DNA of 64,000 nt from Zoogloea sp. 1C4. Lineage in GTDB: Bacteria > Pseudomonadota > Gammaproteobacteria > Burkholderiales > Rhodocyclaceae. The notes under the pieces are model-generated. The model saw only the letters and a list, made by a program, of their open reading frames with translations, made no database searches and was not told the DNA's origin. The stretch spans positions 434,001-498,000 of the forward strand of contig NZ_SSXU01000001.1 of the NCBI RefSeq assembly GCF_009469605.1, written 5' to 3'. The position numbers and the translations under genes were made by a program. This document shows positions 1 to 64,000 of this stretch, in pieces; within the stretch, counting starts at the first letter, position 1, and each line of letters opens with the position of its first letter.

Positions 1-15
1 ATAACGGATTGTGTT

Positions 16-31
16 CCGGGTTTTAACCCGG
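16..31. terminator. short hairpin at window start
   Basis: CCGGGTT and AACCCGG form a 7-bp inverted repeat around a TT centre. It could be the end of an upstream transcript, perhaps the PQQ dehydrogenase gene expected before PedF, but there is no T-tract and the upstream gene is outside the window. Nothing else was recognised in bases 1-222. Confidence 0.25.
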
Positions 32-222
32 TTTATGGTGAGTGCTCCAGAATGTAGCAGCCGAATCATATTTCAGCAATGTGACTGCTCCACGGCGGAT
101 ACCTATGAGCAAACTCCGTTCCAGTTTATTCACCCATAAGAAAAACTAAGAAACCCGCCTCCAGCGCCGGAAAGCCGAGACACCCCCGCAGAAGCCGTGA
201 CAAGTGGCACGCCCCTTGCTGA

Positions 223-738
223 ATGATGCCCACCACGGCGATGCCTGTTGCGCCCCGCGCCCCATCGCTCGACGCATTCCAATCCAGACCAAAGGTGACC
301 CAGGTGACTGCTCGCAACTTCTTCTCCCGCCCTCTCCGTGCTCTCTCCACCGCCGTCCTGGCCCTGGCGGCCGGTGCCGTCATTGCCCACGGCGACGTGA
401 CGCCCCAGGCGGTGGACACCTCCTCCCTCAAGCAGGTTGGCAAGGAGTGGCTCACCAAGAACCCGTATCTGGGCAACAAGGAAGCGATCCGCATCGGCGA
501 CTCGGCCTTCAACCAGAACTGTGCCCGCTGCCACGGCCTGGGCGCCGTGTCCGGCGGCATCGCGCCGGATCTGCGTTACCTGCCGGCCGGCCAGGAAGGT
601 GATGAGATCTTCCTGCAGCGCATCCGCCACGGCGCGACCCGCGACGGCCGCGTGTACATGCCCCCGTTCGAAGGCATCCTGTCCCAGGAAGCCATGTGGA
701 CCATCCGCGCCTGGCTGGAGACCGTCCGTGAAGACTGA
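223..738 (+). CDS. pedF: cytochrome c-550 PedF-like
   Basis: Periplasmic class I cytochrome c, the likely electron acceptor of a PQQ-dependent alcohol dehydrogenase. The sequence shows a haem motif CARCH at about residues 100-104 and a candidate axial Met in YMPPF near the C-terminus. The annotated ATG gives a long N-terminus. GTG starts at 295 or 304 would put the hydrophobic segment (ALSTAVLALAAGAVIA) in a normal signal-peptide position and are more plausible. The stop overlaps the next gene by 11 nt. The following binding protein and beta-propeller are the usual partners of quinoprotein dehydrogenase loci; the dehydrogenase itself is not in the window. Confidence 0.85.
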   Translation: MMPTTAMPVAPRAPSLDAFQSRPKVTQVTARNFFSRPLRALSTAVLALAAGAVIAHGDVTPQAVDTSSLKQVGKEWLTKNPYLGNKEAIRIGDSAFNQNCARCHGLGAVSGGIAPDLRYLPAGQEGDEIFLQRIRHGATRDGRVYMPPFEGILSQEAMWTIRAWLETVRED

Positions 739-1573
739 TCGCCGTCGATTCCTGCTTGCCGCTGGGGCCGCCGCCCTGGCCGCCAGCCTGCAGGCCCAGG
801 CCGACGGTCTGGCCGAGATCCGCCAGCGCGGCAGCCTTCGGGTTGCCGTTTACAACGGCTTCGTGCCCTGGTCCGACAAGGGCAACGGGATCGACGTGGA
901 GCTTGCCCAGGCGCTGGGCAAGCAGCTCGGCATCGCCACCCAGGTGGTCGGCTACAACGCCGACGAGGACATGGACGACGACCTGCGGAACATGGTCTGG
1001 AAGGGCCATTACCTGGGCCAGCAGCCGTCGGACGTGATGATGCACGTGCCGGTGGATTCCTACCTCCAGGGCAAGAACGAGAAGGTCAAGATCTTCGGGC
1101 CCTACCACCTGGAAACCATTGCGGTTGCCCGCATCCAGCGCATCGGCTCGATCCGCGGCTCGGCCGCGACCGCGCTGGAAGTCTTCACCCGCGAGAAGAT
1201 CGGCGTCGAAGGCCGCTCGCTGGCCGATGCCTTCCTGCTGGGCGTGCTCAACGGCCGCCTGCGCGAGAATGTGGTGCATTTCAACAGCGTGGCTGCCGCC
1301 GTCGAGAAGCTGAAGGCCGGCGACCTGGCCGCCGTGATGGGCCCCCGCTCGGAGATCGAGCAGGCGCTGGGCAAGGACAACCGCTTCACCCTCGAAGTGG
1401 TTCAGATGCCGGAACTCAAGATCAACAGCTGGCCCATCGGCATGGCCGTCAAGGCCGAGGAGACAGCCCTGGCCGACACCGTTGGCGAGGCGCTGCGCGT
1501 GCTGCAGAAGAATGGTACCGTCGCGTCCATCTTCGCCCGTCACGGCATCACCTATGTCCAGCCCACGCTCTGA
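728..1573 (+). CDS. quinoprotein-associated ABC-type substrate-binding protein
   Basis: Periplasmic solute-binding protein (SBP family 3 fold) of about 281 aa, of the type found beside PQQ alcohol dehydrogenases. The GTG start at 728 overlaps the pedF stop and gives a twin-arginine-like signal (RRRFLLAAGAAALAASLQAQA). The mature part begins with LAEIRQRGSLRVAVYNGF, the typical N-terminal strand of amino-acid-type binding proteins. No ABC permease or ATPase is adjacent, so a role in dehydrogenase maturation or substrate delivery is more likely than ordinary import. This is inferred from genomic context. The frame is open upstream, but that part is antisense or alternative to pedF and is not used. 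Confidence 0.8.
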   Translation: MKTDRRRFLLAAGAAALAASLQAQADGLAEIRQRGSLRVAVYNGFVPWSDKGNGIDVELAQALGKQLGIATQVVGYNADEDMDDDLRNMVWKGHYLGQQPSDVMMHVPVDSYLQGKNEKVKIFGPYHLETIAVARIQRIGSIRGSAATALEVFTREKIGVEGRSLADAFLLGVLNGRLRENVVHFNSVAAAVEKLKAGDLAAVMGPRSEIEQALGKDNRFTLEVVQMPELKINSWPIGMAVKAEETALADTVGEALRVLQKNGTVASIFARHGITYVQPTL

Positions 1574-1577
1574 TTCG

Positions 1578-2510
1578 ATGATCCGCACTCTGCTGGCCGG
1601 CTGCGCCCTGCTTCCCGCAGCGGCGCTCGCCGCGCCCTTCGCCTACGTCCCCAACGAAAAATCCGGCACGGTGTCGGTGATCGATACCGCCACCGACACC
1701 GTCGTGCGCACCCTGCCCGGCGGCGCCCGCCCCCGCGGCATCGCCAGCGACGGCAAGCGCCTGTTCATCAGCGAGGCGCCGTCGGATGGCCTGGTGATCG
1801 TCGATATCAGCGCCGAGGAACCCACCCGGCACATCCGCCTGGGTGAATCGCCCGAAGGCGTCAGCGTCTCCGCCGACCGCAAGCGGGTGGCGGTGGCGGT
1901 GGAAGAATCCAACAGCGTGGTGGTGCTCGATGCCGCCACCGGGCGCAAGCTCGCCGACATCCGCGTGCGCGGCAAGAACCCGGAACACGCGGTGTTCAGC
2001 CCGGACGGCCGCTGGCTGCTGGTGAGCGCCGAGGACGCCGAGCAGGTTGATCTGGTGGATGTGAAGGCCCGCCGCCAGGTGGCGCAGATCCCGGTGGGCG
2101 CCCGTCCTCGCGGCATCGGCTTCACCCCGGACGGCAGCCGCGCCTACGTGGCCTGCGAGCTGGTGAGCACGGTCTACGCCATCGACATGGGCAAGCGCAA
2201 GGTGATCGCCACGATCAAGGCGGGCACCTTCTCGAACGGTGTGGCCGTGGCGCCGGACGGCCAACGTGTTTATGTTTCCAACGGCAAGGACGGCACGGTG
2301 AGCGTGATCCGCACCGCCGACAATCAGGTCGAAGCCACCCTGCCGGTGGGCAAGCGGCCCTGGAACATGGCCCTCACCCCCGATGGCCGCAAGCTCTACG
2401 TGGCCAACGGCCGCTCCAACAGCGTCTCGGTGATCGACACCGAACGTCTCACCACCATCAGTGAAATCCCCGTCGGCGAACTGCCGTGGGGCGTCGTCGT
2501 GCAGCCCTGA
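1578..2510 (+). CDS. YVTN-family beta-propeller protein of PQQ catabolism locus
   Basis: Secreted beta-propeller of 310 aa. An N-terminal signal peptide (MIRTLLAGCALLPAAALAAP) is followed by about seven repeats of the YVTN/NHL type, each with a motif like SVIDTATDTVV or FTPDGSRAYVA. This matches the family found next to quinoprotein alcohol dehydrogenases with PedF-like cytochromes. It starts 4 nt after the binding-protein stop, so the three genes form one operon. The molecular role in PQQ-linked oxidation is unknown. The ATG at 1578 is chosen because it precedes a clean signal peptide. Confidence 0.82.
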   Translation: MIRTLLAGCALLPAAALAAPFAYVPNEKSGTVSVIDTATDTVVRTLPGGARPRGIASDGKRLFISEAPSDGLVIVDISAEEPTRHIRLGESPEGVSVSADRKRVAVAVEESNSVVVLDAATGRKLADIRVRGKNPEHAVFSPDGRWLLVSAEDAEQVDLVDVKARRQVAQIPVGARPRGIGFTPDGSRAYVACELVSTVYAIDMGKRKVIATIKAGTFSNGVAVAPDGQRVYVSNGKDGTVSVIRTADNQVEATLPVGKRPWNMALTPDGRKLYVANGRSNSVSVIDTERLTTISEIPVGELPWGVVVQP

Positions 2511-2545
2511 CACAGGGCGTCGCGACACAAACTGAACCATCCCGA

Positions 2546-2574
2546 CACACCTGCTCCACTTTGGAGCAGGTGTG
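2546..2574. terminator. bidirectional hairpin between convergent genes
   Basis: CACACCTGCTCC (2546-2557) and GGAGCAGGTGTG (2563-2574) form a perfect 12-bp stem with a 5-nt loop, between the convergent beta-propeller and cytochrome c551 genes. There is no clear T-tract. The left arm recurs at 3086-3097 upstream of the regulator and cytochrome, so the hairpin may instead be, or double as, a protein-binding palindrome. Confidence 0.5.
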
Positions 2575-2585
2575 CACGCCCCAAA

Positions 2586-2900
2586 TCAGAGCTTCAGGAT
2601 CCACTCGATCGCGGCCTTCAGATCAGCATCACTGATCTTGTCCGGGCCGTTCGGGGTCATCGGAATCTGGCCCCACACACCGGAACCACCGTGACGCACC
2701 TTGGCGCTCAGCACCGCCACTGCGTCGCCCTGCCCCTTGTACTTGGCTGCCACGTCCTTGTAAGACGGGCCGACGCGCTTCTGGTCGACGGCATGGCAGG
2801 CGGTACAGCGGGCCTTCTTGATGATCTCCTCGGACGCCATCGCCGGCGCGGCCGCGGCCACACCCAGCGCAATCGCGCACATCATCGGAATGAATTTCAT
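2586..2900 (-). CDS. cytochrome c551/c8-type monohaem protein
   Basis: Small periplasmic electron carrier of 104 aa. A signal peptide ending in APAMAS is followed by the haem motif CTACH, the KRVGPSYKDVAAKY segment typical of cytochrome c551, and the axial Met in QIPMTPN. The ATG at 2900 is preceded by a strong AGGAGG ribosome-binding site, which decides it over the much longer open frame. It lies divergent to the AcoR-type activator and near the PedF operon, suggesting it passes electrons from the quinoprotein dehydrogenase to the terminal oxidase. Confidence 0.88.
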   Translation of the reverse strand: MKFIPMMCAIALGVAAAAPAMASEEIIKKARCTACHAVDQKRVGPSYKDVAAKYKGQGDAVAVLSAKVRHGGSGVWGQIPMTPNGPDKISDADLKAAIEWILKL

Positions 2901-3085
2901 AGCTCCTCCTTGGATCGGACTTGTGATTGGTCTTGGCGGCGGCCTGCAGACCACCCGCCCCGCCACCATTGCAAATTCCGTGCGCCGATGCCACCCGCCC
3001 CAAACTGAAGGCCAATCCCTTTCCCAACAAGCACTTGCCCGATCCGGGCAGGATGCGAGCGGGCAGCGGCGCTGCTCCGCGGCTG

Positions 3086-3107
3086 CACACCTGCTCCATC
3101 CCGACAC
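3086..3107. promoter_or_regulatory. repeated motif, candidate activator-binding site
   Basis: Two 12-mers, CACACCTGCTCC and CCATCCCGACAC, overlap here and both recur exactly at 2537-2557 in swapped order. The site lies between the divergent cytochrome c551 and activator genes, about 190 nt upstream of the cytochrome start, where an upstream activating sequence for a sigma54 activator would be expected. Function is inferred from repetition and position only. Confidence 0.35.
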
Positions 3108-3171
3108 GCACCACGGAACACTTTTCCGCCCACGGCCGGCCTTTAGGGGGCGGTAGACCGGGCCAATCCTC

Positions 3172-3187
3172 TGGCATGTTTCCTGCA
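3172..3187 (+). promoter_or_regulatory. candidate sigma54 (-24/-12) promoter
   Basis: TGGCATGTTTCCTGCA has GG and GC separated by 10 nt, as in sigma54 promoters. Transcription would start almost at the GTG of the activator gene (3199), giving a leaderless mRNA, so this is only a candidate. Confidence 0.3.
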
Positions 3188-3198
3188 CGGTCTCACCC

Positions 3199-5040
3199 GT
3201 GAAAAAAGCCGATCCCACCTCGCCAATCCCCGCAGTGGAAGCCATCCGGCGCTCCTGGGAGCGCTGCGCCGCCAACGGCCTGCGCAACAACGAACATCTG
3301 CCCGACGGCATCCTCCCCCGGGCCAGCCTGGCCGACCGGCTCGAAGGCAACGCGCGGCTGGTGGCCTACGCCCAGCCGATCATGGAGCACCTGCACCAGC
3401 AGATCGCTCGCTCGTCCTCCACCATCCTGCTGGCCGACGACGCCGGCATGATCCTGCGCGCAGTGGGCGACGCCGATTTCGCCGAACGCGCCGCGCGGGT
3501 CGCGCTGCAGCCCGGCGTGTCGTGGGCCGAATGCACCATGGGCACCAACGCCATCGGCACCGCGCTGGCCGAACAGCGCCCGATGGCGGTGATCGGCACC
3601 GACCACTTCCTTGAGCGCAACCGCTTCCTCACCTGCGTCGCCACCCCGATCCACGGCCCGGCCGGCGGCGTGCTGGGCATCCTCGACATCTCCACCTCGG
3701 CCCAGCTCAGCCAGATCCACGCCCAGGCGCTGATCCAGACCACCGCCGAGATCATCGAGAACCGCCTGATCGAGAGCATCCCCGAAGCCGCGGTGACGAT
3801 CCGCTTCCATCCCCAGGCCGAAGCGCTGGCCTCGCCCCTCGAAGGGCTGGCGGTGTTCAACGAGGCCGGCGAGATGCTCGCCTGCAACCGCCGTGGCGAA
3901 ACCCTGCTGGGCATCGGTGACAGTCGCAAGGAGCGCCCGGCCTTTTCGCGGATCTTCGAGACCCGCTGGACCACCCTCCTCGACCACGCCCTGTCGAGCA
4001 GCCTGCGCCCCACCCTGCTGTGCGCCCACGGCGGCCGCGAATTCGCCGCCCGGGTCCAGGCCGGCCGGCTCCAGGCCCTGCGCCCGGTGGCCGCCAGCGC
4101 ACCCGGCATGCCCGCCGCCCGCCGCGGCGTGACCCTCGAAGACCTCGACCTGGGCGACCACACCGTGGCCTCGGCGGTGCGCCGCGCCCGGCGCATCGTC
4201 GGGCTCGACATCCCGCTGCTCATCCAGGGCGAAACCGGCACTGGCAAGGAAGTCTTCGCCCAGGCTTTCCACCACAGCAGCCCGCGCCGCGACGGCCCCT
4301 TCGTGGCCATCAACTGTGCGGCCATCCCCGCCAACCTGATCGAGGCCGAGCTCTTCGGCTACCGGGCCGGCGCCTACACCGGCGCCCGCGGCGAGGGCGC
4401 CCGCGGCAAGCTGCGCGAAGCCCACGGCGGCACCCTGTTCCTCGACGAAATCGGCGACATGCCGCTGCGCCTGCAGGCCGTGCTGCTGCGGGTGCTCGAG
4501 ACCCGCCGGGTCACGCCCCTGGGCGGCGGCCCCGAGGAGGCCATCGACCTGGCGCTGGTGTGCGCCAGCCACCGGCCGCTCAAAACCCTGTGCGAGACCG
4601 GCGAGTTCCGTCCCGACCTGTATTTCCGCCTGTCGGCCATGAGCCTCGCGCTGCCCACCCTGCGCGAGCGCAGCGACATCGAGGCTCTCGCCCGCCGCAT
4701 CCTGCGCGACGAATCCCCCGACCGCCCCCTGCGCCTGGCGGCCGCCACGCTGGACGTGATCCGCCGCCACCAGTGGCCCGGCAACATCCGCGAGCTGAAG
4801 AACGTGCTGCGCCTCGCCACCGCCATGCTTGGGCCGGACGAAGCCACCATCACCCCCGACCACCTGCCCCACGACCTGATCGACGCCAGCGAGACGCGGC
4901 CCACCACGCAAAGCCTGCGGGCCGCCGAAACCCGGCTGGTGGAAGAGACCGTGGCCCGCCACGCCGGCAACATCTCCGCCGCCGCACGGGAGCTGGGCAT
5001 CACCCGCACCACCCTCTACCGCAAGCTGCGGCGCGGCTGA
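3199..5040 (+). CDS. sigma54-dependent activator, AcoR type
   Basis: Cytoplasmic transcription activator of 613 aa. The N-terminal part contains the AcoR-family SWERC motif and a GAF-like sensor region (about 50-200). The AAA+ domain carries Walker A GETGTGKE (344-351), a GAYTGA loop (391-396, variant of GAFTGA) that contacts sigma54, and Walker B GTLFLDEIGD. A Fis-type HTH closes the protein (GNISAAARELGITRTTLYRKL, about 590-610). Homologues regulate acetoin or alcohol oxidation genes. Position between the PQQ accessory cluster and cytochrome c551 suggests it controls alcohol oxidation. The GTG start is used because it keeps the conserved N-terminal motif. Confidence 0.88.
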   Translation: MKKADPTSPIPAVEAIRRSWERCAANGLRNNEHLPDGILPRASLADRLEGNARLVAYAQPIMEHLHQQIARSSSTILLADDAGMILRAVGDADFAERAARVALQPGVSWAECTMGTNAIGTALAEQRPMAVIGTDHFLERNRFLTCVATPIHGPAGGVLGILDISTSAQLSQIHAQALIQTTAEIIENRLIESIPEAAVTIRFHPQAEALASPLEGLAVFNEAGEMLACNRRGETLLGIGDSRKERPAFSRIFETRWTTLLDHALSSSLRPTLLCAHGGREFAARVQAGRLQALRPVAASAPGMPAARRGVTLEDLDLGDHTVASAVRRARRIVGLDIPLLIQGETGTGKEVFAQAFHHSSPRRDGPFVAINCAAIPANLIEAELFGYRAGAYTGARGEGARGKLREAHGGTLFLDEIGDMPLRLQAVLLRVLETRRVTPLGGGPEEAIDLALVCASHRPLKTLCETGEFRPDLYFRLSAMSLALPTLRERSDIEALARRILRDESPDRPLRLAAATLDVIRRHQWPGNIRELKNVLRLATAMLGPDEATITPDHLPHDLIDASETRPTTQSLRAAETRLVEETVARHAGNISAAARELGITRTTLYRKLRRG

Positions 5041-5173
5041 GCGCGGGCGGATTGCCCGGCCGCACGGACAATCCGCCCCAAGCATTCATCCCGACAACGC
5101 AATCCCGCCCACCGCTGCCAGCCCGCACCGGACCGTGGGATACTCGCGGGCGTCCTTTTCAGCCTCGTCCGCC

Positions 5174-5560
5174 ATGCCCAGGTTCCGCGCAATCTCTGCC
5201 GCCCTCCTCGCCGCCCTCGCCCTTGCCGGCTGCGAAGAACCGCCTTCGCTCCTCGTCCCCGAGCTGCAGCAGCAGTTCCGGCCCGGCTATCCCCTCGCCG
5301 ATGCCATCCAGAGCCTCAAGGCCCGCAACGCCACCCTCTCGGTGCACAACCGCAGCGAATGCGAATCCCTGGCCCGGGCCAACACCATGTCGTCGCGCCT
5401 GCGCCCCGGCGGCGGGCCGTGCATCTTCGGCAAGATCCCGGTCTCGAAGAACTGGCTGGGCGGCCACACCGACGTGATCCTGCAGCTCGTCTTCAATGCC
5501 GAGGACAAGCTGGCGGATGGCGACTTCGAGGAAATTCGCGTGCCCTTCGGCTGGAACTGA
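5174..5560 (+). CDS. putative small lipoprotein, unknown function
   Basis: Predicted lipoprotein of 128 aa with a signal peptide ending in the lipobox LAGC (MPRFRAISAALLAALALAGCEE). The mature part has three further cysteines (ECES, GPCIFG) and a conserved-looking globular segment, but no domain I recognise. The ATG at 5174 is chosen because it starts the signal peptide; an upstream in-frame start adds 13 residues. It is monocistronic between the activator and the cyd operon, with no sign of functional linkage. Confidence 0.65.
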   Translation: MPRFRAISAALLAALALAGCEEPPSLLVPELQQQFRPGYPLADAIQSLKARNATLSVHNRSECESLARANTMSSRLRPGGGPCIFGKIPVSKNWLGGHTDVILQLVFNAEDKLADGDFEEIRVPFGWN

Positions 5561-5944
5561 CCCACCGCCCCTGACACCCCGCCGGGCATCCCCGCCCCCC
5601 ACGGCCAAGGCGCGCCCGCGCCCTGACAGACCTGCAACTCCACTGCCAGCACTGCCAGGCGCGCTGCCACCACGCCACCGCGACAAGACGCCGCGCTCAC
5701 GTGGTCGGCAGCACGTCCCCATTTCATCCCTACCTGCGCCCGCCGGGACTCGTCCGAACCACCCGAACACTGCCAGAAACGCTGCCAATCAACGCCACGG
5801 CAGCCCATCCTGGCAGTCAGCCTGCGTCCGATTGCCGCACCAGAAGAAATCACAATCCATTGATATAAAAGCATTTAATCACAAATTGCGAAATGGCACG
5901 GGAATTGATTGGGTAACCCCCATCAACAACAAACGCTGCCACAC
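5561..5944. other. intergenic region upstream of cyd operon
   Basis: No convincing gene. The first half is C-rich with several TGCCAG copies (5644-5649, 5653-5658, 5771-5776) and one inverted copy (5811-5816). Bases about 5850-5890 are AT-rich. A sigma54-like element is at 5894-5909. No good Fnr/Anr palindrome was found. Confidence 0.5.
5894..5909 (+). promoter_or_regulatory. candidate sigma54 promoter of cyd operon
   Basis: TGGCACGGGAATTGAT matches the sigma54 consensus except for TTGA in place of TTGC at -12. It lies 36 nt upstream of the cydP start, a suitable distance for transcription to begin near 5920. Cyd operons are more often controlled by Anr/ArcA-type regulators, so this needs a transcript map. 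Confidence 0.35.
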
Positions 5945-6121
5945 ATGTCGCTTCACCCCACCGCCAGGCATCTCGGCTGGCTCATCGTCGTCAAGCTGCT
6001 CGCCCTCGTGGCGCTGTGGTGGTGCTTCGTGCGCGATGCCAGGCTCGAGGTGGACGCGCAGGACATGTCGAGGCAGCTCGCCCCCAACCCCGTCGTCCAA
6101 GGAGCACCCCGTGGTCAGTGA
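5945..6121 (+). CDS. cydP: cytochrome bd small subunit CydP
   Basis: Single-TM protein of 58 aa (membrane segment about LGWLIVVKLLALVALWWCF, then RDARLEVDAQDMSRQL). This matches the CydP-type small subunit encoded just before cydA in many betaproteobacteria. The ATG at 5945 is used because it begins the conserved N-terminus (MSLHPTARHLG); 12 more codons are open upstream. The 3' end overlaps cydA by 11 nt, implying translational coupling. Confidence 0.75.
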   Translation: MSLHPTARHLGWLIVVKLLALVALWWCFVRDARLEVDAQDMSRQLAPNPVVQGAPRGQ

Positions 6122-7664
6122 ACAACTGGTCGATCTATCGCGGCTGCAGTTTGCCGCCACCGCCCTTTACCACTTTCTGTTCGTCCCCCTCACCATCGGC
6201 ATGGTGTGGCTGCTGGTCATCATGGAATCGGTCTATGTGATGACCGCCAATCCCCTCTACAAGGACATGACCCGCTTCTGGGGCAAGCTCTTCGGGATCA
6301 ACTTCGCCCTCGGCGTCACCACCGGGATCACCCTCGAATTCCAGTTCGGCACCAACTGGGCCTATTACTCCCACTACGTCGGCGACATCTTCGGCGCACC
6401 GCTCGCCATCGAGGGGCTGATGGCCTTCTTTCTCGAGTCCACGATGATCGGGCTGTTCTTCTTCGGCTGGGACAGGCTGGCGCGCAAGGAGCACCTGCTC
6501 GTCACCATTCTGATGGCAGTGGGCACCAACCTCTCGGCATTGTGGATCCTGATCGCCAACGGCTGGATGCAGAACCCGGTGGGCGCCGAGTTCAGCTACG
6601 TGACGATGCGCATGGAGATGACCGACTTCTGGGCGGTGGTCTTCAACCCGGATGCCCAGGCCAAGTTCGTGCATACGGTGTCGGCCGGCTACGTCACCGG
6701 CGCCATGTTCGTGCTGTCGATCTCGTCCTGGTATCTGCTGCGCGGGCGCGACGTGGAGTTCGCCAAACGCAGCTTCGGCATCGCCGCCGCCTTCGGATTC
6801 GCTTCCGTATGCTCGGTGATCGTCCTCGGCGACGAATCGGGATACACCGTCGGCGAAGCCCAGCAGACCAAGCTGGCGGCCATGGAGGCGATGTGGGAGA
6901 CCGAGCCTGCACCAGCCGCCTTCAATCTGATCGCCATCCCCAACGAGGCCGAGATGAAGAACGACTTCGCCATCGAGATTCCGTGGGTGATGGGCCTCAT
7001 CGGCACCCGCTCCCTGGACAAGCAGATTCCCGGCATCAAGGAGATCAAGGCGAAGAACCGGGAACGCATCGTCTCCGGCATCGAGGCAGTGACGGCCCTC
7101 GACGCCCTGCGCCACAATCAGAATGATGAAGCCGCCCGCCGCAAGTTCGAGGCGCACAAGGCCGACCTGGGCTTCGGCCTGCTCCTCAAGAAATACGTCA
7201 CCCGCCTGGACGACGTGACGCCGGACATCATCGACAAGGCCGTGGGCGACACCGTGCCCCGCGTCGCCCCGATGTTCTGGAGCTTCCGCCTGATGGTGGC
7301 CCTGGGCTTTGCGATGCTGCTGCTCTTCGGGCTCGCCCTGTGGCATTCGGTGAAGGGCGACTTTGCAGACCGGCGCGGCCTGCTGCGGGCGGCGCTGTAT
7401 TGCCTGCCGATGCCGTGGATCGCCTGCGAGGTGGGCTGGTTCGTGGCCGAATATGGCCGCCAGCCCTGGACCATCTACGGCGTGCTGCCCACCCACCTTT
7501 CCGTATCGACCCTGAGCGTGGAGAGCCTCTATGGCTCCCTCGCCGGCTTCGTCGGCTTCTACACCGTGCTGCTGATCGTCGAGATGTTCCTGATGATCAA
7601 GTTCGCCAGGCAAGGGCCGGGCAGTCTCGGCACCGGTCGCTACGCCAACGAAGCCCACGCCTGA
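6111..7664 (+). CDS. cydA: cytochrome bd ubiquinol oxidase subunit I
   Basis: Membrane subunit of the high-affinity quinol oxidase, which reduces O2 to water using ubiquinol. 517 aa. Visible ligands and motifs: H21 in ALYHFLFVPLT (haem b595 His), KFVHTVSAGYVTGAMF (haem b558 His), FWSFRLMVALGF (haem b558 Met) and GRQPW near the C-terminus. The insertion between GDESGYT and MFWSF is the long Q-loop of bd-I type. The GTG start at 6111 has AAGGAG seven bases upstream and overlaps cydP. CydB follows after 17 nt. Confidence 0.96.
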   Translation: MVSEQLVDLSRLQFAATALYHFLFVPLTIGMVWLLVIMESVYVMTANPLYKDMTRFWGKLFGINFALGVTTGITLEFQFGTNWAYYSHYVGDIFGAPLAIEGLMAFFLESTMIGLFFFGWDRLARKEHLLVTILMAVGTNLSALWILIANGWMQNPVGAEFSYVTMRMEMTDFWAVVFNPDAQAKFVHTVSAGYVTGAMFVLSISSWYLLRGRDVEFAKRSFGIAAAFGFASVCSVIVLGDESGYTVGEAQQTKLAAMEAMWETEPAPAAFNLIAIPNEAEMKNDFAIEIPWVMGLIGTRSLDKQIPGIKEIKAKNRERIVSGIEAVTALDALRHNQNDEAARRKFEAHKADLGFGLLLKKYVTRLDDVTPDIIDKAVGDTVPRVAPMFWSFRLMVALGFAMLLLFGLALWHSVKGDFADRRGLLRAALYCLPMPWIACEVGWFVAEYGRQPWTIYGVLPTHLSVSTLSVESLYGSLAGFVGFYTVLLIVEMFLMIKFARQGPGSLGTGRYANEAHA

Positions 7665-7681
7665 ACCGAGGACGATTCCAA

Positions 7682-8821
7682 ATGCTCGACTATGAAACCC
7701 TCAAACTGATCTGGTGGCTGCTGGTCGGCGTCCTGCTGATCGGCTTCGCCATCATGGACGGCCACGACATGGGCGTCGGCACGCTGCTGCCCTTCGTCGG
7801 CCGGAACGACACCGAACGGCGCGTCGTCATCAACACCGTCGGCCCGCACTGGGACGGCAACCAGGTGTGGTTCATCACCGCCGGCGGCGCCATCTTCGCC
7901 GCCTGGCCGCTGGTCTATGCCACCGCCTTCTCGGGGCTGTACTGGGCCATGCTGGCGGTGCTATGGGCACTGTTCTTCCGCCCGGTGGGCTTCGACTACC
8001 GCAGCAAGATCCACGACCCCCGCTGGCGCAGCACCTGGGACTGGGGCCTGTTCGTCGGTGGCGCCGTGCCGCCGCTGATCTTCGGAGTCGCCTTCGGCAA
8101 CCTCTTCCAGGGCGTGCCCTTCAGCTTCGACGATCACCTGGTATCCACCTACTCCGGCAGCTTCTGGGCCTTGCTCAACCCGTTTGCCCTCCTCACCGGC
8201 GTCGTGTCGACGGCGATGATCACCTTCCACGGGGCCATCTACCTGGCCCACCGCACCCAGGGCGAAATCCAGTGGCGGGCCCTGCGGGCAGCCGGCTTCT
8301 TCGGCGGGCTGACGATCCTGAGCTTTGCCGCAGCGGGCCTGTGGCTGTGGCTGGCGATCCCCGGCTACGTCATCCAGTCGGTAGTCGACGGCGCGGCGCT
8401 ACCCAATCCGCTGGGCAAGACCGTGATCCGCGAAGCCGGCGCCTGGTTCGCCAACTACCGCGCCCAGCCCGCCACCGCCGCGCTGCCCCTGGCGGGCATC
8501 GCCGGTGTGCTGGCGGCCCAGATGCTCGCCCGCCGCGGCCGCACCCTGGCCGCCTTCTGGGCCTCGGCGCTGGCGATCGCCGGCATCATCGGTACGGCCG
8601 GCGCGGCCCTGTTCCCCTTCGTGATGCCGTCCTCCCTCGACCCCAACGCCAGCCTGACGGTGTGGGACAGCGTCTCCAGCCAGCTCACCCTCAACATCAT
8701 GCTGTGGGCCACGCTGATCTTCATGCCGCTCATCGTGCTCTACACCAGCTGGGCCTACCGCGTGATGGGCGGCAAGGTCACCCCCGCCTACGTCCGGGAA
8801 AACAGCCATTCGGCTTACTGA
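7682..8821 (+). CDS. cydB: cytochrome bd ubiquinol oxidase subunit II
   Basis: Second integral membrane subunit of cytochrome bd, 379 aa, about the usual length. It begins MLDYETLKLIWWLLVGVLLIGFAIMDGHDMGVG, with the conserved FAxxDGxDxGxG motif, and contains WDGNQVWFITAGGA, also conserved in CydB. It makes the heterodimer with CydA and holds no haem. The ATG at 7682 follows a GAGGA site. CydX starts 12 nt downstream. Confidence 0.96.
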   Translation: MLDYETLKLIWWLLVGVLLIGFAIMDGHDMGVGTLLPFVGRNDTERRVVINTVGPHWDGNQVWFITAGGAIFAAWPLVYATAFSGLYWAMLAVLWALFFRPVGFDYRSKIHDPRWRSTWDWGLFVGGAVPPLIFGVAFGNLFQGVPFSFDDHLVSTYSGSFWALLNPFALLTGVVSTAMITFHGAIYLAHRTQGEIQWRALRAAGFFGGLTILSFAAAGLWLWLAIPGYVIQSVVDGAALPNPLGKTVIREAGAWFANYRAQPATAALPLAGIAGVLAAQMLARRGRTLAAFWASALAIAGIIGTAGAALFPFVMPSSLDPNASLTVWDSVSSQLTLNIMLWATLIFMPLIVLYTSWAYRVMGGKVTPAYVRENSHSAY

Positions 8822-8833
8822 GGAGTCAATCGC

Positions 8834-8959
8834 ATGTGGTATTTCACCTGGGTCCTGGGCGTCGGCTTTGCCGTCTTCCTGGCCATTCTCAACGCACTGT
8901 GGGCCGAACACGAGGCCAGCCGCCAGGCCACATCCCGAGGTTCGCACGATGAACGCTAG
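8834..8959 (+). CDS. cydX: cytochrome bd-I oxidase subunit CydX
   Basis: A 41-residue protein beginning MWYFTWVLGVGFAVFLAILNALW, the single-TM signature of CydX (MWYFxWxLG). It stabilises the haems of CydAB. GAGGAGT upstream is the ribosome-binding site. Its 3' end overlaps the haemoglobin gene by 11 nt. Confidence 0.93.
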   Translation: MWYFTWVLGVGFAVFLAILNALWAEHEASRQATSRGSHDER

Positions 8960-9374
8960 CCCCTACGACCAGCTGGGCGAGGCGGGCATCGACCGGCTCG
9001 TGGAGCGCATCTACCACTGGATGGCCGAGCTGCCCGAAGCCGAGGCGGCGATGCGCCTCCACCACCCCGACATGAGCGAGGTCAAACAGCGCCTCGCCGC
9101 CTTCCTGAGCGGCTGGCTGGGCGGGCCGGACCGATTCCGCCCCCTTTACGGCGAGCCTTTCATGCGGCGCCGGCACATGGCCTTCCCCATCGACAGCGCC
9201 GCCCGCGACGCCTGGATGGCGGCGTTCCGCAAGGCCCTCGACGAGGTGGTGGACGAGCCCGGGCTGCACGCGTGGCTGCTGGCCCGCTTCCAGGCCATGG
9301 CCGATCACCTGCGCAACCGGGCAGATTCCAGCGCCCCCCAGGCGCACACCGGCTGCAGCTGCAGCACGGCCTGA
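8949..9374 (+). CDS. group II truncated haemoglobin-like protein
   Basis: Cytoplasmic globin of 141 aa with truncated-haemoglobin motifs: GIDRLVERIYHWM at the B-helix, GGPDRFRPLYGEPFMRRRHMAFPI with the expected proximal His in RRRHMAFPI, and a WMAAFRKALDE helix. The tail is Cys-rich (GCSCSTA). The overlapping position inside the cyd operon suggests a role in O2 or NO handling beside cytochrome bd, which is itself NO-tolerant. ATG at 8949 overlaps the end of cydX. Confidence 0.85.
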   Translation: MNASPYDQLGEAGIDRLVERIYHWMAELPEAEAAMRLHHPDMSEVKQRLAAFLSGWLGGPDRFRPLYGEPFMRRRHMAFPIDSAARDAWMAAFRKALDEVVDEPGLHAWLLARFQAMADHLRNRADSSAPQAHTGCSCSTA

Positions 9375-9385
9375 ACGCGCTGACC

Positions 9386-9709
9386 ATGCTGATGAACACT
9401 GGCACACCTCCTGTAACCCACGAAATGCCGGCCACACTGCCCGAGACACCTTCGCCACGGATGCACCTGCCCTGCCTGGCCGTTGCCATCCTGATCATGC
9501 TGGGCGGCTCGCTGAACCCCTTCCTGATGGCCGGTCCGCAAGGGCAGGCCGACCACGGGATGGCCTTTGCGCTGCTGATCGCGATGACCGCCGGCATGGT
9601 GCGTGGCGTCGGCTTCGTGCCCGTGGGCCTGGCTTGGCGCTGGCTGTTCTCTGGCTGGACGTGCCTGCTATGCCTGATTGCCGCCGCAGCCATGAGATTT
9701 TTCGCATGA
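9386..9709 (+). CDS. ybgE: cyd operon membrane protein, YbgE-like
   Basis: Small integral membrane protein of 107 aa with about three TM segments (CLAVAILIMLGGSLNPF, GMAFALLIAMTAGMV, LFSGWTCLLCLIAAAAM). The FVPVG segment and its place at the end of the cyd operon match the YbgE family. Function is unknown. The ATG at 9386 is used; 9392 is an alternative. It sits 11 nt after the haemoglobin stop. Confidence 0.7.
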   Translation: MLMNTGTPPVTHEMPATLPETPSPRMHLPCLAVAILIMLGGSLNPFLMAGPQGQADHGMAFALLIAMTAGMVRGVGFVPVGLAWRWLFSGWTCLLCLIAAAAMRFFA

Positions 9710-9772
9710 CGCCCATGACACCAGCCGGTTCCGGCAAGCCCGTGGCCCCTTCACCACCTTAGGAAACACCCC

Positions 9773-10321
9773 ATGAAACACCTGTTCATCGCCACCTCCC
9801 TCAGCCTGCTGGCCCTGTCGGCCCAGGCCGTGGACATTGCCGTTCCGGCCGCGGAAGTCCACGCCCGCGTACAACAGCCCAACCAGAACCTGCTCTTCGT
9901 GGACGTGCGCGATCCCGTCGAGATCATGTTCGTCGGCTTCACCGACGCAGTGCACGTGAACATCCCCTTCCTGATGGTGGACCGCACCGCCTGGGATGCG
10001 AAACGCGGCGTCTACAAGCTGGTGCAGAACCCGGAATTCGTCAGCCAGATCAAGGCCGAACTTGAACGACGGGGCCTCGGCATGGATGCCGAAGTGATCA
10101 CCTTGTGTCGTTCTGGGAGCGAACGGGGCGAGCCGAGCGCGAGCTTCCTGCGCAGCAACGGCTTTCCCAATGCCCGTTACGTGATCGACGGTTTCCAGGG
10201 CACGCCCCTCAAGGAGGGCCCCCAGGCCGGACTGCGGGTGGTCAATGGCTGGCAGAACAGTGGCCTGCCCTGGAGCACGAAGATGAACCCGGCCAAGATG
10301 TACCGTCTCGACAAGCACTGA
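9773..10321 (+). CDS. exported rhodanese-domain protein
   Basis: Periplasmic protein of 182 aa with a signal peptide (MKHLFIATSLSLLALSAQA) and one rhodanese domain. LLFVDVRDPVE is the conserved first strand and CRSGSERG is the active-site loop with the catalytic Cys. Such proteins transfer sulfane sulfur or bind thiols; the natural substrate is not known. AGGAAACACCCC precedes the ATG. It lies 63 nt after YbgE and may be co-transcribed, but probably is not a cytochrome bd component. Confidence 0.85.
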   Translation: MKHLFIATSLSLLALSAQAVDIAVPAAEVHARVQQPNQNLLFVDVRDPVEIMFVGFTDAVHVNIPFLMVDRTAWDAKRGVYKLVQNPEFVSQIKAELERRGLGMDAEVITLCRSGSERGEPSASFLRSNGFPNARYVIDGFQGTPLKEGPQAGLRVVNGWQNSGLPWSTKMNPAKMYRLDKH

Positions 10322-10366
10322 GGCCATGCCGGGGCGTCACGCATCCATCGTCCCCGGCGCCCCGAT

Positions 10367-10384
10367 TGTTCAGCCTGCTGAACA
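10367..10384. terminator. inverted repeat after rhodanese gene
   Basis: TGTTCAGC (10367-10374) and GCTGAACA (10377-10384) are a perfect inverted repeat around CT. It may fold as a hairpin with a 4-nt loop to end the rhodanese transcript, or be an operator for the downstream transporter. Confidence 0.4.
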
Positions 10385-10490
10385 GTGAATCCCGCGCGGG
10401 CGTCTTCCGCCACTGCAACCATATCCCTAAACTTGCGCATCCAGCCCGGCCCAGCGCCGGGCGGCACGCCGTTTACTCCAGGGATTTGCA

Positions 10491-11405
10491 ATGCAGCTCA
10501 CCCCCCGTCTCGTCCTGATGCTCGCCACCCCGCCCGCCATGTGGGCCACCAACGCGGTGGTCGGCCGCATGGCCATCGGCAGCATCGACCCGCTGCTGCT
10601 CAACGCCCTGCGCTGGGTGGTGGCTTTCGCGCTGCTGCTGCCCCTGGGCTGGGCGGCCATCGGCACCCCGGCGGCGCGGGCGCAGATCGTCGAACGCTGG
10701 CGCTACCTGCTGGTGCTGGGGGTGATCGGGGTGGGCGCCTACAACGCGCTGCAATACATGGCCCTGCGCACCAGCACGCCCCTCAACGTCACGCTGATCG
10801 CCTCCAGCTCACCGGTGTGGGCGATGGTGGTGGGCGCGGTGGGTTACAAGGTTCGTCCCACCCGGCTGCAGCTCATCGGCGCGCTGCTGTCGCTTGCGGG
10901 CGTGGCGCTGGTGATGTCCCGGGGCAACCCGGCGGCGCTGGCCGACATCCATTTCGTGCAGGGCGACCTGCTGATGCTGGTGGCGATCATCGGCTGGTCG
11001 CTCTACAGCTGGATGCTCGCCAAGCCGCCCGCCCACATGCTGGGCGCGGCGCGGCCCAACTGGAACTGGGCGCAGTTTCTGGTGGCCCAGGCAATCTTCG
11101 GGGTGAGCGGCGCGGTGGCGACGGCGGTGGTGGGCGACATGATCGCGCCCTCGGCCCCGACCCAGTGGTCGTGGCAGCTGGTGGCGACCATCCTGTTCGT
11201 GGCCATCGGCCCGTCGATCATCGCTTACCGCCTGTGGGGCCTGGCAGTGGCCGAGGCGGGGCCGGCGATAGCGTCGATCTTCTACAACCTCACGCCGCTG
11301 TTTGCGGCAGTGCTCTCGGCCGCGGTGATCGGCGAAGGCCCGCAGCCCTTCCACGGCGTCGCCTTCGGGCTGATCGTGGCCGGCATCGCGGTATCGTCGC
11401 GATAG
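10491..11405 (+). CDS. DMT superfamily transporter (EamA)
   Basis: Inner-membrane protein of 304 aa with about ten TM segments in two EamA repeats. WATNAVVGRMA and LLLNALRWVVAFALLLPLG mark the first half, and EAGPAIASIFYNLTPLFAAVLSA the second. EamA proteins export metabolites or amino acids; the substrate cannot be told from sequence. It is transcribed alone, with a terminator 40 nt downstream. Confidence 0.88.
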   Translation: MQLTPRLVLMLATPPAMWATNAVVGRMAIGSIDPLLLNALRWVVAFALLLPLGWAAIGTPAARAQIVERWRYLLVLGVIGVGAYNALQYMALRTSTPLNVTLIASSSPVWAMVVGAVGYKVRPTRLQLIGALLSLAGVALVMSRGNPAALADIHFVQGDLLMLVAIIGWSLYSWMLAKPPAHMLGAARPNWNWAQFLVAQAIFGVSGAVATAVVGDMIAPSAPTQWSWQLVATILFVAIGPSIIAYRLWGLAVAEAGPAIASIFYNLTPLFAAVLSAAVIGEGPQPFHGVAFGLIVAGIAVSSR

Positions 11406-11445
11406 ACGGCGGCGCGGGCCGGCAAGTAGGCCACCCCAGAAACAG

Positions 11446-11478
11446 CAAGACCCCGGCGGGGGGACGTCCGGGGTCTTG
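11446..11478. terminator. bidirectional terminator
   Basis: CAAGACCCCGG and CCGGGGTCTTG form an 11-bp perfect stem with an 11-nt loop, followed by TTG. It lies between the convergent EamA and cytochrome c genes. Confidence 0.75.
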
Positions 11479-11502
11479 TTGCTTGCGCCTGGCGCTGGCG
11501 GA

Positions 11503-11883
11503 TTACTTGGGCGCCAGGGTCAGGATCCACTTCACCAGTTTCTTGGCGTCGGTTTCCTTGATGGCCACCTTGTTGGGGGGCATCGCCAGGCCGCTGACCT
11601 TGTCCTTCCAGTGGCTGCCGTAGGGGTTGGAGCCTTCCAGCACCACGCGGGTCAGGAAGACGTCGGCGCCCGGCTTGCCCTTGTACATCTTGGCGACATC
11701 CTGCCAGGCCGGGCCGATGGGGGCCATGCCGTTGGGGCCGGGGGTGCCGGACTCGATGGCGTGACAGGTCAGGCAGCCGCTCTTCACGGCGAGGGCCTTC
11801 ATGTCATCGTCGGCGGCTGCCGCAGCGGTCGTGGCGACCAGGGCCAGCATCACCGGAACGACGGTGTTACGTAAGGCAAACAT
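11503..11883 (-). CDS. periplasmic cytochrome c, class I
   Basis: Monohaem cytochrome of 126 aa. A signal peptide ending around TTAAAAAD precedes the haem motif CLTCH and an axial Met in LAMPPNKV. The layout resembles cytochrome c551/c5 but has a longer loop (SGTPGPNGMAPIGPAWQDVAKMY). CAAGGAGAAGAAAC upstream of the ATG is a clear ribosome-binding site. It is convergent with the EamA gene and downstream of the sensor kinase on the same strand, though a 210-nt gap suggests its own promoter. Confidence 0.85.
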   Translation of the reverse strand: MFALRNTVVPVMLALVATTAAAAADDDMKALAVKSGCLTCHAIESGTPGPNGMAPIGPAWQDVAKMYKGKPGADVFLTRVVLEGSNPYGSHWKDKVSGLAMPPNKVAIKETDAKKLVKWILTLAPK

Positions 11884-12093
11884 GTTTCTTCTCCTTGGCT
11901 AAAAATCGAAAGACACCCCGAGCGAGCCCGGCAGGGGCGACCGACTGGCCTGCCCCCACCGCACCGTCAGGTGCATCTGCGTTAAATCCGTGTTCCCGCC
12001 CAGTTTCCGCCGGATCGGGAACGCCTGCTTGTGAATCGTCTGCTGGCCTGGGCAGCGCCTGCGGGTGACCGCTTCGGCCCGCATGGCGAGCCC

Positions 12094-13383
12094 TCAGACC
12101 TGGGCCAGGGGCAGGCACAGGCGCACCTGCAGCCCGCCGCCCGGGGCCTCGTCGAACCAGCACGAGCCCCCCGCCATCTCGGCCCGCTCGCGCATGCCGA
12201 GCAGCCCGCCACGCGAGCGCCGGACGATCTCGCTGGCCTTGCCCACGCCATTGTCGGCCACCGTCAGCTCCACCGCCTTGCCCACCTCGCGCAAGGTCAG
12301 CCGCACCTGGCTGGCCACGCTGTGGCGCAGCACGTTGGTGAGCGCCTCCTGCACCGTGCGATACAGGGCCAGCCCGGCCGCCGGCGGCAGCGCCGGGAGG
12401 GATTCGGGGAAGGCCGCCTCGATACCGATCTGCGGCGCCCGGCCGCGCCAGCCGCTCACCAGATCGTTCAGGGCGTCCATCATCTGCAGGCCCTCGAGGC
12501 CGTGGGGGCGCAGCTGGGACAGCAGGTTGCGCACCTGGGCGAGCATGCGGGTGGATTCGTTGCGGATGTCCCGCGCGCTGTCGGCCAGATCATCCGGCGA
12601 CGCCCGGCCGGCGTGGCGTTCGATGTAGGCGGCGGAGACATTGACTGCCGTGAGCGACTGGCCGAGCTCGTCGTGGAGCTCCCGGGCCAGCTCGCGGCGC
12701 TCGTTTTCCTGCAGCTCAAGCAGCTGGCGGGCAAGCTGCTGGCGGGCCTGACGGGTTTCGGAAAGCTCGCCGGACATGCGCTCGATGGCGCTGGCGATGC
12801 TGGCAAACTCCTTCAGCCGGAAGGCCGGCAGGCTCACCCGGCCTTCGTCGCGGCCCACCCGGGCGAGGCCGTCTTCCAGCTCACGCACCGGCTTGAGCGC
12901 CCGATGGGCAGCCAGCCAGGCCACCACCGCCATCGCCAGGGAGAACACCAGCAAGGTCGCCATGATGCGGGCGCCGTCACGCAGGATTTCGTGGATTTCG
13001 GCGCGGGCATCGGCGCGGATCACCAGCGTGCCGTCGCCCAGGGGAATGCGCCGCTCATGGATCTCGCGGCCGTCGAGCAGGTAATCCACCAGCGGTTCCA
13101 TCAACCCGCCGCGGGCGGGCGACAGGCCCTGCTCCAAATTTGAACGCTCCACGTGGAGCGCAACGTGTCGTAACTGACCACCTGCCAGCAGGGCTTCCAG
13201 GTCGCCCGCGCGGGATTCCGGCGCGGCACTCACTGCCAGCATGGTGTTCACCAGGCGTGTCGAGGCAGCCATTTCCTCGGCCACATCCTCGCGCAGCGCC
13301 AGTCCAACCCACGCCGCCGCTGCCAGCAGCAGCGCGAGGGCGAATCCGAGCACATAGCCGAACAGTCGCCAGCGTAGATCCAT
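12094..13383 (-). CDS. NarX/UhpB-type membrane sensor histidine kinase
   Basis: Inner-membrane sensor of 429 aa. TM1 (about 8-28) and TM2 (about 142-162) flank a periplasmic domain of some 115 residues. A HAMP segment follows, then a HisKA_3 dimerisation domain with the phosphorylated His in ELARELHDELGQSL, and a HATPase domain with the N-box VQEALTNVLRHS and the G-box DNGVG. This class normally pairs with a LuxR-type response regulator, but none is adjacent, so it is an orphan or has a distant partner. Similar kinases regulate PQQ alcohol dehydrogenase genes in other bacteria, which fits the neighbourhood but is unproven. Confidence 0.88.
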   Translation of the reverse strand: MDLRWRLFGYVLGFALALLLAAAAWVGLALREDVAEEMAASTRLVNTMLAVSAAPESRAGDLEALLAGGQLRHVALHVERSNLEQGLSPARGGLMEPLVDYLLDGREIHERRIPLGDGTLVIRADARAEIHEILRDGARIMATLLVFSLAMAVVAWLAAHRALKPVRELEDGLARVGRDEGRVSLPAFRLKEFASIASAIERMSGELSETRQARQQLARQLLELQENERRELARELHDELGQSLTAVNVSAAYIERHAGRASPDDLADSARDIRNESTRMLAQVRNLLSQLRPHGLEGLQMMDALNDLVSGWRGRAPQIGIEAAFPESLPALPPAAGLALYRTVQEALTNVLRHSVASQVRLTLREVGKAVELTVADNGVGKASEIVRRSRGGLLGMRERAEMAGGSCWFDEAPGGGLQVRLCLPLAQV

Positions 13384-13483
13384 GGGTGTCTCCCCTTATA
13401 TTCCTTTGGGAGTAATCAGAGCAAGGCATGTGCCAGCCCGCCGGCATGAGCGCACCACACCGTCCGCGCGGCCAGAATGAAGA

Positions 13484-13514
13484 AACCGCCGCTTCCGGCT
13501 GGAAGACGGCGGTT
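13484..13514 (-). terminator. terminator of secreted hypothetical gene
   Basis: AACCGCCG-CTTCC pairs with GGAAG-A-CGGCGGTT, a 13-bp stem with one bulge and a GGCT loop. Read on the minus strand it is followed by a T-rich TTTCTT run, as expected for the gene ending at 13560. Confidence 0.7.
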
Positions 13515-13559
13515 CCGGCGAAACCCGTGCGGCCCGTCAGCGGGCAGCCAAGGCGGCAA

Positions 13560-14147
13560 TCACGGCATGCAGATCTGGCCGGTGACGGCGGACGGTGCGC
13601 CAACGGTGGTGCCCATCACGTTGAGGTGGCCGCTGACATTGGCAAAGGCGCCCTTGCCATCGGAGCCGGAGATCAGGATCTGCTCGGTCATCAGCTTGGG
13701 CACGACCTGGCCGGTGGCCGACAGCTGGGGCTGGATCACCACCACGTCGGTGGTGTAGATCGCGGTACGGCGAGCCCCGTGGCCCAGCCACATGGTGGTG
13801 CGGGCAGTCTGGACGATCTGGCGCGGCAGCGGCGAACCCACGGCCGGCACCGCCACCGGCGCCACCGTGGCCGGCGCACCGGGCACCAGGCTGGCCATCG
13901 GCTCGACGGTGTTGCCCGCATAGCCCGTCGCCACCGGGAAGCCGGCCAGGGACAGCTGGACGCTGAAGCAGTCACCACCGAACAGCGAGGCCGGCGTGCC
14001 CGGCTGGGCCACCGTCCGGATCGTGCAGGCCGCGTCGGGCAGCAGTCTGGCCGTGCCGATCACCGGCACGCAGACGGCGCCGGCAACGCTGGAGGCAAAG
14101 GTGAGCAGCAGGGGAAGGGCGAATTTCGGGGTCATGCGAATGCTCAT
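13560..14147 (-). CDS. secreted hypothetical protein
   Basis: Exported protein of 195 aa of unknown function. The signal peptide is MTPKFALPLLLTFASSVAGA. The mature part contains four cysteines (CVPV, ACTI, DCFS, ICMP), so two disulfides are possible. It is rich in Val, Ala, Pro and Thr, suggesting an all-beta secreted domain. No motif I recognise. It has its own terminator and is transcribed towards the sensor kinase. The ATG at 14147 has GGAGATCATTTC upstream; MTPKF, four codons inside, is an alternative. Confidence 0.65.
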   Translation of the reverse strand: MSIRMTPKFALPLLLTFASSVAGAVCVPVIGTARLLPDAACTIRTVAQPGTPASLFGGDCFSVQLSLAGFPVATGYAGNTVEPMASLVPGAPATVAPVAVPAVGSPLPRQIVQTARTTMWLGHGARRTAIYTTDVVVIQPQLSATGQVVPKLMTEQILISGSDGKGAFANVSGHLNVMGTTVGAPSAVTGQICMP

Positions 14148-14210
14148 GAAATGATCTCCGGTGTCGGATGAGGGGAAAACGAAAGCGTACCGGAGCTATC
14201 GTAGCGATTC

Positions 14211-14372
14211 ATGGCGAACAACCCAAATTGGGTGGCGGCGCATCTCGACGAGGCAGGCGCGCCTTTGTCGTTCGAACTGCCCGGCAAGCGGGTCAACCTG
14301 CGGGGCGCCGGACTCAAACCCGAGGAGACGGCCGCGAAAGACGGCAAACCGGCATCCGGCAGCACCACTTAA
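14211..14372 (+). CDS. possible 53-aa protein, unknown
   Basis: Open frame of 53 codons with protein-like composition: MANNPNWVAAHLDEAGAPL, then FELPGKRVNLRGAGLKPEE, ending in a Lys/Gly/Ser/Thr tail. It sits in the otherwise empty 258-nt space between the secreted protein and the efflux operon and uses a different frame from neighbouring shadow ORFs. GGAG lies 16 nt upstream, too far for a normal ribosome-binding site. No family recognised. Confidence 0.3.
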   Translation: MANNPNWVAAHLDEAGAPLSFELPGKRVNLRGAGLKPEETAAKDGKPASGSTT

Positions 14373-14429
14373 GACTCTCTTAAGCCAGATGGGGGATGAT
14401 GCGGGGTGTATCCAGCCCCCATCATCCCC

Positions 14430-15524
14430 ATGCCGTCCATCGCCCTTCGCCCGCTGCTTGCTGCCGTTGCCCTTGCCGGCCCTGCCTTTTCCGCCATCGC
14501 CCTTGACCCGGCCTTCATCGCCATCACGCCTTCGCAGGGGCAGGCGCTGGGGGTTTCGACCCAGCGGGTGGTCGCCGGCAGCAGCGCCGCGGCGGCGGGG
14601 CTGCCGGCCACGGTGAGCATCCCCAACAGCCAGGTGCGGGTGATCGCCGCGCCGCTGGCCGGTGTGGTCGAGAGCCTCGAAACCGCGCCGGGGATGACCG
14701 TGAAGAAGGGCCAGCTGCTGGTGCGGATCTCCAGCCCCCAGGCCCTCGAACTCCAGCGCGACCGCCTCCAGGCCGACGCCCAGGCCACCTTCTCGCGCCA
14801 GACGCTCGCCCGGGACGAGCAGCTCTACCGCGAGGGCCTGATCGCCGAATCGCGCCTCCAGGCGAGCCGCTCCAATGCCGCCCAGAGCGCCGCCCAGGCC
14901 GCCGAGCGCCGCCAGGAGCTGGCCCTTGCCCAGCACAGCGGCGGACAGACCCTGTCCCTCGTCGCCCCCATTGCCGGCAGCGTGCTGGAGCAGCAGGTGA
15001 GCGTCGGCCAGCGGGTCGAGCAATCCGCACCGCTTTACCGTATCGCGCGGCTCGACCCCCTGTCGGTCGAGATCCAGGCCCCGCTGGCGGTGGCCAGCCA
15101 GGTGAAGGTGGGCACGCCGCTGCGGATTCCGGCCACCGGCGCCCGGGGCGAGTTGATCGCCATCGGCCGGGCCGTCGATCCCACCACCCAGAGCGTGCTG
15201 CTGCGCGGCCTCGTCACCCACGGCGCCGACGGCCTGCGCCCGGGTCAGGCCACCGCTGTCGATCTCGACCTGGGCAACAAGGGCACCACCGGCAGCGCCA
15301 CGCTGCAGGTGCCGGCCAGCGCGGTGCTCCGCCACGACAACAAGCAGTGGGTCTTCGTGGCCGCCCGCGACGCGGCGACCACCGGCTACCGGGCGATCCC
15401 GGTCAATGTTGCCGGCCGCCTCGGCGACACCAGCCTGGTCACCGGCCTGCCGCCAGATGCCACCGTGGTCACCAGCGGCGTCGCGGCCCTCAAGGCCACC
15501 TGGCTCGGCATCGGCAAGGAATGA
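14430..15524 (+). CDS. RND efflux periplasmic adaptor (CusB/CzcB-like)
   Basis: Membrane-fusion protein of 364 aa linking an inner-membrane RND pump to a TolC-like channel. Signal peptide MPSIALRPLLAAVALAGPAFS. Lipoyl/barrel-sandwich halves: VRVIAAPLAGVVESLETAPGMTVKKGQLLVRISSP and LSLVAPIAGSVLEQQVSVGQRV. A coiled-coil hairpin (about 110-170, QLQRDRLQADAQATF to AERRQELALAQ type) lies between. It is first in a four-gene operon with pump, DUF3240 protein and outer-membrane factor. Family and operon point to metal rather than drug efflux; the metal is not determined. Confidence 0.88.
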   Translation: MPSIALRPLLAAVALAGPAFSAIALDPAFIAITPSQGQALGVSTQRVVAGSSAAAAGLPATVSIPNSQVRVIAAPLAGVVESLETAPGMTVKKGQLLVRISSPQALELQRDRLQADAQATFSRQTLARDEQLYREGLIAESRLQASRSNAAQSAAQAAERRQELALAQHSGGQTLSLVAPIAGSVLEQQVSVGQRVEQSAPLYRIARLDPLSVEIQAPLAVASQVKVGTPLRIPATGARGELIAIGRAVDPTTQSVLLRGLVTHGADGLRPGQATAVDLDLGNKGTTGSATLQVPASAVLRHDNKQWVFVAARDAATTGYRAIPVNVAGRLGDTSLVTGLPPDATVVTSGVAALKATWLGIGKE

Positions 15525-15598
15525 GGGCAACGCCCGCCGCCGCCGCGGCGCCCCGCACCACGCCCAACCCCTAGCGACTCACCCCGAGCCCCGACCCC

Positions 15599-18500
15599 AT
15601 GCTCTCCCGCCTCATCGAGTTCTCCCTGACCCAGCGCCTGCTGGTGCTGGTCGCCACGCTGCTCCTCATCGGGGCCGGCGTGGTGGCCTGGCAAAGCCTG
15701 CCCATCGACGCCTTCCCGGATGTCTCCACCACCCAGGTCAAGCTCATCATCAAGGCCCCGGGCATGACGCCCGAAGAGGTCGAGTCGCGCATCACCGTGC
15801 CCATCGAGCAGGAGATGCTGGGCATTCCCCACCAGCGCATCCTGCGCTCCACCTCCAAGTACGCGCTGGCCGACGTGACCCTCGACTTCGACGACGGCAC
15901 CGACATCTACTGGGCCCGCCAGCAGGTGGGCGAGCGCCTCGCCAACGTGATGGGCAACCTGCCCCCCGGCGCCACCGGCGGCCTCGCGCCGATCACCACG
16001 CCGCTGGGCGAGATGTTCATGTTCACCATCGAGGGCCCGATCTCGCTGGAAGACAAGCGCACCCTCCTCGACTGGACGATCCGCCCGGCGCTCCGCACCG
16101 TGCCCGGCGTGGCCGATGTGAACAGCCTGGGCGGCGAGGTACGCAGCTTCGAGGTGACGCCCGATCCGGCCGCCCTGGCCGCCCGCGGCCTCAACCTCGG
16201 GCAGCTCGCCGCCGCCCTCGAAGCCAACAACCGCAACGATGGCGCCGGGCGCCTCTCGGAAGGCGAGGAGACCCTGCTGGTGCGCGCCGAGGGCGCCATC
16301 CGCAACCTCGACGACGTGCGCGCCATCGTGCTGCGCGGTGAAGGCGGCGTGGTCCGCGTGGGCGACGTGGCCGCCGTGCGCATCGGCGCCCTCACCCGCT
16401 ACGGCGCGGTCACCCGCAGCGGCGAGGGCGAGGCGGTGGAAGGCCTGGTCCTCGGCCTGCGCGGCGCCAACGCCGGCAAGGTGATCGAATCGGTGAAGGC
16501 GCGCCTCACCGAGATCGCGCCGCAACTGCCGCCGGGCGTCAGCGTCGTCCCCTTCTACGACCGCAGCGAGCTGGTCGGCCGCGCGGTGCATACCGTCTCC
16601 AAGGCGCTGATCGAGGCCATCGTGCTGGTGCTGGTGCTGCTGCTGGCCTTTCTGGGCAACCTGCGTGCGGCGCTGGTGGTGGCGCTGATGCTGCCCCTGG
16701 CGGCGCTGGCCACCTTCATCGCCATGCGCGCGGTGGGGCTGTCGGCCAACCTGATGAGCCTGGGCGGCCTCGCCATCGCCATCGGCATGCTGGTGGATGC
16801 GGCGGTGGTGGTGGTCGAGAACGTCGAGACCCAGCTCTCCGAAGGTGGCGCAACCAGCCGGCAGCCCCTGCTCCATCTGGTCTTCCGGGCGACCCGCGAG
16901 GTGGCGGCCCCGGTGGCCTCGGGCATCCTGATCATCGTCATCGTGTTCCTGCCGCTGCTCACGCTGGAAGGGCTGGAAGGCAAGCTGTTCGGCCCGGTGG
17001 CGCTGACCATCGTGTTCGCCCTGTCGGCCTCGCTGGTGCTGTCGCTCACCGTGGTGCCGGTGCTGGCGTCCTTCCTGCTCAAGCGTGGCGACGCCCACGA
17101 GCCCTGGCTGATCCGCAAGCTCCAGGCCGGCTACGCACCGCTCCTCGACTTCGCCCTCACCCGCGGCCGGCTGATGGCGGGGATCGCCGGCGGGTCGCTG
17201 GTGGCCGCCGGGTTTGCCTATCTGGCCCTGGGCAAGACCTTCATGCCCACGATGGACGAAGGCGACATCATCATGCAGCTCGAGAAGCTGCCCTCCATCA
17301 GCCTCGCCCAGACCATCGCCACCGACCTGCGCGTGCAGCAGGCGGTGATGCAGCAGGTGCCCGAGGTCAAGGCCATCGTCGCGCGCTCCGGCTCCGACGA
17401 GCTGGGCCTCGACCCGATGGGCCTCAACCAGACCGACACCTTCCTCGTCCTCAAGCCCCGCGACGAGTGGCGCGAGCCGGACAAAAACTGGCTCGCCGAC
17501 CAGTTGCGGGCGGTGATGGAGAACTTCCCCGGCATCGCCCTCACCTTCACCCAGCCCATCGACATGCGCGTCTCCGAGATGCTCACCGGCGTGCGCGGCG
17601 ATCTGGCGATCAAACTTTACGGGCCCGATCTGCCGACCCTCAACCAACTGGCCACCCAGATCGAGGCGGTGGTGAAGGCCGTGCCCGGCGCCGAGGACAC
17701 CATCACCATCCGCAACGAGGGCGTGCAGTACCTCAAGGTGCAGGTGGATCGCCTCGCCGCCGGCCGCTTCGGGCTCAATGTCGAGGACGTCCAGAACAGC
17801 CTGCGCAGCCTGCTCGAAGGCCGCATCGCCGGCACGGTGATCGAATCCGGCCGCCGCGTGCCGCTGCTCATCCGCGGCCCCGGCAGCCTGCAGAGCGACC
17901 CGGACGCCTTCGCCGCGATCCGCATCACCACGCCCGACGGCCACAGCCTGCCGCTGGCCAGCGTCGCCCGCATCGAGCGCATCGACGGCCCGGTGAAGGT
18001 GGACCGCGAGAACGCCCAGCGCTACGCGGTGATCCAGTCCAACGTGCGCGACCGCGATCTGGTCGGCTTCGTCGATGAGGCCAAGGCCGCCGTCACCGCC
18101 AAGGTGCCGCTGCCTGCCGGCTACCGCCTCGCCTGGGGTGGCCAGTTCGAGAACCAGCAGCGCGCCGCCGCCCGCCTGGGCGTGGTGGTGCCGGTGGCCC
18201 TCGGGCTGATCTTCGTGCTGCTCTTCTCCACCTTCGGCTCGGTGCGCCAGGCCCTGCTGGTGCTGGCGATGGTGCCCTTCGCGATGGTCGGCGGCGTCTT
18301 CGCGCTGGCCATTTCGGGCGAATACCTGTCGGTGCCCGCCTCGGTCGGCTTCATTGCGCTCCTGGGCATCGCGGTGCTCAACGGGGTGGTGATGGTCACC
18401 TACTTCAACCAGCTCCACGCCCGGGGCATGCCCATCGGCCAGGTGGTGGTCGAAGGCGCCAGACGCCGCCTGCGCCCGGTGCTCATGACCGCCAGCATCG

Positions 18501-18676
18501 CCGCCCTGGGCCTGGTGCCGCTGCTCTTTGCCACCGGCCCCGGCTCGGAAGTCCAGCGCCCCCTCGCCATCGTGGTGATCGGCGGGCTGGTCAGCGCCAC
18601 CGCCCTCACCCTGCTCCTGCTGCCGCTGCTGTACCGCCGCTTCGGCATCGCCCCTGCCGCCCCCACCGCCCAATGA
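15599..18676 (+). CDS. heavy-metal RND efflux permease (CzcA/CusA family)
   Basis: Inner-membrane proton-driven pump of 1025 aa with 12 TM segments and two large periplasmic loops. It starts MLSRLIEFSLTQRLLVLVATLLLIGAG and contains AFPDVSTTQVKL, typical of the HME-RND class. The TM4 motif reads AIAIGMLVDAAVVVVENVE, closer to CusA than to CzcA (which has DFG-x3-DGAV). However, TQPIDMRVSEMLTGVRGDLAIK follows the CzcA pattern. Substrate specificity is therefore uncertain. It overlaps the next gene by ATGA. Confidence 0.93.
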   Translation: MLSRLIEFSLTQRLLVLVATLLLIGAGVVAWQSLPIDAFPDVSTTQVKLIIKAPGMTPEEVESRITVPIEQEMLGIPHQRILRSTSKYALADVTLDFDDGTDIYWARQQVGERLANVMGNLPPGATGGLAPITTPLGEMFMFTIEGPISLEDKRTLLDWTIRPALRTVPGVADVNSLGGEVRSFEVTPDPAALAARGLNLGQLAAALEANNRNDGAGRLSEGEETLLVRAEGAIRNLDDVRAIVLRGEGGVVRVGDVAAVRIGALTRYGAVTRSGEGEAVEGLVLGLRGANAGKVIESVKARLTEIAPQLPPGVSVVPFYDRSELVGRAVHTVSKALIEAIVLVLVLLLAFLGNLRAALVVALMLPLAALATFIAMRAVGLSANLMSLGGLAIAIGMLVDAAVVVVENVETQLSEGGATSRQPLLHLVFRATREVAAPVASGILIIVIVFLPLLTLEGLEGKLFGPVALTIVFALSASLVLSLTVVPVLASFLLKRGDAHEPWLIRKLQAGYAPLLDFALTRGRLMAGIAGGSLVAAGFAYLALGKTFMPTMDEGDIIMQLEKLPSISLAQTIATDLRVQQAVMQQVPEVKAIVARSGSDELGLDPMGLNQTDTFLVLKPRDEWREPDKNWLADQLRAVMENFPGIALTFTQPIDMRVSEMLTGVRGDLAIKLYGPDLPTLNQLATQIEAVVKAVPGAEDTITIRNEGVQYLKVQVDRLAAGRFGLNVEDVQNSLRSLLEGRIAGTVIESGRRVPLLIRGPGSLQSDPDAFAAIRITTPDGHSLPLASVARIERIDGPVKVDRENAQRYAVIQSNVRDRDLVGFVDEAKAAVTAKVPLPAGYRLAWGGQFENQQRAAARLGVVVPVALGLIFVLLFSTFGSVRQALLVLAMVPFAMVGGVFALAISGEYLSVPASVGFIALLGIAVLNGVVMVTYFNQLHARGMPIGQVVVEGARRRLRPVLMTASIAALGLVPLLFATGPGSEVQRPLAIVVIGGLVSATALTLLLLPLLYRRFGIAPAAPTAQ

Positions 18677-18990
18677 GCCCAGACACGTCCCCCGTCGTCC
18701 TGACCCTCGTGATGCCTGCCGAGGTCGAGGACGCCCTGATCGACACCCTGCTCGAACACCCCGAGCTCGCCCCCGGCTTCACCACCGATGCCGTCGAGGG
18801 CCACGGCGAGCGCATCCGCTTCGTCGGCACCGCCGAGGAAGTGCGCGGCCGCGCCGCCTACTGCCGCGTCCAGCACGTCACCACGCGGGACGCCGCCGAG
18901 GCGCTGCTGGCCATCCTGCGCAAGCGCTTCGCCGGCAGCCGGGTGTATTTCTGGATCACCCCGGCCCTTGCCTTCGGGAGGCTCGAATGA
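18673..18990 (+). CDS. DUF3240 family protein
   Basis: Small cytoplasmic protein of 105 aa typical of metal-RND operons. Sequence such as VVLTLVMPAEVEDALIDTLLEHPE and a C-terminal YFWITPALAFGRLE suits a ferredoxin-like, PII-type fold. Function is not established; a regulatory or metal-sensing contact with the pump is an inference. ATGA overlaps on both sides show tight translational coupling. Confidence 0.8.
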   Translation: MSPDTSPVVLTLVMPAEVEDALIDTLLEHPELAPGFTTDAVEGHGERIRFVGTAEEVRGRAAYCRVQHVTTRDAAEALLAILRKRFAGSRVYFWITPALAFGRLE

Positions 18991-20261
18991 AGCGCCGCCT
19001 GCTTGCCCTGACGCTGGCCGCCCTGCCCCTGTGGGCCCACGCCGCCAACCCCGCCGACGCCCCCGATCTGCCGCCCCGCGCCCAGGTGCTGGACGCCGTG
19101 CTCGGCAGCCCCCAGGTGCGCGCCGCCGGATCGCAGATTTCGGTGGAAGAAGCCCGCAGCCGGCGCCTCGAAGCCGGCAACCACGAATGGACCCTGCGCC
19201 TGATGGACCAGCAGCGCCGGGTGCGGCCCGCGCCGGCCGGCCGCTACAACGAATGGGAAGTGGGCGTCGAGCGCGCCGTGCGCCTGCCGGGCAAGCTGGA
19301 TCTCGACCGCCAACTCGGTGCCGCCGGCATCGCCAGCGCCCGCATCGCCCGCGGTGACGCCCTCCACGAAACCAGCCGGATGCTGCTCGCCAACTGGTTC
19401 GACTGGCTGCGCGAAAACGCCGCCGCCGACCAGTGGCGCCGCCAGCGGGACATCCTCGCCCGCCAGGCCCAGGTGGTGCAGCGCCGGGTCGAGCTGGGCG
19501 ACGCCCCGCGCCTCGAACGGCTGCAGGCCGACGCGGCCCTCGCCCAGGCCGAAGCCCAGCTGGCCCAGGCCACCGGCCGCGCCCAGGTGGCCGCCGAATC
19601 CCTGCGCCGCCTCTACCCCGCCCTCACCCTGCCGCCCAGCGTGCCCGAAACCCCGCCGACCGCGGTGGATGACGATGCCGCCGGCTGGGTCGCCGCGATC
19701 CTCGAACACAACCACGAGCTGGGCGTGGCCCGCTCCGAGAGCGCCCGTGCCCGCATCGGCGCCAGCCGCACCGACGCCGAACGCCGCCCCGACCCCACCG
19801 TGGGCGTGCACGCGGCCCGGGACAAGGGCAGCGAAGAGCAGGTCGTCGGCCTCAGCCTCCTCATCCCGCTCTCCGGTGCCGGCCGCCGGGCCGACGCCGA
19901 CGCCGCCGTCGCCAACGCCGAAACCGCCTCGTGGCGCGAGGCCGGCGTGCTGCGCAAGGTCGAGGCCGAAGCCGCCGCCCTGCATCGCCGCGCCCGCGCC
20001 GCCTGGGCCGGCTGGCAGAGCCAGCAGGCCGCCGCCGACGCCCTGGGCAGGAGCGCCGACCTCACCGAACGGGCCTGGCAGCTGGGCGAAGGCAGCCTCA
20101 CCGACACCCTCAACGCCCGCCGCCTGGCCCACGAAGCGCGCCTCGCCGCCCGGCTGGCCGGGCTCGACGCCAGCGAAGCCCGCTACCGCCTGCTCCTCGA
20201 CGCCCACCGGCTATGGCCGCTGGACATGGACGCCCACGACGACGACCACGATCACCCCTGA
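18987..20261 (+). CDS. TolC-family outer-membrane factor (CzcC/CusC-like)
   Basis: Outer-membrane channel of the efflux complex, 424 aa. Signal peptide MKRRLLALTLAALPLWAHAA. Two repeats of outer-membrane efflux type: RAVRLPGKLDLDRQLG ... RRQRDILARQAQVVQRRVELGDAPRLERLQADAALAQAEAQLAQ and the C-terminal counterpart ending SLTDTLNARRLAHEARLAARLAGLDASEARYRLLLDA. The extreme C-terminus is a short Asp/His run (DAHDDDHDHP) that could bind metal. It is last in the operon, overlapping DUF3240 by 4 nt. Its 3' end overlaps the convergent VOC pseudogene by 10 nt. Confidence 0.88.
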   Translation: MKRRLLALTLAALPLWAHAANPADAPDLPPRAQVLDAVLGSPQVRAAGSQISVEEARSRRLEAGNHEWTLRLMDQQRRVRPAPAGRYNEWEVGVERAVRLPGKLDLDRQLGAAGIASARIARGDALHETSRMLLANWFDWLRENAAADQWRRQRDILARQAQVVQRRVELGDAPRLERLQADAALAQAEAQLAQATGRAQVAAESLRRLYPALTLPPSVPETPPTAVDDDAAGWVAAILEHNHELGVARSESARARIGASRTDAERRPDPTVGVHAARDKGSEEQVVGLSLLIPLSGAGRRADADAAVANAETASWREAGVLRKVEAEAAALHRRARAAWAGWQSQQAAADALGRSADLTERAWQLGEGSLTDTLNARRLAHEARLAARLAGLDASEARYRLLLDAHRLWPLDMDAHDDDHDHP

Positions 20262-20628
20262 CAACCCGCCCCCGGCGAGTGCAGCCCGATCCGGTTGCCC
20301 TCGCTGTCGGCAAACATCGCGATGAAGCCGATCTCCGGGCTGATCTCGGTCTTCGGCATCAGCACCGTGGCGCCAGCCTCCACCGCCCGCGCCAACGGCA
20401 CGGCGAGGTCGTCGCCGCCATCCAGATAGATCACCACCCCGTGGTCGCCGGGCTTGCCGTCGGGGCAGGCTATCAGGGCGCCGCCGGTGGCCGGGTCGGT
20501 GTACGGGAACACCGCCATGCGCATCCCGCACATTTCCTCCACCTTGAGGGTGATGGCAAAGGTGGCTTCGGAAAGGCCCGGTCCAGGTCGGTGACGGGGA
20601 TTTCAAACCAGTTGATGAGTCGTTTCAT
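20252..20628 (-). pseudogene. VOC/glyoxalase-family gene, frameshifted
   Basis: The minus strand begins with a good VOC N-terminus (MKRLINWFEIPVTDLDRA, preceded by AGGAGCGCACC). It then shifts frame near 20572-20580 and continues as SEATFAITLKVEEMCGMRMAVFP to IGFIAMFADSEGNRIGLHSP. The usual FYE-type turn after DLDRA is missing, so a deletion of several bases (not a multiple of three) is the simplest explanation. A sequencing error is possible. A GTG at 20542 could start a 96-aa remnant. It is divergent from the WYL regulator and shares its operators. Confidence 0.75.
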
Positions 20629-20677
20629 GGTGCGCTCCTGAATGCAGGTTGATTGGAGCCACCATTCTGGCTGCCCC

Positions 20678-20701
20678 CTCCTGACACCCTTCCGTCAGGA
20701 G
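20678..20701. promoter_or_regulatory. operator palindrome 1 (WYL regulator)
   Basis: CTCCTGAC-N8-GTCAGGAG, perfect 8-bp arms, in the divergent space between the VOC pseudogene and the WYL regulator gene. The core TCCTGAC-N8-GTCAGGA is identical to the second copy 53 bp away. Confidence 0.7.
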
Positions 20702-20731
20702 CCTGCCCGCATCCCCCGGCCAGCCGCGCTA

Positions 20732-20753
20732 TCCTGACAGCCTTGTGTCAGGA
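20732..20753. promoter_or_regulatory. operator palindrome 2 (WYL regulator)
   Basis: TCCTGACA-N6-TGTCAGGA ends 8 nt before the regulator's ATG, placing it over the ribosome-binding region. This suggests autorepression. It shares core and span with palindrome 1. Confidence 0.7.
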
Positions 20754-20761
20754 GCCCCCTC

Positions 20762-21460
20762 ATGCGCCGTGCCGACCGCCTGTTCCAGATCGTCCTGCTC
20801 CTCGACCGGGGCCGGGCCGTCACCGCCCGCGAGCTGGCCGATGCCTTGCAGGTTTCCGAGCGCACCATCTACCGGGATGTCGCCGACCTCTCCCGCTCCG
20901 GCGTGCCCATCAGCGGCGAGGCCGGCGTGGGCTACCTGATGCGGCCCGGCTACCGCCTTCCGCCGCTGATGTTCGACGCCGACGAGCTCGCCGCCCTCGC
21001 CCTGGGCAGCCGGATGGTGCAACGCTGGGCCGACCCGGCCCTCGGCCGCGCCGCCGAGCGCGCCCTGCTGCGCATCGAATCGGTGCTGCCCAAGGCCCTG
21101 CGCCACGACCCCGCCCGCGACGCCCTGCTGGTGCCCGGCTTCCGTGTGCCCGAGGCCATGCGCGCGCCGATGACCGAGCTGCGCGAAGCCATCGCCGCCC
21201 ACCGCAAGCTGCGCATCGCCTACACCCGAGCCGACGGCGCCGCCAGCGAGCGGATCATCCACCCGGTCGGGCTGGTCTTCTGGGGCGAGACCTGGACCCT
21301 CGGCGCCTGGTGCGAGCTGCGCGGCGACTTCCGCAGCTTCCGCCTCGACCGCATCGCCAGCGTGGCCGCCCTCGACGCGCATTTCGACGGCGACGGCCTG
21401 CTCGGCCGCTACCTGCACGCTGCCCAGCAGCAGGACGACTGCGACGGCGCCACGTATTGA
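20762..21460 (+). CDS. YafY-type HTH-WYL transcriptional regulator
   Basis: Cytoplasmic regulator of 232 aa. The N-terminal HTH (RADRLFQIVLLLDRGRAVTARELADALQVSERTIYRDVADLSRSGVPI) is a DeoR-like winged helix. The WYL domain follows, with RKLRIAYTRADGAASERIIHPVGLVFWGETWTLGAWCELRGDFRSFRLDRI carrying the effector-binding pattern. YafY members commonly control an adjacent VOC or DUF gene; here the divergent VOC gene is broken. Two palindromes upstream are probable binding sites. Confidence 0.88.
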   Translation: MRRADRLFQIVLLLDRGRAVTARELADALQVSERTIYRDVADLSRSGVPISGEAGVGYLMRPGYRLPPLMFDADELAALALGSRMVQRWADPALGRAAERALLRIESVLPKALRHDPARDALLVPGFRVPEAMRAPMTELREAIAAHRKLRIAYTRADGAASERIIHPVGLVFWGETWTLGAWCELRGDFRSFRLDRIASVAALDAHFDGDGLLGRYLHAAQQQDDCDGATY

Positions 21461-21538
21461 CACCATCCGAAGCTACCCAAATGGCGTAAGTCGTGCCAGA
21501 ATCCGTTCCCGATTTCATTCGAATCAGCACGACGTCCG

Positions 21539-21943
21539 ATGAGCACCTCCGACGCCAATCACTGCCTCGACTGCGGCGCCTGCTGCGCCTTCTTTCGTGT
21601 TTCGTTCTACTGGGCCGAAGCCGAGGCCCGGGGCATTCCTGCCGACCTGACTGAGCCGATCAACCCCCGCTTCAGCTGCATGGCCGGCACCAACCAGCGG
21701 GCGCCCCGCTGCGACGCCCTGGCCGGCGAGGTCGGCCAGCGGGTCGGCTGCACGATCTACGAACACCGCCCCGCGCCCTGCCGTGAAGTGCAGCCCGGCG
21801 ACGACCAATGCAACAAGGCCCGGGCCGGCTACCGCCTGCCGGCGATCGAGGCCTGGTGCTGGCAATCGCCCATCCCTGCCGGCCTCACCGATCCGCTGCC
21901 CCACGGCGCCGACATCCACACCCCGCCCCCACCGGCCGACTGA
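21539..21943 (+). CDS. YkgJ family cysteine-cluster protein
   Basis: Protein of 134 aa with the N-terminal cluster CLDCGACCAFF and further Cys at FSCMAG, PRCDA, GCTIYEHRPAPCREV and QCNKA. This is the YkgJ/UPF0153 zinc- or iron-binding pattern (CxxCxxCC). Function is unknown. The ATG at 21539 matches the family start. It is followed by a strong shared terminator. Confidence 0.82.
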   Translation: MSTSDANHCLDCGACCAFFRVSFYWAEAEARGIPADLTEPINPRFSCMAGTNQRAPRCDALAGEVGQRVGCTIYEHRPAPCREVQPGDDQCNKARAGYRLPAIEAWCWQSPIPAGLTDPLPHGADIHTPPPPAD

Positions 21944-21966
21944 CACGCCTTCGCGCAAGGCACAAA

Positions 21967-22011
21967 AAAGCCCCCCGCCCGCCGGCTTGAACCGGCGATG
22001 CGGGGGGCTTT
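21967..22011. terminator. bidirectional rho-independent terminator
   Basis: AAAGCCCCCCGC (21967-21978) pairs with GCGGGGGGCTTT (22000-22011), with an inner GCCGG/CCGGC stem. A- and T-runs flank both sides, serving the convergent ykgJ-like and thrC genes. Confidence 0.9.
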
Positions 22012-22024
22012 CTGACGTCGGCGG

Positions 22025-23464
22025 TCAGCCGGCGTCGACAGTCCGGGCGATCAGCGCCTTGATGGCGTCGGCGTCCACATCCATCACCTCGACGCGCTGG
22101 GGCAGCGCCTCGATGTTCTCGAGGCCGGCCGGGCGGGCAGGCTTGCGACCGAGGGCTTCGACGATGGTCTCTTCAAACTTGGCAGGCTGGGCGGTTTCCA
22201 GCACCAGCGTGGGCACGGCCGTGTCGCGCAGCTCAAGCGCCACCTTGAGGCCGTCGGCGGTGTGGGTGTCGATCACGGTGGCGTACTTGTCGTCGGCCAG
22301 GCGGATCGTCGCCAGACGGTCGGCGTGGTTGCTGCTGCCGGACACGAAGCCGTAGTCACCGATCTTGGCAAACTCCGGCGAGGCGGACAGATCGAAGGCG
22401 CCGCCAGCGTCAACCTTGCTCCACAGGGCGCGCACGGTGTCGCCGCTGCGGCCCACCAGATCGAACACAAAGCGCTCGAAGTTGGAGGCCTTGGAGATGT
22501 CCATCGACGGGCTGGAGGTGGCGTGGGTTTCGGCGGTGTTTCGCGGGCGGTAGATGCCGGTGCGGAAGAACTCGTCGAGCACGTCGTTCTCGTTGGTGGC
22601 GAGGATCAGCTTGGCCACCGGCAGGCCCATCTGGCGGGCGATGTGGCCGGCGCAGATGTTGCCGAAGTTGCCCGACGGCACCGCGAAGGAAACCTGCTGG
22701 TCGTTGTTCTCGGTGGCGGCGAAGTAGCCCTTGAAGTAATAGACGATCTGGGCGGCAACGCGGGCCCAGTTGATCGAATTGACGGCGCCGATCTTGTACT
22801 TGGCCTTGTAGGCGTGGTCGTTGGAGACGGCCTTCACCACGTCCTGGGCGTCGTCGAACATGCCGCGCACGGCGATGTTGAAGATGTTCTCGTCCTGCAG
22901 CGAGTACATCTGGGCGCGCTGGAAGGCGCTCATCCGGCCGTGGGGCGACAGCATGAACACGCGCACGCCGTGCTTGCCGCGCATGGCGTATTCGGCCGCC
23001 GAGCCGGTGTCGCCGGAGGTGGCGCCGAGGATGTTGATCTGCTCGCCGCGCTTGTCGAGCACGTACTCGAACAGGTTGCCCAGCAGCTGCATCGCCATGT
23101 CCTTGAAGGCGAGCGTCGGGCCGTTGGAGAGCTCCAGCAGGCCCAGCTTGCCCGGCTCCAGCCAGTGCACCGGGGTGATCTCGACGGCCTTGGCGTCGTC
23201 GCGCACGTAGCCGTAGACGTCGGCGGTGTAGGTCTTGTCGCAGATGGCCTTCAGGTCGGCGGCGGGGATGTCGTCGATGAAGCGCGACAGGATCGCGTAG
23301 GCCAGTTCGGCGTAGGAAAGCTTGCGCCACGCATCCAGATCGGCGCGGGTGACCTGCGGGTAGGTCTCCGGCAGGTAGAGGCCGCCATCCGGCGCCAGGC
23401 CGCCAAGCAGGATGTCACAGAAGGATTGGGGGGCAGACTGGCCGCGGGTGGAGATGTAGCGCAT
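22025..23464 (-). CDS. thrC: threonine synthase
   Basis: PLP enzyme that converts O-phosphohomoserine to threonine, 479 aa, matching the long bacterial form. It begins MRYISTRGQSAPQSFCDILLGGLAPDGGLYLPE. The PLP lysine lies in PTLAFKDMAMQLLGN, and GATSGDTGSAAEYAM is the phosphate-binding loop. The ATG at 23464 matches the family start; a 10-codon upstream extension is ignored. It is monocistronic with a shared terminator downstream. Homoserine dehydrogenase is not in the window. Confidence 0.96.
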   Translation of the reverse strand: MRYISTRGQSAPQSFCDILLGGLAPDGGLYLPETYPQVTRADLDAWRKLSYAELAYAILSRFIDDIPAADLKAICDKTYTADVYGYVRDDAKAVEITPVHWLEPGKLGLLELSNGPTLAFKDMAMQLLGNLFEYVLDKRGEQINILGATSGDTGSAAEYAMRGKHGVRVFMLSPHGRMSAFQRAQMYSLQDENIFNIAVRGMFDDAQDVVKAVSNDHAYKAKYKIGAVNSINWARVAAQIVYYFKGYFAATENNDQQVSFAVPSGNFGNICAGHIARQMGLPVAKLILATNENDVLDEFFRTGIYRPRNTAETHATSSPSMDISKASNFERFVFDLVGRSGDTVRALWSKVDAGGAFDLSASPEFAKIGDYGFVSGSSNHADRLATIRLADDKYATVIDTHTADGLKVALELRDTAVPTLVLETAQPAKFEETIVEALGRKPARPAGLENIEALPQRVEVMDVDADAIKALIARTVDAG

Positions 23465-23549
23465 GGTTCTCGCCGAAATGAAAAACGAAAACATTGGAAG
23501 ATAGCACAGCCGGCGGGCCTTGACCGTGCCGGGCTCGGCGGCCCGGGGT

Positions 23550-24668
23550 TCAGCGCGTCGATCGCGTCCCCAGAAGCCCCATCACCAGCACGCCAGCAAA
23601 CAGCAGCACACCCGCAGCCAGCAGCAGCGCACCGGCCGCCACGCCCGCCGTCAGCAGGCCGCCACCGGCCAGGAACAGCGCCGTGCGTAGCGCGCCAAAG
23701 CGCACCAGCCTGGCCCGCAGCTGTGCCCGCGGTGGCGTCGCCGGCCCCGGAAAGCGCCAGACCGGCAGCAGCTGCGACAGCGCGCCCGTCACCAGCGGCA
23801 GCAGGAAGAGCGCGAAGAAACCCGTCACCGCCGGCCGCCCTGGCATCCCGCCGAGGCCGTGGGCAAGGCCCGCCGCGATCACCGCCAGCAGGCCCAGCCC
23901 GGCGCCAAACAAGGCCACCGCGGCGCCATCGTTGATGATCCGCCGGGCGCCGAGGGTCTTCAGCCAGCCGGCCAGGGTGTGGATCACCACGCCAGCCAGC
24001 ACCAGCGCCCCCAGCGGCGCCAGCCAGTGGGCGAGCCCCGCCAGCGCACTCGCCACCACGCCACCAATCGCCCACGGCAATTGCCGGCGCAGACGCAGCG
24101 CGGCCTGGGGATCGGGCATGCCGAGGGCGGTGGGCATCAGCACATGCAGCGTGCCCACCGCCGCCAGCCCGATGAAACCGAGCGTGTTGAGGTGCAGATG
24201 CGCCAGCCGCAGCGCGGCGTAGCCCGCCGGCCACAGCAGCCCGGCGAAGATCGCCACCAGCGCCGTCAGCAGGCAGGCCAGCGAGGCCTTGTACCAGGCG
24301 AGGCCCGGATGGGGCTTGCCGAGGCAGGCCCGGCCGCGCCGGAAGGTCCAGCCGAGCATCAGCCCGGTCGCCACCAGCCCGGCGAGGATCGCAGGATGCA
24401 GCCCCCAGCCGGGCATCGCGCCGACCAGCACCGCCACCACCAGCGCGCCGGCCGCCTGCATCACCAGCGGCAGCCGGTGGATCATCGGCTCCACGCCTGG
24501 GCTGCGGGTGAGCACCGGCACGAAATGCCCCATCGCCGCAAAGATGAGCGGCATCGCCCCCAGCGCGAAGGCCGCGTGGGCCACCGCCGCCGGCGGCGCG
24601 CCCGCCACCGTCAGCCCCACCGCCAGCGCAAAGGCCGCCACCGCACTACAGCCGAGATAAATCAGCAC
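23550..24668 (-). CDS. multi-pass membrane protein, haem-copper-oxidase/NnrS-like
   Basis: Integral membrane protein of 372 aa with about 11-12 hydrophobic segments. LRLAHLHLNTLGFIGLAAVGTLHVLMPTALG has a His pattern seen in NnrS and in cbb3-oxidase subunit-I relatives; a GHFVPVLTRSPG segment carries another His. Assignment to a precise family is not secure. The GTG start at 24668 has AGGAG six bases upstream. Proximity to the HPP-CBS and DUF2249 genes, which often accompany nitrogen-oxide respiration, suggests a role in NO stress, but this is inference. Confidence 0.6.
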   Translation of the reverse strand: MLIYLGCSAVAAFALAVGLTVAGAPPAAVAHAAFALGAMPLIFAAMGHFVPVLTRSPGVEPMIHRLPLVMQAAGALVVAVLVGAMPGWGLHPAILAGLVATGLMLGWTFRRGRACLGKPHPGLAWYKASLACLLTALVAIFAGLLWPAGYAALRLAHLHLNTLGFIGLAAVGTLHVLMPTALGMPDPQAALRLRRQLPWAIGGVVASALAGLAHWLAPLGALVLAGVVIHTLAGWLKTLGARRIINDGAAVALFGAGLGLLAVIAAGLAHGLGGMPGRPAVTGFFALFLLPLVTGALSQLLPVWRFPGPATPPRAQLRARLVRFGALRTALFLAGGGLLTAGVAAGALLLAAGVLLFAGVLVMGLLGTRSTR

Positions 24669-24804
24669 TGCCTGCTCCTGTCTTTCGTCCCTGCGCCATC
24701 AGACCGGATTGTCCGCCAGGAACCACCGATCCGACCAAACCCACATCAAGGCCGACCGCCGCAAAGCCCGGCAGACTGCCGGCTCCACCGGCCCCCAGCA
24801 AGCC

Positions 24805-26007
24805 ATGCCTTCCGTCCGCCAAGCCCTTCACGACTTCGCCCGGCGCTACCTGTTCGCCGACGCCGCGTCCATCTCGCCCCCCGAACGCCGCCGCAGCACC
24901 CTGGCCGCCCTGCTTGGGGTGATGATCTTCGAGGGCGTGCTGTTCGTGCTGCCGGTGGCCCCGGAGGCCCGTCGGCTGCTGGCGCCGCTGGGCGCCACCT
25001 CGGTGATCCTCTTCGTGCTGCCCCACAGCCCCCTCGCCCAGCCGTGGTCGGTGATGGGCGGGCTGATGCTGCCAGCGCTGGTGGGCTTTGCCAGCGGCCA
25101 CTGGCTTCCCGACGCGTATCTTGCGGTGGGCGCCGCGGTGTCGGTGTCGGTGTGGCTGATGGCGCGGCTGCGCTGCATCCATCCGCCTGGCGGCGCGATG
25201 GCGATCGTGATGGCCGGCGCCGCCGCCCAGGGGCTGGATGCTGCCACTAGCCTGGGTGCCGCGGCCTGCAACGTGGCCGCCATGCTGATGGCCGCCACCG
25301 CTGTGAACAACCTGATCCCCGGCCGCCGCTACCCCCTGTGCTCGCCGCCGGCCGCCGCGCCGCGGCCAACACGCCCCAGCCCCGCCGGCATCCGCCAGCC
25401 CGACATCGCCGCCGCGCTGGAGGAGATCGACGCCTACCTGGACGTGAGCGAGGACGACCTGACCCAGGTCTTCCAGCGCGCCGCGCGCCACGCCTTCCAC
25501 CGCCATGTGCTGCTCACCTGCGGCGACGTGATGACCCCGGCGCCGGTTCAGGTGGATTTCGCGACCGAACTGAACGAAGCCTGGCGCCTGATGAACCGCC
25601 ACAATCTGGCGATGCTGCCGGTGATCGACCGCAGCCGCCGGGTGATCGGCCTGCTGCGCCTGGAGGATTTCCTGCGCCACGTGGAGCCGGACGGCTCCCG
25701 CGGCATCGGCGACAACGTGCGTCGCCTGCTGCGCCCGACCCTCGGCACCCACTCGAACAAACCCGAGGTTGCCGGCCAGATCATGCTGACGCCCGGCCTT
25801 GGCCTGCAGTGCGTGGGTACCACCGACGGCATCGCCGTGGCCGCCGACCTGCTGGGCGCCGGCGGGCAGACGGGCGTGCCGGTGGTGGGCGACGACGGCC
25901 GGCTGGCCGGCATCATCACCCCCGCCACGATGACCGCGGTGCTATTGCAGCACGAGGCGCTGGATTACGTGCGGGGCGACGACGGCATCACCCGCCCCGC
26001 AATTTGA
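24805..26007 (+). CDS. HPP family membrane protein with C-terminal CBS pair
   Basis: 400 aa. The N-terminal half is an HPP domain with about four TM helices and the hallmark IHPPGGAMA (about residue 130). The C-terminal half is a CBS pair: GDVMTPAPVQVDFATELNEAWRLMNRHNLAMLPVIDRSRRVIGLLRLEDFL and MLTPGLGLQCVGTTDGIAVAADLLGAGGQTGVPVVGDDGRLAGIITPATM. HPP proteins have been linked to nitrite transport; CBS pairs bind adenine nucleotides. ATG at 24805 chosen as start of conserved sequence; it is divergent from the preceding gene. Confidence 0.85.
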   Translation: MPSVRQALHDFARRYLFADAASISPPERRRSTLAALLGVMIFEGVLFVLPVAPEARRLLAPLGATSVILFVLPHSPLAQPWSVMGGLMLPALVGFASGHWLPDAYLAVGAAVSVSVWLMARLRCIHPPGGAMAIVMAGAAAQGLDAATSLGAAACNVAAMLMAATAVNNLIPGRRYPLCSPPAAAPRPTRPSPAGIRQPDIAAALEEIDAYLDVSEDDLTQVFQRAARHAFHRHVLLTCGDVMTPAPVQVDFATELNEAWRLMNRHNLAMLPVIDRSRRVIGLLRLEDFLRHVEPDGSRGIGDNVRRLLRPTLGTHSNKPEVAGQIMLTPGLGLQCVGTTDGIAVAADLLGAGGQTGVPVVGDDGRLAGIITPATMTAVLLQHEALDYVRGDDGITRPAI

Positions 26008-26055
26008 TGCATTTCCAGCAACAATTAAGCCTTCATTGCTGCCGAAAATGAAACA

Positions 26056-26322
26056 TCAGGCGACCTTGGCAAAATCGATCACGATCGCGCCCGGTTCGCG
26101 CTGCTGGTAGGTGATCGTCACCTTCTCGCCGTAGCGCTGCTGCAGCTGGCCCAGCAGCGGGATCGGGTCGTGGTCGTTGCAGAAACGCATCGTCTCGCCG
26201 GGCATCAGCGCGTCCAGCGCACCGAAGATCGCCGCGTGGCGAAAACGCTTGGCAATGCCGCGAGCGTCGAAGGGATACAGGGCTTCCGGGGTGGTGTGGT
26301 TGCAGACGTGGATGGTTTGCAT
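26056..26322 (-). CDS. DUF2249 domain protein
   Basis: Small cytoplasmic protein of 88 aa. It contains the DUF2249 pattern: PFDARGIAKRFRHAAIFGALDALMPGETMRFCNDHDPIPLLGQLQQRYGEKVTITY, including the NDHDP signature. The family is common in denitrifiers and anaerobes and may bind metal or haem; no reaction is established. The ATG at 26322 has GGAGCGCCTCT upstream. A possible Anr/Fnr box lies about 80 nt upstream. Confidence 0.82.
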   Translation of the reverse strand: MQTIHVCNHTTPEALYPFDARGIAKRFRHAAIFGALDALMPGETMRFCNDHDPIPLLGQLQQRYGEKVTITYQQREPGAIVIDFAKVA

Positions 26323-26403
26323 AGAGGCGCTCCTGGGGTGTCGATAAAGTCCGACTGAATTTGTCGGGTATCGCCAGTTTGCCGCTCCGCGCACCCGAAT
26401 TCC

Positions 26404-26417
26404 TTGATCTGGATCGG
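26404..26417 (-). promoter_or_regulatory. possible Fnr/Anr box
   Basis: TTGATCTGGATCGG resembles the TTGAT-N4-ATCAA consensus, with mismatches in the second half only. It lies about 80 nt upstream of the DUF2249 start, a suitable place for oxygen-responsive activation. Confidence 0.35.
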
Positions 26418-26526
26418 GTTACGTGCAGGCTCCGTCACCACGCTCCAGCTTCTGCCATGATCGGACACGGTCAGCGTGGACGGAAAACATGCGCGCGCAG
26501 CCTGCTTCGGATGCGCCCCTGAAAAA

Positions 26527-26554
26527 CAAGAAGCCGCCCGAAGGCGGCCTCTTG
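26527..26554 (-). terminator. terminator downstream of tRNA-Ser remnant
   Basis: CAAGAAGCCGCC pairs with GGCGGCCTCTTG with one mismatch around a CGAA loop. Read on the minus strand it lies downstream of the tRNA 3' half. It is probably the original terminator of the tRNA gene, now separated from it by the inserted element. Confidence 0.7.
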
Positions 26555-26609
26555 TCACTATCTTCAAACTGCCGCGCACTCGCTGAAGTTGCGCCGAGTC
26601 ATTTTCGTG

Positions 26610-26666
26610 TTGGCGGAAGCTCAGGGATTCGAACCCTGGAACCCTTTCGGGTTGCCGGTTTTCAAG
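26610..26666 (-). repeat. attachment site copy 1: displaced tRNA-Ser 3' half
   Basis: 57 bp matching 35918-35974 with a single difference (26647 T versus 35955 G). It covers CCA end, T arm, variable arm and the 3' side of the anticodon loop of tRNA-Ser. The differing base is in the variable-arm loop. Identity stops after TTCAAG, which marks the crossover zone. This is the chromosomal 3' half left behind by integration. Confidence 0.9.
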
Positions 26667-26705
26667 TTTTGCGTAGGCAGGCTTTGCCCAGCTTTAAGGC
26701 ACTAT

Positions 26706-26805
26706 CGTAAGCCTTACGCTCCTTTGTAGGTCAAGCACTTAGCGTCGTTTGCCGTTTTGCGTCACTTGTCGTAACTTTACGCGGAGCGCTTACGAGACGC
26801 TTATG
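26706..26805. repeat. integrase arm-type repeats (candidate)
   Basis: CGTAAG-C-CTTACG (26706-26718) is a perfect palindrome. CGTAA-C-TTTACG follows at about 26770-26781, then GCTTACGAGAC and GCTTATGAG in direct repeat. Such TTACG boxes between the core site and the integrase gene suit arm-binding sites of a tyrosine integrase and its directionality factor. Function is inferred. Confidence 0.4.
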
Positions 26806-26930
26806 AGCGCCGGAATTGATGCGGCCGGCGACTGCGCCAACAGTCCCGACCGCGTGGTCAACCTCCTTACCTACCAAGGAAGCCAACGTGAAGATAGTAC
26901 CCACAACAGCGCCCGTCAGCGAGGTGCAGC

Positions 26931-28160
26931 ATGCCTAAGCTGACCAAGACCTACATCGACAAGCTGACCGCACCAGCCGACAAAGAGGCGTTCCACTGGG
27001 ACACCGAAGTCAAGGGCTTTGGCTTGCGGGTCACGCCTACCGGCAAGATCACGTACATCGTGCAGGGGCGCGTAAACGGTAGCTCGCCCCGTATCAGCAT
27101 CGGCCCGCATGGGGTCTTCACTGTCGATCAAGCCCGTGAGGTTGCCCGCGAGCACCTGCGCAGCATGCGCATGGGCATCGACCCGCGCGCCGTTGCCAAA
27201 AAGGAAGCCGCCCAGCGTGTCACGTTGCGCGACGTGGCCGATGCCTACAAGCGTGACCGCCCGTTGAAGGACAGCAGCAAGGCAGAGATTGAACGCCATG
27301 TGACCACGACCTTCGAGGCATGGCTCAAGAAGCCGCTCAAGGACATCACGCGCGAGATGGTCACGAAGCGCTTCAACGAGGTCAAGACCAAGGGCACGCG
27401 CGGCGACGGGCCAGCCCCTGCCCAAGCTAATCAGTCAATGGCGGTGCTTCGCGCCTTGTTCAATTACGCCATCCGCGAATACCGCGAGCCGGACGGCGCA
27501 CCCGTGCTGACGGATAACCCCGTCGATGTTCTCTATAAGAAGTGGGTGCCGCTCAAGCCGCGCACCAGTCGCGTGCCGGACAGCAAGGTCGGCGCGGTTT
27601 GGTCATTCCTCGTCCAGTCCCGCGATCAAGCCTACAACCGCGACACGCTGGCAAGCCTTGATCTTGTGATGCTGCTCCTGCTCACTGGTCTGCGCATCGG
27701 GGAATGCAGCGAACTGACATGGGATCGGGTCAATCTTGAGGAAGGCTGGATTCACATTCCCGACCCGAAGAACAGCAACCCCGTCTGGCTGCCGCTATCC
27801 ACGCAGGCGTTGCAGTTGCTGACCACACGCCAGCGCGTCAAGGGAAGCCCGTTCGTGTTCTCGTCCTGGGGCAAGTGCGGGCACATTAAAGACCCGCGCG
27901 ACACCATGAAGAAGGTCAGCGAGGTAGCGGGCACCAAGATCACGCCGCACGACCTGCGCCGCACCTTCACGACCATCGGCATCGCTAATTGCGGCATCGA
28001 CTTGCACAAGGTCGAATTGCTGACAAACCATGTACCCAAGGGCGTGACCGCGCGCCACTACCTTGAAACTTCGCACCTGCAATATCTCAAGCCAGAGACG
28101 CAACGGATATCCGATTGGATCGAAGAACAGGCAAGCAAATTATCCAACATGGCCGCGTAA
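26931..28160 (+). CDS. int: tyrosine recombinase/integrase
   Basis: Site-specific recombinase of 409 aa of the phage/island class. The N-terminal arm-binding region (MPKLTKTYIDKLTAPADKEAFHWDTEVKGFGLRVTP) matches DUF4102-like integrases that target tRNA genes. The catalytic domain shows Arg in LLTGLRIGECSELTW, HxxR in PHDLRRTF, His in LLTNHVPKG and the nucleophile Tyr in ARHYLE. GAGGTG lies five bases before ATG. It sits 265 bp from the left attachment copy, as expected for the element's own integrase, and appears intact. Confidence 0.95.
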   Translation: MPKLTKTYIDKLTAPADKEAFHWDTEVKGFGLRVTPTGKITYIVQGRVNGSSPRISIGPHGVFTVDQAREVAREHLRSMRMGIDPRAVAKKEAAQRVTLRDVADAYKRDRPLKDSSKAEIERHVTTTFEAWLKKPLKDITREMVTKRFNEVKTKGTRGDGPAPAQANQSMAVLRALFNYAIREYREPDGAPVLTDNPVDVLYKKWVPLKPRTSRVPDSKVGAVWSFLVQSRDQAYNRDTLASLDLVMLLLLTGLRIGECSELTWDRVNLEEGWIHIPDPKNSNPVWLPLSTQALQLLTTRQRVKGSPFVFSSWGKCGHIKDPRDTMKKVSEVAGTKITPHDLRRTFTTIGIANCGIDLHKVELLTNHVPKGVTARHYLETSHLQYLKPETQRISDWIEEQASKLSNMAA

Positions 28161-28400
28161 AGTGGTGTTAGGGTAACGCCAACTTAGCCAGTCCCGTGCA
28201 ACGCGGGGCGGCTCGGTGCCGGAGACGGGGCACCTAAATATCCGTCTCCGTTAGCCGGTGGAGCAAGAGTAACCAGCCTCCCAGGACCCGGACACCCCAC
28301 CCCGTCGGGCAGGTGACAACATAAATGACGGCAAGCACTCGTCTTGCCTGACGCTCCCTATTGCATGCGCTGGCAAGGCACAGTCTGAGGACTACTTGCC
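28161..28400. other. integrase-HTH intergenic region
   Basis: 240 nt without a gene. Holds overlapping inverted repeats at 28215-28250 and a GGCAAG-N7-CTTGCC hairpin (28330-28348) just before the HTH gene. The hairpin could be a terminator for int or an operator for the HTH protein. Confidence 0.5.
28215..28250 (+). ncRNA. possible structured RNA element (pseudoknot or switch)
   Basis: GGTGCC (28215-28220) pairs with GGCACC (28229-28234), leaving the loop GGAGACGG (28221-28228). That whole loop is complementary to CCGTCTCC (28242-28249). The two helices interlock as an H-type pseudoknot or are mutually exclusive hairpins. There is no spacer between the helices, so steric strain is likely if both form fully. 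Whether it is transcribed is unknown. Confidence 0.35.
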
Positions 28401-28646
28401 ATGACCACACTTTCCGTACTCAGCCCCGATCTGCTGACGAACGAAGAAGCTGCCGCACTGCTCGGCATCAAACCCAATACCCTTGAAATCTGGCGCACGA
28501 AGGGCAAAGGCCCGGAGTTCGTGAAGCTCGGGCGTACCAAGTCCGCGCCCATTCGTTATCAGCGCCCCAGAATTTTCGAGTGGCTGGAGCAGCAATCCTT
28601 CAGCAGTACCAGCGCCTACGCGCCGAACGCCAAACAAGCTGTTTGA
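28401..28646 (+). CDS. small HTH protein, excisionase/AlpA-like
   Basis: DNA-binding protein of 81 aa. LLTNEEAAALLGIKPNTLEIWRTKGKGPEFVKLGRTKSAPIRYQRPRIFEWLEQQ is the MerR-like helix-turn-helix of the HTH_17/AlpA group. In integrative elements such proteins act as excisionase or as activator of int. Position after int, before the replication-type ATPase, fits this. A terminator follows. Confidence 0.8.
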   Translation: MTTLSVLSPDLLTNEEAAALLGIKPNTLEIWRTKGKGPEFVKLGRTKSAPIRYQRPRIFEWLEQQSFSSTSAYAPNAKQAV

Positions 28647-28734
28647 CGGTCTTGGCGACGAAAACCCAATGCAGCCTCGCAACTTGCCCACCCCGCACAC
28701 CCGCCGATAAGCGCTGCGTAATTCCATCAAGAAA

Positions 28735-28759
28735 AAAGCCACCGGGTCGGGGTGGCTTT
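28735..28759 (+). terminator. hairpin before ATPase gene
   Basis: AAAGCCACC (28735-28743) pairs with GGTGGCTTT (28751-28759) around GGGTCGG. It lies between the HTH gene and the ATPase start and would limit read-through into the ATPase gene. Confidence 0.65.
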
Positions 28760-28776
28760 GAAGAGGAACAACTGCA

Positions 28777-30228
28777 ATGGACAAACACACTTTAGGGCAT
28801 GCCGGTTCAGGCGGCTCGGATATTTCGCAGGCGGCGCAGCAGCCGCTACAGCGCGACCAGCACGCGTGCCAATGGGGTAGCGGCGGCCAGCATGCAAACG
28901 CAGCCCCAGCCGCTCCGCAGCCGCCCGCGCTCCCGTGGCTTGCCTCAGCCCAGCAGCGAAATCCGCACCTGACCCCGGAGGTTGCGCAGGAGCAAGCAAA
29001 GGCTGAAACCGCCAAGGCGTTAGTTGAGGCGCAGCGCGAAGCGACCAAGGCAGAGGAAACGCGCCTCAAGCAAGAGGAGGTGAAGCTCAAGCGCGACATG
29101 CTCAAGAAGGGCTTGGGTATCGAGGACAGCACGAACGGCCCCCGGTCGCTTGTTGGGCGCACGCTCAGCACCGTGCAGATGCGCGCCATCGACTGGCTGT
29201 GGACTGGCTGGATTCCGAAGGGGTACATCACACTTCTTGCAGGCGAGACTGGCGCGGGGAAATCGACAGTGCTGGCCGACGTTACTGCAAGAGTGACCAC
29301 AGGGGCGCCGTGGCCGGGCGAGTATCAACCGCGCCAGCCGGGCCGCGTCCTATGGCTTGGCAGCGAAGACAGCATCGAGGAAATGACTGCGCCGCGTCTG
29401 GTGGCGTGCGGCGGCAACCTAAATCATGTCATCGAGATTCAAGGCGTGACGCAACAAGGGAGGCGCAACACCTTCTCCATGCAAGATGACCTTGGCGAGA
29501 TTCGGCGCTGGCTGGTGGCTGCGAGGGATGAAGGATTCCCATTCTCCATGCTCGTCATTGACCCTGTGACCAGCTACCTGCCCGGGCAGAAGCTTCGCAA
29601 GGTTGATCTGAACGACGCGGGACAACTCCGAACCGTTCTTGAGCCTTGGCTGGTTCTCGCGCAGGAGCACAACATCGCTATCGTCTGTGTCACCCACTTT
29701 GCCAAGGACACGACGCGATCCATGCTCCATCGCGTGCTCGGGTCTGCTGCATTCACGCAGACCTGCCGTAGCCTGATGGCGATTGTCAGCCGGGAGGACG
29801 ACGGCCCCCACGCCAAAGCGATGGTGCAGGTAAAAGTGAACCTACCGGAGCATCCGGACGGCTCGTGGAAGTTCAGCACAGTGAAAGTCGATGTTGCAAC
29901 TGACCCGCGCAATGGCAAGCCCATCAGCGCGACGCGCCCGAATTGGGAGGAACTAGATAGCGCGCTGACCCCGCAAAGCATGGTCGGCAACGCGCGCGGC
30001 CCCGTTAGCAAGTACGAAGCGGCGTTCGGTATGTGGCTCAAGGCGTACTTCCTGACCACACGAGCGAACCTGTGGCAACCCATTCCCCAGGTCAAGCAGG
30101 CCGCGCTGTCAGCGTCAGTAGTCAGCGAACGTTGGTGGAACGAGCACAGCGGCAGCTACTTGGAAAAGCGGAACGTCGGAGGGGTTTGGTACTGCTCCCC
30201 GAAGAATCTGTATGCAGAAACTACGTAA
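28777..30228 (+). CDS. AAA family ATPase, RepA/DnaB-helicase type
   Basis: 483 aa. A low-complexity Gln/Ala/Pro-rich N-terminus and a charged coiled coil (about 68-108, AKAETAKALVEAQREATKAEETRLKQEEVKLKRD) precede the ATPase core. The core has Walker A GETGAGKST, a Walker B strand MLVIDPVTSYLPG and a sensor-like CVTHFAKDT. This is the RepA/AAA_25 group of hexameric helicases found in plasmids and phage satellites. It probably drives replication or maintenance of the element. RBS AGAGGAAC precedes the ATG. Confidence 0.8.
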   Translation: MDKHTLGHAGSGGSDISQAAQQPLQRDQHACQWGSGGQHANAAPAAPQPPALPWLASAQQRNPHLTPEVAQEQAKAETAKALVEAQREATKAEETRLKQEEVKLKRDMLKKGLGIEDSTNGPRSLVGRTLSTVQMRAIDWLWTGWIPKGYITLLAGETGAGKSTVLADVTARVTTGAPWPGEYQPRQPGRVLWLGSEDSIEEMTAPRLVACGGNLNHVIEIQGVTQQGRRNTFSMQDDLGEIRRWLVAARDEGFPFSMLVIDPVTSYLPGQKLRKVDLNDAGQLRTVLEPWLVLAQEHNIAIVCVTHFAKDTTRSMLHRVLGSAAFTQTCRSLMAIVSREDDGPHAKAMVQVKVNLPEHPDGSWKFSTVKVDVATDPRNGKPISATRPNWEELDSALTPQSMVGNARGPVSKYEAAFGMWLKAYFLTTRANLWQPIPQVKQAALSASVVSERWWNEHSGSYLEKRNVGGVWYCSPKNLYAETT

Positions 30229-30229
30229 T

Positions 30230-30272
30230 GTGGGGAATGTGCGTACTGTGGGGCCAAGGTGGGGAATGTGGG
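30230..30272. repeat. GTGGGG-rich short direct repeats
   Basis: GTGGGGAATGTG occurs at 30230-30241 and 30259-30270, with a third GTGGGG at 30248. A GGGCA-TTGG-TGCCC hairpin follows. Short iterated G-rich repeats right after a RepA-like gene could be an origin-type region, but three copies are few. Confidence 0.35.
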
Positions 30273-30319
30273 CATTGGTGCCCCCACCGACCACCATGGC
30301 ACCACCCTACAGGGTTTCC

Positions 30320-30814
30320 TTACGCATGCGCGGGCGCGCTGTCGCTGGTCTGTCTCGCAATGCTGTTGAATTTTCGCCAGACGTAAAACTCGCAGGCCAC
30401 GTTGTTCTCGTTCCAGCCGTGTTGAGGTGCGGCGGCTTTCGCTTCCTTGATCGTCGCTGTGGGGTTCGCATCCAGCCATGCCCAGACGGCGGCGCACAGG
30501 CCGCCATCCTTCGGGCGCTTAACCCCGTTTTGCTCGATGCGCGGCACCTTCGGGGCGGCTGCTTTCTTTGCCTTGCTTGTGGTCACCCCCTGCACGGCGA
30601 CAGGGGCGGCTACAGGCACGCTTTCGGTTGCGGTCGCCGGTGGGGTATTGGCCGCACCCTGCGCCGCGCCTGCGGGCGGCTGTTTCGCCTTCCAGCCGAA
30701 GCGCACCTCGTCGCCGTTCTTATGCACGGAGATTTCCACCAGTTCGGCGGGCACCCCTGCGGCAACGCCAGCGCGGCGGGCGTTCTCGCGTTTCGTGTAG
30801 GTCTTGGCTTCCAT
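30320..30814 (-). CDS. island-associated hypothetical protein
   Basis: 164 aa, opposite strand to the ATPase. The N-terminus (MEAKTYTKRENARRAGVAAG) is basic. A flexible Ala/Thr/Pro/Lys linker (about 48-95) leads to a C-terminal module, RIEQNGVKRPKDGGLCAAVWAWLDANPTATIKEAKAAAPQHGWNENNVACEFYVWRKFN. The C-terminal module is of a type I recall from plasmid and prophage proteins of unknown function, possibly DNA-binding. AGGAG precedes the ATG at 30814; the longer open frame upstream lacks support. Confidence 0.65.
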   Translation of the reverse strand: MEAKTYTKRENARRAGVAAGVPAELVEISVHKNGDEVRFGWKAKQPPAGAAQGAANTPPATATESVPVAAPVAVQGVTTSKAKKAAAPKVPRIEQNGVKRPKDGGLCAAVWAWLDANPTATIKEAKAAAPQHGWNENNVACEFYVWRKFNSIARQTSDSAPAHA

Positions 30815-31029
30815 GTCATTGCTCCTGTGTGGGTTGATGGAGGCGTATTGCAGGACAGGTCTCCGAGACTCGGCAACGACTTTTTGGATGCACGCGACAA
30901 CGAACGAATAACGCTGAATTACTTGTTCGACGCATGCAAGCTTTTGTTTTCCTTGCGGACCTTCGCTGATCTTTCGCAGCATGCAAGCAATGCGTAACAC
31001 AACGCGCCTAATCAAAGGAACTGTTCATC

Positions 31030-31740
31030 ATGCCGACCGCGATTGATGCACGTATCACGTCTTCTTTGCATGCCGAAACCCTCAAGGCGATTGAGGGGTA
31101 CGACGAGGAACTTACCGCCCCGATTCTCGCATCAGCACTGGAAGCGCTGGACGACGCTTACGTGACGCTCGGCAAGCTGCACGATGCGCGCGATGCGGCA
31201 AAGAAAAATCAAGCTTGGACAGAAGGGCAGCAGGTGCTAGCCGTATCTGATGCCGCATGGAAACAACAGCAGCGCCTCGCCAAGAAGTTCGACAACGTGC
31301 GCACCACGCTGGACAAGCAAATCGCACATTTCGAGCAGGAGTTGTCGCAGCCGCTCGAATCCCGCGCCGCAGTGACCATCGCTGGCGAGGTGCGAAGGTT
31401 CGTCAAAGACATGCCGGTTGAAGAGCGTCACAAGTTCGTGCGGCAGGCAATCGACGACGGTGACCACATCACCGTCAGCGCCGTGCTCGGTGCGCCTCCT
31501 TACCTGTCCGGTTTCGATGCGAACTTCCAAGAAACCTATACCCGCATGTGGTGGGAGCGCACGACGCCGCAACTGGCAACGAAGCTCAAAGCAGTGCGCA
31601 ACGCCAAAGCCGTTATCGAAGAACGCGGCGGGCTGCTCTTCAAGGAGATCGAGAAATCTATGGGTTCGACCTGGGCCAAGGTCAACGAGCTCCGCCATGG
31701 AAATGACAAGGCACTGACCGCTCTCAAATTCGGCGAATGA
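31030..31740 (+). CDS. hypothetical helical protein of the element
   Basis: 236 aa, no recognised family. Predicted mainly alpha-helical with coiled-coil character at about 60-110 (DAAKKNQAWTEGQQVL ... KKFDNVRTTLDKQIAHFEQEL) and a compact C-terminal region with TRMWWERTTPQLATKLKAVRNAK. No signal peptide or membrane segment. AAAGGAACTG precedes the ATG. It is first in a run of five same-strand genes to 33008, likely one transcript. Confidence 0.65.
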   Translation: MPTAIDARITSSLHAETLKAIEGYDEELTAPILASALEALDDAYVTLGKLHDARDAAKKNQAWTEGQQVLAVSDAAWKQQQRLAKKFDNVRTTLDKQIAHFEQELSQPLESRAAVTIAGEVRRFVKDMPVEERHKFVRQAIDDGDHITVSAVLGAPPYLSGFDANFQETYTRMWWERTTPQLATKLKAVRNAKAVIEERGGLLFKEIEKSMGSTWAKVNELRHGNDKALTALKFGE

Positions 31741-31779
31741 GCCTGATCGACGCTTGATGACATCAAAGGGGTTCATCCG

Positions 31780-32247
31780 ATGACCGAGATAGTTCAACCG
31801 GACTGGTTGAAGAGTTACGCGCCCAACACCGAACCGCCAGCAGGCAATCCGAACTGGAAGAAAGGCATGTCGAGCCCGAATCCGACCGGACGCCCTCGCG
31901 GCATAGTGGACAAACGCACCCGCGTGACACAAGCGCTGATGGACGACGCGCCGAAGATTGCCCGTGTGGTTATCGACGCTGCGCTTGCCGGAGACGTGCA
32001 GGCTGCGGGGCTGGTGCTTTCGCGGGTCGCTCCTGCCTTGCGTGCACAGACCGAGCGTGTGGAGTTCGACTTTGACGCCACCGCGCCTGTCGCCCAGCAG
32101 GTCGAACAGGTTTTGCAAGCCATCGCTGACGGCAAGGTCGCGCCTGATGTGGGCAAGCAAATAATCGAAGCAATCGGGGCGCTCAGTGCCGTCCGTGCTG
32201 TGGACGAACTCGAGAAGCGCCTGCAAGCACTGGAGGAAAAGAACTAA
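31780..32247 (+). CDS. DUF5681-like protein
   Basis: 155 aa. The N-terminal motif GNPNWKKGMSSPNPTGRPRGIVDK is the DUF5681 signature (GxSGNPxGRPKG), commonly encoded near phage small-terminase genes. The rest is helical (VTQALMDDAPKIARVVIDAALAGDVQAAGLVLSRVAPALRAQ). A DNA-packaging-related or DNA-binding role is possible but there is no large terminase here. The stop overlaps the next start (TAATG). Confidence 0.65.
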   Translation: MTEIVQPDWLKSYAPNTEPPAGNPNWKKGMSSPNPTGRPRGIVDKRTRVTQALMDDAPKIARVVIDAALAGDVQAAGLVLSRVAPALRAQTERVEFDFDATAPVAQQVEQVLQAIADGKVAPDVGKQIIEAIGALSAVRAVDELEKRLQALEEKN

Positions 32248-32627
32248 TGAGCATCATCGAAACAAAACGGAACCATGTCACCGCACTCGAGCCGCTGCCG
32301 GAGGACTGCATCGTCATGACACGTATAGGTAAGGCACGAGTATTCCAACCCATCACCGAATACGACGCTGCAGTGCGCGACTCGGTAGGTCTGGCGGATC
32401 ACATGGAAGCTCACATAGATGTCGTGCCGATGGGAATCGACGACTTCGTACGGATCAAATCTGGCCTGACCTTGGAGCAGTTCATTCGCACGCTGCCCAG
32501 GGCGGTGCTCGAAGAACTGCGGCAGGACAGCATCAACGGCTGTGCAGAAGCGGTTCGCTACTGCGATGACCCAGCAGTTCGCGCACAAGCTGCCGCAGTG
32601 CTTGTCAAACTAGGAGTCGTTAAGTGA
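32247..32627 (+). CDS. hypothetical protein of the element
   Basis: 126 aa, not recognised. The N-terminal half is mixed alpha/beta (EDCIVMTRIGKARVFQPITEY); the C-terminal half is helical (LTLEQFIRTLPRAVLEELRQDSINGCAEAVRYCDDPAVRAQAAAVLVKLGVVK) and HEAT-like. Translationally coupled to the gene before it by a TAATG overlap, and overlapping the next by 4 nt. Confidence 0.55.
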   Translation: MSIIETKRNHVTALEPLPEDCIVMTRIGKARVFQPITEYDAAVRDSVGLADHMEAHIDVVPMGIDDFVRIKSGLTLEQFIRTLPRAVLEELRQDSINGCAEAVRYCDDPAVRAQAAAVLVKLGVVK

Positions 32628-32806
32628 AAAACCTTCATGCAGATCCACGCGAGAACGCGCCCGAAAGCACTCCTCCCACCCAGGAGGAACTGAAGCTGAT
32701 CCATCACCACCGCATCAAGGCACAAGCAGACCGGCAAACCATGTCCGACTTGAATCTACTCCGGACGATGAAATTAGGCGAGGCGCTGCACAAGCTGAAG
32801 GACTGA
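32624..32806 (+). CDS. small hypothetical protein
   Basis: 60 aa, very polar, with a GTG start overlapping the preceding stop (GTGA). Predicted helical C-terminus (DRQTMSDLNLLRTMKLGEALHKLKD). No signal, no TM segment, no family recognised. Retained because of tight coupling within the gene run. Confidence 0.45.
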   Translation: MKNLHADPRENAPESTPPTQEELKLIHHHRIKAQADRQTMSDLNLLRTMKLGEALHKLKD

Positions 32807-32810
32807 CCAC

Positions 32811-33008
32811 ATGGCAAACACGCGGGGAATGCTGGCACGGTTGCGCAAGCTGGAGCGAGCCAACGGGCCGCCCCTGTTCAAGTTCATTGGCTCGCCGGAA
32901 GAGTTTGAAGCACATGCGGAGACAGGCATCGCGGCAGGTTGGTACGATCCGCGCGACATGCCACTTGTGCTGAAGGCTATCCGGCGTTGGCTGATCGATT
33001 GGCTCTAG
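32811..33008 (+). CDS. small hypothetical protein
   Basis: 65 aa, begins MANTRGMLARLRKLERAN, basic and helical, followed by FKFIGSPEEFEAHAETGIAAGWYDPRDMPLVLKAIRRW. Not recognised. Starts 4 nt after the previous stop and ends the five-gene run; the convergent secreted-protein gene ends 5 nt away. Confidence 0.5.
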   Translation: MANTRGMLARLRKLERANGPPLFKFIGSPEEFEAHAETGIAAGWYDPRDMPLVLKAIRRWLIDWL

Positions 33009-33013
33009 ATATG

Positions 33014-33595
33014 CTACAGATCGCCAGACGTTTCCTTCTTGCTCGATTGCACCGCACGGTCGGCACGTGAGCTGAAATAGACGGTTGATTCTTCGGTATT
33101 GCCTGCATACTTGCTGACAGACAGCTTCTGTCCATCAACCCCATTCCAAACCGTATCTACCTGAATGAATACCGCGCCAAAGCTGTTCTGCACGCCGTAA
33201 CGCTTTACCGCCGATGGCTTGCCGTACTTCTTCGTCAATTCCGCAAGAACGCTTTCATATGCGTAATTGCTGATTGTGAGCCATACACGCTCCAATCTTC
33301 CGCCAGAACCGATCACAACATTGGCAGTTGCCTTTTCGCCTGCAATGCTTGTTCGTCCATTGCAAACCTGCTTGCCCTGATGGCCTGCGCCACACTTTAC
33401 GGCATTGTCGTTGTGAAACTTTTGCCAAAACTCGTCACAAGGTTTCCCCGCTTGCTCACAGGCCACCTTGAGGCTTTCGACGACCTGATCAGGCATCACT
33501 AACGAATCAAGAGCCAATCCTTTGAAATCAAAGCCTGCCGCACTGACCGGGGACTCCCATGCCAGTACCAGAAAAAGCAAAATTGCTGTTCTCAT
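33014..33595 (-). CDS. secreted hypothetical protein of the element
   Basis: 193 aa with a signal peptide (MRTAILLFLVLAWESPVSAA). The mature part has four Cys (ACEQ, PCDE, KCGAG, VCNG) and a domain with LERVWLTISNYAYESVLAELTKKYGKPS, resembling small periplasmic proteins of unknown function. Start at 33595 is chosen for the signal peptide; 33610 adds five residues. It is divergent from the XRE regulator and its start lies next to the C-box-like array, so the regulator may control it. Confidence 0.65.
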   Translation of the reverse strand: MRTAILLFLVLAWESPVSAAGFDFKGLALDSLVMPDQVVESLKVACEQAGKPCDEFWQKFHNDNAVKCGAGHQGKQVCNGRTSIAGEKATANVVIGSGGRLERVWLTISNYAYESVLAELTKKYGKPSAVKRYGVQNSFGAVFIQVDTVWNGVDGQKLSVSKYAGNTEESTVYFSSRADRAVQSSKKETSGDL

Positions 33596-33615
33596 AAGCG
33601 CATCGCCCATTTGAT

Positions 33616-33654
33616 GCTTATAGGCACCGTGCCTATAGGCCGTGGCCTATAGGC
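33616..33654. promoter_or_regulatory. tandem C-box-like operators
   Basis: Three boxes: GCTTATAGGC (33616-33625), GCCTATAGGC (33631-33640) and GCCTATAGGC (33645-33654). The last two are identical and separated by CGTG. Overlapping perfect palindromes are CCTATAGGCC/GGCCTATAGG (32-nt spacing region 33632-33653) and TATAGGCAC/GTGCCTATA (33619-33637). This is the layout of operators bound by restriction-modification controller proteins, where TATA-centred boxes flank a GTG spacer. A degraded fourth box, GCCTATGGC, overlaps the regulator's start codon (33676-33684). Confidence 0.75.
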
Positions 33655-33679
33655 TACACGAAAGCCATGCTCTTAGCCT

Positions 33680-33964
33680 ATGGCGAGCGTGGAAGTTGCT
33701 AACATTGGAAAAATTTTTGGCGAGGTTCTACGACGACATAGGTCGGCTCGGAACATCTCTCAAGAGGAACTCGCCTTTCAGGCCGGCGTTGACCGGACGT
33801 TCGTATCGCGTCTTGAGCGCGGCATCAGACAGCCGACCATCACGACCTTGATAGGGATCGGGCAAGCTCTGGGGGTTTCCGCTGCGGATTTAGTGCAGGA
33901 GACGGAAAGTGAGTACCTGCGCGCGACAAAGCAAATAGAGAGTTATGGCACGGCGGGGCACTAA
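33680..33964 (+). CDS. XRE regulator resembling R-M controller (C) protein
   Basis: 94 aa, a single HTH_3 domain: FGEVLRRHRSARNISQEELAFQAGVDRTFVSRLERGIRQPTITTLIGIGQALGVSAADL. The recognition helix DRTFVSRLERG is close to that of C proteins such as C.PvuII (DRTYISRIERG). There is no Shine-Dalgarno sequence before the ATG, which would suit the leaderless mRNAs known for several C genes. No restriction or methyltransferase gene is nearby, so the target is unknown; candidates are itself, the divergent secreted protein and the cargo pair. Confidence 0.8.
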   Translation: MASVEVANIGKIFGEVLRRHRSARNISQEELAFQAGVDRTFVSRLERGIRQPTITTLIGIGQALGVSAADLVQETESEYLRATKQIESYGTAGH

Positions 33965-34165
33965 GGGGCGGCACAGGCCGCGATCTGCAGGCGCCGCCGC
34001 TGGGATACTTGCGAGGCCTACGCGCTGCGAGTAGCCGCGCGCAGGCCAGGAACCAAGAAACAGCAAACACGGAGTTATTCGGGCTTGCCTGCTAAGGGCT
34101 TGAGCTGCAAACGGGCGGGGCGATTCTCTCGACGGCGCGTAAGCCCTGCGTAACAGGCTGGTCGG

Positions 34166-34843
34166 CTAGGTGGCCGGTTGCTTGATGGCGCTCGCCTTTG
34201 GCGTCGTAACCCTGCGGGCGGAGTGAACGGCGAGGACGTTGCAAACGAATCGGATGCCACTCCAGCGGCCACTGAGCGCGGTAACGAGGAACTGAAGGGC
34301 GAACAGACCCACCGCAAGCCACAGTGCAGGAGACGCCGCGCCTACGACGAGTAGTGCCGCAGGCACGAGGACTACCAGCGCAAGCGACATGACCGCCATA
34401 TCGCGGTACAGCAGGAACAGCTTGTGCGCCTCGGCCACTTCGGGTTCGTTCGGAACCTGCTTGTAGAGCTTGTACCACTTGGAGTTCTGCTCGGTCGGGT
34501 CAGTCGGCAGCGTGCCGACGTTCTTCTTCAAGGCCACCATGTCGATACGCGGATCAGCGGGGCCATACCTCGTGAATGCTTCGGCTCCGGGCAGCACGCC
34601 GAGCGGCTTCCAATAGACGAGCGCCGACTTCACGTTGTGCGGCACCACGTTGACGATGAGCAGCACGACCACCGGCATCGCCGTTGTGGTCAACACGCGA
34701 CCGATGCTTACCTGCGTGAGCGATGCCCCCTTGACGAGTTCCGGCGCGACGAAAAACAGCACGGCAAGCACGTCGGCAACGGCAAGCAGGACGAGCCACT
34801 TCATGTTGAGTGACTTCAGGGAGCGTTCGCCGTTGATCCTCAT
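34166..34843 (-). CDS. four-TM protein coupled to MBL-fold partner
   Basis: 225 aa, no recognised family. Two N-terminal TM segments (WLVLLAVADVLAVLFFVAP and LTTTAMPVVVLLIVNVV), a cytoplasmic middle of about 80 residues with YWKPLGVLPGAEAFTRYGPADPRID and a TDPTEQNSKWYKLYKQV motif, then two C-terminal TM segments (MAVMSLALVVLVPAALLVVG and LWLAVGLFALQFLVTALSG). The ATG lies in the partner's stop (ATGA), so the two are translated together. A membrane effector controlled by the MBL-fold protein is the favoured inference. Confidence 0.7.
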   Translation of the reverse strand: MRINGERSLKSLNMKWLVLLAVADVLAVLFFVAPELVKGASLTQVSIGRVLTTTAMPVVVLLIVNVVPHNVKSALVYWKPLGVLPGAEAFTRYGPADPRIDMVALKKNVGTLPTDPTEQNSKWYKLYKQVPNEPEVAEAHKLFLLYRDMAVMSLALVVLVPAALLVVGAASPALWLAVGLFALQFLVTALSGRWSGIRFVCNVLAVHSARRVTTPKASAIKQPAT

Positions 34844-35703
34844 CCCCTGTACTCCGTATCGATGGTGTAGTTGTCGTTCGTAACGGTAAACTGAATCCAA
34901 CCATCGTGCCGCGTGGTCAGAACATGCCGATCCTTCATGGTCGTGCGAACTCGGACACCTTGATCGCGCACGACCTTGCGATAGTCCGGCACCATCTTCT
35001 GCGTCTCATGCTCAATGGGCTTGTCAGAGATGACCACAACGCTCGGCGTGAAGTAGTTGAAGATGTCGGCGCAATAGCCGCTTTCGCGTCCATGGTGAGA
35101 AGCGACCAGAACATCCGTGCCGACAAGCTCGGCGCGGAAGTCCGCGCGTTGCAGCAGCGCTTGCCAACCAGCCTTCTCCAGATCGCCGGGAAACAGTATC
35201 TTGAAGTTGGCGTACTTAATGAAGACAACCAGACTGAGGTTGTTCGTATCGGTGAAGGTTGGGTGCGTATTCCAAAACGTGGTCGCCGAAATGCCACCCA
35301 TATATAGGTCGAAGGGTTCGTCAACGGGCAAGGTGAACGTGGAGCACGCAGAGACGTAACGCTCAGCATCAGCACTCAACGGTCCACTTTGGCGCTTGAT
35401 TCGGCGCATCTGCTCGCCCGTGTAGCTAGGGTTTCGGAAGAGCACGGGGGTATAGATGCCAGCATCCCACAACCCTTGCAGATCGCTCATGTGGTCTTGG
35501 TCGGCATTGGTGATGAACAGGTAGTCGAGCCTGTTCCTACCAAGGGCTTTTGTAATGTAAGTGCTTGGTCGCCAGTCGTAGGCGGAACCGGAATCAATCA
35601 TTGCAAGACGGCCAGCGTACTGGCCGAGGATGTGCTGCACCATGGCGCAAGCGCCGTGTTGCACATCCCAAATGACAAGCCGCATCTCCCCCTGCAACGC
35701 CAT
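34840..35703 (-). CDS. ComEC-like metallo-beta-lactamase-fold hydrolase
   Basis: 287 aa, soluble, with the core of the ComEC/Rec2 MBL domain: LVIWDVQHGACAMV, MIDSGSA, LFITNADQDHMSDL, ILFPGDLEKAGWQALL, VASHHGRESGY and VVVISD. The first metal motif reads N66-A-D68-Q-D70-H71 where HxHxDH is usual, so the first His is replaced by Asn while later ligands remain. ComEC-type domains act on DNA or RNA; activity here is untested. GGGGGA five bases before the ATG at 35703 decides the start over 35730. It is the first gene of a pair. Confidence 0.8.
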   Translation of the reverse strand: MALQGEMRLVIWDVQHGACAMVQHILGQYAGRLAMIDSGSAYDWRPSTYITKALGRNRLDYLFITNADQDHMSDLQGLWDAGIYTPVLFRNPSYTGEQMRRIKRQSGPLSADAERYVSACSTFTLPVDEPFDLYMGGISATTFWNTHPTFTDTNNLSLVVFIKYANFKILFPGDLEKAGWQALLQRADFRAELVGTDVLVASHHGRESGYCADIFNYFTPSVVVISDKPIEHETQKMVPDYRKVVRDQGVRVRTTMKDRHVLTTRHDGWIQFTVTNDNYTIDTEYRG

Positions 35704-35827
35704 ACGTTCCCCCAATTCCGTTTCAATCAACGGAATCTGGGGCTGCCTTGCCGATATTCAAGGTCTCCTGCGTACCGGCATCGTGGCGCACTGTTTACGG
35801 TGTGCTTACGGGGCACAAAGTTGCCAC

Positions 35828-35864
35828 CAACAAGAAAGCCCCGCTAGTCGGGGCTTTCTTGTTG
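35828..35864. terminator. strong hairpin near right end of the element
   Basis: CAACAAGAAAGCCCCG pairs with CGGGGCTTTCTTGTTG, a perfect 16-bp stem with a CTAGT loop and flanking A/T runs. It lies downstream of the reconstituted tRNA (minus strand) and upstream of the MBL gene. It resembles the terminator at 26527-26554 in position and in the ATCTTCAAACT sequence between it and the tRNA. Confidence 0.85.
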
Positions 35865-35917
35865 CCATCTTCAAACTACTGCGAGCTTGGTAAATTTTCT
35901 CCAAGTTCTTGTTTTTA

Positions 35918-35974
35918 TTGGCGGAAGCTCAGGGATTCGAACCCTGGAACCCTTGCGGGTTGCCGGTTTTCAAG
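35918..35974 (-). repeat. attachment site copy 2 (within tRNA-Ser)
   Basis: 57-bp copy of the tRNA 3' half supplied by the element, differing from 26610-26666 at one base of the variable-arm loop. Identity ends in the anticodon loop, at the point where the chromosomal 5' half begins. Confidence 0.9.
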
Positions 35975-36006
35975 ACCGGTGCAATCGACCACTCTGCCAA
36001 GCTTCC
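35919..36006 (-). tRNA. tRNA-Ser (anticodon UGA)
   Basis: 88 nt with encoded CCA. Acceptor stem GGAAGCT/AGCTTCC, anticodon stem CCGGT/ACCGG around loop CTTGAAA (anticodon TGA), long variable arm AACCC-GCAA-GGGTT and T stem CAGGG/CCCTG. All stems pair, so the gene looks functional despite serving as the integration site. Confidence 0.96.
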
Positions 36007-36023
36007 AAACTCATCCTACATCA

Positions 36024-36064
36024 GTTTTCAAGACCGGTGCAATCGACCACTCTGCCAAGCTTCC
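36024..36064 (-). repeat. extra copy of the tRNA-Ser 5' half
   Basis: 41 bp identical to 35966-36006 (anticodon loop to 5' end of tRNA-Ser), separated from the intact tRNA by 17 bp. It lacks the 3' half. It may be the scar of an earlier integration or excision at the same locus. Confidence 0.85.
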
Positions 36065-36084
36065 AGATTCTCTCTACGGAGGCC

Positions 36085-36121
36085 ATCAAGACCCGTGCAG
36101 CAACCACGCTGCAGCACCTCC
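36085..36121 (-). repeat. degenerate third copy of the tRNA 5' half
   Basis: On the minus strand this reads GGAGGTGCTGCAGCGTGG, then TTGCTGCACGGGTCTTGAT. It aligns with the tRNA-Ser 5' half with about a quarter of positions different. It appears to be an older remnant of the same kind as 36024-36064. Confidence 0.55.
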
Positions 36122-36226
36122 GAGGGCGCGCATTCTAGCATGTGCCGCGCGGTTGAAACTTTCAGGGGCGTCCGTTACTCTCAGGCAGTGCAGGTCGTCT
36201 GCTTTATATCAATCTGGAGGAAATCC

Positions 36227-36913
36227 ATGCAACTCGACACTTACGGTCAGCAAACGCAGGTTTTGTCGCAAGGCGCAAACCGCGTGCTGCGCAACACCTA
36301 CATGCTGCTCGCGCTCTCGATGGTGCCGACCGTTGCCGGTGCACTGCTCGGCGTGCAAATGCAGTTCTCGTTCCTGGCAGGCAGCCCGTTCATTGCGTTC
36401 GCGCTGTTCCTGGGCATCTCGTTCGCGTTCTTCTACGGTATCGAGAAGAACAAGAACAACGGCCTCGGCGTCGCACTGCTGCTGGGCTTCACCTTCTTCA
36501 TGGGCTTGATGCTGTCGCGCATCCTGCAGGTTGCCCTGGGCTTCTCCAACGGCGGCTCGATGATCGCCCTCGCGGCAGGCGGTACCAGCGCGATCTTCGT
36601 CACCCTTGCGGGTATCGCCAGCGTCTCGAAGCGTGACTTCACCAACATGGGCAAGTTCCTCACCGTGGGTCTGGTGGTCGTCCTGCTGGCGATGGTCGCC
36701 AACATCTTCCTGCAGATGCCGGTGCTGCACCTGGCCATCTCGGCGGCGGTGGTCCTGCTGTTCTCGGGCTACATCCTGTACGACATCAGCAACATCGTTC
36801 AGGGCGGCGAGACCAACTACGTGACGGCAACCCTGGCGGTCTACCTCGATGTTTACAACGTCTTCGTGAGCCTGCTGAACCTCATCATGGCCTTTGGCGG
36901 CGAGCGCGACTGA
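36227..36913 (+). CDS. Bax inhibitor-1/YccA family membrane protein
   Basis: 228 aa with seven TM segments, matching the BI-1-like family. Motifs include QGANRVLRNTYMLLALSMVPT at the N-terminus and the C-terminal IVQGGETNYVTATLAVYLDVYNVFVSLLNLIMAFGGERD. YccA-type members modulate FtsH proteolysis; other bacterial members act as pH-gated calcium leaks. GGAGGAAATCC precedes the ATG at 36227. Monocistronic with a terminator. Confidence 0.93.
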   Translation: MQLDTYGQQTQVLSQGANRVLRNTYMLLALSMVPTVAGALLGVQMQFSFLAGSPFIAFALFLGISFAFFYGIEKNKNNGLGVALLLGFTFFMGLMLSRILQVALGFSNGGSMIALAAGGTSAIFVTLAGIASVSKRDFTNMGKFLTVGLVVVLLAMVANIFLQMPVLHLAISAAVVLLFSGYILYDISNIVQGGETNYVTATLAVYLDVYNVFVSLLNLIMAFGGERD

Positions 36914-36934
36914 CATCCGTCCGCAGCGGTAAGC

Positions 36935-36962
36935 AAAAAGGCGACCTTCGGGTCGCCTTTTT
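36935..36962. terminator. rho-independent terminator
   Basis: AAAAAGGCGACC-TTCG-GGTCGCCTTTTT, a perfect bidirectional hairpin between the YccA-like gene and rlmD. Confidence 0.95.
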
Positions 36963-36980
36963 CATTGGAGCTGTGCGGCC

Positions 36981-38294
36981 TCAGGCCCGCTCGAAGAGCG
37001 CGATGGATTCCACGTGGGATGTCTGCGGGAACATGTTGGCGATGCCCGCCCCCATCAGCCTGTAGCCCTTCTCGTTGGTCAGCACCGCGGTATCCCGGGC
37101 CAGCGTGGCCGGGTTGCACGACACATAGACGATGCGCTTCGGCGAACACACGCCCAGCGCCTTGACCACTGCGATCGCCCCTTCCCGGGGCGGATCGATC
37201 AGTAGCTTGTCCAGCGGCCCGAGCGCCGCCAGGCTGTCTTCGGTCGCCTCGAACAGGTTGGCCGCGTGGAACTCGCAGCGCTCACCAAGGCCATTGTCGG
37301 CGGCATTCTGGCCCGCCCGGCGGACCAGCGCGTCGCTGCCCTCGACACCCACCACATAGGCGCCCAGACGGGCAATCGGCAGGCTGAAGTTGCCGAGCCC
37401 GCAGAACAGGTCGGCGATCCGCTCGCCGGGCTTCGGGTCGAGCAACTGCATCGTCCGGCGCATCAGCACCCGGTTGATGCCCATGTTCACCTGGGTGAAG
37501 TCGGTGGGCCGAAAGGCCATCGACACACCGAACTCCGGCAGCGTGTAGGCCAGCCCCGGCGCATCCTTCGGAAACAGCCGACGCGCCGAATCCGGGCCGC
37601 TCGGCTGCACCCACACCTGGATCGACTCCGCCTCGCCAAAGGCGACCAGCCGGGCCGTGTCGGCCGCGGAGAGCGGCACCAGATGCCGGAACACCATCAC
37701 CGTGATCCCCTCGCCCACCGCAATCTCGATCTGCGGCAGACGATCCGGCGCCGACATGCCGGAAATCAGCGCCCGCAAACGCGGCACCATCGCCGACACA
37801 TGAGGCGGCAGAATCGCGCAGCTTTCCATTGGCGCCACGTAGCTGCTGCGCCGCTCGTGAAAACCGATCAGCACGCCGCCCTTGCTCGGCACCATCCGCA
37901 CCGACAGCCGCGCGCGATAACGATAGCCCCAGGTCGGGCCGACGATCGGCGGGTAGAGCACATCCGGCCGAGCCCGGCCGATGTGCCAGAGGGCGTTCTC
38001 CAGCACCCGCTGCTTCGCCGCCACCTGGGCGCCGGATTCCAGATGCTGCATGCTGCAGCCACCGCACACCCCGAAGTGGGGGCAGCGCGGCTCGACCCGC
38101 TGGGCGCTGGCCGAAATCACCCGCGTCACATCCGCCACCTCGTAGTTCGGCTTGACCTTGTAGGGCGTGAATTCGACCCGTTCGCCGGGCAAGGCGCCCT
38201 CGATAAAGATCGTCTTGCCGTCGACGTGGGTGACGCCGCGCCCCTCGTGATCAAGGGATTCGACAACGGCTTCGCGGGGGGCTGCTGCGTGCAT
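36981..38294 (-). CDS. rlmD: 23S rRNA (uracil-1939-C5) methyltransferase
   Basis: SAM-dependent rRNA methyltransferase of 437 aa. An N-terminal TRAM domain ([36 protein letters not shown]) leads to the [4Fe-4S] cluster motif [17 protein letters not shown]. The C-terminal SAM domain has [13 protein letters not shown], and [11 protein letters not shown] holds the catalytic Cys. The ATG at 38294 matches the start of the TRAM domain. Divergent from the ribosomal oxygenase gene. Confidence 0.95.
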
Positions 38295-38373
38295 GGCAAT
38301 ACGGTCGAAACAGGAAGGGCGCCATTTTAGCGGCGGGCACAGCCGTTGCAATCCGGCGCGTTATAATTGCCGG

Positions 38374-39504
38374 ATGACAAATACACTTCTTGGCGGCCTG
38401 TCGGTCGAGACCTTTCTCACCGAATACTGGCAAAAAAAACCGCTCCTCGTGCGCCAGGCGGTTCCCGGCTTCACCGGTGTCGTAACCAAGGACGAACTCT
38501 TCGAGCTCGCCCGTGATCCGGACGTCGAGTCCCGTTACGTCACCCACACCACCACCACCTGGGAAGTCATCCACGGCCCCCAGAAGGCATCCGACCTCAA
38601 GCGCAAGAAGCAGCCCTGGACGGTGCTCATCCAGGGGCTCAACCTTTTCTGCCCCGATGGCGACGAACTCCTCCACCGCTTCGACTTCATCCCCCAGGCC
38701 CGTCTCGACGACCTGATGGTGAGCTACGCCGTCGATAACGGTGGCGTCGGCCCCCACTTCGACAACTACGACGTGTTCCTGCTGCAAGGCATCGGCAAGC
38801 GCCGCTGGCTCATCAGCGACCAGGACGACCGCACGCTCATCGAAGACGCGCCGCTCAAGATCCTGCAGGATTTCCGCCCGGTATACGACTGGGTGCTCGA
38901 GCCCGGCGACATGCTCTACCTGCCGCCCCACTGGGCCCACAACGGCATCGCCATCGGCGAATGCACCACCTACTCCATCGGCTTCCGCTCGCCCACGGCG
39001 CAGGAACTCGCCCAGCAGTTCCTCGGCTACCTGCAGGACACCCTCCAGCTCGACGGCATCTACGCCGACCCTGATCTCAAGCACCAGGCCCACTCGGCGC
39101 AGATCAGCGACCAGATGATCGGCCGGGTCGCCGAAACCCTGCAGCGCATCACCTGGACCCGCGACGACGTCCGCGGCTTCCTCGGCGCCTACCTCACCGA
39201 ACCCAAGCCCCACGTCTTCTTCGACTCGCCCGACGAGCCCCTCGAGCACGACGAGTTCGTGGAAGCCTGCAGCGCCGACGGCTACCGCCTCGATGCGCGC
39301 AGCCTGCTGCTTTTTGCCGATGGCCACTTCTTCATCAACGGCGAGCCCGTTCCGGTCGAAACCGACGACCAACCCACGCTCCAGGCTCTGGCCGACAACC
39401 GCCGCGTCGACACAATTGCCGGTTTGTCGGAAGAAGGCATCGCGCTGCTTTATGACTGGTATTGCTGCGGCTTCGCTCATCCATCAGCAAATCTGATGGA
39501 ATAG
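38374..39504 (+). CDS. roxA: JmjC-type ribosomal protein arginine hydroxylase
   Basis: 2-oxoglutarate/Fe(II) oxygenase of 376 aa of the YcfD/RoxA group, which hydroxylates an arginine of ribosomal protein uL16. The cupin domain shows the iron motif HFDNYD and the distal His in PPHWAHNGIA; LVRQAVPGF near the N-terminus is family-typical. A TATAAT box lies at 38362-38367, just ahead of the ATG at 38374. It is divergent from rlmD, another ribosome-modifying gene. Confidence 0.9.
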   Translation: MTNTLLGGLSVETFLTEYWQKKPLLVRQAVPGFTGVVTKDELFELARDPDVESRYVTHTTTTWEVIHGPQKASDLKRKKQPWTVLIQGLNLFCPDGDELLHRFDFIPQARLDDLMVSYAVDNGGVGPHFDNYDVFLLQGIGKRRWLISDQDDRTLIEDAPLKILQDFRPVYDWVLEPGDMLYLPPHWAHNGIAIGECTTYSIGFRSPTAQELAQQFLGYLQDTLQLDGIYADPDLKHQAHSAQISDQMIGRVAETLQRITWTRDDVRGFLGAYLTEPKPHVFFDSPDEPLEHDEFVEACSADGYRLDARSLLLFADGHFFINGEPVPVETDDQPTLQALADNRRVDTIAGLSEEGIALLYDWYCCGFAHPSANLME

Positions 39505-39677
39505 CGCGTTACCTTGACAATCCGGCTTGACACCACCGCGGGCTTGTTGCGGCAACGCAACAACGTCTTTATTCAAGCACTTCCTCCGTGGTAGGATTCG
39601 GGCCAGATCGGGTCCCCCACCTGATTGCTCCTGATTTAAGCTTGTTGTACTTCATTTATCGATAAGGGAAACCAACA

Positions 39678-39974
39678 ATGAAACAATCTCTCCTGGTTGC
39701 TGCTCTCGTTGCACTCGCTGTTTCCGCTTGCGGCAAGAAGGAAGAGCCGAAGCCCGTTGAAGCTCCGGCTGCTGCTCCCGCCGCTGCTGCCCCGGCCGCC
39801 CCGGCTGCCCCCGCCGCTGATGCCAAGCCCGCTGAAGCTGCTGCCCCCGCTGCCGCTCCGGCTGCTGATGCCAAGCCCGCTGAAGCTGCTGCTCCCGCTG
39901 CCGCTCCGGCCGCCGCTGGCTCCACCGCCGAAAACGCCGCTGCTGCTGCCGCTGCCAACACCGAAAAGAAGTAA
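39678..39974 (+). CDS. Ala/Pro/Lys-rich repeat lipoprotein
   Basis: 98 aa with a lipoprotein signal (MKQSLLVAALVALAVSACGKKEE). The mature chain is almost wholly Ala, Pro, Glu and Lys, with a duplicated unit PAADAKPAEAAAPAAAPAAD. It should be extended and unstructured, spanning part of the periplasm. Precise role unknown. The repeat is present at DNA level, so copy number could vary. GAAGGGAAACCA precedes the ATG. Strong terminator downstream. Confidence 0.75.
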   Translation: MKQSLLVAALVALAVSACGKKEEPKPVEAPAAAPAAAAPAAPAAPAADAKPAEAAAPAAAPAADAKPAEAAAPAAAPAAAGSTAENAAAAAAANTEKK

Positions 39975-39988
39975 TCTTTTCGCTGTTG

Positions 39989-40020
39989 AAAAAAAGCCAA
40001 CCTGCGGGTTGGCTTTTTTT
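39989..40020. terminator. rho-independent terminator
   Basis: GCCAACC-TGCG-GGTTGGC hairpin bounded by a 7-A and a 7-T run; ends the lipoprotein transcript. Confidence 0.95.
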
Positions 40021-40121
40021 ACGCCCGTTGCCAGCCCGCGGACAATCCTTAAGCGGAAGCAGGCACCAAAACAAAACGCCGGACATTGCCGGCGTTTTGC
40101 TTGTGGAGCACAGGAACCGAT

Positions 40122-41297
40122 CTACTTCAGCTGATCGTGCAGCAGCGACAGGATCTTGCGGGCCGAGGTCGAGGTGTCCGTACCGCCTTCACGGGTCAGC
40201 ACCTGCACGGAAGACGACGCATCCGCGCCCTTCACGTAGATCCGGTACTGGCTGCCAGACTGAACCTGCGGCTTGTCACTGCGCCAGAAGGCCAGCCGCG
40301 ACAAGATGCCCTCATCCTTCTTCGACTTCACGTCGACTTCCGGATCCACGTAACGCACGTAGTAAATCCCCTGAGCGCGGTCACGGTCTTCGACGGTGAA
40401 GCCCACGCGATCCAGCGCGAGGCCAACCCGGCGCCAGGCGCGATCGAAACCTTCCTGCACCTCCAGAACCGCAGCACCGCCTTCGACGTTCTGCAGGCTG
40501 GCCTTCTCGGCCTTGGGCACGGCGGCGATCTGCGCCTTGGCACGGGTCTCGTCGGCGCCCAAGCGAACCATCAGGCGCTGCAGGAACTCGGCCTCGAGCT
40601 CGGGATCGGCAGGACGCGGCTGCCAGATCGTCTGGTTCTTGGCCTCGTTCGGGTAGATCTCCATCATGCCGCGATGGCTGATGTAGATCTCGACCGTGCC
40701 GGGGTCGTTGCCCGCTTCCAGCCGGGTGCGGTACTTGTCCCGCTCCGGCGTGGAGTAGATGCCATCGATGACCTTGCCGAGGGTCCGGCGGATGATGTCA
40801 TCCTGGATCTTGGCGCGGTTCTCGGCCCAGTCGGTCTCCATCACGCCAATGTCAGGGCTGTCGATGTTGAGGATGAAGCCGTTCTCCTGCCAGAACTCGC
40901 GGACCTGCGGCCAGATCTTGTCGGCCGAGCCGGGCACCACCAGCCAGCGCTGGGAACCCGAGCGCTCGACGCGCATCTTGTCGATGGACTGGGGCGCCAC
41001 AGCCACGCCGGGCGCGACACCCGCTGCGGTGGCCGCAGCGGTACCAGCCTGGTTCGAACGCTCGGCGCTGTAGGCCGAATACGTGGCAATGCCCTTCGGG
41101 CTCACGTCGGGAACGGCATAGCGATCGTCTGCGGTGGGCGCGGTGAGATCCGGCGGCACCTCGAGCGTGGGACGCTTGGCGGTGGCCGCCGCACTCTTGT
41201 AGTCGATCTTTTTCGATTCCAACAAGGAACCGGAGCATCCGGCAAGCGCAAACGCGACGACGACCGTCGCACCGGAAGCCAACTTTCGGCTTTGCAT
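40122..41297 (-). CDS. bamC: outer-membrane assembly lipoprotein BamC
   Basis: Lipoprotein of 391 aa, part of the BAM complex that inserts beta-barrel proteins. Signal peptide with lipobox ALAGCSGS, followed by the unstructured segment KIDYKSAAATAKRPTLEVPPDLTAP that contacts BamD. Two helix-grip domains follow, e.g. RWLVVPGSADKIWPQVREFWQENGFILN. Start at 41297 chosen for the signal peptide. It lies 59 nt after dapA, the conserved dapA-bamC (dapX) order. Confidence 0.92.
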   Translation of the reverse strand: MQSRKLASGATVVVAFALAGCSGSLLESKKIDYKSAAATAKRPTLEVPPDLTAPTADDRYAVPDVSPKGIATYSAYSAERSNQAGTAAATAAGVAPGVAVAPQSIDKMRVERSGSQRWLVVPGSADKIWPQVREFWQENGFILNIDSPDIGVMETDWAENRAKIQDDIIRRTLGKVIDGIYSTPERDKYRTRLEAGNDPGTVEIYISHRGMMEIYPNEAKNQTIWQPRPADPELEAEFLQRLMVRLGADETRAKAQIAAVPKAEKASLQNVEGGAAVLEVQEGFDRAWRRVGLALDRVGFTVEDRDRAQGIYYVRYVDPEVDVKSKKDEGILSRLAFWRSDKPQVQSGSQYRIYVKGADASSSVQVLTREGGTDTSTSARKILSLLHDQLK

Positions 41298-41356
41298 TCG
41301 TAACCCTCGGGGTGGGAAAAACCAGTCCTGGTTTGACACGCTTAGGTGGAACCGTT

Positions 41357-42235
41357 TCAGACTTCGATGCCGGCCTGACGCATGGCCTCGCGGACGCGAC
41401 CATGGAAGGGCTCGGACAGCTGGGTCAGCGGGAGGCGGATGGCGTTGCCGATCAGGCCCATCTGCGCCACCGCCCACTTCACGGGAATCGGGTTGGCTTC
41501 GCAGAACAGATCGCGATGCAGCTTGACCAGCCTGGCGTTCAGATCACGGGCACGCGGGCCGTCGCAGGCGATGGCGGCGACGCACATCTCGTGCATCAGG
41601 CGCGGCGCGACGTTGGCGGTGACCGAGATGGTGCCGTGGCCGCCAAGCATCATGAAGGCCATGGCGGTCATGTCGTCGCCGGTGTAGAGCGCGAAATCCT
41701 TGGGGGCACGGGCGACGAGGTCGCAGGCGCGATCGATGCTGCCGGTGGCGTCCTTGATGCCGATGATGTTCGGGATCTCGGCGAGGCGCAGGGTCGTGTC
41801 GTTGGCGAGATCGGCAACGGTGCGGCCCGGCACGTTGTAGAGGATCATCGGCAGCGGGCTGGCTTCGGCAATCGCACGGAAGTGCTGGTACATGCCTTCC
41901 TGGGTCGGGCGATTGTAGTAGGGCACGACCGAAAGGCCAGCCACCGCGCCAGCCTTGCGGGAGAACTCGGTGAGCTCGATGGCTTCACGGGTGGAGTTCG
42001 CGCCGGTGCCTGCGATGACCGGAATGCGGCCTGCAGAGTGTTCGACGGCCACGCGGATGAGCTCGCAGTGCTCCTCGACATTCACCGTCGGCGATTCGCC
42101 GGTGGTGCCGACGACGACGATCGCATCGGTGCCTTCCTTGATGTGGAAGTCGATCAGGCTGCGGAAACGGGGCAGATCCAGGCTGCCATCCTCGAGCATC
42201 GGCGTGACGATGGCGACAATCGAACCGGTAATCAT
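41357..42235 (-). CDS. dapA: 4-hydroxy-tetrahydrodipicolinate synthase
   Basis: Aldolase-fold enzyme joining pyruvate and aspartate semialdehyde in lysine/diaminopimelate synthesis, 292 aa. The Schiff-base Lys lies in IIGIKDATG, catalytic Tyr in ILYNVPGRT, and [11 protein letters not shown] is the substrate loop. The ATG at 42235 matches the family start ([13 protein letters not shown]). Upstream partner of bamC. Confidence 0.97.
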
Positions 42236-42376
42236 GGGCTATCGGGAGAGAGGGAAAGTTGAATATTGTACCCAATCACTTCCGGAAGGATAGACGGGCG
42301 CAAATTGCTGTTACCAAAACAGGGGGTCAGCCCGGAGGAAAGCGCGGCGAAACAGGCGTTCCGCCGCGCGGCCGGA

Positions 42377-43303
42377 TCACAGATCGGCGAGGGATTTGAT
42401 GTGCGCGACAACGCTGCGGGCCAGCGAAGACAGGGAGTAACCGCCCTCGAGCATCGACACGATGCGGCGACCGGCGGTCTCGGCGGCGACCTTCTTGAGC
42501 TGTTCGGTCGCCCAGATGTAGTCGGCCTCGACGAGCCCCAGGGAACCCATGTCGTCCTCGTAGTGGGCGTCGAAACCCGCCGAGATGAAGATCATTTCGG
42601 GAGCGTGGTTGCGCAGCGCCGGCACCCAGATGTCGGACACGATCTCGCGGAAGACATCGCCCCGCGAGCCGGCCTTGACCGGCACGTTGACCATGTTGGG
42701 CGCCGGGTTGTCGGCGCCGCTGTAGGGGTAGAACGGGTGCTGGAAGATGCTGACCATCAGCACGCGGGGGTCGTCCTTGAAGATGTTCTCGGTGCCGTTG
42801 CCGTGGTGCACGTCGAAGTCGATGATCGCGACGCGCTTCAGGCCGTGTGCTTCAAGGGCGTGGCGGGCGGCAACGGCCACGTTGTTGAAGAAGCAGAACC
42901 CCATCGCCTTGTCGGCCTCGGCATGATGGCCGGGCGGGCGGATGGCGCAGAAGGCGTTCTCGACCTCGCCAGACATCACCAGATCGGTGGCGAGGATGCC
43001 CGCCCCGGCGGAGCGCAGGGCGGCCTTCATGGTGTTCGGGCACACTGCGGTGTCCGGGTCGAGGTGGCGGATGCCGTGCTCGGGCACGCTGGCCAGCAGT
43101 TCCTCAACGTGAGGGCGGGGATGGGCGCGGGAGATCTGCTCGACGCTCGCCAGCGGTGCATCGTGGAAGGCCAGGTACATATCCAGACCCGCCGCGATCA
43201 GACGGTCGTTGATAGCCGCCAGACGTTCGGGAGACTCCGGGTGATGCTCACCCATGTTGTGAAGCCAGCAGTCGCGGTGTGTGATGAATGCGGTACTCGT
43301 CAT
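42377..43303 (-). CDS. histone deacetylase/acetylpolyamine hydrolase family protein
   Basis: Zinc-dependent amidohydrolase of 308 aa in the class II HDAC-like group. RPPGHHAE carries the His pair, IDFDVHHGNGTE and SAGFDAH the zinc ligands, and LEGGYS the C-terminal motif. Bacterial members deacetylate polyamines or protein lysines; the substrate is not determined. The ATG at 43303 starts MTSTAFITHRDC, the conserved N-terminus. Monocistronic. Confidence 0.9.
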   Translation of the reverse strand: MTSTAFITHRDCWLHNMGEHHPESPERLAAINDRLIAAGLDMYLAFHDAPLASVEQISRAHPRPHVEELLASVPEHGIRHLDPDTAVCPNTMKAALRSAGAGILATDLVMSGEVENAFCAIRPPGHHAEADKAMGFCFFNNVAVAARHALEAHGLKRVAIIDFDVHHGNGTENIFKDDPRVLMVSIFQHPFYPYSGADNPAPNMVNVPVKAGSRGDVFREIVSDIWVPALRNHAPEMIFISAGFDAHYEDDMGSLGLVEADYIWATEQLKKVAAETAGRRIVSMLEGGYSLSSLARSVVAHIKSLADL

Positions 43304-43438
43304 TAAAAACCCTCCCCTCGCGAAACCTCGCAGAAGCGCGTTGATTGTTGCAGCAGACCATGCCGGCATTGCCGCACAGCCTGCCCGCTGTTGTGGAATC
43401 ATTATCCACTTAACCCGCCCACGAAAAAAGCCTTCGCC

Positions 43439-44355
<917 letters not shown>

Positions 44356-44356
<1 letters not shown>

Positions 44357-45348
44357 TGCCCCGTCCGATCGGCCTCCGGGAGCGGCTCCGGCGCTGGCTG
44401 TTCCGCGTCAGCGGGCCCGAGCCGACGCCCATCCGCCTCGGCCAGCGGCGCATCTTCGTGCTGCCCACACGCTTCGGTCTTGCGGTGGGCGCAACGCTCA
44501 TGGCCATGCTGCTGGCGTCGATCAACTACGGCCTCAGCCTCGGCTTCGCCCTCACCTTCCTGATCGGCAGCGTGGCATGGATCAGCATCCACCACGCCTT
44601 TCGCAACCTCGTCGACCTCTCCATCAACCCGGGCCGCAGCGACGCAGTCTTCTGCGGCACGCCGGCGCGTTTTGGCGTGGTACTGCACAACCCGACCCTG
44701 CGCCCACGGCTCAGCCTGAAGATCTGGCCCACTGGCGTCCCCAACGGCGACGCCCCCTTCGATATCCCCCCCGAAGCCTCCGCCGCCCCCGAGGTGGCCG
44801 TCGCCACCCACGTCCGCGGCTGGCTGCAGCTGCCCCAGCTCACCCTCGAAACCCGTCACCCGCTGGGGCTGATCCGGGCCTGGAGCCTGTTCCAGCCCGA
44901 CCAGCAATGCCTCGTCTACCCAGCCCCCGAGGCCGACGCGCCCCCCCTGCCCCACGGCGACGATCCCCGCCCCGGGCAGGGCGGACGTGGCCGCGGGCGT
45001 GACGACTTCTCGGGGCTGCGCCATCACCAACCCGCCGATTCGCCGCGCCACGTGGCCTGGAAGACCGTCGCCCGCGGCGGCCCCTGGCGCACCAAGGAAT
45101 TCGAAGGCGCGGGCAGCCAGGCCGTGTGGCTCGACTGGCATCACCTGCCGCCGGCGATGGGGGTGGAAGCCCGCCTGTCGCGCATCGCCCGCTGGGTGAT
45201 GGACGCCGACGCCGCCGGCGTGGATTTCGGCCTGCGCCTGCCCGGCATCAACCTGGCGCCCTCCCGCGGCCCCGCCCACCGCCATGCCTGCCTGGCCGCG
45301 CTGGCGCTTTATGGCCTCCCCGCTGCCGACCGGAGGGCCGCCCCGTGA
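44356..45348 (+). CDS. DUF58 domain membrane protein
   Basis: 330 aa with two N-terminal TM helices (FGLAVGATLMAMLLASINYG, LGFALTFLIGSVAWISI) and a cytoplasmic DUF58 domain. TRHPLGLIRAWSLF and DDFSGLRHHQPADSPRHVAWKTVARGG are the family motifs. It is a usual partner of MoxR and transglutaminase proteins. Starts on the last base of the MoxR stop. Confidence 0.9.
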
Positions 45349-47282
45349 GCCTGCGTCCGGACCAGATCGGCTGGCTGCTGGCCACCGCGACGATCACGCT
45401 CATTCCCCATTTCGGGCATCTGCCGCCACTACTCGCCGGCATCGCCGCCGTGCTGGTGGGCTGGCGCGCCCTCATCGCCACCGGCGGACGCCGCCTGCCC
45501 CACCGACACGTGCTCTCGGCGCTGGCCGTGGGGATCATCATCGCGGTGCTCGCAGAGTACCGGCACTTCTTTGGCAAGGACCCGGGCGTGGCCCTGCTGG
45601 CGGGCCTCCTCGGGCTCAAGCTGCTCGAAACCCGGCAGATCCGCGACGGGCGTTCGGTGGTGCTGCTCAGCATCTTCCTGCTGCTCACCCAGTACCTCTA
45701 CCAGCAGGACATGGCCATCGCGGCCCTGTCGCTGCTCGGAGCCCACGGCGCGGTGGCCAGCCTGCTCGCACTGCAGAGCCGGGTGAGCGCATCGCCGCGC
45801 ACCCGCGCCCTCGAAGCCGGGCGGCTGCTCGTCCAGGCGCTGCCGCTGATGCTGGTGCTGTTCATCCTCTTCCCGCGGGTGCAGGGCCCCCTGTGGGGGC
45901 TCCCGGCAGACGCCTTCAACCGCGTCGGCGGCCTCTCGGACACCATGGCGCCGGGCGACCTGGCCCGCCTTGGCGAATCCTCGGCGATCGCCTTCCGGGT
46001 GGATTTCCAGGGCGAACCGCCACCCGCCGCCGAACGCTACTGGCGAGGCCCCGTGCTCACCCGCTTCGACGGCCACACCTGGCGGGCCGGGCTGCTGCAG
46101 CTGGCCGACCAGCCGTCCTACCAGCCCCAGGGCGCCGCCTACAGCTACGCCATCACCCTCGAACCCCACAACCAGCTGTGGCTGCTGGCCCTCGACTTCC
46201 CTGCCGTCACCGCCGGCACGCGCATCTCCAACGATTTCCAGCTCCTCGCCCGCGAGCCCGTGCAGGGCCGCCGCCGGATCGAGCTGGTGTCCTACCCCCA
46301 CACCCCGGTCGGACGCGACGAGACGCAGCTCGTGCTGCGTCAGGCGCTCGATCTACCGCCCCGCGCCAACCCCCGCAGCGTCGAACTCGGCCGCCAGCTG
46401 CGCGCCCGCGCCGCCAGCCCTGCCCACATCCCCGATCTCGCCATCGAACACTTCCGGCGCAGCGGCCTGCGCTACACCCTCGAACCCCTCCCCCTCGGGC
46501 GGGACGACGTGGATAGTTTCCTGTTCGACACCCGCCAGGGCTTCTGCGAACACTTCTCGGCGGCCTTCGTGGTGGTGATGCGCGCGGCCGGCGTGCCGGC
46601 ACGGGTCGTCACCGGCTATCAGGGCGGCGAGATCAACCCGGTGGATGGCACCCTGGTCGTCCGCCAGTCCGACGCCCACGCCTGGGCCGAGGTGTGGCTC
46701 GCCGGGCGGGGCTGGGTGCGGGTCGATCCGACCGCCGCCAGCGCGCCCCAGCGCATCGAGAACGGCCTCGCCGCAGCCCTGCCCGATAGCGCCCGGCTGC
46801 CTCTGCTGGTGCGCGCCGACCTGGCCTGGCTGCACGGCCTGCGCGACCGTCTGGACGCCCTCAACAACCGCTGGAACCAATGGGTTCTCGGGTACAATCC
46901 GGCCCGCCAGCGAGCCCTGCTGTCGGGCCTCGGCTTTGGCGATCCCGACTGGCAGACCATTGCGGCGCTGCTCGCCGGTGGTTGCGCCATCGTCATGGGC
47001 GCGCTCACCCTGTGGGCCCTGCGCCAGCGCTCCCCGGCCGACGCCATCGATCGAAGCTGGCGCCGCTTCTGCCGGCAACTGGCCAGCGTGGGCCTGCCTC
47101 GCAACAGCTGGGAAGGCCCCCTCGACTACGCCCGCCGGCTCGCCCGCGAACGCCCCGACCTGGCCGGCACCATCAACGCCATTGCCGCCGACTACGCCAG
47201 CCTTCGCTACGGCCCCGGCGAGGCCGACCCGGACCGCCTGAAACGCTTCCACCAATCCACCAGAAACTTCCGCCCCCGATGA
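45345..47282 (+). CDS. tgpA: TgpA-type transglutaminase-like membrane protein
   Basis: 645 aa. Five to six N-terminal TM helices, a DUF3488-type region, and a periplasmic transglutaminase domain with the catalytic triad Cys in TRQGFCEHFSAAFV, His in SDAHAWAEVWL and Asp in VRVDPTAA. A last TM segment (IAALLAGGCAIVMGALTLWAL) and a DUF4129-like tail follow. In Pseudomonas the homologue is essential. The GTG at 45345 overlaps the DUF58 stop (GTGA); it also overlaps mltB by ATGA. Confidence 0.9.
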   Translation: MSLRPDQIGWLLATATITLIPHFGHLPPLLAGIAAVLVGWRALIATGGRRLPHRHVLSALAVGIIIAVLAEYRHFFGKDPGVALLAGLLGLKLLETRQIRDGRSVVLLSIFLLLTQYLYQQDMAIAALSLLGAHGAVASLLALQSRVSASPRTRALEAGRLLVQALPLMLVLFILFPRVQGPLWGLPADAFNRVGGLSDTMAPGDLARLGESSAIAFRVDFQGEPPPAAERYWRGPVLTRFDGHTWRAGLLQLADQPSYQPQGAAYSYAITLEPHNQLWLLALDFPAVTAGTRISNDFQLLAREPVQGRRRIELVSYPHTPVGRDETQLVLRQALDLPPRANPRSVELGRQLRARAASPAHIPDLAIEHFRRSGLRYTLEPLPLGRDDVDSFLFDTRQGFCEHFSAAFVVVMRAAGVPARVVTGYQGGEINPVDGTLVVRQSDAHAWAEVWLAGRGWVRVDPTAASAPQRIENGLAAALPDSARLPLLVRADLAWLHGLRDRLDALNNRWNQWVLGYNPARQRALLSGLGFGDPDWQTIAALLAGGCAIVMGALTLWALRQRSPADAIDRSWRRFCRQLASVGLPRNSWEGPLDYARRLARERPDLAGTINAIAADYASLRYGPGEADPDRLKRFHQSTRNFRPR

Positions 47283-48310
47283 ACACCCCGACGACCCGCC
47301 CGCGCCTTGCGCCGATCCTGCTTGCGGGCCTGCTGTCCCTCTTCGCCACCGCCGGCCACGCCGAGCGCTACGCCGATCGCCCCGAAGCCCAGCAGTTCAT
47401 CGACGAGATGACCCAGAAGCACGGCTTCGACAAGGACGCCCTCACCTACATCTTCCGGCGCGCCGAATTCCAGCCGTCGGTGATCAAGTACATCTCGCCC
47501 CCGAAGGACCCGGGCGTGCGCTCCTGGCAGCGCTATCGCAGCCGCTTCATCGAGCCCGTCCGCATCAAGGCCGGCCTGGCCTTCTGGAAGCGTCACGAGG
47601 CGACCATCAAGGCCGCCAGCGAGAAATACGGCGTGCCGGAGGAAATCATCGTCGGAATCATCGGCGTCGAGACCATCTACGGGCGCAACACCGGCAACTA
47701 CCAGGCCGTGTCCGCGCTCTCCACCCTCGCCTTCGACTACCCGCGTCGTGCCGAGCTTTTCCGTGGCGAACTCGAAGCCCTGCTGCTGATGGCCCGCGAG
47801 CAGCACCGCGACCCGCTGGACTACCAGGGCTCCTACGCCGGCGCGCTGGGCCTGCCCCAGTTCCTGCCCAGCAGCGTGCGCAACTATGCGGTGGATTTTG
47901 ACGGTGACGGCCAGATCGACCTGCTGAACAGCCCGGCCGACGCCATCGGCAGCGTGGCCCGCTACATGCAGATGCACGGCTGGGAAACCGGCGCGCCGGT
48001 GGCGATCCGCGCAAATGTCGAGCCCGGCGCCAACCTGCCGCCGCTCATCGCCAACGACATCAACCCGGCCTTCGACAACGCGACCCTCGCCGGCTACGGC
48101 GTGAAGCCCGTCGATGGCAGCGCGCCCGCCGGCAAGGCCGCCTTCGTCGAACTGGTGACGCCCGGCGAGGACAGCGAATACTGGCTGGGTTACCAGAACT
48201 TCTATGTGATCACCCGCTACAACCGCAGCAGCTTCTACGCCATGTCGGTGTTCCAGCTGGGTGAAGCCGTGAAGGCCGCGCGGACGGCGGCCCAGGTCAG
48301 CCGGCGCTGA
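47279..48310 (+). CDS. mltB: membrane-bound lytic murein transglycosylase B
   Basis: 343 aa. A signal peptide without lipobox (LLAGLLSLFATAGHAE) suggests a soluble periplasmic SltB-like form. The catalytic Glu lies in IIVGIIGVETIYGRNTGNYQ, and GALGLPQFLPSSVRNYAVDFDGDGQIDL includes the family's calcium-binding-like loop. It cleaves peptidoglycan glycan strands to anhydromuramyl products. Last gene of the moxR-DUF58-tgpA operon, a link to envelope remodelling. Confidence 0.92.
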   Translation: MNTPTTRPRLAPILLAGLLSLFATAGHAERYADRPEAQQFIDEMTQKHGFDKDALTYIFRRAEFQPSVIKYISPPKDPGVRSWQRYRSRFIEPVRIKAGLAFWKRHEATIKAASEKYGVPEEIIVGIIGVETIYGRNTGNYQAVSALSTLAFDYPRRAELFRGELEALLLMAREQHRDPLDYQGSYAGALGLPQFLPSSVRNYAVDFDGDGQIDLLNSPADAIGSVARYMQMHGWETGAPVAIRANVEPGANLPPLIANDINPAFDNATLAGYGVKPVDGSAPAGKAAFVELVTPGEDSEYWLGYQNFYVITRYNRSSFYAMSVFQLGEAVKAARTAAQVSRR

Positions 48311-48323
48311 CGCCGGCAGGCCG

Positions 48324-48677
48324 TCAGGCGAAGAGCTCGAGCACCTTCTCGGGCGGGCGGCCAACCACCGCCCGATCACCGCGCACCACGATCGGGCGCT
48401 CGATGAGGATCGGGTGCGCCGCGAGCGCATCCAGCCATTCGTCGTTGCTCAGGCTGCGGCCCTTGTAGTCGGACTTGTAGATGTCTTCGCCCTTGCGGAC
48501 GATGGCCTCGGCGGGCAGGCCGAGCTTTGCCAGCACGTCGGCAAGCTCATCGCGACTGGGCGGGTTCTTCAGGTATTCCACCACCTCAAGCTGGACGCCC
48601 TTTTCCTCGAGCAACTGGCAGGCGCTGCGGCTCTTACTGCAGCGGGCGTTGTGATACACGCGCACGGATTCGGTCAT
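48324..48677 (-). CDS. arsC: ArsC-family arsenate reductase (glutaredoxin type)
   Basis: 117 aa thioredoxin-fold protein with the ArsC active-site motif YHNARCSKSR (Cys13) and distal ERPIVVRGDRAVVGRPPEKVLELF. The family reduces arsenate with glutaredoxin, but members outside ars operons may serve other roles; no ars genes are nearby. Follows rpoS on the same strand 30 nt downstream and might be co-transcribed. Confidence 0.88.
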   Translation of the reverse strand: MTESVRVYHNARCSKSRSACQLLEEKGVQLEVVEYLKNPPSRDELADVLAKLGLPAEAIVRKGEDIYKSDYKGRSLSNDEWLDALAAHPILIERPIVVRGDRAVVGRPPEKVLELFA

Positions 48678-48707
48678 TGCGAACGGACTTTCGGGTGATT
48701 CGGGAAG

Positions 48708-49646
48708 TTAAAGCAGCACGTCTTTCGAGACGCCCCGGCGCTTGATGATCCGGCGCAGCTGGCCGAGCGCTTCGAGCTGGATCTGGCGGACACGCTCGCG
48801 GGTGAGCTCAAGGCTGTCGGCGAGCTCCTCGAGGGTCTGCACCTCGCACTCGTCAATGCCGTAGCGGTGGCGGATCACCAGCCGCTGCTTGTCGCTCAGC
48901 TGATTGATCCATTCGCGCACCAGGGTGCCAACTTCCAGATCGTGGATCTGGACATCCGGCGTGTCGGCGTCTTCGTCGGCCAGGGATTCGCCGATGGAGA
49001 GGGTCGGATCGATGTCGAGGGGGGCGTCCAGCGACGCGGTGTGCTCGTTGAGGGCCAGGATCGCCCGCACGTCGGCCACTGGCCGGGCAAGCTCACGGGC
49101 CACGTCCTCGACGGTGGTGTCGCCATTGCTGGCGGCTTCGAGCTGGCGCTGGCAGCGCAGCACCTGATTGAGTTCCTTCACCACATGCACCGGCAGGCGG
49201 ATGGTGCGCGACTGGTTCATGATCGCCCGCTCGATGTTCTGGCGGATCCACCAGGTGGCGTAGGTGGAGAAGCGGAAGCCCCGTTCGGGGTCGAATTTCT
49301 CGAGGGCGTGGATCAGCCCGAGATTGCCCTCCTCGACCAGATCGAGGAGCGGGATGCCGCGGTTGAGATAGTGTTTGGCGATATTGACGACGAGCCGCAG
49401 GTTGCGTTCGATCATCGTCTGACGGGCGTTGAAGTTGCCTTCCCGGACCTGCCGGGACAACGATAATTCTTCGTCTGCGGTAAGTAGCGGATTGACGCCG
49501 ATCTCGTTGAGGTAAAGCTGGGTGACGTCACCGAGGAAGTCGGTATCCACCGACGATACGACCGGAGCTTCGAGAAAGACTTCAACCTCCGGGGGTAGAT
49601 CCGGTTCGGTGTTTTCCATCTCCTCCGGCACTGCCGAATCGAACAT
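48708..49646 (-). CDS. rpoS: RNA polymerase sigma factor RpoS
   Basis: Stationary-phase/general stress sigma factor of 312 aa. Region 1.2 [25 protein letters not shown], region 2 [43 protein letters not shown], region 3 and region 4 [23 protein letters not shown] are all present. The ATG at 49646 with GAGGG upstream is chosen; the frame stays open to 49724. It is downstream of nlpD, which in other proteobacteria contains the main rpoS promoter. Confidence 0.95.
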
Positions 49647-49802
49647 GACGCCCTCGCTGTCTCTTTTGGGGAGAAACACCGACAGGCCTGCACCGCGCCT
49701 GTCGTCCGTCCGGTATCCACCCAAAAATCGGCGAGGGTGAAATCCGGCGTCTATAGTCGTACTAGCCCTACTCTACCCTGCTTCCCCCGAGACTCGCCAG
49801 AA

Positions 49803-50798
49803 TCAGCGGGGAGGGAGATATTTGCCAGGATCAACAGGCTTGCCCTGCCGGCGGATCTCGAAATGAAGCTTGGGTCGATCGCTGTCGGTATCGCCGAGTT
49901 CGGCGATCTTCTGCCCCTTCGTCACCGCCTGACCTTCCTTGACCAGCAGGTTCTGGTTGTGGGCATAGGCGCTGAGGAAGCTGTTGTCGTGCTTCACGAT
50001 CACCAGTTTGCCATATCCACGCAAACCCGTGCCGGCGTACACCACGCGGCCTCCGGCAGCGGCAAGCACAGGGTCACCCGGCTTGCCGGCGATGTCGACG
50101 CCCTTGCTGGAAGTGTCATTGAAACCCGCGATGATTTTGCCGGAAGTCGGCCATGCCCAGTCAATTTTTTCACCGTTTGCGGGTTCGGCCTTGGTATCCG
50201 CTTTGGGTTCCGGCTTCGCCTCGGGCCGGGTTTCGGGTTTGACCTCGGGTTTCGTTTCCGGCTTCGGGTCGACCTTCGCCACCACAACCGGAGCCGCTTC
50301 GGGCTTCTGGGCCTGGGCCCAGGCCTGCTCGGAATACGGCACCTTGCCGCCCTTGGGCTCGCGGCGCAGGCCGTCGGACGAGGCGCTGGCCGCGACGGGT
50401 GCGCTGGCCACCGGCGTCACCGGACGCACTTCGACGCCGGAGTTGGTGTTGATCGGCCGCGCCACCGCGCCGGATTCGGGCGGACGGATGCGCAGCTCCT
50501 GCCCCACCTCGATCAGATTGGGGTTCTCGAGGCCGCTCCAGGCGGCGATGTCGCGGTAGTTCTGGCCGTGGTCGAGGGCGATGCGGATCAGGGTGTCGCC
50601 CGGCTTGACGATGTAATACCCCGGACGGGCCACCCGCGGCGGAGGCGCAGGCTGATCAGTGGAGGCGGACGTGGCCGCCGAGCCCGGGCGGGAACGATCG
50701 GAGACGGGCGCCGGCGCCTTCGAGGCGCAACCCGCCATCACCAGGGCGACGGCGAAGACGGCAGGAACACGGGCAAACTTGAAACGGGACAACATCAT
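49803..50798 (-). CDS. nlpD: LysM/LytM lipoprotein NlpD
   Basis: 331 aa lipoprotein (lipobox VMAGCASK) with a LysM domain (YYIVKPGDTLIRIALDHGQNYRDIAAWSG), a long Pro/Glu/Lys linker (PKPETKPEVKPETRPEAKPE repeats) and a LytM (M23) domain. The LytM metal ligands are degenerate (SKGVDIAG, KLHFEIR), as in E. coli NlpD, so it should activate amidases instead of cutting peptidoglycan itself. Upstream of rpoS in the canonical order. Confidence 0.93.
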   Translation of the reverse strand: MMLSRFKFARVPAVFAVALVMAGCASKAPAPVSDRSRPGSAATSASTDQPAPPPRVARPGYYIVKPGDTLIRIALDHGQNYRDIAAWSGLENPNLIEVGQELRIRPPESGAVARPINTNSGVEVRPVTPVASAPVAASASSDGLRREPKGGKVPYSEQAWAQAQKPEAAPVVVAKVDPKPETKPEVKPETRPEAKPEPKADTKAEPANGEKIDWAWPTSGKIIAGFNDTSSKGVDIAGKPGDPVLAAAGGRVVYAGTGLRGYGKLVIVKHDNSFLSAYAHNQNLLVKEGQAVTKGQKIAELGDTDSDRPKLHFEIRRQGKPVDPGKYLPPR

Positions 50799-50811
50799 TC
50801 GGTCGGGTCAG

Positions 50812-51471
50812 TCATTCTGTGCCGGGCAGCAGCGGCACGAAGCGCACTGCACTCAGGCGTGTTTCTCGGAGGCCGCGGGACGTGCGCTCGATGAGCACCA
50901 GGCTCTGGTCGGCAGCGCCCACCGGCAGGATCAGCCGGCCGCCTTCGGCCAGCTGATCGGTGAGGGCCGGCGGCACCTTGGGCGCGGCGGCGGCAACGAT
51001 GATCGTGTCGAAGGGCGCGGCTTCCTTCAGGCCGACGCTACCGTCGGCATGTTTCAGGCGGACGTTGGGCAGGCGCAGATGGCGCAGATTGTTGCGCGCC
51101 CGGTCGAGGAGCAGGCGCAGGCGCTCGACCGAATACACCTCGGTCGCCACATGGGACAGCACCGCCGCCTGGTAGCCGCAGCCGGTTCCGACCTCGAGCG
51201 TCTTGCCGAGTTCGCGGCCGGCGCGCAGAAGTTCGATCATCCGCGCCACCACGAAGGGCTGGGAGATGGTCTGCTGCAGGCCGAGGGGCAGCGCCGTGTC
51301 TTCGTAGGCGCGGGTGGCCAGGGCTTCCTCGACAAACAGGTGGCGCGGCACGGCCATCATCGCCGCCAGCACCTTCTCGTCACGCACCCCCTGCTCGCGC
51401 AGACGCTCGACCATCCGCGCGCGGGAGCGCTGGGCGGTCTGGAGGGCCGTTCGCAAGACCTCGCTGGTCAT
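50812..51471 (-). CDS. pcm: protein-L-isoaspartate O-methyltransferase
   Basis: SAM-dependent repair enzyme of 219 aa for isoaspartyl damage. Motif [18 protein letters not shown], with [38 protein letters not shown] upstream as the family signature. ATG at 51471 overlaps the surE stop by 4 nt. A longer open frame upstream is the shadow of surE. Confidence 0.95.
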
Positions 51472-52211
51472 TTGCCCAGCCAGTCGCGAATGCCGGCAAC
51501 CTGCCCGTAATGGGTCAAATCGATCTGAAGCGGAGTGACGGACACGTAGCCGTTGGCCACAGCGTGAAAATCGGTGCCTTCGCCCGCATCCTGGGCGCTG
51601 CCGGCGGCACCCACCCAATAGACGGTTTCGTTGCGCGGGGTGAGCGACTTGATCGTCGGCTCGGCCTTGTGGCGCTTGCCGAGGCGCGTCACCTGGATGC
51701 CCTTGATCTGGTCGTAGGGCAGATCGGGCACATTGACGTTGAGCAGCGTGGGCTGGCGGACCGGGTCGCGCTGGAAGCGCTCGACCAGTTCGCGGGCGAT
51801 GCGCCCCGCCGCGCTGAAATCCGACGCGCCCTTGGCCACCAGCGAGATGGCGATGGCCGGCACGCCGAGGAGAAAGCCTTCGGTGGCCGCGGCCACGGTG
51901 CCCGAGTAGATGGTGTCGTCGCCCATGTTGGCGCCGTGGTTGATGCCCGACACGACCATGTCGGGCAGCTCGTCGAGCATGCCGGTGACGGCCAGATGGA
52001 CACAGTCGGTCGGCGTGCCATTCACATAGTGAAAGCCGCTCGCCGCCTTGCGCAGCGACAGGGGACGATCGAGGGTCAGGGAGTTGCTGGCGCCGCTGCG
52101 GTCGCGCTCCGGGGCCACCACATCGATCTTGCCGACCTCGGCAAGAGCCGCGGCGAGGGCCTGCAGGCCAGGGGCGAAATAACCGTCGTCGTTACTGAGC
52201 AGAATGCGCAT
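51468..52211 (-). CDS. surE: 5'/3'-nucleotidase SurE
   Basis: Survival-protein nucleotidase of 247 aa. Metal motif [10 protein letters not shown] at the N-terminus (Asp8-Asp9) and [19 protein letters not shown], typical of SurE. Dephosphorylates nucleoside monophosphates and short polyphosphate. The ATG at 52211 is fixed by the N-terminal motif; the open frame extends 78 codons upstream without support. First gene of surE-pcm-nlpD-rpoS. Confidence 0.96.
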
Positions 52212-52573
52212 GGAGGAACCGGAGTCAGGCTTGGCAGGATGGATGCAGGCTCGCCAGACCCGTATCCCGAACAGAATGAAGCCCGGGTAGACGGCAGCGC
52301 GCGGCAGACCTTGAACAGTCAGCGAGTTTAGCAGAGTCGGCTTGGCACCTGCTAGGCGCAAACCCCGCCATCCGACGAACCCGCCCGACGCGCGAAGCCA
52401 CCCTTGCAGCCGGATGCCGAAGGGCGTGTGGCAATGTCGGATCAATGCGCCGGGAACCCACTGCCGGCAGCCGGCGACAAACGCCCCGAACCACGAAAAT
52501 AAAATCGCCCGGCGCTGTAATTTCCAGCGCCCCGCCGCGTCTACCCGAGCACACCCAACACCGAGAGCCCATC
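52212..52573. other. divergent intergenic region surE/msrP
   Basis: 362 nt carrying the start regions of both genes. No supported gene; the open frames here extend from surE or msrP without start signals. No clear palindrome or terminator noted. Confidence 0.5.
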
Positions 52574-53494
52574 ATGTTGATCCGTCGCCCCGACGACATC
52601 CTGCCGTCCGAGATCACCGATCCGGCGGTGTATCACGCCCGCCGCCGCTTCATGGCCCAGGCCGGCACGCTGGCCCTGGCGTCAGCCCTGCCGATCACAT
52701 CGAACGCCGCCGGCCTCGGCCCGATCGCCGCCAGCCCCCTGAGCACCTCCGAGCCGCCCACATCGCGCCGGGCTGTCACCACCTATAACAATTTCTACGA
52801 GCTGGGCACCGACAAGGCCGACCCGGCCGAGAACACCTTCCGCCTCAAGCCCGCGCCGTGGACGCTGCGGGTCGAGGGGCTGGTGAACAAGCCCCGGAGC
52901 TTCAGCATCGACGAGCTCATCAAGCTCGTTCCGCTGGAAGAGCGCATCTACCGGATGCGCTGCGTGGAAGGCTGGTCGATGGTGATTCCGTGGGTAGGCT
53001 TTCCCCTCGCCGCGCTGCTCAAGCAGGTCGATCCCCAGGGCAGCGCCAAGTACGTGGAGTTCGTGAGCCACTACGACAAGGCCACCATGACCCGCGGCGT
53101 GCTCGACTGGCCCTACCTCGAGGGCCTGCGCCTCGACGAAGCCCGGCATCCGCTCACGCTGCTGGCGGTGGGCTTGTTCGGTGAGGTGCTGCCGGTCCAG
53201 AATGGCGCTCCGATCCGGCTGGTTGTGCCCTGGAAGTACGGTTTCAAGGGCGGCAAGTCGATTGTCGCGATCCGCCTCGTCGAGAAGCAGCCGCTCACCG
53301 CCTGGATGAAGGCCGGCCCCTCGGAATACGGCTTCTACGCCAACGTGAATCCGGAGGTCGACCACCCCCGCTGGAGCCAGGCCACCGAGCGCCGGATCGG
53401 CGAATTCACCAAACGCAAGACGCTCATGTTCAACGGCTACGCCGACCAGGTCGCGTCGCTCTACGGCGGCATGGATCTGCGCCGCTTCTTCTGA
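52574..53494 (+). CDS. msrP: protein-methionine-sulfoxide reductase catalytic subunit MsrP
   Basis: Periplasmic molybdoenzyme of 306 aa that repairs oxidised methionine in envelope proteins. Tat signal [18 protein letters not shown]; the Mo-ligand Cys lies in [46 protein letters not shown] is the family's C-terminal signature. ATG at 52574. Membrane partner msrQ follows after 12 nt. Confidence 0.96.
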
Positions 53495-53506
53495 CCCCAC
53501 ACCGCA

Positions 53507-54181
53507 ATGATGAACCCTGGCAACACCCACCTCGCAGCCATCAAGACCGTCCTCTTCGCCGCCTGCCTGCTGCCGGCCTTCCTGCTGTGGCGCGGCTTCG
53601 AGCTCGACACCCTAGGCGCCAACCCCATCGAGGCCATCACCCGCGGCACCGGCGACTGGACGCTGCGCTTCCTGCTGATCACCCTCGCCGTCACGCCGCT
53701 GCGCAAGCTTACGGGCTGGCACTGGGTGGTGCGCCTGCGCCGGATGCTCGGGCTGTTCGCCTTTGCCTATGGCGCAGCACATCTGCTCACCTACCTGTGG
53801 CTGGACCAGTTCTTTGACTGGAACGCGATCGCCAAGGACATCCTCAAGCGCCCCTTCATCACCGTCGGCTTCGCGGCCCTGGTGCTGATGGCGCCGCTGG
53901 CAGCAACATCGTCCAACGCGGCCATCCGGCGCCTTGGTGGGCGCCGCTGGCAGGCGCTGCACCGGGCGATCTACCCGATCGCAGTGCTGGGCTGCGTGCA
54001 TTTCTGGTGGCTGGTGAAGAAGGACATCACCGAGCCGCTGATCTACGCGGTGATCACCGCCGCACTCCTCGGCATCCGTGCCTGGTGGCGTGAACAGGAG
54101 CGACGCAAGCAACTCGCCGGCGGCTATCTGCCCCAGCCGCCCAAGCTTACGGGAAAGGTGATCCGGATCTTCGCAAAATAG
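53507..54181 (+). CDS. msrQ: haem-binding membrane subunit MsrQ
   Basis: Six-TM b-type cytochrome of 224 aa that passes quinol electrons to MsrP. RRMLGLFAFAYGAAHLLTYL and WQALHRAIYPIAVLGCVHFWWLVKKD carry the conserved haem His residues. ATG-ATG start at 53507. Same operon as msrP. Confidence 0.95.
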   Translation: MMNPGNTHLAAIKTVLFAACLLPAFLLWRGFELDTLGANPIEAITRGTGDWTLRFLLITLAVTPLRKLTGWHWVVRLRRMLGLFAFAYGAAHLLTYLWLDQFFDWNAIAKDILKRPFITVGFAALVLMAPLAATSSNAAIRRLGGRRWQALHRAIYPIAVLGCVHFWWLVKKDITEPLIYAVITAALLGIRAWWREQERRKQLAGGYLPQPPKLTGKVIRIFAK

Positions 54182-54239
54182 TCGGGTGGGATAGAATGCG
54201 CATCCCGTCCGCAAGGATTTCATCCGGCTCAGTCCCGTC

Positions 54240-54860
54240 ATGCGTTTTCAAGGCAGGCTCACCCAGTGGAACGACGCCAAGGGTTTTGGCTTCATCACGC
54301 CCAACGGCGGCGGAGGCCGCGTCTTCGTCCACGCCAGATCCTTCCGCGCGGGCGGGCGTCGGCCTGAAGAAGGCGATCTGCTGACCTACGAACTGGGCGT
54401 GGATGGCAAAGGCCGGCCTCGGGCCGACGAGATCGACTTCGTCGGCAAGGCCCGGCAAGGCAGCGCCCCACGGAGCGACAGCACGGCCGCACCGCTCGTG
54501 GCGGCCGTGTTCAGCGTCGTGCTGATCGGCGCAACGCTCAAGGGCTTCGCGCCCCGCGCGCTGCTATGGCTCTACGCCGGCGCCAGCGTGCTGGCCTTCC
54601 TGCTCTACTGGATGGACAAGCGCGCGGCGCTCACCGACGCCTGGCGCACACCGGAAAACACCCTGCACCTGTGCGCGCTGGTGGGCGGCTGGCCGGGCGC
54701 GGTAGTCGCCCAGCAGGTGTTGCGCCACAAGACACGCAAGGAATCCTTCCGCGCGGTGTTCTGGATGACGGTGCTGCTCAATTGCGCAGCCGTCGGCTGG
54801 CTGCTCGCGGCCCCCGGCGCAGCCACGCTCCGCGCCGGGTTCGGGTTCGGGCTCGGCTGA
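54240..54860 (+). CDS. cold-shock domain-DUF1294 membrane protein
   Basis: 206 aa. N-terminal cold-shock domain (MRFQGRLTQWNDAKGFGFITPNGGGGRVFVHARSFRA) with the RNP1 motif KGFGFI, joined to a C-terminal DUF1294 region with TM segments (AAVFSVVLIGATLKGF, LLWLYAGASVLAFLLYWMDKRAA, VFWMTVLLNCAAVGWLLAA). This fusion is known in proteobacteria; function is unknown, presumably nucleic-acid binding at the membrane. A possible follow-on of msrPQ, 58 nt downstream. Confidence 0.88.
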   Translation: MRFQGRLTQWNDAKGFGFITPNGGGGRVFVHARSFRAGGRRPEEGDLLTYELGVDGKGRPRADEIDFVGKARQGSAPRSDSTAAPLVAAVFSVVLIGATLKGFAPRALLWLYAGASVLAFLLYWMDKRAALTDAWRTPENTLHLCALVGGWPGAVVAQQVLRHKTRKESFRAVFWMTVLLNCAAVGWLLAAPGAATLRAGFGFGLG

Positions 54861-54867
54861 AGCGCCG

Positions 54868-55455
54868 TCAGGCCTTCGGACGGATGGCCGACTTGGGCCG
54901 GAAGGCCTTCACCACCGCGTCATGGGTCTCGATGTACGGCCCGCCGATGAGATCGACGCAATACGGCACCGACGCAAAGATGCCGTGCACCTTCGGGTTG
55001 CCGTCGGCGTCCTTCAGCCCTTCGAGGGTTTCGGCGATCGCCTTGGGCTGGCCCGGCAGGTTGATGATGAGGCTGCTGCCGCGGATCACCGCCACCTGCC
55101 GCGACAGGATCGCGGTAGGCACGAAAGCCAGGCTCACCTGACGCATCTGCTCGCCAAAGCCCGGCATCACCTTGTGGGCGACGGCCAGGGTGGCTTCCGG
55201 CGTCACATCGCGCAGGGCCGGGCCGGTGCCGCCGGTGGTGAGCACCAGATGGCATCCGGCCACGTCGCACAGCTCGATCAGCGTCGCCTCGATGGTCGGC
55301 TGGTCGTCGGCGATCAGGCGCGTCACCGGCTCCCACGGGGTGGTGAGGGCCTTGTTCAGCCAGTCCTGCAGGGCCGGGATGCCCTTGTCTTCGTAGATGC
55401 CGCCCGAGGCCCGGTCGCTGATGGACACCAGGCCGATCTTCACCACGTCGCTCAT
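54868..55455 (-). CDS. mog: molybdopterin adenylyltransferase
   Basis: 195 aa MoCF-fold enzyme that adenylates molybdopterin before Mo insertion. IGLVSISDRASGGIYEDKGIPAL at the N-terminus and LVLTTGGTGPALRDVTPEAT as the active-site loop. Near msrP, which needs molybdopterin, though on the opposite strand. Overlaps darP by 4 nt (ATGA). Confidence 0.94.
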   Translation of the reverse strand: MSDVVKIGLVSISDRASGGIYEDKGIPALQDWLNKALTTPWEPVTRLIADDQPTIEATLIELCDVAGCHLVLTTGGTGPALRDVTPEATLAVAHKVMPGFGEQMRQVSLAFVPTAILSRQVAVIRGSSLIINLPGQPKAIAETLEGLKDADGNPKVHGIFASVPYCVDLIGGPYIETHDAVVKAFRPKSAIRPKA

Positions 55456-56006
55456 TCCTCGTCTCCGGCTTCGTCGTCGAATTCCTCGGTCGCAGCGCCG
55501 CCTTCTTCGAGCTCACGCAACACCCGGAAGAGTTCGCGATAGGCCCGCGGCGGTTTGTTCTGCTCCTTCTCCTTGATCGCATTGCGGCGCAGCACGCGCA
55601 GCTGCTGCAGATCGACGCCCGGATGGGCTTCGGCGATGCCGTGGAGGGTCTTCTCGTCTTCAAGCAGCTTGGTGCGCAGGTTTTCGAGGCGGTGCATCTT
55701 GGCGGTCTCGACCGCCGACACGCCCTTGAAGGCGTCGAGCGCGGCACGGATCGGCTCCGGGTCGACGCTGCGCATCAGCTTGCCGATGTACTGCAGCTGG
55801 CGGCGCTTGGCCTCGTGGGCGGTGAAGCGCTGGTAGTCCTTGACCGCGTCGCGCAGGTCTTCGTCGATGGGCACCTTGGCGAGGCGCTCCTTGCCGAGTT
55901 CGGCCAGTTCACGGCCGAGATCCTGCAGGGCGGCGCTGTCACGCTTGAGCTGCGACTTGCTGGGGCCGTCGAATTCTTCGTCTGGGTTGTATTTGTGCTT
56001 GGCCAT
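55452..56006 (-). CDS. darP: ribosome biogenesis factor DarP (YjgA)
   Basis: 184 aa, highly charged and helical. SKSQLKRDSAALQDLGRELAELGKERLAKVPIDEDLRDAVKDYQRFTAHEAKRRQLQYIGKLMR is the YjgA/DarP signature. It binds 50S subunit precursors. Acidic C-terminus. Translationally coupled to mog and divergent from pmbA. Confidence 0.94.
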   Translation of the reverse strand: MAKHKYNPDEEFDGPSKSQLKRDSAALQDLGRELAELGKERLAKVPIDEDLRDAVKDYQRFTAHEAKRRQLQYIGKLMRSVDPEPIRAALDAFKGVSAVETAKMHRLENLRTKLLEDEKTLHGIAEAHPGVDLQQLRVLRRNAIKEKEQNKPPRAYRELFRVLRELEEGGAATEEFDDEAGDEE

Positions 56007-56074
56007 CTGGGGGGTGAAAAAGGCGCGGGAAGGGTAAGATTATAGCCTTTAGCCCCAGCCCCACCCGCAAAGCC

Positions 56075-57415
56075 ATGGCCGACAACCGTTTCAGCTTCAG
56101 TCAGGACAACCTCAAGACCATCGCCGAAGACATCCTCAAGTTCGCCAGGAAGCGCGGCGCGACCGCTTGCGAGGTGGATGTGTCGGAAGGGTTCGGCCAG
56201 TCCGTCACCGTCCGCCGCGACGAGGTGGACACCATCGAATACAACCGCGACAAGGGCGTCGGCGTCACCATCTACGACGGCCAGAAGCGCGGCTACGCCA
56301 GCACCTCTGATTTCTCGAAGGAAGCCCTCAAGGCCACCGTGGATGCGGCGGTCTCCATCGCCCGCTTCACCGCGCCCGACGCCGCCTCGGGCCTGCCCGA
56401 CGAAGCGCTCCTGGCCAAGGACTTCCCCGATTTCGACCTGTACCACCCCTGGAAGATCTCCACCGAAGACGCCATCGAGCTCGCCAGCCGCTGCGAGCGC
56501 GCGGCCTTTGCGGTGAGCCCGGAGATTCGCAACTCCGACGGCGCCAGCGTGTCGATGCAGGAATCCCATTTCATCTCGGCCAACAGCCTGGGCTTCATGG
56601 GTGGCTACGCCAGCTCGCGCCACTTCCTGTCGTGCTCGGTGATCGCCGGCGAAGGCGACGACATGCAGCGAGACGACTGGTACACCACCAAACGCGATCC
56701 GGCCGATCTGGCCGACGCCGAGGAGATCGGCACCTTCGCCGCCCGCCGCGCCCTAGCCCGCCTGGGCGCCCGCCAGATCCCCACCTGCGAGGTGCCGGTG
56801 CTGTTCGAGGCCCCGCTGGCTGCCGGGCTGATCGGCGCCTTCGTGCATGCCGTGAGCGGCGGTGCCCTGTACCGCAAGTCGAGCTTCCTGCTCGACAGCC
56901 TGGGCAAGCAGGTCTTCCCCAGCCACATCCAGATTTCCGAGCGCCCGCACCTGGCCAAGGCCTTTGCCAGCAGCCCCTTCGACGACGACGGCGTGGCCAC
57001 GAAGGACCGCGAGGTCATCATCGACGGCGTGCTGCAGGGCTACTTCCTCAGCACCTACTCGGCCCGCAAGCTCGGCCTGCAATCCACCGGCAACGCTGGC
57101 GGCAGCCACAACCTGCTGGTCAAGCCCGGCCAGTACGACCTCGACGGCCTCGTCAAGCAGATGGACCGCGGCCTGCTGGTCACCGAGCTGCTCGGCCACG
57201 GCGTGAATTACGTGACCGGGGATTACTCCCGCGGCGCCGCCGGCTTCTGGGTCGAGAACGGCAAGATCCAGTACCCCGTGCATGAGATCACCATCGCCGG
57301 CAACCTCAAGGACATGCTCATGGGCATCCGCGAGATCGGCTCCGACGTGCTCGTGCGCGGTTCCAAACACTGCGGCTCGATCCTCGTCGACCGCATGACC
57401 GTCGCCGGCGCCTGA
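56075..57415 (+). CDS. pmbA: metalloprotease PmbA/TldE
   Basis: 446 aa, TldE subunit of the TldD/TldE protease that matures peptides such as microcin B17 and degrades antitoxins. RRDEVDTIEYNRDKGVGVTIYDGQKRGYASTSDFS and the C-terminal FWVENGKIQYPVHEITIAGNLKDMLMGI are hallmarks. The catalytic metal site resides in TldD, which is not in this window. Divergent from darP, a conserved arrangement. Confidence 0.95.
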   Translation: MADNRFSFSQDNLKTIAEDILKFARKRGATACEVDVSEGFGQSVTVRRDEVDTIEYNRDKGVGVTIYDGQKRGYASTSDFSKEALKATVDAAVSIARFTAPDAASGLPDEALLAKDFPDFDLYHPWKISTEDAIELASRCERAAFAVSPEIRNSDGASVSMQESHFISANSLGFMGGYASSRHFLSCSVIAGEGDDMQRDDWYTTKRDPADLADAEEIGTFAARRALARLGARQIPTCEVPVLFEAPLAAGLIGAFVHAVSGGALYRKSSFLLDSLGKQVFPSHIQISERPHLAKAFASSPFDDDGVATKDREVIIDGVLQGYFLSTYSARKLGLQSTGNAGGSHNLLVKPGQYDLDGLVKQMDRGLLVTELLGHGVNYVTGDYSRGAAGFWVENGKIQYPVHEITIAGNLKDMLMGIREIGSDVLVRGSKHCGSILVDRMTVAGA

Positions 57416-57468
57416 TGCCGGCACGCAACACTTTCGCCTGATCGCCAAACAAGAAAGAGGAGAACACC

Positions 57469-58572
57469 ATGGAAAGACGTTCTTTCCTTAAACAGGCTGG
57501 TGCCGGCCTTGCTGCCGGCGCGGCCGCTGCGCCGGCCCTCGCCGCCGACCTGCCGGCCATCAAGTGGCGCCTCGCCTCGGGCTTCCCGAAGACGGTCGAC
57601 GCCATCTTCGGCGCGGCCGAAACGGTCTCGAAGCACGTCGCCGCGGCCACTGGCGGCAAATTTCAGATTTCCCTCTTCGCCGCCGGCGAGATCGTCCCGA
57701 CCCCCGGCGTGCTGGATGCGGTGAAGGACGGCACCGTCGAGATGGGCCATGCTGCGTCGTACTGGTACATCGGCAAGGACCCCACGCTGGCCTTCGACAC
57801 CGCGATCCCCTTCGGCCTCAACAGCCGCCAGCAGAACGCCTGGCTGATGAACGGCGGCGGTCTCGAACTGCTGCGCGAGTTCTTCAAGGATTACAACATC
57901 TACAACATCCCCTGCGGCAACACCGGCACCCAGATGGGCGGCTGGTTCCGCAAGGAGATCAAGTCGATCGAGGACCTCAAGGGACTCAAGTTCCGCATCG
58001 GCGGCTTTGCCGGCCAGGTGCTCGCCAGGCTCGGCGTGGTGCCCCAGCAGATCCCGCCGGCCGACATCTACCCGTCCCTCGAAAAAGGCACCATCGACGC
58101 CGCCGAGTGGGTCGCCCCCTACGACGACCTCAAGCTGGGCTTTTCCAAGGTGGCCAAGTACTACTACTACCCGGGCTTCTGGGAAGGCGGCGCCCAGCTG
58201 TCGCTGTACGTCAACGCCAAGAAGTTCGCCGAACTGCCGAAGGAATACCAGGCCATCCTCGAGGACGCCTGCGCCTTCGCCAACGCCGAGATGCAGGCCC
58301 GCTACGACGCGCGCAATCCGCACGCGCTCAAGCAACTGCTCGCCTCCGGCACCCAGCTGCGCCCCTTCCCGAACGACGTGATGGCCGCTGCCTACAAGGT
58401 CACCTACGAGCTCTACGAGGAAACCGCGGCCAAGAACCCGAAGTTCAAGAAGATCTACGACCACTGGAAGAAATTCCGCGACGACCAGCTCCAGTGGTTC
58501 GCGGTGGCCGAAAATCGCTTCGACAACTTCATGCAGGCCACGCGCCACGGCACGATTCCGGGCAAGAAGTGA
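57469..58572 (+). CDS. TRAP transporter substrate-binding protein (DctP/TakP type)
   Basis: 367 aa periplasmic binding protein with a twin-arginine signal (MERRSFLKQAGAGLAAGAAAAPALAA). IKWRLASGFPKTVDAIFG, KKYYYY-like KVAKYYYYPGFWEGGAQL and ADIYPSLEKGTIDAAEW are characteristic of the TakP group that binds 2-oxo acids. No DctQ/DctM permease genes follow. A near-identical paralogue comes next. RBS AGAGGAG precedes the ATG. Confidence 0.92.
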   Translation: MERRSFLKQAGAGLAAGAAAAPALAADLPAIKWRLASGFPKTVDAIFGAAETVSKHVAAATGGKFQISLFAAGEIVPTPGVLDAVKDGTVEMGHAASYWYIGKDPTLAFDTAIPFGLNSRQQNAWLMNGGGLELLREFFKDYNIYNIPCGNTGTQMGGWFRKEIKSIEDLKGLKFRIGGFAGQVLARLGVVPQQIPPADIYPSLEKGTIDAAEWVAPYDDLKLGFSKVAKYYYYPGFWEGGAQLSLYVNAKKFAELPKEYQAILEDACAFANAEMQARYDARNPHALKQLLASGTQLRPFPNDVMAAAYKVTYELYEETAAKNPKFKKIYDHWKKFRDDQLQWFAVAENRFDNFMQATRHGTIPGKK

Positions 58573-58736
58573 CATCCTTTGCGGCACCATCCGGCGTGGG
58601 GTTTTTCCGGCGCCGGACATCATTCGTGAGACCGGTTTTTTGCGGCGGGGCAGCATAGGGTTTTCCGTACTGTCTCGCCCGATAGGGCTCATGAATAATC
58701 AGAGCACCCATGTAGCAATTCAAAAAAGGAGACAAC
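58573..58736. other. spacer between TRAP paralogues
   Basis: 164 nt without a gene. GC-rich first half; AT-rich stretch about 58680-58730, probably the second gene's promoter region, ending in an AAAGGAG ribosome-binding site. Confidence 0.45.
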
Positions 58737-59843
58737 GTGGAACGTCGTTCATTTCTGAAGAAGGCCAGCGTAGGTGTCGCGGCCGGTGCAGTAGCTGCTC
58801 CCGCCCTCTCGGCCGACCTGCCGACCATCAAGTGGCGTCTCGCCTCGAGCTTCCCGAAGAGTCTCGACACCATCTTCGGCGGCGCTGACGTCGTCGCCAA
58901 GCGGGTGGCCGCTGCCACTGGCGGCAAGTTCCAGATCCAGGTGTTCGCGGCCGGCGAAATCGTTCCGGGCCCGGGCGTGCTCGACGCCGTCAAGGATGGC
59001 ACCGTCGAATGCGGCCACACCTGCTCCTACTATTTCATTGGCAAGGATCCCACGTTCGCCTTCGAAACCGCCGTGCCCTTCGGCCTCAACAGCCGCCAGC
59101 AGACGGCCTGGATGATGGACGGTGGCGGCCTCGAGCTGTTCCGTGAGTTCTTCAAGGAATACAACATCTACAACATCCCCTGTGGCAACACGGGCGCCCA
59201 GATGGGCGGCTGGTTCCGCAAGGAGATCAAGACGGTCCAGGATCTCAACGGCCTCAAGTTCCGCTGCGGCGGCTTCGCCGGTCAGGTGCTCGCCAAGCTC
59301 GGCGTGGTGCCCCAGCAGATCCCCGGTGGCGACATCTACCCGGCCCTCGAAAAAGGCACCATCGACGCCGCCGAATGGATCGGCCCGTACGATGACCAGA
59401 AGCTCGGCTTCAACAAGGTCGCCAAGTACTACTACTACCCGGGTTTCTGGGAAGGCGGCCCGCAGATCGCCATGTACGTAAACCAGAAGCAGTGGGCCTC
59501 CCTGCCGAAGGAATACCAGACCATCCTGGAAGACGCCTGCCTCTACGCCCACGCCGAAATGCAGGCCCGCTACGACTCCAAGAACCCCAACGCGCTGAAG
59601 CAGCTCGTCGGTTCCGGCACCCAGCTGCGCCCCTTCCCCAACGAGGTCATGGCCGCCGCCTACAAGGCTGCCAACGAGCTCTACGAGGAAACCGCCGCCA
59701 AGAACGCCAAGTTCAAGAAAATCTACGACTCCTGGAAGAAATTCCGCGACGACCAGCTTCAATGGTTCGCGGTGGCCGAGAACCGCTTCGACAACTTCAT
59801 GCAGGCTGCCCGCAGCGCATCTGCCAAGGCTTCCAAGAAGTAA
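58737..59843 (+). CDS. TRAP transporter substrate-binding protein, paralogue
   Basis: 368 aa, clearly a duplicate of the preceding gene: same Tat signal pattern (MERRSFLKKASVGVAAGAVAAPALSA), same order of motifs and long identical stretches. Differences cluster near the binding cleft, e.g. CGHTCSYYFIGKDPTFAFETAVPF versus MGHAASYWYIGKDPTLAFDTAIPF, so ligand preference may differ. GTG start with AAAGGAG upstream. A strong terminator follows. Confidence 0.92.
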   Translation: MERRSFLKKASVGVAAGAVAAPALSADLPTIKWRLASSFPKSLDTIFGGADVVAKRVAAATGGKFQIQVFAAGEIVPGPGVLDAVKDGTVECGHTCSYYFIGKDPTFAFETAVPFGLNSRQQTAWMMDGGGLELFREFFKEYNIYNIPCGNTGAQMGGWFRKEIKTVQDLNGLKFRCGGFAGQVLAKLGVVPQQIPGGDIYPALEKGTIDAAEWIGPYDDQKLGFNKVAKYYYYPGFWEGGPQIAMYVNQKQWASLPKEYQTILEDACLYAHAEMQARYDSKNPNALKQLVGSGTQLRPFPNEVMAAAYKAANELYEETAAKNAKFKKIYDSWKKFRDDQLQWFAVAENRFDNFMQAARSASAKASKK

Positions 59844-59865
59844 GTCTGCTGTTCCGGTGACATCG

Positions 59866-59893
59866 AAGGGCCGCGTTCATCGCGGCCCTTTTT
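59866..59893 (+). terminator. rho-independent terminator
   Basis: AAGGGCCGCG-TTCAT-CGCGGCCCTT followed by TTT; ends the TRAP binding-protein transcript. Confidence 0.92.
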
Positions 59894-60057
59894 CATTTGC
59901 GGCCGGCCCATCGGCAACGACACCCGCCGCCAACAGCACTCCCACGCCCTGCAACAGGTGCAAAATCGGCACGCACACCGACGATTGCTGCACCGCACCC
60001 GCCGCTTCCGGATAATGGCGCCCTGTTCCTCCGCATCGTTTCAAGAAAGGCACCTTC

Positions 60058-60414
60058 ATGATCGCCGCCTTTGCCCTCCTCCTCGCCTTCCAGCTTGCCG
60101 GCGAGACCCTGCGGGTCGCCCTGCATCTGCCGGTGCCCGGCCCCGTGCTGGGAATGGCCCTGCTGATGGTTTATCTCATTGCCCGGCGCGGCCCCGATGA
60201 ACACCTGCGCACCACCGCCGGCGGCCTGCTGCAGAACCTCTCGCTGCTCTTCGTGCCGGCAGGCACCGGCGTGATGCTCCACGCCAGCCGGCTGGCCGAC
60301 GAGGCCTGGCCCATCGCCATTGCGTTGGTCGCCAGCACGATCCTGGGGCTCGCCGCCACCGGGCTCACGCTGCACTACCTGACCCGCAAGCGCGCGAACG
60401 GAGGTACCCGATGA
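60058..60414 (+). CDS. CidA/LrgA family membrane protein
   Basis: 118 aa with four TM helices, holin-like. FQLAGETLRVALHLPVPGPVLGMALLMVYL contains the LrgA PGPVxGM motif. The family modulates murein hydrolase activity or exports small metabolites such as pyruvate. ATG at 60058; overlaps the LrgB-like gene by 4 nt. Confidence 0.92.
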   Translation: MIAAFALLLAFQLAGETLRVALHLPVPGPVLGMALLMVYLIARRGPDEHLRTTAGGLLQNLSLLFVPAGTGVMLHASRLADEAWPIAIALVASTILGLAATGLTLHYLTRKRANGGTR

Positions 60415-61148
60415 ACACCGAAAGCATGACCGAGATCTGGGTTTACCTCTCGGCCCAGCCGCTCCTGTGGCTGACCCTCACCCTGGCGGTGTACATGCTG
60501 GCGATCCTGCTCCACCGCAAGGCGGGCGGGCACCCGGCGGTCAATCCGGTGCTCATCTCGGTGGCCGTGCTGGTGAGCCTGCTGCTCGCCACCGGCACGC
60601 CCTACCAGCGCTATTTCGACGGCGCCCAGTTCGTGCACTTCCTGCTCGGCCCCACCACCGTCGCCCTCGCCGTGCCGCTCCACGGCCAGCTCAAGCGGCT
60701 GATGGAGATGAGCGGCCCGCTGCTGATCGCCCTGGTGGTCGGCTCGCTGGTGGCCGGCCTGTCGGCCTACGGCATCGGCGCGCTGCTGGGGGCGAGCACG
60801 CCGACGATGGTGTCGCTGGCGCCCAAGTCGGTCACCACCCCGATCGCCATGGGTGTTGCCGAGCGCCTGGGCGGGCTCGCCTCGCTCACCGCGGTGTTCG
60901 TGATCCTCACCGGCATCTTCGGCGCCATCTTCGCCGACGGCATACTTCGCCGGATGGGCGTGAAGGACGACCCCAGCATCGGCTTCGCGCTGGGCCTCGC
61001 CTGCCACGGCATCGGCACCGCCCGGGCCTTCCAGATCAGCGAGCAGACCGGCGCCTTCGCGGCCCTGGCGATGGGCCTCAACGGCCTGTTCACCGCCCTC
61101 ACCCTGCCCTGGCTGCTGCCAATGGTGGCCGGGCTGTTCAAGCCCTGA
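60411..61148 (+). CDS. LrgB/CidB family membrane protein
   Basis: 245 aa with about seven TM helices. FLLGPTTVALAVPL, SVTTPIAMGVAERLGG and GLACHGIGTARAFQ are LrgB hallmarks. Pairs with the CidA/LrgA protein. Coupled by an ATGA overlap. Closeness to TRAP 2-oxo-acid-type binding proteins would fit a pyruvate link, but this is inference. Confidence 0.93.
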   Translation: MNTESMTEIWVYLSAQPLLWLTLTLAVYMLAILLHRKAGGHPAVNPVLISVAVLVSLLLATGTPYQRYFDGAQFVHFLLGPTTVALAVPLHGQLKRLMEMSGPLLIALVVGSLVAGLSAYGIGALLGASTPTMVSLAPKSVTTPIAMGVAERLGGLASLTAVFVILTGIFGAIFADGILRRMGVKDDPSIGFALGLACHGIGTARAFQISEQTGAFAALAMGLNGLFTALTLPWLLPMVAGLFKP

Positions 61149-61234
61149 AGCCATGCCGTAGGGTCTGCCCTGCTTGCCCGCCTTCCTGACGACCCCGATA
61201 ATCGGGGTCGTCGCATTTTTGCTGCACCGCAACC

Positions 61235-62176
61235 ATGGACCTGCTCATCGATGTGATCCTGCGTGCCGGCCGCTCCGCGGTCGAGCTGTCGTTCTTCGTG
61301 CTGCTGCCGGTCATGATCGTCATGCTGTCGCTGATGCGCATGCTCGAAGCCCGCGGCGTGCTCGACTGGACGGTGGCCCGCATCGCGCCGCTGCTGCGTC
61401 CCTTCGGCCTCACCGGGCTGGGGGTGTTCGCCGCCGTGCAGATCAACTTCGTCAGCTTTGCCGCGCCGGTCGCCACCCTGGCGATGATGGACCAGCGCGG
61501 CACCTCCAGCCGTCACCTGGCCGCCACGCTGGCGATGGTGATGGCCATGGCCCAGGCCAACGTGTCGATGCCGCTGGCGGCGATGGGGCTGCACTTCGGC
61601 ATCGTGCTGGCCTGGTCGATGGTCGGCGGGCTCGTCGCCGCAGCAGCCACGTACTACGTCTTCGGCCGCCAGCTGTCCGCCACCGAGCACACCCTCGACG
61701 AAACCCTCCAGCACCCGGTGGCCGACAGCGCCAAGGGCATTCTTGACGTCATCAACCGGGCCGGTGCCGAAGCCTTCAAGATCGCCGTCGGCTCGATCCC
61801 GATGCTGGTACTGTCGCTCACCGTGGTGCTGGCCCTGCGCCGGCTGGGGGCGCTGGATGCGCTCACCCTGTGGCTGTCGCCGGCGCTCCTGGCGGTGGGC
61901 GCCGATCCGGCCCTGATCCTGCCCACCCTCACCAAGTTTCTCGCCGGTGGCACCGCGATGATGGGCGTGATGGACGAGATGCTGCGGGCCGGCACGGCCA
62001 GCGCGGCCACCCTCAACGGCGCCAGCGCCGGGCTGCTGATCCACCCGCTGGACATCCCCGGCGTGGCCGTGCTGATCTCCGCCGGCCGTCGCGTGGCGGA
62101 CGTCTGGAAGCCCGCCGCCCTCGGCGCGGTGGTCGGCATCCTGGTACGCGCCGCCGGTCATCTGCTGATCGGCTGA
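61235..62176 (+). CDS. nucleoside-recognition (Gate) domain transporter-like protein
   Basis: 313 aa multi-pass membrane protein with two Gate-type repeats: FVLLPVMIVMLSLMRMLEARGVLDW and GSIPMLVLSLTVVLALRRLGALD. It resembles proteins annotated as nucleoside recognition domain or spore maturation-like. Substrate unknown. Ends 10 nt before the queuosine-precursor transporter gene, so the two are probably co-transcribed. Confidence 0.78.
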   Translation: MDLLIDVILRAGRSAVELSFFVLLPVMIVMLSLMRMLEARGVLDWTVARIAPLLRPFGLTGLGVFAAVQINFVSFAAPVATLAMMDQRGTSSRHLAATLAMVMAMAQANVSMPLAAMGLHFGIVLAWSMVGGLVAAAATYYVFGRQLSATEHTLDETLQHPVADSAKGILDVINRAGAEAFKIAVGSIPMLVLSLTVVLALRRLGALDALTLWLSPALLAVGADPALILPTLTKFLAGGTAMMGVMDEMLRAGTASAATLNGASAGLLIHPLDIPGVAVLISAGRRVADVWKPAALGAVVGILVRAAGHLLIG

Positions 62177-62186
62177 AGCCACCGCC

Positions 62187-62918
62187 ATGACCGCCCCCGG
62201 ACCCCACCTCCAGCCCGACCCAAACCGCCAGTACCGCTACTACGAGTTCGTGATGGCTGCCTTCGTGGCGGTGTATCTGTGCTCCAACCTGATCGGCCCC
62301 GCCAAGGCGGCGCAGCTCACCCTCCCCGGCTGGGGCCCGGTCACCTTCGGCGCCGGCGTGCTGTTCTTCCCGGTCTCATACATCTTCGGCGACGTGCTCA
62401 CCGAGGTGTATGGCTACGCCCGCGCCCGGCGGGTGATCTGGGCCGGCTTTGCGGCGATGATCTTCGCCTCGGTGATGGCCGCCGTCATCGTGGCGCTCCC
62501 GCCCGCCCCCGGCTGGACCAACCAGCCCGCCTACGAGATCGCCTTCGGCTCCACCTGGCGGATCGTCGGCGCGTCGCTGTGCGCGTTCTTCTGTGGCGAA
62601 TTCGTCAATTCCTTCGTGCTCGCCCGCATGAAGGTGAAGAGCAACGGGCGTCACCTGTGGCAACGCACCATCGGCTCGACCATCGTCGGCGAAGGGGTGG
62701 ATTCGGCGCTCTTCTACCCCATCGCCTTCTGGAATTCCGGCCTCATTCCCAACGAGCTGCTGCCGGGGATCATGCTCACCCAATTCGTCTCCAAGGTGGC
62801 TGTAGAAGTGTTGTTCACGCCGCTCACCTACAAGATCGTGGCCTTCCTCAAGCGCGCCGAGCATGAGGACCACTACGACGTGAACACCGATTTCACCCCG
62901 TTCTCGATCCGCGTTTAG
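62187..62918 (+). CDS. yhhQ: queuosine precursor transporter YhhQ
   Basis: 243 aa with six TM helices. YYEFVMAAFVAVYLCSNLIGPAKA and LFFPVSYIFGDVLTEVYGYARARRVIW are the YhhQ signature; WQRTIGSTIVGEGVDSALFY is also conserved. Imports preQ0/preQ1 for queuosine tRNA modification. No preQ1 riboswitch was recognised upstream. Confidence 0.93.
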   Translation: MTAPGPHLQPDPNRQYRYYEFVMAAFVAVYLCSNLIGPAKAAQLTLPGWGPVTFGAGVLFFPVSYIFGDVLTEVYGYARARRVIWAGFAAMIFASVMAAVIVALPPAPGWTNQPAYEIAFGSTWRIVGASLCAFFCGEFVNSFVLARMKVKSNGRHLWQRTIGSTIVGEGVDSALFYPIAFWNSGLIPNELLPGIMLTQFVSKVAVEVLFTPLTYKIVAFLKRAEHEDHYDVNTDFTPFSIRV

Positions 62919-63008
62919 GCCCGGTTTCGCAGCGCAGCATTTCACTAGGCGAAATCAACACGACTGCGCTACCATTCGCCATCCCTGACGACCCACGCAG
63001 AAAACGCT

Positions 63009-63785
63009 TTGTCCACGCCAGAAACCGCGAAGAATCCCATCCAGGTCATCGAGCGCATGATGAAGTTGCTCGACGTCCTCGCCGAGCACCCTGATCCGGT
63101 GCCGCTCAAGCAGCTCGCCCTCGAAACCGGCCTGCACTCGTCCACCGCTCACCGCATCCTCGGCGCGATGACCAGCAGCGGCTTTGTCGAACGCAGCGAC
63201 GCCGGCGTGTATCGCCTCGGCATCCGCCTGCTCGAGCTGGGCAGCCTCGTAAAATCCCGCATCTCCCTGCGCGAAACCGCCATGTCGGCAATGCTCAAGC
63301 TCCACGCCGCCACCGGCGAGAGCGTCAACCTGGGCATCCGCGCCGGCGACGAGATCGTCTACATCGAGCGAACCTCCAGCGGCAAATCGGCAGTGCGTGT
63401 GGTGCACATCGTCGGCGCCCGGGCGCCGCTGCACACCACCGCCACCGGCAAGCTGTTCCTGGTGGAAGACGGCGCCCAGAAGGTCAAGGAGTACGCCAAG
63501 CGCACCGGCCTGCCGTCGTCCACGGCCACCTCGATCACCACCCTGCAGGGCCTCGAAAAGGAGCTCGACAAGGTGCGCCGTCACGGCGTGGCCTTCGACA
63601 TGGACGAGGTGGAGACCGGCGTGCGCTGCATCGCCGCCGGCATCCGTGACGACAGCGGCGAGCTCATCGCCGGCCTGTCGCTGTCCACGCCGTCCGAGCG
63701 CTTCGATCCAGACCGCGCCCCGCTGATCCGCGAAACCGCCGACGAGATCAGTCGCGCGCTGGGCTACGTACCGCAGACCCGCTGA
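63009..63785 (+). CDS. IclR family transcriptional regulator
   Basis: 258 aa. Winged HTH (PIQVIERMMKLLDVLAEHPDPVPLKQLALETGLHSSTAHRILGAMTSSGFVER) and an IclR effector domain (SVNLGIRAGDEIVYIERTSSGKSAVRVV, GVAFDMDEVETGVRCIAAGI). The only suitable start is TTG at 63009, with a weak ribosome-binding site; ATGs occur only inside the HTH. The regulated genes are unknown. Confidence 0.88.
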   Translation: MSTPETAKNPIQVIERMMKLLDVLAEHPDPVPLKQLALETGLHSSTAHRILGAMTSSGFVERSDAGVYRLGIRLLELGSLVKSRISLRETAMSAMLKLHAATGESVNLGIRAGDEIVYIERTSSGKSAVRVVHIVGARAPLHTTATGKLFLVEDGAQKVKEYAKRTGLPSSTATSITTLQGLEKELDKVRRHGVAFDMDEVETGVRCIAAGIRDDSGELIAGLSLSTPSERFDPDRAPLIRETADEISRALGYVPQTR

Positions 63786-63807
63786 TTCGTAATCAGTTGC
63801 TCAGGCA

Positions 63808-63843
63808 AAACAAAACGGGCGCAAACTGGCGCCCGTTTTGTTT
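63808..63843. terminator. bidirectional rho-independent terminator
   Basis: AAACAAAACGGGCGC-AAACTG-GCGCCCGTTTTGTTT, a perfect 15-bp stem between convergent genes. Confidence 0.95.
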
Positions 63844-63858
63844 GAGGCAACTTCCCGC

Positions 63859-64000
63859 TCAGGTCGACGGGCCACGGCCGTTGGCCGCCACCTTATGCTG
63901 CACGGCGGCGCTTTCGAGCCAGCGCTTGACCCGCTGGGCGTCCGCCACGCGGGTGAAACGGCCGAAGGAATCCAGCAGCACGATGATCATCGGCTTGTTG
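63859..64000 (-). CDS. D-Ala-D-Ala endopeptidase (PBP7-like), C-terminal part
   Basis: The last 46 codons of a gene running off the window. MIIVLLDSFGRFTRVADAQRVKRWLE matches the C-terminal end of PbpG/PBP7-type S11 peptidases, which trim peptidoglycan cross-links. Stop TGA at 63859-63861. The catalytic SxxK and KTG motifs lie outside the window. Confidence 0.7.
   Translation of the reverse strand, partial: NKPMIIVLLDSFGRFTRVADAQRVKRWLESAAVQHKVAANGRGPST

Follow-up and report, generated by a model that had tools for sequence, protein, structure and literature searches.

A C-protein-type regulator behind a conserved paired operator in a Zoogloea island: a probable switch apart from restriction-modification

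A 94-residue regulator encoded in a genomic island of Zoogloea sp. 1C4 and the operator in front of it are read here, with moderate confidence, as a stand-alone switch of the C-protein type, one that would activate and limit its own expression apart from restriction-modification (R-M) and would repress a divergent gene through a third operator box. C proteins are the textbook timers of R-M. In the present case the protein family, the operator and the constraint acting on it, the lack of detectable R-M genes nearby and the changing neighbours are properties of the sequences themselves, and the switch is found as a small unit in islands as well as at varied chromosomal sites. Features are collected in Table 1, in coordinates of the window, that is, of the whole 64-kb stretch of DNA analysed.

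Table 1. Regulator, operator boxes and surrounding features of the island in window coordinates.
Feature	Position	Strand	Description	Basis
Tyrosine integrase of the regulator-carrying island	26931..28160	+		Phage_integrase 4e-18
Divergent gene	33014..33610	-	198 aa, signal-peptide-like N-terminus; candidate target of box 3	ORF inspection
Box 3	33616..33625	-	GCTTATAGGC, 1 mismatch; minus strand GCCTATAAGC	box search and alignment
Box OL	33631..33640	+	distal C-box of the regulator promoter, GCCTATAGGC	exact
Spacer	33641..33644	+	CGTG between the paired boxes	pairwise identity
Box OR	33645..33654	+	proximal box, GCCTATAGGC; relatives mostly GACTATAGGC	exact
Regulator P0001	33680..33964	+	C-protein-like XRE/HTH_3 regulator, 94 aa	ORF list, profile, structure matches
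4TM protein (name from the earlier reading)	34166-34900	-	convergent with the regulator	
MBL-fold protein	34840-35730	-	candidate phage-defence family PDC-M48B	PADLOC, E 3.6e-52
tRNA-Ser	35919-36006	-	island end	

Relationship of the regulator to C proteins

A sequence-only reading of this DNA had described an XRE protein with the recognition helix DRTFVSRLERG behind TATA-centred boxes and had likened it to C proteins, and both points hold. P0001 was matched by Pfam HTH_3 (3.2e-14), and its top PADLOC model was Control_protein (5.7e-15), a weak match to the REase_II model (0.0022) also falling over the HTH. Searching PDB with the single sequence gave C.BclI (5.8e-9) and C.AhdI (6.9e-9) as best matches and wild-type C.Esp1396I at 8.2e-6. 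With a profile built from 26 relatives, the corresponding values were 8.2e-17, 6.7e-14 and, for C.Esp1396I forms, 1.5e-11 to 1.1e-9, all top ten PDB sequences being C.BclI, C.AhdI or C.Esp1396I forms. These were followed by Neisseria NHTF (3vk0, 1.3e-9), SinR (1.5e-8) and QseC (9xz9, 1.2e-7), with P22 C2 (2.3e-4) and 'Regulatory protein C' 4yba far down the list. Since the latter reached only 2.8e-4, below SinR, not every C protein is close to the regulator family. The AlphaFold model (pLDDT 89) had C.BclI as its first Foldseek match (1.0e-5), with ClgR practically level (1.3e-5). P0001 thus has the size class (an HTH protein of about 75-100 residues) and the closest similarity expected of a C protein, with ClgR level by fold, and is, as judged from its sequence, a member of that family.

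The same comparisons bear on the alternative of an ordinary XRE autorepressor, of the phage or RstR type, acting on inverted-repeat operators with neither activation nor delay. The HTH_3 superfamily is indeed broad, the best NCBIfam name for P0001 is RstR (43.4 bits, under the cut-off of 80), phage repressors match at 31-45%, and ClgR equals C.BclI by fold. However, C proteins rank above phage repressors in the PADLOC, PDB sequence and PDB fold searches, the family profile separates P22 C2 widely from C.BclI, and both the operator geometry and the start lacking a Shine-Dalgarno (SD) motif are those of C genes, so that we regard a plain autorepressor as unlikely.

Passages of PMC4041747 name R35, T36 and R46 as the main base-reading residues of C.Esp1396I, with R46 and T36 reading the G and C of the half-site GTC. 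These residues align to R39, T40 and R50 of P0001, of which R50 is invariant and the other two nearly so among 26 aligned proteins. The half-site here being GGC, the G and C contacted by the R46 and T36 equivalents are kept.

Scanning genome contigs with the regulator produced at least 44 loci, and the best 18 by E-value (L006-L023), picked by protein match, were compared with the window. They are 53-83% identical to P0001 over the matched segment, the 17 aligned at full length (without L022) being 47-82% identical; several come from metagenome assemblies and could be mis-binned, and their tree is poorly resolved, with unreliable long branches. The median dN/dS of 0.096, from 70 usable of 120 pairs among 16 sequences (L021-L023 outside the set; 50 pairs dropped for dS saturated or >=3), points to purifying selection on the regulator coding sequence. 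In one relative, L014, a second regulator-like stretch (3272-3859), 51% identical, stands immediately behind the first.

A paired operator conserved across relatives

The two identical boxes with a CGTG spacer and the third box 15 bp upstream, already noted in the earlier reading, were recovered at the coordinates of Table 1, with box starts spaced 15 and 14 bp. Allowing up to one mismatch, the box occurs three times in the window, always at 33616-33654; shuffled sequences gave a mean of 0.77 occurrences, and three or more in 4 of 100. The paired 21-mer, at up to three mismatches, had no match in 100 shuffles, and the 5.02-Mb genome holds a single place that matches it, on both strands. With this single site, the action of the regulator is probably local.

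Among the 18 nearest relatives the pair takes the form GCCTATAGGC-CGTG-GACTATAGGC, clean in 16 and degraded in two (L011 and L018). With the window included, OL and OR align without gaps in 19 of 19 loci; in a search that imposed the 14-bp spacing, the pair shows 0-1 mismatches in 17 of them, 4 in L011 and 5 in L018, and OL alone 0-2 in 18 of 19, with 4 in L018. Mean pairwise identity is 0.90 for OL, 0.92 for the spacer and 0.93 for OR, then 0.77 for the TACA behind OR; outside the pair it is 0.30 in the distal flank, 0.53 in box 3 and 0.41-0.58 from TACA to the ATG, and the first coding bases past the ATG reach only 0.42. In 10 of the 19 loci a box 3 (up to two mismatches) precedes OL by 15 or 16 bp, with a chance expectation of about 0.0015 per locus under a simple random model; it is missing in the other nine.

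C-protein operators are described in the sections of PMC3115060 that treat them as paired TATA-centred palindromes with a conserved central GT and outer TG...CA. Two TATA-centred boxes with a GT spacer are likewise present just 5' of the regulator, in the letter class GGC instead of GTC, which bears out the C-box architecture first proposed from the window. Close homologues with operators of the phage-repressor type were also looked for, and none was seen: all 18 share the C-box pair, including its degraded forms in L011 and L018. Because OR equals OL in the window (GCC, not GAC), the affinity difference used by C-protein switches is not obvious here.

The regulator start codon lies 21-25 bp from the end of OR in the 19 loci, counting in L017 and L022 from an ATG three bases upstream of the scored base and in L020 from a GTG. 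No SD-like motif (seven 4- and 5-mers tried) occurs at -20 to -4 of this start in the window or the 18 relatives, which extends an earlier remark on the window to all 19 loci. C-gene mRNAs are often leaderless, according to parts of PMC2997769 and PMC4824078, and the SD absence together with the spacing of box and start suggests that the regulator mRNA is probably leaderless too. A consensus scan of both strands from 32900 to 36100 scored no sigma-70 promoter, a null result that counts against the proposed switch; it fits an activator-dependent promoter, yet is not evidence for one. The degraded fourth box that had been proposed over the start codon (33676-33685, GCCTATGGCG) did not survive comparison: it has three mismatches, and its core GCCTATGGC recurs, by eye in the alignment, in just 4 of 19 loci, so that it is probably mere start-codon context.

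Beyond the nearest relatives, a second set of 17 loci (L024-L040, 49-64% identical) carries a related site ending, by eye, in CCGTGGAC. In a survey of 399 genomes from the order, three (G000, G277 and G371) had the regulator (E <= 1e-22), each with the operator directly upstream. The 21-mer at up to three mismatches occurs in seven of these genomes, the same three included; the 3-kb loci of the other four, G253 (two mismatches) and G033, G191 and G224 (three each), contain no such HTH by motif search, and given that a reversed control pattern matches roughly 18 genomes per strand, these four sites were taken as chance. Across 398 genomes of the phylum (E <= 1e-17), the window's own genome and one distant relative (G015, locus L068, 46% identical) were recovered; in the latter, at about 625-1740, the regulator has GGACTATAGTCC boxes and is divergent from a gene whose protein shows, by eye, a nuclease-like motif (VIVEAKF). 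Viral contigs held one distant regulator relative (44%) and no exact match to two operator forms. A phage origin was accordingly set aside, phage-record matches being just 31-45% and the viral contigs lacking the exact operator.

Changing neighbours without detectable restriction-modification genes

The regulator-carrying island (26931-36006) encodes, besides the integrase, an AAA_25 ATPase, a DUF5681 protein and unknown backbone genes, and looks satellite-like. Part of this backbone is shared with Rhodocyclaceae L007 and Zoogloea L017. In L017 the integrase is 59% identical, the chromosomal ORFs downstream are related to those of the window and several of the backbone genes are present, whereas its island yielded no relative of the divergent gene, the 4TM gene or the MBL gene of the window. 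That the switch was recruited for other cargo, as had been suggested, is a plausible idea in the case of the divergent secreted gene, whose likely -10 is formed by box 3. The idea fares worse for the MBL/4TM pair, whose two genes overlap each other, are transcribed toward the regulator and show no link to it; no box (up to two mismatches) lies near the start of the pair, which is thus not evidently part of the switch.

No R-M enzyme was found among the 13 window proteins between 26931 and 35730 scanned with profile libraries (9 or 10 proteins each), so the absence of methyltransferase and endonuclease noted at the outset stands. Around the 18 relatives, 141 neighbour ORFs (>=100 aa, lying no more than about 4 kb from the regulator, under a longest-first choice that also admits wrong frames) gave no PADLOC R-M model at E <= 1e-10, an absence incompletely seen at L008, L014, L019 and L022, whose contigs are short (3.0-6.7 kb). 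The 17 PADLOC families matched include Control_protein, which is the regulator itself, reverse-transcriptase, SoFic, MzaA, DpdF and SspH. The defence models mad2, mad3 and mad8 had 2, 2 and 3 members, which were taken for look-alikes, mad2 also matching the chromosomal ORF 36981-38351 of the window. In Dyella (L020, 8379-10879, +), a 213-aa gene and a caspase-domain (Peptidase_C14) gene come next after the regulator and are co-directional with it, in the place that the endonuclease has in C-R operons.

The missing R-M genes could mean that the regulator is the decaying remnant of a lost R-M system. L011 would suit this, with its degraded operator, changed recognition helix and broken divergent gene, and so would the degraded operator of L018. 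Against it stand the low dN/dS and an operator kept over 19 loci in which no R-M gene was detectable; together they make the orphan state look old and selected, and we consider the remnant explanation very improbable. Locus L011 itself (about 2030-2684, Bordetella hinzii) looks decayed, its four-mismatch pair being accompanied by a lipoprotein-like divergent gene in broken frames.

Besides the regulator, no gene family is widely common to the 18 loci. Several of the neighbours are housekeeping genes; those named by Pfam (25 of 129 families shown for the 141 ORFs) include LpxB (L008), HSP33 (L007), Cpn60 (L013), EF-G (L015), PmbA/TldD (L016), MutS and topoisomerase I (L018), two M16 peptidases (L010) and DnaG (L021). 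On ORF inspection 15 of the 19 loci have a divergent candidate, whose first start codon stands 51-182 bp 5' of the regulator; L014 and L018 have none, that of L011 is broken and L020 has a short one that looks AlpA-like by eye. The candidates carry Sel1 repeats (L015), a glycosyltransferase (L021) or DUF6402 (L016), the rest having no Pfam family above cut-off, and they share no common family, the near copies L017/L022 and L021/L023 apart. In the window, the 198-aa protein has no Pfam or PADLOC match and only a sub-cut-off NCBIfam one (13.6 bits), and no relative of it was found on PLSDB plasmids.

Under a crude hydrophobicity rule, exported or transmembrane-type N-termini were counted in 8 of 14 non-redundant divergent candidates (L011, L014, L018, L020, L022 and L023 left out, G277 added) and in 24 of 144 other ORFs (Fisher one-sided P 0.0015). 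In G277 (L069, 5215-8306), inspected by eye, the divergent gene is outer-membrane-like (205 aa), and the regulator is followed by RadC-like and tyrosine-recombinase-like ORFs.

Since 4 of 19 loci lack a clear intact divergent ORF, control of such a gene does not extend to every locus, and the regulator might act on its own gene alone. The divergent gene would then be merely nearby and the unit kept for an activity in trans, for instance exclusion, in which R-M systems arriving with a matching C-box would be pushed into early endonuclease expression; mutual exclusion via C proteins is known for R-M systems. The variation of neighbours from locus to locus and the regulator of L018, which sits between a co-directional small gene and topA, are in keeping with this. 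Nevertheless, the viral contigs (exact matches), the window's own genome and the 399 genomes of the order yielded no R-M system with this operator. The R-M-linked plasmid relative, L061 of E. coli (50% over 64 residues), with an annotated endonuclease and a methyltransferase behind its regulator gene, has another operator type, and box 3 would stay unexplained in 10 of 19 loci. We therefore think a regulator serving itself alone improbable.

Proposed switch and comparison with known systems

The preferred reading, a self-activating and self-limiting switch that also represses the divergent gene, draws on the published C circuit, for which the relevant part of PMC3758141 gives high affinity at OL, cooperative filling of OR and an OR TATA within the -35 of the C/R promoter; the operator geometry of the window fits this scheme. 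A dimer at OL would recruit polymerase to the regulator's own leaderless promoter, providing positive feedback, and at higher regulator levels a second dimer at OR, over the -35 region, would limit the regulator. Read on the minus strand, box 3 puts TATAAG at -12 to -7 relative to the divergent start codon (ATG, 33610), and L006 has TATAGG at the matching register; box 3 thus covers the likely -10 of the divergent gene, so that rising regulator would shut this gene off. The divergent gene could then be expressed early and silent late, or its expression could be bistable. Binding, activation, repression, the leaderless start and the identity of the target are what we infer, and the sequence points most probably to repression of the divergent gene by the regulator. 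More speculatively, the unit might be a portable, bistable epigenetic cassette repeatedly recoupled to divergent genes of unrelated kinds, with a preference for those of exported or membrane proteins, giving phase-like or entry-timed expression of surface proteins with no DNA rearrangement, an extension that we regard as doubtful.

A near-invariant operator, no R-M genes detected and a differing neighbour almost everywhere suggest that the timer is a reusable part, maintained alone by selection. Searches of the open-licence PMC literature brought up no account of this operator, nor one of an orphan C-protein clade.

Considering the closest known systems, P0001 resembles C.BclI, C.AhdI and C.Esp1396I (PvuII-type operator class) in (i) family and fold, (ii) base-reading residues, (iii) paired boxes with a central GT and (iv) a probably leaderless gene. 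It differs in that no R-M gene was detected near the 18 nearest relatives, in half-sites GGC/GCC where theirs are GTC/GAC, in a third box that 10 of 19 loci have at the divergent gene, 15-16 bp upstream, and in that nothing is evidently co-transcribed downstream of the regulator in the window. Linked R-M genes having been looked for and not found, the regulator is not classed as part of an R-M system.

C-like regulators near pilV/shufflon regions of plasmids (L062 and L063) also have paired boxes, like GACAATAGTC/GACTATAGTC, and no R-M gene in the flanks shown (the PLSDB gene tables being incomplete), but they are only 38-39% identical and have other operator letters and different neighbours. 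Their regulators lie at about 4000-4280, with GACTATAGTC-like boxes beside pilV, and L062 carries a site-specific integrase as well.

The nearest functional precedent is QseC/QseM of Mesorhizobium ICEs. According to portions of three reports, qseM is controlled by the adjacently encoded HTH protein QseC (PMC8627217), qseC and qseM are divergent genes (PMC5882170), and qseM repression constitutes a bistable epigenetic switch (PMC10359603). QseC, whose entry 9xz9 ('quorum sensing controller protein') is among the family-profile matches, is likewise an HTH protein outside R-M beside a divergent gene; it controls that gene, and for P0001 such control is our reading. Mesorhizobium ciceri L065, QseC-like by position only, has a divergent DUF2285 gene across a 79-bp gap with a GAATACTC-CGTGGTT-GAATACTC element. 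The operator letters differ, and QseM is an antiactivator, while the divergent gene here varies by locus and in the window, being a 198-aa secreted type outside any Pfam family, is not a QseM-type DUF2285 antiactivator. By the QseC/QseM precedent, C-like proteins working outside R-M are already in print, and the present system offers a direct test of whether autoactivating switches of the C type drive accessory genes in a bistable or entry-timed manner in systems other than QseC/QseM.
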